32,773 nt of DNA, from NCBI GenBank assembly GCA_018970885.1, contig JAGWVL010000010.1:1-32773 (forward strand). The letters are read 5' to 3'. Every line of letters starts with the position of its first letter. The stretch's first letter is position 1. Position numbers and translations under genes: made by a program. The notes below the pieces were generated by a model that did no database searches, had not been told where the DNA came from, and saw only the letters and a program-made list of their open reading frames with translations. This stretch comes from Actinomycetales bacterium (GTDB taxonomy: Bacteria; Actinomycetota; Actinomycetes; Nanopelagicales; Nanopelagicaceae). This document shows, in pieces, positions 1 to 32,773 of this stretch.

Positions 1-448
1 TGGTGCGGGAATGAATTTTTGCGACCCAACGCTTCAGTGAATCATGCGCCATTGTTAAGCCGTAGTGACGAGCAAACCCTGCAATATCGGTTTGGTAGAT
101 TGACAAAGTTGGAATACCTAAACGCTCTGCAACTCTCGAAGCATAATTTCCAAGAAAAAATGGAGAAGCCAGATGTACAACATCCGGGTTGAATCCATCA
201 ATTAGAGGTTCAATAGCTTTCTGAGGAAATCCAAGAGGCAGCAAACCTTTCATCTCTAAACTCGGAACACGTCTGACTCTAAATCCGGCGTATTCAGATA
301 CTCCGCCAGCACTTTCTGGAGCGATCACGAGTGCTTGATGTCCTTGTGCTCGTAGATACTCCAGAATGCGAAGCACCGAGTTGGTAACACCATTTATCTG
401 GGGGAGGAAGGATTCTGTGACCACGACTACACGCAGGGATCGCTTCAT
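1..448 (-). CDS. GT4-family glycosyltransferase, N-terminal part (truncated by window edge); alpha-mannosyltransferase MgtA/PimB-like
   Basis: Not in ORF track. Reverse complement from ATG at 448 is open to the window edge: MKRSLRVVVVTESFLPQINGVTNSVLRILEYLRAQGHQALVIAPESAGG...NPDVVHLASPFFLGNYASRVAERLGIPTLSIYQTDIAGFARHYGL. The TESFLPQINGVTNSV...H motif is typical of GT4 mannosyltransferases. Confidence 0.88.
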   Translation of the reverse strand, partial: MKRSLRVVVVTESFLPQINGVTNSVLRILEYLRAQGHQALVIAPESAGGVSEYAGFRVRRVPSLEMKGLLPLGFPQKAIEPLIDGFNPDVVHLASPFFLGNYASRVAERLGIPTLSIYQTDIAGFARHYGLTMAHDSLKRWVAKIHSRT

Positions 449-543
449 GCCGTTAGGTTGAGCCAATTCTCAGACTTAAAGTAGAAGTTGAGGTTACGAG
501 TCGGCAAACCGTGCGTGAAATCTCGAGCTGCGGTAGCAAAATG

Positions 544-561
544 GGTTACTCACCAGTAACC
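544..561. promoter_or_regulatory. Perfect inverted repeat GGTTACT-CACC-AGTAACC, candidate operator overlapping the predicted etfBA -10 element
   Basis: 7-bp perfect arms with 4-nt spacer. TAACCT (557-562) lies 6 nt before ATG 569. Confidence 0.6.
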
Positions 562-568
562 TTTGGCT

Positions 569-1351
569 ATGAAAATCGCCGTTTGCGTCAAGCAGGTCCC
601 AGATTCATGGGCTGAAAAGAAGATGGTCAATGGAGTTCTTGATCGCGAGAATGTTGATGCGGTTTTGAATGATCTTGATGAGTACGCAGTTGAAGAAGCG
701 CTGCGTATCGCAGAGGCTCATGGTGGAAATGAAGAGGATGGCCCACACACAGTTACCGTCATTTCAATGGGACCAGAGCGTGCAACTGAAGCGGTTCGTA
801 AAGCATTATCAATGGGTGCAAATGATGCGATTTTGATAACTGACGCAAAGCTATCTGGTGCAGATGCGCTCGCAACATCAGCTGTCCTTGCCGCAGTCAT
901 TGAAAAGGGTGGATTTGATTTAGTTATTTGCGGTACAGAATCAACAGATGCGCGGATGAGCGTTGTTCCTGCGATGCTAGCTGAGCGATTAAATGTTGCA
1001 CAGTTAACCTTTGCCTCAAAGGTTGAGGTAGATCCGGCAGCACAGAAAGTGTCAATTACACGTGTTACCGAAGCTGGCGTTGATGAAATGAACGCTGCTT
1101 TTCCATGTGTTATCTCAGTTGTTGAAAAGATTAATGAGCCTCGCTACCCATCATTTAAGGGAATCATGGCTGCAAAGAAAAAGAGTATTGAAACTCGAGA
1201 TTTAACTTCTGTGGGCGTGACTGTTGATTCAGCATGGTCACTGGTTGCCGATTCATCACCACGTCCACCACGTGCAGCCGGAATCAAGGTCAGTGATGAT
1301 AATTCAGCGGCCCAAATGGTTTCATTCCTAGCAGAAAAGAAGTTGATATGA
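569..1351 (+). CDS. etfB: Electron transfer flavoprotein subunit beta
   Basis: MKIAVCVKQVPD... N-terminus and EtfB-like body. Track start 563 is TTG; ATG 569 preferred. Confidence 0.95.
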   Translation: MKIAVCVKQVPDSWAEKKMVNGVLDRENVDAVLNDLDEYAVEEALRIAEAHGGNEEDGPHTVTVISMGPERATEAVRKALSMGANDAILITDAKLSGADALATSAVLAAVIEKGGFDLVICGTESTDARMSVVPAMLAERLNVAQLTFASKVEVDPAAQKVSITRVTEAGVDEMNAAFPCVISVVEKINEPRYPSFKGIMAAKKKSIETRDLTSVGVTVDSAWSLVADSSPRPPRAAGIKVSDDNSAAQMVSFLAEKKLI

Positions 1352-2301
1352 GCAAAGTATTGATTTTGGCTGACTTTATTAACTCTAAGGCCACTAAAAC
1401 AAACGCTGAATTAGCAACAGTAGGTGCTCGCATTGGCGAGGTAACTGCAGTTGTTCTTGCCTCTGCAGGAAAAGGTTCAGCAATGGCTGCTGAGATTAAC
1501 AAGGGTCCAGTTTCTAAGATTGTTGTAGTTGAATCAGATGCATTTGTTAACAATGGCGTTGCAGCCGTTGCTGATGTCCTTGCTCAAATTATCGCTGCGC
1601 AATCACCAGCTGCGGTCTTAATTGCATCACATGCATTTGGCAAAGAGGTTGCGGCTCGTACAGCGGTTAAGAGCGGTTCAGGAATCATTACAGATGCAGT
1701 TGATGTCTCTGCAGACATAACAGCTACCCAACTTGTCTTCGGTGGATCGACGACGGTTCATTCGAAGGTTTCTCACGGAACACCTATCATTACTGTTCGT
1801 CCAAATTCAGTTGATGCGCAAACAGGTGCGGCAACACCTGCCGTTGAAACTCTTTCACTTCAAGTTTCAGATGCATCAAAGAAGGCAACCATTACCTCAT
1901 CACAACCTCCAGTGCAGGGTGGGCGTCCCGAGTTAACAGAGGCAAACATCGTTGTTTCTGGCGGACGCGGAACAAATGGAGATTTCTCTGCGGTCGAAGG
2001 GTTTGCTGACTCATTAGGTGCAGCTGTTGGTGCATCACGTGCAGCAACTGATGCGGGTTGGTACCCACACTCATATCAAGTGGGACAAACCGGAAAAACT
2101 GTTAGCCCACAGCTCTATGTTGCATGTGGAATTTCCGGAGCGATCCAGCATCGTGCAGGAATGCAGACAAGTAAGACGATCGTCGTGATTAATAAAGATC
2201 CGGAAGCACCGCTCTTTGAAATCGCAGATTTTGGCGTGGTGGGAGACCTGTTTGCCGTTCTACCGAAGGCAACTGAAGGCGTTAAAGCCCACAAGTCATA
2301 G
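1348..2301 (+). CDS. etfA: Electron transfer flavoprotein subunit alpha
   Basis: C-terminal FAD-binding motif ...[51 protein letters not shown] overlap with etfB. Confidence 0.96.
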
Positions 2302-2311
2302 ACTTAGGCCT

Positions 2312-3450
2312 GTGCCTTCAATCTATGTAGACCATGCTGCAACGACACCACTGTCGCCTGCTGCATTCAAGGCGTTTACCTTTCAACTCCAGGAGCTTGG
2401 TAATCCCTCGAGTCTGCACACCCATGGCCGCGCAGCCCGTAAAGCGTTAGAGGATGCTCGTGAAGCAATTGCAGGTCAAGTTGGCTGCCTTCCATCAGAA
2501 GTTATCTTTACTGCATCAGGAACTGAAGCTAACAACATTGCCCTTAAAGGTATGTGGTGGAATGGAAAAGCCCAGGGCAAGAAAGTTGTAGTTATTTCTG
2601 CGGTCGAACATCATGCGATTTTGGATCCTGCACATTGGCTAGAAACTCAAGAGGGCGCAGAGGTAATCCAGGTTCCAGTCGGTGTAGATGGGGTTATCGA
2701 TTTAGATTTTCTCAAAGATTTGATTGCACGACGATCTGGAGAAATTGCTGTAATTTCAATCATGCACTCCAACAATGAAACCGGGGTCATTCAGCCGATA
2801 GAAGAAGTTGTTGCAATGGCCGAAAACATTCCGGTACACACCGATGCGGTTCAGAGTTTCAAGAAGGTTCCGCTTTCATACCAAGAACTTGGTGTGACCG
2901 CCTTAACTTTGAGTGCGCACAAAGTTGGAGGCCCACTTGGAATCGGTGCATTAATTTTGCGAAGAGCTTATGAGATTCCAGCGTTGCTTCATGGTGGTGG
3001 ACAAGAGCGCGAAATTCGGAGTGGAACTTTAAATGCACCGAGTATCGTGGCTTTTTCGGCGGCCGCAACTGAAAAATACCCAAGTGCTGAGGTCCAAAAT
3101 CTGCGCGACAACTTTATTCAAGCGATACATCAGGCAATTCCGGATGCCTATGTCAATGGCGAGGCTAGCCGACGCTTACCGGGAATAGTTAACGTTACCT
3201 TTCCTGGTACACAAAGCGATACCTTGTTGCTTCTTCTAGATAATGCTCATGTCTCTGCTTCAACAGGATCTGCATGTAGTGCAGGGGTTCATGAGGCAAG
3301 CCATGTACTGCTCGCGATGGGCCACACCGAAGCAACCGCTCAATCCTCGCTTCGCTTCTCATTTGGTGCCGCATCTACCCAGGCAGATGTTGACTTTGTA
3401 ATGTCAGTGCTGCCCGATGTAATTCGTACAGGACGGGCGGCACACCTTAA

Positions 3451-3454
<4 letters not shown>
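2312..3454 (+). CDS. Cysteine desulfurase, NifS/IscS family
   Basis: [42 protein letters not shown] motifs. Track start 2216 lies inside etfA; GTG 2312 ([12 protein letters not shown]) is the likely start. Confidence 0.93.
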
Positions 3455-6542
<3,088 letters not shown>

Positions 6543-6555
6543 TAGTATTTTGTCC

Positions 6556-6678
6556 ATGATTACTCTTGCTAGTGAGATAACCCGTGAACTTCCAGCACCT
6601 CCAGTCTTTTTTGGAATCTTCACCTTTGTTGTGATGTCAATCTTTCTGTACTTAGTACTTCGCCTAGACCGAGACTAA
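6556..6678 (+). CDS. Small (40 aa) single-pass membrane protein of unknown function
   Basis: Not in ORF track (too short). ATG 6556 to TAA 6676: MITLASEITRELPAPPVFFGIFTFVVMSIFLYLVLRLDRD. Fits exactly between ligA and nadD, has one hydrophobic helix, and a -10-like TAGTAT lies 7 nt upstream. Confidence 0.72.
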   Translation: MITLASEITRELPAPPVFFGIFTFVVMSIFLYLVLRLDRD

Positions 6679-6679
6679 T

Positions 6680-7228
6680 TTGTCCCGAGTTGGTATTTAC
6701 GGAGGAACCTTTGACCCAATTCATTTGGGTCATTTGCATGTAATTACCCAGTTGATTGAAAAGAATTTAGTAGATCAATTATTTGTTGTTCCGGCTGGAG
6801 AACCTTTATTGCGCGAGAACGCGCCGATTGCAACTGCTGCGCAACGACGAGCCATGTGTCAGTTAGCGGTTGCTGATTTACCAGCAGCTGTCGCCAGTAA
6901 GGTGCAGGTAAATCCAATCGAAGTTCTGCGGATGGGACCAAGTTATGCCATCGATACCGTTGAAGCGATTGCTCAAAGTTATCCCGATGACACAATTGTT
7001 CTAGTGATCGGCCAAGATGCAGCAGAAAAGTTGAATCAATGGCATCGCATCGATGAGTTACGAGGGATGGTCGAATTCTTGATCATAGGGCGTCCTGGGT
7101 ATTCAGGTGATGGTGTGGATATTGGCGCTCTCAATGTTGCCGCCACCACAATTCGCCAAGGAATGAGCGAAGATCTTTCGTCATCGGTAGCTGCATTTAT
7201 ACGAGAGAATAACCTCTATGACAATTAG
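6680..7228 (+). CDS. nadD: Nicotinate-nucleotide adenylyltransferase
   Basis: VGIYGGTFDPIHLGHL nucleotidyltransferase motif; TTG start. Confidence 0.95.
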   Translation: MSRVGIYGGTFDPIHLGHLHVITQLIEKNLVDQLFVVPAGEPLLRENAPIATAAQRRAMCQLAVADLPAAVASKVQVNPIEVLRMGPSYAIDTVEAIAQSYPDDTIVLVIGQDAAEKLNQWHRIDELRGMVEFLIIGRPGYSGDGVDIGALNVAATTIRQGMSEDLSSSVAAFIRENNLYDN

Positions 7229-7595
7229 CAGCAGAACACTCGAGATCACCCAAGTTGCCGCCCAAGCTGCAATCGACAAGATTGCCCAAGATGTTGTGGC
7301 TTTGGATCTTTCAGACCAGTTAGTTCTCAGTGAGGTGTTCTTAATTGCAACCGGCCACAATGAGGCACAAGTTGATGCTATTGCAGATGAGGTAGAGCGC
7401 CAGCTTGCTGCAATTGGTGAGAAGCCACTTCGCCGTGAACATGGTGCTGAATGGATTTTGTTAGATTATTCAGATCTTGTTGTGCATGTACAAAGTGCAG
7501 CGCTTCGCAAGTACTACATGTTGGATCGTTTATGGAATGACTGCCCATCAATTGAATTAGCAGCAGTGAGGCAGGCCGCCGTCTATGGCCGGTAA
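7218..7595 (+). CDS. rsfS: Ribosome silencing factor RsfS
   Basis: DVVALDLSDQLVLSEVFLIATGHNEAQVDAIADEVE...EWILLDYSDLVVHVQ; canonical position after nadD. Confidence 0.94.
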   Translation: MTISSRTLEITQVAAQAAIDKIAQDVVALDLSDQLVLSEVFLIATGHNEAQVDAIADEVERQLAAIGEKPLRREHGAEWILLDYSDLVVHVQSAALRKYYMLDRLWNDCPSIELAAVRQAAVYGR

Positions 7596-8235
7596 TCGCG
7601 TTGTTTTATGGCGTCACGGCCAGACTGATTGGAATGTTGTAAACCGTTTTCAGGGTCACTCAGATATTGGGCTCAATGAGGTTGGCCGTTTTCAAGTTCA
7701 GCATGCTGCACAAATTCTTGCAGGTATGAAACCAACAATGATTATTTCAAGTGATCTGGAACGTGCACGAGATACAGCGCAATCTCTTGCTGATCTAACT
7801 GGTTTAACTGTCCAGATTGATCATGATCTTCGTGAAACAAATGGTGGATTATGGGAAGGAAAAACAGGTGCAGAAAATCGCGCCGAGGATTTCCAAAACT
7901 TTATTCGATGGATTGATGGTGAAGATAATCCCGCAGGTACCACAGGTGAGCGACGTAGCGAGGTTGCAGATCGTGCAGTTCGAGCAATCAAAAAAGCATT
8001 AGGAGATAAGACAGATCAGTTATTAGTTGTGACAACTCATGGTGGTACAGCGCGTTGCATCATGGGATCTCTGCTGCAACTTCCGATGTCCCACTGGGGC
8101 GTAATCGGGGGACTATCTAATGCATCGTGGTCGATTTTGGAACGAAACCCACGACAATGGAATTTGATTGAACATAATGCAGGCTCTGTACCAGAGCCTG
8201 TCTATGGCGAAGAAAGTGGTGCAACTTCAGCTTAA
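7585..8235 (+). CDS. Histidine phosphatase family protein (phosphoglycerate mutase-like; possibly glucosyl-3-phosphoglycerate phosphatase)
   Basis: LWRHGQTDWN RHG motif, SDLERARDTAQ, TTHGGTARC. Confidence 0.88.
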   Translation: MAGNRVVLWRHGQTDWNVVNRFQGHSDIGLNEVGRFQVQHAAQILAGMKPTMIISSDLERARDTAQSLADLTGLTVQIDHDLRETNGGLWEGKTGAENRAEDFQNFIRWIDGEDNPAGTTGERRSEVADRAVRAIKKALGDKTDQLLVVTTHGGTARCIMGSLLQLPMSHWGVIGGLSNASWSILERNPRQWNLIEHNAGSVPEPVYGEESGATSA

Positions 8236-8281
8236 GGCTGGCCGCAGTAAATGCGGTAAGGTCTGCACTCGCAGAAATATT

Positions 8282-8354
8282 GGGGCTATAGCGCAGCTGG
8301 TAGCGCACCTGCATGGCATGCAGGGGGTCAGGGGTTCAAATCCCCTTAGCTCCA
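8282..8354 (+). tRNA. tRNA-Ala(GGC)
   Basis: Cloverleaf: acceptor GGGGCTA/TAGCTCC, D-arm GCGC-AGCTGGTA-GCGC, anticodon arm CCTGC-ATGGCAT-GCAGG (anticodon GGC), T-arm AGGGG-TTCAAAT-CCCCT, discriminator A. No encoded CCA tail follows the discriminator. Confidence 0.97.
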
Positions 8355-8357
8355 CGT

Positions 8358-10847
8358 ATGAATAACAACGTGAATGATGAGCGTGAGCACGCGGCATACG
8401 ACTTTGCCTACGTGCAGGAAAAATGGCTGCCCGTTTGGGATGAACTTCAACCCTTTAAATCAGGCCGTGCAGATGACAAACGTGAAAAAAAGTATGTCCT
8501 GGATATGTTTCCGTACCCATCGGGAGATCTTCACATGGGTCATGCCGAGGCTTACGCACTTGGCGATGTAATCGCTCGTTACTGGGCACAAAAGGGCTTC
8601 AATGTGATGCACCCAATTGGCTGGGATGCCTTTGGATTACCTGCTGAAAACGCTGCGATTAAGCGAAACTCAGATCCACGTATTTGGACCTATGAAAACA
8701 TCGCGGTGCAAAAGGCATCGATGCGACGCTATGCATGTTCTTTTGATTGGGACCGAGTCTTTAACACCTGTGATCCTGAATACTACAAATGGAATCAGTG
8801 GTTGTTCTTAAAGTTTTACGAACGTGGCTTGGCCTATCGCAAAGATTCTGCGGTTAACTGGTGTCCCGGGTGTCAAACAGTTCTGGCAAATGAACAGGTA
8901 GTAGCAGGCCTGTGCGAGCGATGCGATTCAACAGTTACTAAAAAGAAGTTAAACCAGTGGTACTTCAAGATCACTGATTACGCCGATCGCTTACTTGATG
9001 ACATGGCACAACTTGAAGGTAAGTGGCCTGACAAGGTTTTAACCATGCAGCGCAACTGGATCGGTCGTTCAACCGGTGCAAATGTAAAGTTTGAAATCGA
9101 AGGACGTGCTGAGCCGGTAACGATTTATACAACCCGCCCCGATACTTTGTTTGGTGCAACATTTATGGTCGTAGCAGTCGACAGCGACCTTGCCACTGAA
9201 CTTGTTCAAGGCACCGGTGTTGAATCTGAGTTCGCTAAGTATTTAGAAACTATCAAGGCGGCAAGTGATATCGATCGACTTGCAACAGATCGTCCAAAGA
9301 GTGGTGTATTCCTTAATCGCTTTGCTATAAATCCAGTAAATGGTGAGAAATTGCCTATCTGGGCAAGTGATTATGTATTAGCAGACTACGGAACTGGCGC
9401 AATCATGGCGGTTCCAGCACATGATCAGCGCGATTTAGATTTTGCTCGCGCCATGAAGCTACCTGTACGTGTTGTGGTCGAAACCGGCGAAGAAGATCCG
9501 AATGTATCGGGTGTTGCAACCATTGGTGATGGAAAACTAGTTAACTCAGATATTTTGAATGGCCTCAACAAAGCAGATGCAATCACTGAAATTAACAAGA
9601 AGTTAGAGGCTGAAGGAAAAGGTGTTGCCGCACGTAACTACCGCCTGCGCGATTGGCTAGTGTCACGTCAGCGTTACTGGGGAACACCAATTCCAATCAT
9701 TCACTGCCCATCATGTGGCGAGGTTCCAGTTCCTTCCGATCAACTTCCTCTGACTCTTCCCAATGCTGAAGGTTTAGACCTTAAGCCCAAGGGAACATCA
9801 CCACTTGGTGCTGCAACTGATTGGGTAAATGTAAAATGCCCACAGTGTTCTGCCAATGCAAAACGCGACACAGACACGATGGATACATTCGTTGATTCTT
9901 CTTGGTATTACCTGCGATATACAGACCCAACTAACGCCAATGAACCTTTCTCCAAGAAAGATGTTGATACCTGGTTACCAGTAGATCAATATGTTGGAGG
10001 AGTTACTCACGCGATCTTGCACCTGTTGTACAGCCGTTTCTTCACCAAGGTGCTCAACGACATGGGAATGGTTGACTTCAATGAACCATTTACCCGTTTG
10101 CTCAACCAAGGAATGGTTGTCATGGATGGCTCTGCAATGTCCAAGAGTCGTGGAAATCTTGTTCGTTTATCAGATGAGTTAGAAAACCATGGAGTTGATG
10201 CGATTCGTTTGTCTATGGTTTTTGCTGGTCCTCCGGAAGATGATGTGGATTGGTCAGATGTATCGCCATCAGGTTCGGTTAAGTTTTTGACTCGTGCGTG
10301 GAGATTGTCAGGGGATGTAGCAAGCCCTGCAGGTGTCGATTTCAGTACCGGCGATTTAGGGTTGCGAAAGGCAACCCATAAAGCACTTCATGATGCTGGC
10401 TTTGCAGTCGAATCTTTCCGTTTCAATGTTGCTGTTGCACGCGTAATGGAGCTAGTTAATGCAACCCGTAAGGCGATTGATTCCGGTTGTGGAGCTGCAG
10501 ATCCTGCAGTTCGGGAAGCCGTTGAAGCGATCGCGATTATGTTGTCACTTGTTGCGCCATTTACCGCTGAGGAAATGTGGGAGCGTCTTGGCCATAAGCC
10601 ATGTGTGGCACTTGCTGGCTGGCCTACAGTTGATGAGAAGTTACTGGTTGCAGATGCCGTCACTGTCGTTGTGCAAATCAATGGAAAGATCAAAGATCGC
10701 ATTGATGTAGCACCAACAATTTCAGATGCAGAGCTTGAGGCTGCAGCTCTTGGGCTACCAAGCATTGTTGAAGCGCTAGCCGGGGCGACGGTCAACAAGA
10801 TCATCACCCGCGCACCAAAGCTTGTAAATATCGTTATCAACAACTAA
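8358..10847 (+). CDS. leuS: Leucyl-tRNA synthetase
   Basis: [34 protein letters not shown] and the KMSKS-like loop AMSKSRGN. Track start 8313 lies inside the tRNA; ATG 8358 preferred (GTG 8370 possible). Confidence 0.97.
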
Positions 10848-10893
10848 TTCACCCGTTTCCTTAAGGCATTATTGCCAACCTAACAATTGGCAG

Positions 10894-11502
10894 ATGGAAC
10901 AACTTCGTAGTGCTTTCGAATCCTTGTCACAGTGGTGGTTTGATCTACATTTTTCTCGAAATCAAAAGAGATTCCTTGCCCTCATTGCTGTAGTTGTCTT
11001 GCTTTCATCTGTAATTGTCGTAGCCCGAGGTAACACAGAAAGTAATGCCGTTACTGAAATTGTGCCAATAACAATAGCCGAGCCTGAAATTTTTGTTGAT
11101 GTCACCGGTGCGGTGAATAGGCCTGGTGTTTACACCCTTACTGGGAAATCACGAGTAATCGATGCAATTAAAGCGGCAGGAGATAGTGCACCTGGTGCAG
11201 ATTTGAGCACTATGAATTTGGCGCGAGTACTCAATGACGGTGAACAAATCTATGTAGATTCATTAGTTGTTAATGGCTTAGGTCAGCGGATAAGCAAGAA
11301 AACTCCATCAGGGCCGATCAACATTAACCGAGCAACTGCTCGTCAGCTAGATGCGTTGGATGGAATCGGGCCTGTGATCGCTGCGCGAATCGTTGAATAT
11401 CGCAAAATCAATGGCTCTTTTTTAAGTGTTGATGATCTCCAAAAGGTAACTGGAATTGGTGCTGCTAAATTCGCTCAGATCAAATCAAAAGTCAAAATTT
11501 AA
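10894..11502 (+). CDS. comEA: ComEA-like helix-hairpin-helix DNA-binding protein with SLBB domain
   Basis: N-terminal TM segment; VDVTGAVNRPGVYTL SLBB; ININRATARQLDALDGIGPVIAARIVEYR HhH. Confidence 0.92.
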   Translation: MEQLRSAFESLSQWWFDLHFSRNQKRFLALIAVVVLLSSVIVVARGNTESNAVTEIVPITIAEPEIFVDVTGAVNRPGVYTLTGKSRVIDAIKAAGDSAPGADLSTMNLARVLNDGEQIYVDSLVVNGLGQRISKKTPSGPININRATARQLDALDGIGPVIAARIVEYRKINGSFLSVDDLQKVTGIGAAKFAQIKSKVKI

Positions 11503-11540
11503 TTGACTACCGAGCCCTTGCCTTAGGCGGGGCTTTATGG

Positions 11541-13730
11541 GTGGGAGCGCTTATTCAAAGCGCAGTTACACCGTGGCGAATATGTGTAGCCGCCATACTT
11601 CTTGCCGGGTTTGCGGTAGCAAAAAGCAAAAAGAGATTAACTCTGATCCTACTCACAATTATGGTTGGTGCTACTGCGATGTCGCTGCGACAAGCTTCGC
11701 TAGAGCACTCTGTAATCAATAAGTATCTCAATCAAAGAGTTGATTTTGTCGCTCAGGTGAAAACCGATCCCAGTAAAACAGGAAGCGGAAATTACTCATT
11801 CACCGCTCGACTATTGAGCTTTACAGTAGATGGCAAAAGTCACACCGTTGGCACACCAATTCGTGTGATAAGCAAGAATCACATCAAAGCGTTGCCAGGA
11901 CAAAAGATCTCGGCGACCGCAACTGCGCTTAAGAGTAAAGAGGCACGGGTTGCCGCTCTTGTCATCGTTCATGGAGACATCACTGTTTTGAATCAGCCAT
12001 CTGTGTGGGCATCAGGGTTAGGGAGTATTCGCGAGGGATTACGTAACAACTCAGGTGATGGAGATGCTGGAGCGTTAATTCCCGGGATGGTCTTGGGGGA
12101 TACATCAAAGCAATCACCTGAATTTAAAGAGGCGATGAAACGTTCGGGACTGACCCACTTAGTTGCCGTAAGTGGTGCAAACTTTGCAATAGTCTCAACA
12201 TTTGTTTTGTGGTGCATGCAATTTTTGATTCGACGAAAAAATTATCGGGTATTTGCAACTGCGATTGCACTTGTCTGCTTTATCGCATTAGTTCGGCCAT
12301 CTCCATCAGTATTGCGAGCAGCAGCGATGGCTGCGGTTTTGCTATCGGCCCAACTGGGCAAACGTGCATCAGATTCTTTGCCAGCGTTAGGTTTTGCAAT
12401 CTGCGCCGTTGTCCTTGGAGATCCATGGCAATCTCGCGATGCCGGCTTTGCACTGTCAGTCTTGGCAACTGCAGGTTTGCTACTGCTTGCCCCAAAAATT
12501 GAAGAAAAACTACCGACCCATCAAAAGATTGCAGGTGCGTTAGCTCCACCGATAGCTGCCATGGCCTTTTGTGCACCTATTCTCGTTGCACTGTCAGGGT
12601 ATCTGTCACCCATGAGCGTTGTTGCCAACCTACTAGCAGCACCTGCCGTTGCTCCCATCACTGTTCTTGGATTCATTGCTGCCCTTATTTCTCCGATCGC
12701 CCCTTGGATAACCCAGGTAATTATCTTTTGTATTCGCTGTCCAGCTGGGTTTATTTCATGGGTTGCCCACTGGGTTGCAGATTTTCCGGTGTTAACGATT
12801 CATAACGGATTGATTGGCTTCGTGTTAGTTGCTGTAATTTTGTTAGTGCTGATTCTTTTTAAAAAACACTGGAAGCAAAGCGCCGCCATCCTTTTAATCA
12901 TTGTCATTTCCTTAGGATGGTTGCAAAGATGGCCCGCTTCAGGTTGGCAGGTAGCCCAGTGCGATGTTGGTCAGGGCGACTCTCTTGTCATTAATCTCGG
13001 AAATCACCGCGCTGTAGTTATTGATACTGGACCTGAGCCAGCGGCTGAAGATAAATGTCTGAGAGCTTTGGGTATTAATCAAATTCCCCTGCTGATCCTT
13101 TCTCATTTTCATGCTGATCATGTCGGCGGACTATCTGGTCTCCTAGATGGACGATCAGTACAGCAGGTATGGATTACAAATAATCGAGAGCCAAAGATAG
13201 AAAGTGAAATGGCTTTAGAGTCACTCAGTGGAGCACAGGTGATTACGGTGCAACGAGGATTAATTGCACAAATTGGAGAAGTAAATCTAAAGGTTGTGTG
13301 GCCAGAAGCAACAACAAGAAGTTTTCAGGAGTTACCTGGTGAAGGATCTCAGATCAATAATTCAAGTATCGCGGTGATTGCAACAACTAAGGACTGGAGT
13401 TTGTTTTCTGCCGGAGATCTTGAACCACCAGCACAGCATGAATTAATAGATCGTGTGGGTCCGGTCGATATATACAAGGTGTGCCACCACGGCTCTAAGT
13501 ATCAAGATGAAGGGTTAATGCGAGCCCTGTCTGCACAAATTGCACTCATTAGTGTGGGAGCCAAAAATCCATATGGTCACCCCGCCGCAGAGAGCATCGA
13601 CTCTTTGACTAGACTCGGCACGCAGGTTATTCGGACAGATAGAGATGGTTCGGTAGCCATTACAGCCTCAGGTCACCACTTGCGGGTTCGCAAAAGCAAA
13701 GGCAGAGTAAGGTTGTTTTACTGGAGCTAG
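11541..13730 (+). CDS. comEC: ComEC/Rec2 family competence protein
   Basis: Multi-TM competence region (GLTHLVAVSGANFAIV) plus C-terminal metallo-beta-lactamase-like region (QCDVGQGDSLVI, LSHFHADHVGGL, KVCHHGSKYQD). Homology-like N-terminus extends upstream of this GTG (see findings). Confidence 0.93.
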   Translation: MGALIQSAVTPWRICVAAILLAGFAVAKSKKRLTLILLTIMVGATAMSLRQASLEHSVINKYLNQRVDFVAQVKTDPSKTGSGNYSFTARLLSFTVDGKSHTVGTPIRVISKNHIKALPGQKISATATALKSKEARVAALVIVHGDITVLNQPSVWASGLGSIREGLRNNSGDGDAGALIPGMVLGDTSKQSPEFKEAMKRSGLTHLVAVSGANFAIVSTFVLWCMQFLIRRKNYRVFATAIALVCFIALVRPSPSVLRAAAMAAVLLSAQLGKRASDSLPALGFAICAVVLGDPWQSRDAGFALSVLATAGLLLLAPKIEEKLPTHQKIAGALAPPIAAMAFCAPILVALSGYLSPMSVVANLLAAPAVAPITVLGFIAALISPIAPWITQVIIFCIRCPAGFISWVAHWVADFPVLTIHNGLIGFVLVAVILLVLILFKKHWKQSAAILLIIVISLGWLQRWPASGWQVAQCDVGQGDSLVINLGNHRAVVIDTGPEPAAEDKCLRALGINQIPLLILSHFHADHVGGLSGLLDGRSVQQVWITNNREPKIESEMALESLSGAQVITVQRGLIAQIGEVNLKVVWPEATTRSFQELPGEGSQINNSSIAVIATTKDWSLFSAGDLEPPAQHELIDRVGPVDIYKVCHHGSKYQDEGLMRALSAQIALISVGAKNPYGHPAAESIDSLTRLGTQVIRTDRDGSVAITASGHHLRVRKSKGRVRLFYWS

Positions 13731-13741
13731 AGGGGAATGAG

Positions 13742-14692
13742 ATGAACTCTTTTTACTTAATCCTTGGTTCCGAGGCGGCTTTGGCAGATCGTGCGTTAAC
13801 AAAACTCAATACACAGCTCAAAGATGAGAACTGTGAAATCACAACCTTGTTTGCAGCAGACACAATTGCTGGTGACATCGCTGATGCACTTGCACCCTCA
13901 CTTTTTTCTGAAAGACGCGCACTGATTATTCGTGACCTACAAGATTTGCCTGAAGACAACCGCGATGAAATAACCCGCTACTTAGATCATCCGGATCCTT
14001 CGACAACTGTAATTTTTGTTCATAAAGGTGGAGTAAAAGGAAAAGCTCTTCTGGATGCGATCAAAAAGATCAAGCCAGAAATAATCGCATGTGATCCGCT
14101 TAAGAAAGAGGTAGAAAAAGAGGAGTTTGTTAAATCTCTATTTCTAGATTTAGGACGAAAAGCCTCTGCTGGTGCAGTCTCAGCGCTAGTTGGTGCGCTC
14201 GGAAATGATCTACGTGAACTTCAGGGTGCGGTTGGACAGATTGCAGCAGATGCCCCCTCGGGTTTAATTGATGAAGCGATGGTTGATAAGTATCACCAAG
14301 GTCGAGTTGAGACGACAGGTTTTGATGTTGCAGATGCAACCCTTGATGGCAATCTTTCCGCTGCACTAATTTCGTTGCGCAGCGCACTTGAAACTGGAAC
14401 TGACCCAGTAATGATTACAAGCGCGATCGCATCATCACTGCGCTCTTTGGCAAAGGTCGCAGGAGCAAATCGCAACCAAAAATCATTTGAATTAGCGGGA
14501 CAATTAGGAATGGCCCCATGGCAGATAGATAAGGCTCGCAGACAGCTAAACCGTTGGAGCCCGGCTCAAATTGCCGATGCCGTTGGAGCGATCGCCCTGG
14601 CAGATGCTGAAGTAAAAGGTGCGGCCAGCGACCCTATTTATGCGCTGGAAAAGGCTGTGACCCGGATCGTTTCATCGCAATTTGACCGCTGA
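13742..14692 (+). CDS. holA: DNA polymerase III subunit delta
   Basis: HolA-like: FYLILGSEAALADRAL..., FVHKGGVKGKALLDAIKK, LGMAPWQIDKARRQLNRW; canonical position after comEC. Confidence 0.92.
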   Translation: MNSFYLILGSEAALADRALTKLNTQLKDENCEITTLFAADTIAGDIADALAPSLFSERRALIIRDLQDLPEDNRDEITRYLDHPDPSTTVIFVHKGGVKGKALLDAIKKIKPEIIACDPLKKEVEKEEFVKSLFLDLGRKASAGAVSALVGALGNDLRELQGAVGQIAADAPSGLIDEAMVDKYHQGRVETTGFDVADATLDGNLSAALISLRSALETGTDPVMITSAIASSLRSLAKVAGANRNQKSFELAGQLGMAPWQIDKARRQLNRWSPAQIADAVGAIALADAEVKGAASDPIYALEKAVTRIVSSQFDR

Positions 14693-14782
14693 GCAGACGC
14701 TTGCGTACGCTTACCCTCTGCACAACGCTCCTACTTGGGGCTGCAATGGGCCTAAGGCCTAGATAATGAACTGGAGTAACAC

Positions 14783-15097
14783 GTGTACGCAATCGTTAAA
14801 GCTGGCGGACGCCAGGAGAAGGTCGCAGTTGGCGACACAGTAATCGTTGATCGTATCGACGCTGCTGCTGGTGCAACTGTCTCATTTCCTGCCCTGCTCG
14901 TTGTAGATGGTGCAGCGGTTACAACAGATCCAAAGGTTTTGTCTGGCGTAAAGGTAACTGGCGAAGTTCTAGAGGAGCTTAAGGGTCCGAAGATTGACAT
15001 CTTGCGTTACAAAAACAAGACAGGTCACCGTCGTCGCCAGGGATTCCGTGCGCAACTGACTCGTGTAAAAATTACCGCTATCAATGGCGCGAAGTAA
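14783..15097 (+). CDS. rplU: 50S ribosomal protein L21
   Basis: [18 protein letters not shown]...[26 protein letters not shown] start with GGAG Shine-Dalgarno. Confidence 0.97.
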
Positions 15098-15111
15098 GGG
15101 AGACGAAGTAA

Positions 15112-15366
15112 ATGGCAAGTAAGAAGGGTGTCTCCTCGACACGAAACGGTCGCGATTCCAATCCACAGTACCTTGGCATCAAGCGTTTCGGCGGACAAGA
15201 AGTTAATGCTGGCGAAATTTTAGTTCGCCAGCGCGGAACACATTTTCACCCAGGCAAGAACGTAGGTCGCGGTAAGGATGACACTCTGTTTGCACTTGCT
15301 GCAGGCGTTGTTGAATTCGGTCGCGCTCGCGGTCGCCGTGTAGTGAATGTGGCTCCGGTAGCTTAA
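15112..15366 (+). CDS. rpmA: 50S ribosomal protein L27
   Basis: [49 protein letters not shown]. Confidence 0.98.
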
Positions 15367-15386
15367 TTTTAGGTTTCTTGTAAAAG

Positions 15387-15417
15387 AGCGAGCCGTAATC
15401 ACGCGGCTCGCTTTTTT
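15387..15417 (+). terminator. Intrinsic terminator of the rplU-rpmA operon
   Basis: 9-bp perfect stem AGCGAGCCG / CGGCTCGCT followed by a T-run. Confidence 0.92.
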
Positions 15418-15465
15418 ATTGCAAATGTTTTCATCGAGTTGAAAAAGGAAAGAGGAGAGGAAGCA

Positions 15466-16992
15466 ATGACAACATTTGTTGATCGTGTAACTCTCTACGC
15501 CGTTGCCGGAAAAGGTGGCGATGGTTGTGTTTCGGTAAAGCGTGAAAAGTTCAAGCCACTGGGTGGTCCAGATGGTGGTAACGGTGGCCGTGGTGGAGAT
15601 GTCATTCTTATTGTTGATCCAAATGTGACAACACTCCTTGATTTTCACCATTCTCCACATCGAAAAGCAACATCTGGTCATCAGGGTTATGGCGACCGTA
15701 AAGATGGTCACCAAGGGGAGGACTTAATCCTTGGTGTTCCAAACGGAACTGTTATTTACGATAAAGATGGCGAACAAATCGCAGATCTAATCGGCAATGG
15801 AACAACATTTATTGCAGCTCAAGGTGGCTTTGGTGGTCTTGGAAACCTTGCACTGTCATCTTCTAAGCGCCGTGCACCTGGTTTTGCGTTACTTGGTGAA
15901 CCAGGTGAAGAACGTACTTTGATTTTAGAGTTAAAGAGCGTTGCAGATATTGCTCTTGTTGGATTTCCAAGTGCTGGGAAATCATCATTGATCGCAGCAA
16001 TTTCTGCTGCGCGTCCAAAGATCGCTGATTATCCATTTACAACATTGGCACCAAACCTTGGCGTAGTGCAAGCTGGTGAAACCCGTTTCACCGTTGCAGA
16101 TGTTCCGGGACTGATTCCGGGAGCATCACAAGGTAAGGGCTTAGGCCTTGAGTTCCTTCGCCACGTAGAACGTTGCGTTGCATTAGTGCATGTACTCGAT
16201 TGCGGAACTTTAGAAACAGATCGCAACCCTGTTGCAGATCTTGAAGCAATTGAGAATGAGTTAGCGCTATACGGTGGTCTTGAAGATCGTGTCCGTATAG
16301 TTGCATTGAACAAGATCGATTTACCTGATGGTAAAGCTATGGCTGAAATGGTTGAACAAGAGCTGCGTGAAAAGGGTTACGAGGTGTACTCCGTCTCTGC
16401 TGCATCTCGTGAAGGCCTGCAGGAATTAATTTATGCCATGGGACGTTTGGTTCACAAGAATCGTATCGAAGCTGGAGTTCCAGAGCGCACGCGAATTATC
16501 TTGCGTCCGGTGGCCGTAGATGATTCAGGCTTCATAGTCCATGCAAATGCGGATGGTTCATTCACAATTCGTGGCAAGAAAGTTGAACGTTGGGTTCGCC
16601 AAACAAACTTTAAGAACGCCGAGGCTATTGGTTATCTTGCAGATCGCTTGGCACAACTCGGAGTTGAAAAAGAGTTGTACAAAAAGGGTGCTGTTGCAGG
16701 CAGTGAAGTTCGGATCGGTGATGGTGACACCGAGGTTGTGTTTGATTGGGAGCCAACTATTGAAGCTGGTGCCGAGCAACTTGCCGGTCACCTGCATCGC
16801 AGAGGCGAAGATTCACGTCTTGAATCAACGTGGAACATGCCTGAGCGTGTTGAGAATGTTTTGACCGATGATGAGATCGCAAAGCAGTGGGAATACAACG
16901 TAGTTGACCCTCACACGCCTAAACTTTCAGCACCGATAATTACAGATGCAGTCACCACAGGGGAAAATCAAGAGGATGGAGATGACAAGTGA
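15466..16992 (+). CDS. obgE: GTPase Obg/CgtA
   Basis: [48 protein letters not shown]. Start ATG 15466 after a GGAGAGG-like SD rather than track TTG 15439. Confidence 0.96.
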
Positions 16993-18104
16993 GCCGAGCG
17001 CAGATTACCTCTGCAAAACGCATCGTCATCAAGATTGGTTCCTCCTCTCTTACCGGTAGAGCTGGATCTGCACTGGATGAAGCTGCTGTAAACAAACTTG
17101 TTGATGTTGTAGCCGCCTGTAAGAAGCGTGGCACTGAAGTTGTCGTGGTTTCTTCAGGTGCAATTGCTGCAGGGCTTGCACCACTTGGTTTAACCGCACG
17201 TCCAAAGGATCTAGCAACGCAGCAGGCCGCCGCATCGGTAGGCCAAGGATTACTAGTTGCGCAATACACCCAAAGCTTTGCCCGTCATTCAATCACCGCT
17301 TCACAGGTATTGCTAACAACAGAGGATGTGGTTCGTCGTTCTCACTATCAAAATGCGCAACGTACCCTGTACAAACTACTTCAATTAGGTGTTGTGCCAA
17401 TCATTAATGAAAATGACTCTGTCGGAACTCAAGAGATTCGCTTTGGCGACAATGATCGCTTGGCGGCACTTGTTGCATTATTGATCGGTGCAGATCTTTT
17501 GGTTCTAATCTCTGATATTGATGCACTGTATGACGCACCTCCAAATCAATCAGGAGCGCAAAGAATTCACGAAGTTTCATCAATTACTGATATCGAGGGA
17601 TTCACTCTTGGTGGTGCAGGTTCTGCTGGTGTTGGTAGCGGGGGAATGGTCACTAAGGTTGAAGCCGCACGCATCACGACCTCAGCCGGAATTCCAATGT
17701 TACTAACTTCGCTAGTTGATTCAGATAAATCACTCGCAGGAGAAAAACTGGGAACCTATTTTCATGCCCAAGCGAGCAAGACAACTTCGCGCTTATTGTG
17801 GTTAGCACACGCTACTAAGTCACAAGGAAAGTTGATTCTCGACAAAGGCGCGGTCACGGCAATTCTTGAAAGAGGCGTTTCATTGCTTCCTGCAGGGGTG
17901 ACCGCTGTTGAAGGAGATTTCATTGCAGGTGATGCGGTGGAACTTGTTGGTCCAGATGGCGTAGTAATTGCTCGCGGGCTAGTTGCCTTTGATTCAGAGG
18001 ATTTGCCACAGATGTTAGGTAGATCAACAAAAGAACTTGCCGCAGCCTTAGGTGCCGAGTATGAACGTGAACTAGTCCACAGAGATGATTTGGTATTGAT
18101 TTAA
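16989..18104 (+). CDS. proB: Glutamate 5-kinase (with C-terminal PUA-like region)
   Basis: [52 protein letters not shown] start. Confidence 0.96.
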
Positions 18105-19373
18105 ATGAACGCTCAACAGTTGATTGCAAACCTTGCAGATTCTGCACGCATTGCCGGGAAAACCTTGAGTGCTTCCACTGGGGCGCAGCGTAAAGCCGCT
18201 CTCAATGTCATTGCAGATGCAATAGAAAATAGAAGTGAAGAAATTCTGGCCGCTAACGAAAAAGACATGGCAGCTGGTCGTGCAGCTGGGTTGAACTCAT
18301 CTCTGCTTGATCGACTCTTATTAACTCCAGATCGCATTAAAGGTATTGCTGGAGGAGCGCGACAAGTCAGCCAACTTCCAGACCCACTTGGAATTACATT
18401 ACGTAAATCAACCCTGCCAAATGGCATCGAGTTAGAACAGATTTCAGTCCCATTTGGAGTAATTGGAATGGTGTACGAAGCACGTCCCAATGTAACTGTG
18501 GATGCAGCGGTAATTTTGTTAATGTCTGGTAACGCAGCTTTGCTTCGTGGTTCATCAAGTGCGGCACATAGCAATGAAATTCTGGTGCACGTCATGCGTG
18601 ATGCCTTAACTTCAACTTCAATTTCGCCAGATGTAATTCAACTTGTCCCATCCGAGGATCGCGAGACAGTTAAAGCACTTCTTAATGCTCGCGGAAAGGT
18701 TGATCTTGTAATTCCACGTGGAAGTGCAGCGCTCATTCGTATGGTTGTCGATGAGTCATCTGTTCCAACAATCGAAACAGGTGCAGGGGTCTGTCATGTG
18801 TACATCGATGAGTTTGCCGACCTCAGCAAAGCGATTCCGATCATCATTAACTCAAAGGTGCAGCGACCAAGTGTGTGTAACGCTGCCGAGACATTGTTGG
18901 TGCACTCAGCGATTGCAGATGCATTTATGCCAACAGCATTAAAGGCCCTTCATGAGGCAGGGGTTGTTTTGCACTGCGATAGCGCTAGCCTGGCAATTGC
19001 ACAAAAGGTAGGAATTCCTGCATCTCAAGCCACAGCTGAAAACTTTTGTACCGAGTACGGAACACTCGAGATGAATGTGGCAATTGTTGATTCAGTTGAA
19101 GCTGCAAGTGCACACATTGCGAAGTACGGAACTCAGCACACTGAGGCGATCATTTCTAAGAACAAGGATGTAGTTAAGAAATTCATAGCATTGGCTGATT
19201 GTGCAGCGGTAATGGTTAATACATCCACACGATTTACAGATGGTGAGCAGATGGGTTTTGGGGCTGAAATCGGTATCTCAAATCAAAAATTGCATGCCCG
19301 AGGTCCAATGGGGCTAGAGGCGATGACAACGACTACTTGGATCGTTACTGGAGATGGTCAAATTCGCAGTTAG
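18105..19373 (+). CDS. proA: Gamma-glutamyl phosphate reductase
   Basis: PFGVIGMVYEARPNVTVDAA, VIPRGSAALI, VCNAAETLLVH. Confidence 0.97.
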   Translation: MNAQQLIANLADSARIAGKTLSASTGAQRKAALNVIADAIENRSEEILAANEKDMAAGRAAGLNSSLLDRLLLTPDRIKGIAGGARQVSQLPDPLGITLRKSTLPNGIELEQISVPFGVIGMVYEARPNVTVDAAVILLMSGNAALLRGSSSAAHSNEILVHVMRDALTSTSISPDVIQLVPSEDRETVKALLNARGKVDLVIPRGSAALIRMVVDESSVPTIETGAGVCHVYIDEFADLSKAIPIIINSKVQRPSVCNAAETLLVHSAIADAFMPTALKALHEAGVVLHCDSASLAIAQKVGIPASQATAENFCTEYGTLEMNVAIVDSVEAASAHIAKYGTQHTEAIISKNKDVVKKFIALADCAAVMVNTSTRFTDGEQMGFGAEIGISNQKLHARGPMGLEAMTTTTWIVTGDGQIRS

Positions 19374-19399
19374 CGGTGAATTTAATTAGACTTGCGGCC

Positions 19400-19696
19400 A
19401 TGAGCAGCCTTTCCCGCGATGATGTCGCCAAACTTGCAGGCCTAGCCCGCATCGAAATGAGCGAGGAAGAGTTAGTCAATCTTGCTAATGAGTTCACAGT
19501 TATTTTGGATGCCGTCGCCCGAGTACAAGAAGTTGCCGGAGCAGATGTAGAACCAACCTCGCACCCGCTGCCATTGCGCAATGTTTTTCGCGCAGATGTA
19601 GTTGTCCCAAGTCTTACCCCTGAAGAAGCACTCTCAGGTGCACCGGCTCAAGAAGAGCAACGCTTCCGAGTTCCTCAGATTTTGGGTGAAGAATGA
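19400..19696 (+). CDS. gatC: Asp-tRNA(Asn)/Glu-tRNA(Gln) amidotransferase subunit C
   Basis: [25 protein letters not shown]...; ATG 19400 preferred over track start 19337. Confidence 0.93.
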
Positions 19697-21189
19697 TTCG
19701 TAATTCAGCATCCGAGATGGCAGCAAAACTTGCTGCTGGAGAAACTACATCAGTTGCTTTAACTCAAGCACACCTTGATCGCATCACCGCCGTTGATGCA
19801 GATGTTCATGCATTTTTATATGTAGACACGGAAGGTGCATTGGCACAAGCTGCAGCTGTTGATGCAAAACGTGCAAAAGGTGAAAAGTTGTCTCCACTTG
19901 CTGGTGTTCCACTTGCGCTCAAAGATGTTATGGCGCAAAAGGGAGTTCCAACGACTTGTGGCTCAAAGATTCTTGAAGGTTGGCGTCCACCATACGACTC
20001 AACTGTTGTCGCAAATCTTAAGAAGAATGATGTTGTTATCTTGGGTAAGACAAATATGGATGAGTTTGCGATGGGTTCATCGACTGAAAACTCTGCCTAT
20101 GGTCCAACACATAACCCTTGGGATTTAACTCGTATTCCTGGTGGGTCGGGTGGAGGTTCATCTGCTGCACTTGCCGCCTTTGAAGCACCGCTTGCAATTG
20201 GTACCGATACCGGTGGATCAATTCGCCAACCAGCTGCAGTTACTGGAACTGTTGGAGTAAAGCCTACATATGGTGGAGTTTCTCGTTTTGGTTTGGTTGC
20301 TTTTTCTTCCTCATTAGATCAAGCAGGACCATGTGCACGAACAGTTTTAGATACAGCGTTATTGCATGAAGCAATTGCTGGACATGATCCAAAGGATGCA
20401 ACAAGTATTAATGCACCTGTTCCTAATGTAGTAGCCGCTGCTAAATCTGGTGATGTCAAGGGAATGAAGATCGGAGTTGTTAAGGAACTCAACGGCGATG
20501 GTTATCAGCCAGGAGTTCGTGCGCGCTTTGAAGAATCACTTGAGTTATTGGCAAAAGCTGGAGCAGAAATTGTTGAAGTCTCTGCACCTAATTTTGAATA
20601 CGCACTTGCTGCGTACTACTTAATTGCACCATCTGAATGTTCATCTAACCTGGCACGTTTTGATGCGATGCGTTATGGCTTACGCGTGGGCGATGTTGAT
20701 GGAGCTTCAGCCGAAACTGTAATGAATTTGACTCGCGAAGTAGGTTTTGGCAAAGAGGTAAAGCGCCGCATTATTTTGGGTACGTACGCCTTGTCATCTG
20801 GTTACTACGATGCTTATTACGGCAGCGCTCAAAAGGTTCGCACACTGATTACACAAGATTTCACAAAAGCATTTGAAAAGGCAGATGTATTGGTTTCACC
20901 AACCTGCCCAACAACAGCTTTTAAAATTGGCGAGAAAGCTAATGATCCACTTGCTATGTACCTCAATGACATCGCAACTATTCCGGTAAATTTGGCTGGC
21001 ATCGGCGGAATGTCATTGCCTTCAGGTTTAGCTGACGAAGATGGATTGCCAGTTGGTTTCCAGATCATGTCTCCAGTCATGAAGGATGAGCGCATGTACT
21101 CGGTAGGTGCGGCACTTGAAGCTGCTCTGCTTTCCAAGTGGGGAGCACCATTACTGGATAAAGCTCCCGTACTAGCAGGTGCACGATGA
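19693..21189 (+). CDS. gatA: Asp-tRNA(Asn)/Glu-tRNA(Gln) amidotransferase subunit A
   Basis: Amidase signature: [42 protein letters not shown]. Confidence 0.97.
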
Positions 21190-22694
21190 CACTTTCTTAT
21201 GATGATGTAATCGCAAAGTACGAACCCGTACTAGGTCTTGAAGTACACGTTGAGCTCAATACACACTCGAAGATGTTTTGTGGTTGCAGCACCGTCTTTG
21301 GCGCAGAACCAAATACTCAAACATGTCCAGTGTGCTTGGCTCTGCCTGGAGCATTGCCGGTAGTTAATGAAAAGGCGATTGAATCAACGATCAAGATCGG
21401 ACTAGCGCTGAACTGTTCGATCGCACCATTTTCACGTTTTGCTCGAAAGAACTACTTCTACCCAGATATGCCAAAAAACTTTCAGATCTCTCAGTATGAC
21501 GAGCCAATCTGCGTTGATGGATATGTCGATGTTGAAATTGAAACTGATGAGGGTCCCAAGACATTCCGCGTTGAAATTGAACGCGTTCACATGGAAGAGG
21601 ACACCGGAAAGTCATTGCACGTTGGTGGCGCGACCGGACGTATCCATGGCGCCGAATACTCACTTCTAGATTACAACCGTGCTGGAATTCCTTTAGTTGA
21701 AATCGTAACCAAGATTGTTCCAGGTACAGGAAAGTACGCGCCTGAGGTCGCTAAGGCATACGTTGCAGAACTTCGCGACATTTTGCGTTCACTTGGAGTA
21801 AGTGATGTGAAGATGGAGCAAGGATCACTGCGTTGCGATGCAAACGTCTCTTTACGTTTGATCGGTGCTGAAAAGCTAGGCACTCGCAGTGAAACTAAGA
21901 ATGTGAACTCATTGCGTTCTGTTGAGCGCGCAGTTCGTGGCGAAATGATTCGCCATGCAGAGTTACTCAATGCTGGGGGACGGGTAGTTCAAGAAACTCG
22001 TCACTTCCAAGAAGATACTGGGCTAACTCGTTCTGGTCGCTCAAAGGAGCAGGCAGAGGATTACCGTTACTTCCCTGAACCCGATCTAGTGCCTGTAGCT
22101 CCTGATGCTGCATGGATTGAAGAACTTCGTGCATCTTTGCCAGAACGTCCATCAATTCGTCGTAAGCGTTTGCAGGAGGCATGGTCTGTTCCTGAAAAGG
22201 AAATGGCGGCGATGATCAACGCAGATGTTCTCGATATTGTTGAAGCAACAGTTTTGCTAGGTGCGGATCCAACCAAGGCACGTAGCTGGTGGCTGGGAGA
22301 GATTTCACGCATTGCAAATGATAAAGATGTTGCAATAGCTGATTTAACAATCACTCCACAAGATGTTGCCGAGATTGTGGCTCTTGTTAATGCCGGTGAA
22401 TTAACAGATAAACTTGCTCGCCAAGTAGTTGAGGGCGTTATTGCTGGTGAAGGAAAACCTTCAGAGGTTGTTGCTAAGCGTGGAATTAAAGTTGTTAATG
22501 ATGATGGTGCACTGATGGCAGCGATTGAAAAGGTGTGTGCAGAGCAGGCAGAAACTGCAGAAAAAGTGCGTAATGGACATTTACCTGCAGCAGGTGCACT
22601 TATCGGCGCGGTCATGAAAGAGACAAAGGGCCAAGCAGATGCGGCTCGCGTACGAGAGCTTCTACTTGGCCACCTTGGACAATCAGAAGGCTAG
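21186..22694 (+). CDS. gatB: Asp-tRNA(Asn)/Glu-tRNA(Gln) amidotransferase subunit B
   Basis: [58 protein letters not shown]. Confidence 0.97.
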
Positions 22695-22703
22695 ACTTAG
22701 CAA

Positions 22704-24377
22704 ATGCCTAACATGAAGCCGCGCTCCCATGTCGTTACAGATGGAATGGAGAGAGCCCCACAAAGAGGAATGTTACGTGCCGTTGGAATGGGTGATGAGG
22801 ATTGGGTTAAGCCTCAGATCGGAATTGCTTCTTCATGGAATGAAATAACACCGTGCAACATGTCACTCGATCGATTAGCGAAGGCTTCTAAAGAAGGCGT
22901 TTTGGCAGCTGGTGGGTTTCCGATGCAGTTTGGAACAATCTCTGTTTCAGATGGAATTTCAATGGGACATGAAGGAATGCACTTTTCACTTGTCTCTCGC
23001 GAAATCATCGCAGACTCAGTTGAATCGGTAATGAATGCAGAACGTTTTGATGGCATGGTCACCTTTGCTGGGTGTGACAAATCATTACCAGGAATGATGA
23101 TGGCAGCGGCTCGTATCGACGTTGCAAGTGTTTTTGTCTATGCAGGTTCAACATTGCCAGGACAGGTTGATGGAAAAGATGTGACGATCATCGATGCCTT
23201 TGAGGCAGTTGGTGCTTGTGCGCGTGGTCTGATTACACAAGAGCGGGTCGATCAAATCGAACGTGCAATCTGCCCTGGAGAAGGTGCGTGTGGCGGCATG
23301 TACACCGCAAACACCATGGCAGCCATCGGTGAAGCCCTTGGGCTTTCATTGCCAGGCTCTGCGGCACCTCCAGCTGTTGATCGCCGACGAGATACCTATG
23401 CAATTAAATCTGGTGAAGCGGTCGTTAATTTAATTCGCTTAGGAATTACTACAAGAATGATTTTGACCAAGAAGGCTTTTGAAAACGCGATTACTATTTT
23501 GATGGCGCTTGGTGGTTCAACAAATGCGGTTCTTCACTTATTGGCAATTGCCCATGAAGCCGAGGTTGATTTGACCCTCGAAGACTTCGATCGTATTGGC
23601 GCAAAGGTTCCACTGCTTGGTGATTTAAAGCCTTTTGGAAAGTTTGTTATGACTGATCTAGATCGAGTGGGTGGAATTCCTGTTGTTCTTAAGATCCTTC
23701 TGGATGCTGGATATTTGCATGGCGACACACTGACCGTTACTGGAAAAACTATGGCGGAAAATTTAGCTGACATTAATCCACCATTCCCAGATGGGGTCGT
23801 TGTTCATCCAGCAGATCGTCCATTATCTAAAGATGTTGGAATCACAATTCTTCGTGGCAGCCTTGCGCCAGAGGGTGCGGTATGTAAGACAGCTGGTATC
23901 GGAATCGATTCCTTTGAGGGTCCGGCACGAGTGTTTGAACGCGAACAGGCCGCTATGGATGCGGTTGAAAATGGAACAATTAAAGCTGGAGATGTTGTCG
24001 TGATTCGTTATGAAGGGCCAAAGGGTGGTCCCGGAATGCGTGAGATGCTGATGGTGACAGGCGCAATTAAGGGTGCTGGCCTTGGTAAATCAACCTTGCT
24101 CTTAACTGATGGCCGTTTCTCTGGAGGATCTACTGGATTATGTGTTGGACACATTTCCCCAGAAGCAGTCGATGGTGGGCCAATCGCATTCATTAAGGAT
24201 GGAGATATTGTTCGAATCGATACCGTGAAACGAACCCTTGATTTATTGGTAGATCCTGCAGAGTTAGCGGCCCGCAAAATTGGTTGGAAACCTTTGACAC
24301 ACAAGTACACCCGTGGTGTTCTCGCTAAGTTCTCAAAGCTTGTTGGCTCTGCATCTAAAGGCGCGGTCTGCGAGTAG
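22704..24377 (+). CDS. ilvD: Dihydroxy-acid dehydratase
   Basis: [55 protein letters not shown]. Confidence 0.96.
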
Positions 24378-24380
24378 CCC

Positions 24381-24407
24381 TCTCACAATATGAGATCTCT
24401 ATCTCAT
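24381..24407. promoter_or_regulatory. Candidate transcription-factor site: three phased half-sites TCTCA-n5-TGAGA-n6-TCTCA upstream of the ilvB leader promoter
   Basis: ATGAGAT-CTCT-ATCTCAT is a perfect 7-bp inverted repeat (24390-24407). An additional TCTCA half-site lies at 24381-24385. Half-site starts are 10 and 11 bp apart. Confidence 0.5.
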
Positions 24408-24410
24408 CCC

Positions 24411-24439
24411 TTGACGTTGAGCCTGCTTCATTGGAGAAT
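24411..24439 (+). promoter_or_regulatory. Predicted sigmaA-type promoter for the ilvBNC leader: TTGACG-n17-GAGAAT
   Basis: Near-consensus -35, exact 17-nt spacer, moderate -10 (4/6). Predicted TSS falls at or next to the ATG of the leader peptide (24446). Confidence 0.6.
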
Positions 24440-24445
24440 AACGCC

Positions 24446-24475
24446 ATGAGCACAACATTTGTGGTGGTGATTTAA
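24446..24475 (+). CDS. Branched-chain amino-acid-rich leader peptide (MSTTFVVVI)
   Basis: ATG AGC ACA ACA TTT GTG GTG GTG ATT TAA: four consecutive Val/Ile codons just before the stop, followed by the attenuator hairpins. Confidence 0.8.
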   Translation: MSTTFVVVI

Positions 24476-24476
24476 A

Positions 24477-24505
24477 GGCGCGTGATCGGTAATTGATCAT
24501 GCGCC
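24477..24505 (+). promoter_or_regulatory. Attenuator hairpin 1 (pause/anti-antiterminator)
   Basis: GGCGCGTGATC-GGTAATT-GATCATGCGCC: 11-bp stem with one G-U pair and 7-nt loop, starting 2 nt after the leader peptide stop. Confidence 0.75.
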
Positions 24506-24530
24506 ACCCTCAGTTATCTGGGGGTTTTTT
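24506..24530 (+). terminator. Intrinsic terminator of the ilvB attenuator
   Basis: ACCCTCAG-TTAT-CTGGGGGT followed by a T-run ending at 24530. Confidence 0.85.
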
Positions 24531-24587
24531 CATTTAACGCACATACAAGTTGTGCAGAGCGAAAGACTCGGCTGAAGGGAGATGGGT

Positions 24588-26327
24588 ATGAGCAAAAAGA
24601 TGAGTGGAGCTAGTTCACTCGTGCAATCTTTGGAGTCAGCCGGCGTCGATGTCATGTTTGGAATTCCAGGCGGTGCGATTCTTCCTGCTTACGATCCAAT
24701 CTTTGATAGCAGTATCCGCCACATCTTGGTTCGCCACGAGCAGGGCGCAGGTCATGCTGCAACTGGTTATGCCCAAGTAACAGGTCGTGTTGGAGTGTGT
24801 ATTGCCACCTCAGGTCCTGGTGCCACAAATCTTGTTACGCCACTTGCAGATGCTGCTATGGATTCAGTTCCACTGGTTGCAATTACTGGTCAAGTGCCTT
24901 CGGCTGCAATTGGAACCGATGCTTTTCAAGAGGCAGATATTCGCGGCATAACTATGCCCTTTACAAAGCACAATTATTTAATTACAGATCCAAAAGATAT
25001 TCCGCGTGCAATCGCTGAAGCCTTTCATATTGCTGGTTCTGGTCGCCCAGGTCCTGTGCTGGTAGATATTGCAAAGGATGCACTTCAAAAGGAAACGGAT
25101 TTTGTATACCCAAGCCAACTTTCTCTTCCTGGTTACCATCCTCAAATCGAGCCAACCAGCCAGTCAATCAAAGATGCTGCAGCCCTAATCGCACAATCTG
25201 CCAAGCCTGTTTTCTATGTTGGTGGCGGTGTTATTAAAGCCAATGCTTCAAAGGAGTTATTGCAACTTGCTGAATTAGTTGGCGCACCAGTTGTTACAAC
25301 TTTGATGGCGTTGGGATCTTTTCCTGATAGTCACCCACAACACTTTGGAATGCCAGGAATGCATGGAACTGTCGGAGCTGTCACGGCGCTACAAAAGGCA
25401 GATCTTCTCATTACTTTAGGCGCACGATTTGATGATCGCGTAACTGGAAAGCTTTCAACCTTTGCCGTCCATGCAAAGGTAATCCACGCAGATATTGATC
25501 CTGCTGAAATCGGAAAGAATCGCTTTGCTGATGTGCCTGTCGTGGGCGATCTGAAGCACACAATTGCCGCCCTTATCCCTGCCGTAAAGGCAGAATTTGC
25601 GAAGGGACGCGCAGATCTTGCGCCATGGCTTGCTTCAATGAACAAGTTACGGGCAACTTATCCACTTGGTTATGACACACCTCAAGATGGTTCCTTGTCT
25701 CCTCAATATGTAATTGAACGCATCAGCGCACTTACTGGACCAGAAGCAATCTATGTGGCAGGAGTTGGGCAGCACCAAATGTGGGCAGCACAATTTGTTA
25801 AGTATGAAAATCCACGTACATGGCTTAACTCTGGTGGTCTTGGAACAATGGGTTACGCAGTTCCAGCAGCCATGGGTGCCAAAGTAGGGGCACCTGACAA
25901 AATAGTGTGGGCAATCGATGGCGATGGATGTTTCCAGATGACAAATCAAGAGTTGGTAACCTGCGCTCTTAATAATATTCCGATCAAGGTTGCCATTATT
26001 AATAATGAATCTCTAGGAATGGTTCGCCAATGGCAAACTCTTTTCTACGAAGGTCGATACTCAAATACTAATTTAGAATCAAAACGTGTACCAGATTTTG
26101 TGAAGTTAGCTGATGCTATGGGTTGCGTGGGATTAACTTGCGATCGCCCCGAGGATGTTGATGCAATCATCAAGCAAGCCAACTCAATTAATGATCAACC
26201 CGTAGTTGTAGATTTCCGGGTGTTCCGCGATGCAATGGTGTGGCCGATGGTTGCAGCCGGTACATCAAATGATGACATCAAAATTGCGCGTGAGATGGCG
26301 CCTGACTGGGATTCACAGGAGCTCTAA
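24588..26327 (+). CDS. ilvB: Acetolactate synthase large subunit
   Basis: [73 protein letters not shown] suits ATG 24588; track start 24582 also possible. Confidence 0.96.
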
Positions 26328-26881
26328 TGAGTACACATACACTTTCAGTTCTCGTCGAAAACTCACCTGGTGTACTTGCTCGCGTTGCTGGTCTTTTCTC
26401 TCGTCGTGCATACAACATCGATTCCTTAGCTGTAGGTCCTACAGAAAATCCTGATATCTCTCGAATGACAATTGTGATCAATGTTGAAAGCCACTCTTTG
26501 GAACAAGTTATTCGACAGCTAGATAAGTTAGTAAATGTTATTCATATTGCAGAGTTAAAACTTGACGATTCTGTCCAAGCAGAGTTGCTGCTTGTAAAAA
26601 TCTCGGCTACATCAAAGAATCGCTTTGATGTAGATGCGGTGCTTGAAACCTACGGTGCAACGATCGTTGATGAGGATTCAGAGTCCTTGACTGTCGAGGC
26701 CACAGGCGATGCCGCTAAAATCAGTGATCTACTTAACGCTCTTGAGCGTTTTGGCATCCGTGAATTAGCTCAATCAGGCCTAGTAGCCATTGAACGTGGC
26801 AGTGGCTCGCTCGCAGACCGTACCCTTAGCACTCAAAGTATTCCTACCGCTGACAGTGGTCAGGCTGATTACCAAAACTAA
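26327..26881 (+). CDS. ilvN: Acetolactate synthase small (regulatory) subunit
   Basis: ACT domain: HTLSVLVENSPGVLARVAGLFSRRAYNIDSLAVGPTE. Confidence 0.96.
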   Translation: MSTHTLSVLVENSPGVLARVAGLFSRRAYNIDSLAVGPTENPDISRMTIVINVESHSLEQVIRQLDKLVNVIHIAELKLDDSVQAELLLVKISATSKNRFDVDAVLETYGATIVDEDSESLTVEATGDAAKISDLLNALERFGIRELAQSGLVAIERGSGSLADRTLSTQSIPTADSGQADYQN

Positions 26882-26903
26882 ATTCCATTCAAGAAACAAC
26901 TAA

Positions 26904-29549
<2,646 letters not shown>

Positions 29550-29550
<1 letters not shown>

Positions 29551-30584
29551 TGAGAACAATTAATTTAGCGGTTATTGCAGGTGATGGTATTGGCCCTGAG
29601 GTTGTTGGTGAAGGCCTAAAGGTTTTAGATGTTGTTGCCAAGAAATATTCAGTGGAGTTTAAGAAAACCTCTTATGATCTTGGAGCAGCGTTTTGGCATC
29701 GCACAGGTGAGGTATTACCTGATGCAACCTTGGCAGAGCTAGCAAAGGCAGATGTAATTTTGCTGGGTGCGGTTGGAGATCCAACAGTTCCCAGTGGTGT
29801 GCTCGAGCGGGGGCTGTTATTAAAACTTCGCTTTGCCTTTGATCATTACATCAATCTACGTCCTGCACGTTTGATGCCTGGTGTCACAGGACCGCTTGCA
29901 ACAAAGGCTCCCATTGATTTTGTAGTTGTGCGCGAAGGCACAGAAGGTCCATATGTTGGCGCTGGTGGAGTCCTTGCAGAGGGTACAGATGCTGAAATTG
30001 CCACCGAAGAAAGCCTAAACACCCGACGTGGTGCAGAGCGCGTAATCCGTGATGCATTTGAGCGCGCCTCAAAGCGCGATCGAAAGAAGTTAACTTTGGT
30101 GCACAAAAATAATGTTCTAACACGAGCCGGTAGTTTATGGACTCGCACCTTTAACGAGGTTGCAAAGGAGTACCCAGCGATCACAACTGATTATCTACAT
30201 GTTGATGCAGCTTCAATGTTCTTTGTTACCAACCCAGAGCGATTTGATGTGGTTGTAACAGATAATTTGTTTGGTGACATCCTGACAGATATTGCTGCAG
30301 CAATTTGTGGCGGCATCGGTCTTGCCGCATCTGGAAATATCAATCCAACTGGAATATTCCCATCCATGTTTGAACCAGTTCATGGGTCAGCGCCTGATAT
30401 CGCTGGAAAGAATTTAGCTGATCCAACAGCAACTGTTATGTCCGTTGCGATGATGCTTGATCACTTAGGACTCATCGATGCAGCGCGGGATGTTGAAAAG
30501 GCGGTTGCTGCAGATCTTTTGGCACGTGGAGATAAGAAGCGCAGCACTACTGAAATTGGAGATGCGCTAGCAAGCGCACTGTAA
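29550..30584 (+). CDS. leuB: 3-isopropylmalate dehydrogenase
   Basis: [64 protein letters not shown]. Confidence 0.93.
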
Positions 30585-30586
30585 TC

Positions 30587-31666
30587 ATGAAGATCACTCT
30601 CAATCCCAACGCTAAAGATGCCGCTACACGCGATGCGCTAGTTGCTGAAGGTGGTTTTGGTAAGTACTACACCGATCACATGGTGATGTGCGAGTGGAGT
30701 GAAAAAGATGGCTGGGGCGAACCTCATCTGATGCCATATGGTCCAATCTCATTGGATCCGGCAACCGCAGTTTTCCATTACGGCCAAGAGATCTTTGAAG
30801 GCATGAAGGCCTATCGCCAACCAGATGGATCGATTTCATTATTTCGCCCAACAGCAAATGCAAAGCGTTTTGCAAACTCTGCCAAGCGTTTGGCACTTCC
30901 TGAAATGCCAGTTGAATTATTTATGGAAACTGTTGAAGCACTTGTTCGCCAAGACGCTGGTTGGGTTCCCAATAAAGTGGGGGAATCCCTGTACATCCGT
31001 CCATTTATGATCGCAACTGAGGTTGGTTTAGGTGTACGTCCAACTAATAAAGCCACGTACCTTCTTATTGCAACGCCAGCTGGTGCTTACTTTGATCCAT
31101 CAAAAGCGGTTTCAGTATGGATTTCAACTGAGTATGTTCGCGCTGCCCTTGGTGGAACAGGTGAAGCAAAGTGCGGTGGAAATTACGCAGCATCATTGAT
31201 TGCGCAAAAGGCTGCAGCCAAAGAGGGATGCGATCAAGTTGTCTGGATCGATGCAAAAGAGCGCAAATGGGTTGAAGAGATGGGCGGCATGAACCTTTAC
31301 TTCGTAAAGGGAAAAGGCACAGATGCAACCGTTATTACTCCAAAGTTAACCGGAACTTTACTGCCAGGAATTACGCGCGACTCAATTTTGTCGGTGGCAA
31401 GTGATCTTGGGTACAAAGTCGATGAGGTAATGCTCTCAGTTGATGATTGGCGCGATGGTGTCACTACAGGTGAGATCACTGAAATCTTTGCTTGTGGAAC
31501 CGCTGCCGTTGTTTCTCCTGTTGGTCAGGCAAAGAGTGCCATGGGAACATGGGTAACCGGCAATGGCCAACCAGGTGCTATCACCATGCAGATTCGCAAT
31601 CACTTATTAGGAATTCAGCACGGATTAATTGCAGATAAGCACAACTGGATGAGTGCGGTTAAGTAA
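30587..31666 (+). CDS. ilvE: Branched-chain amino acid aminotransferase
   Basis: Class IV aminotransferase: FHYGQEIFEGMKAYRQPDGSISLFRP, KCGGNYAASLIAQ, EITEIFACGTAAVVSPVG. Confidence 0.96.
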   Translation: MKITLNPNAKDAATRDALVAEGGFGKYYTDHMVMCEWSEKDGWGEPHLMPYGPISLDPATAVFHYGQEIFEGMKAYRQPDGSISLFRPTANAKRFANSAKRLALPEMPVELFMETVEALVRQDAGWVPNKVGESLYIRPFMIATEVGLGVRPTNKATYLLIATPAGAYFDPSKAVSVWISTEYVRAALGGTGEAKCGGNYAASLIAQKAAAKEGCDQVVWIDAKERKWVEEMGGMNLYFVKGKGTDATVITPKLTGTLLPGITRDSILSVASDLGYKVDEVMLSVDDWRDGVTTGEITEIFACGTAAVVSPVGQAKSAMGTWVTGNGQPGAITMQIRNHLLGIQHGLIADKHNWMSAVK

Positions 31667-32773
31667 TGCCAGTTAATGATTCATTTCATATCTATGACAC
31701 GACCCTTCGCGATGGTGCACAGCAAGAGGGCTTAAATCTCTCTGTTCATGACAAGCTCAATATCGCTCGCCACCTAGATGAACTAGGTGTTGGTTTTATC
31801 GAAGGTGGCTGGCCTGGAGCAAACCCAAAGGACACTGAATTCTTCGCACTTGCTAAAAATGAGTTAAAGCTCAAGAACGCAACCTTTGTCGCCTTTGGTT
31901 CAACACGTCGCCCTCATGCAAAAGCTGCAGATGATGTCCTGCTCGGTGCATTGCGCGATAGCGGGGCTCCTGTTGTAACCCTTGTTGCAAAGGCCTTTGA
32001 TCGCCATGTTGATCTTGCACTGAAGACAACTTTGGATGAGAACCTTGCGATGATTCGTGACTCAGTCACTCACTTAATCCAAGAAGGCCAACGGGTTTTT
32101 CTTGATGCAGAGCACTTCTTTGATGGCTACCGCAGTAACCGTGCCTATGCACTTGAAGTCGTGCGGGTTGCCGCTGAAGCTGGAGCAGATGTCGTTGCGT
32201 TGTGCGATACCAATGGCGGAATGTTGCCTGATGAGTTGTCGCAAGTTGTTCATGATGTTTTGACCGCAAGCTCTGCTCGCTTAGGTATCCATTGCCACAA
32301 TGACACAGGGTGCGCAGTTGCCAACTCAATGGCAGCTATTGCTGCAGGTGCCACACATGTCCAGGGCACTTTAAATGGATACGGTGAGCGAACCGGAAAT
32401 GCTGATCTTGTAACAATCATTGCAAACTTAGAATTGAAGAAGAAGCAGTTAGTTCTTCCTCCAAATGCGCTGCAAGAAGCATTTAGAATTTCTCATGCAG
32501 TGGCTGAGGTAACAAATGTCGCACCTAGTAGTCGCCAACCATATGTTGGTGTCTCAGCATTTGCTCACAAGGCAGGACTACATGCTAGCGCAATTAAGGT
32601 AGATCCATCTTTGTATCAGCATGAAGATCCTTCATCAGTTGGAAACGATATGCGCATGCTTGTTTCAGACATGGCTGGCCGTGCTTCGATTGAGTTAAAG
32701 TCTCAAGAACTTGGTGTTGATTTAGGTGGAGATAAAGCATTAATTAGTCGCATTGTTGATCGCGTTAAGGAAA
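31666..32773 (+). CDS. cimA: (R)-citramalate synthase, DRE-TIM metallolyase family (truncated by window edge)
   Basis: Not in ORF track (no stop in window). ATG overlaps the ilvE stop (TAATG): MPVNDSFHIYDTTLRDGAQQEGLNLSVHDKLNIARHLDELGVGFIEGGWPGANPKDTEFF...GIHCHNDTGCAVANS...GTLNGYGERTGNADL. Confidence 0.9.
   Translation, partial: MPVNDSFHIYDTTLRDGAQQEGLNLSVHDKLNIARHLDELGVGFIEGGWPGANPKDTEFFALAKNELKLKNATFVAFGSTRRPHAKAADDVLLGALRDSGAPVVTLVAKAFDRHVDLALKTTLDENLAMIRDSVTHLIQEGQRVFLDAEHFFDGYRSNRAYALEVVRVAAEAGADVVALCDTNGGMLPDELSQVVHDVLTASSARLGIHCHNDTGCAVANSMAAIAAGATHVQGTLNGYGERTGNADLVTIIANLELKKKQLVLPPNALQEAFRISHAVAEVTNVAPSSRQPYVGVSAFAHKAGLHASAIKVDPSLYQHEDPSSVGNDMRMLVSDMAGRASIELKSQELGVDLGGDKALISRIVDRVKE

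Follow-up and report, generated by a model that had tools for sequence, protein, structure and literature searches.

Attenuators upstream of ilvB were predicted in actinobacteria in 2005 (PMC1262725). The ilvL leaders of Streptomyces lividans (PMC8079986) and Corynebacterium diphtheriae (PMC5784534) were found to be leaderless by RNA-seq. In C. glutamicum the 5' end of the mRNA is 1 nt away from the leader ATG, and exchange of three Val codons for Ala abolishes the valine response (PMC11857589). Replacement of LVVI by AAAA likewise abolishes the response in Mycobacterium tuberculosis (PMC13236596).

A leader of this kind lies upstream of ilvB in the window studied here, a stretch of 32,773 nucleotides from a member of the Nanopelagicaceae (contig JAGWVL010000010.1, forward strand). 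Along the window ilvD is followed by the element, ilvB (acetolactate synthase large subunit), ilvN (small acetolactate synthase subunit), ilvC, serA, leuB and ilvE. The ilvB gene is assigned to positions 24588-26327 of the forward strand. Its reading frame is open from 24582 and begins with ATG GGT ATG (24582-24590), and the second ATG at 24588 is probably the true start, because it is better spaced to the Shine-Dalgarno sequence GGGAG and agrees with the relatives.

The element itself, read directly from the forward strand, begins with the ORF MSTTFVVVI-TAA (24446-24475; ATG AGC ACA ACA TTT GTG GTG GTG ATT TAA), in which the regulatory codons GTG GTG GTG ATT (Val Val Val Ile) occupy 24461-24472. 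It is followed by a hairpin, H1, of 11 pairs including one G-U (24477-24487/24495-24505). The minimum free energy structure adds the pair G24488-U24494, so that the whole hairpin is 24477-24488/24494-24505. Directly abutting it is an intrinsic terminator, T (24506-24531; stem 24506-24513/24518-24525 plus T-run), which is recovered by folding as well as by an independent consensus scan. The gap between H1 and T is 0 nt and no base is shared. The region 24440-24540 folds with -43.2 kcal/mol compared to -24.5 +/- 3.3 for shuffled sequences (z -5.7), and none of 200 shuffles was as good. The Val/Ile leader ORF, H1 and T upstream of ilvB are thus real, at the positions given for them in a first-pass annotation made from the sequence. 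At the gathering score, Rfam 15 finds only one tRNA in the window and assigns no family to the element, riboswitches and T-boxes included; the best score at the element, 21.4 bits, is below the cut-off of 50.

The closest likeness is to the ilvL type. In the window an ORF with branched-chain amino acid (BCAA) codons lies directly upstream of ilvB, H1 is followed by a terminator, and the geometry of the promoter is that of a leaderless transcript. The ilvL of the Streptomyces ilvBHC operon (S. lividans TK24, MRTRILVLGKRVG) is also a leaderless BCAA ORF upstream of ilvB (PMC8079986), with a GCGCG-containing H1, a gap of 0 nt and a CCCCTCG terminator. It has 13 codons and its stop lies beyond the point where the H1 5' arm begins, whereas the window has nine codons and a stop before H1, the run Val-Val-Val-Ile, no Leu codon and a much shorter H1 loop. 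The absence of Leu codons in this species had been pointed out in the first-pass annotation, and ORFs of the Val/Ile type are found throughout the family.

The ilvBNC leader of C. glutamicum (ilvB-II motif) resembles the window in its leaderless start, its Val-run peptide and an antiterminator adjoining the terminator (PMC11857589, PMC10272879). However, antiterminator and terminator have three nucleotides (GCC) in common there and none in the window, and the C. glutamicum uORF spans most of the P1 hairpin, whereas H1 lies downstream of the Val codons. The element does not follow the ilvB-II pattern in this position of the Val codons, nor in a pairing of the loop to the terminator 5' arm and loop, which is unconserved; this scoring differs from the contact of the motif itself, which is made between the P1 loop and the right (3') shoulder of the terminator. 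In M. tuberculosis ilvB1, with its LVVI regulatory codons tested by replacement, an antiterminator also precedes the terminator (PMC13236596), and the attenuated RNA is ~120 nt compared to ~85 nt predicted for the window. The mycobacterial polycysteine attenuators, as cited in PMC13236596, share with the window a leaderless short ORF sensing an amino acid. They differ in that the amino acid is cysteine and in that they are described there as attenuating translation, not transcription.

Of 90 family loci, 89 have promoter, branched-chain ORF, H1 and T in front of ilvB, which supports the broad reading of the first-pass annotation, an ilvB leader-peptide attenuator, well. The one exception (L050) lacks promoter and leader ORF; a part of H1 and T remains and is joined to ilvD, which we take as a deletion or an assembly collapse. 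A covariance model of the element from the Val codons through the T-run matched 52 of 61 family genomes once each; for genomes whose IlvB match was among those listed, the element is placed just upstream of it. Among loci from named records, 56 were furthermore found to carry orthologous leaders, and almost all of these belong to other actinobacterial families. They include recognisable orthologues in Streptomyces, Mycobacterium (MKSRLLVVIGRRVGA), Nocardioides and Kribbella. Since the same layout recurs in these 56 loci, the window belongs to the actinobacterial ilvB attenuators. We consider it quite probable that the element is a compact orthologue of the actinobacterial ilvL attenuator, in identity and in overall logic. 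Its novelty was overstated in the first-pass annotation, as this kind of attenuator, including the leaderless start, is already published (PMC1262725, PMC8079986, PMC5784534, PMC11857589, PMC13236596). Among the top-ranked results of the literature search no paper named this order (Nanopelagicales) together with attenuation or leader peptides.

Several features indicate what is held constant in the element. Compared to a sister species the leader ORF is identical in 30 of 30 positions, H1 and T in 56 of 57 and the promoter in 32 of 35, but the spacer to ilvB in only 25 of 48. Branched-chain residues make up 43% of the leader residues versus 22% in IlvB, and GTG accounts for 63% of the leader Val codons versus 14% in a reference set of 30 IlvB genes; a choice of rare codons in leaders is a known, though not universal, pattern (PMC1183508). 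Between the last BCAA codon and H1 there are 3-5 nt in 61 of the 67 distinct relatives. The stop codon is found anywhere from 4 nt ahead of H1 to deep within the hairpin, and in the genus of the window it sits at the H1 boundary, which accounts for the unusually short peptide there. Both H1 and T show compensatory changes among the relatives. In H1 there are pairs that change on both sides, for example CG:8/UA:5. In one of the counts for H1 the register was chosen for maximal pairing, and therefore inner H1 pairs such as GATC/GATC versus GAAC/GTTC between sister lineages are the sounder evidence of covariation. One genus (L075, L083, L086) keeps promoter, H1 and T with a leader, MLSRISVRLERAS, that has lost the Val-Val-Ile run, a point against the attenuator reading; sensing may have changed or decayed there.

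A consensus scan predicts the promoter TTGACG-17-GAGAAT (-35 box 24411-24416, -10 box 24434-24439, forward strand), with the -10 box ending six bases before the leader ATG. Transcription is expected to start at or next to 24446, i.e. on the leader ATG. TTGAC and a spacer of 17-18 nt are kept in all 89 relatives. Distances of 4-9 nt from -10 box to start codon were permitted in the scan of the relatives, and the distance found was 6 nt in 77 and 7 nt in 12 of the 89; in the named-record loci it is 6-7 nt in 49 of 56. The -10 box and the start codon are highly conserved, the stretch between them less so. It follows from this constant geometry and conservation pattern that the leader is very probably translated from a leaderless mRNA, an aspect of ORF and promoter that is absent from the first-pass annotation. 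We also considered initiation at a Shine-Dalgarno sequence, as a GGAG is found 10 nt before the leader ATG in the window. A core match of at least 4 nt at -15 to -5 occurs in only 32 of 89 relatives and the GGAG overlaps the conserved -10 box, and for these reasons the leaderless start is preferred.

The dependence of the two hairpins on the ribosome was followed by folding the window with a leading edge assumed to lie 12 nt downstream of the first A-site nucleotide. With the ribosome at the first or second Val codon the minimum free energy structure contains the whole of H1; 10 pairs remain with the ribosome at the third Val codon, 7 at Ile and none at the stop codon. The expected number of H1 pairs is correspondingly ~10 at the first Val codon, 4.9 at Ile and 0.15 at the stop. 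As H1 is whole with the ribosome at the early Val codons and gone at the stop, it reports starvation. T is equally stable in all ribosome states in this equilibrium folding, with H1 free or masked, because the two hairpins have no base in common in the window, and no strand exchange between them was seen there.

The first-pass annotation had described a full set of mutually exclusive hairpins, and this does not hold, since H1 and T share 0 nt and the alternative helix is unconserved. The trp-type arrangement, in which antiterminator and terminator share a strand, is likewise absent from the window. Strand exchange between H1 and T was rejected as the conserved switch: 67 of 89 relatives have an overlap of 1-10 nt, but through lineage-specific pairings, so that no one exclusive pairing is conserved. 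A true strand-exchange switch is formed in some mycobacteria and in Kribbella (L145, L142, L101), where H1 takes in 3-5 nt of the terminator 5' arm. H1 invades T by 5 nt in M. vaccae, as against 0 in the window, and by 3 nt in Kribbella, and freeing H1 cuts the first two T pairs from 1.82 to 0.63 and from 1.49 to 0.47, respectively. The base of T stays closed, or barely opens, when H1 is freed in the window, in M. simiae and in Streptomyces.

Two further pairings had been put forward in the first-pass annotation. Both can be drawn in the window, and the comparison across relatives favours neither. In the first, stalling at Val/Ile codons was proposed to free the loop and 3' arm of H1 (GGTAATTGA, 24488-24496) for pairing with the 5' arm and loop of T (TCAGTTATC, 24510-24518). 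The nine contiguous pairs (seven Watson-Crick and two G-U) are found in the window and in the sister L002, and a helix of this length is reached by just 1-2% of shuffled loops. However, it is missing in 65 of 67 distinct relatives, where 3-6 bp are found, and the mean best helix of 3.81 bp hardly differs from the 3.75 bp of shuffled loops. Moreover, when the ribosome sits at the first Val codon, a fold constrained to contain this helix reaches at best -10.1 kcal/mol compared to -33.7 kcal/mol for H1 plus T, i.e. it is 23.6 kcal/mol worse. Stalling exposes the H1 5' arm, so H1 would win and block the nine-pair helix, and we regard this route as extremely improbable.

The second pairing joins the Val codons to the H1/T boundary (GGUGG, 24463-24467, with CCACC, 24504-24508) and can be extended to seven pairs in the window (GGUGGUG with CGCCACC). 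It could act as an anti-antiterminator when no ribosome is present. This helix is longer with the natural codons (4.93 bp) than with synonymously recoded ones (3.73 bp), but the genomes' own pairs and pairs permuted between genomes both give 4.93 bp, so there is no co-variation. The excess is explained by the preference for GTG together with the shared boundary sequence and not by co-evolution. As H1 plus T is also far more stable, such a role of this pairing is very improbable, if marginally less so than that of the nine-pair helix.

It is likelier than the pairing proposed earlier that H1 itself is the antiterminator, free upon stalling at Val and covered at the stop codon. The observed parts, their conservation and covariation, the geometry of promoter and ATG and the dependence of H1, but not of T, on ribosome position form the basis from which we infer the start of transcription, the stalling of the ribosome and the opposition of H1 to T. 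The promoter would start the mRNA at the AUG of the nine-codon Val/Ile-rich ORF, leading to leaderless initiation. When Val-tRNA is short, the ribosome would stall at the GUG run with its leading edge ending before 24477, H1 would form beside T, and transcription would read through into ilvB-N-C-serA-leuB-ilvE. With Val and Ile plentiful, the ribosome at the UAA (24473) would cover most of the H1 5' arm, H1 would not form, and T would fold and end transcription ~85 nt from the start. A BCAA response through the leader codons is accordingly a prediction for the window, drawn by analogy.

H1 should oppose T by analogy with the antiterminators tested in C. glutamicum and M. tuberculosis. As equilibrium folding leaves T unaffected, the step from a formed H1 to an absent T is one that we infer, and we give it an even chance. 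In the window, H1 would block T either sterically, as linkerless helices at the polymerase exit, or kinetically. One tentative and rather doubtful form of this is attenuation without strand exchange, in which the non-overlapping H1 blocks T by abutting its base in or at the RNA polymerase exit channel, with the leaderless 30-nt ORF as the sensor. The gap between H1 and T is 0 in 30 of the 56 named-record loci, and allowing a difference of 1 nt raises the count to 39.

A second layer of control is suggested by a 16-bp palindrome, TGAGATCTCTATCTCA (24391-24406, no strand assigned), a probable operator and candidate site for an IclR-type regulator (NdgR/LtbR). TGAGATN4ATCTCA occurs as a single exact copy in the genome, ending 4 nt before the ilvB -35 box. 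It is present in 71 of 89 relatives, in 68 of which it ends 4-5 nt before the -35 box. Of two copies with one mismatch in the genome, one (L172 near 1500-1515) lies between a divergent leuC and an IclR-family gene (L172:1521-2237). These sequences suggest that an NdgR/LtbR-type regulator may act at the palindromes of both ilvB and leuC.

Attenuation might instead be weak or lost, with T as a constitutive partial terminator, H1 as a pause or coupling hairpin and a protein at the palindrome as the main regulator. The independence of T folding from ribosome position would fit this, as would the palindrome common to the ilvB and leuC/IclR-gene promoter regions. In S. coelicolor, moreover, regulation was unaffected by substitutions of leader codons (Craster 1999, as cited in PMC1262725), and the relatives of this species examined here have the same 0-nt overlap of H1 and T; the null result weighs against codon-sensing attenuation and is a real warning. 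Against a weak or lost attenuation stand the strongly conserved Val/Ile codons, their distance of 3-5 nt to H1 and the codon choice, which are hard to explain without a translating, codon-sensing ribosome. We therefore consider it unlikely, and the preferred reading remains an attenuator in which H1 responds to the position of the ribosome on the leader.

The role of such a switch is to express the genes of branched-chain amino acid synthesis only when these amino acids run short, and the present data extend a known switch to a family of small genomes that is sampled in depth. From the 67 distinct elements in the alignment it emerges that what is kept is the predicted leaderless start, the distance from the Val codons to H1 and the abutment of H1 and T, whereas a second antiterminator helix is not. 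Should H1 oppose T with no base in common, a steric or kinetic variant has to be added to the models in which attenuation works by mutually exclusive folding. Blocking by abutment, if true, would explain why a zero-gap abutment, rather than an overlap of bases, is kept across much of the Actinobacteria.
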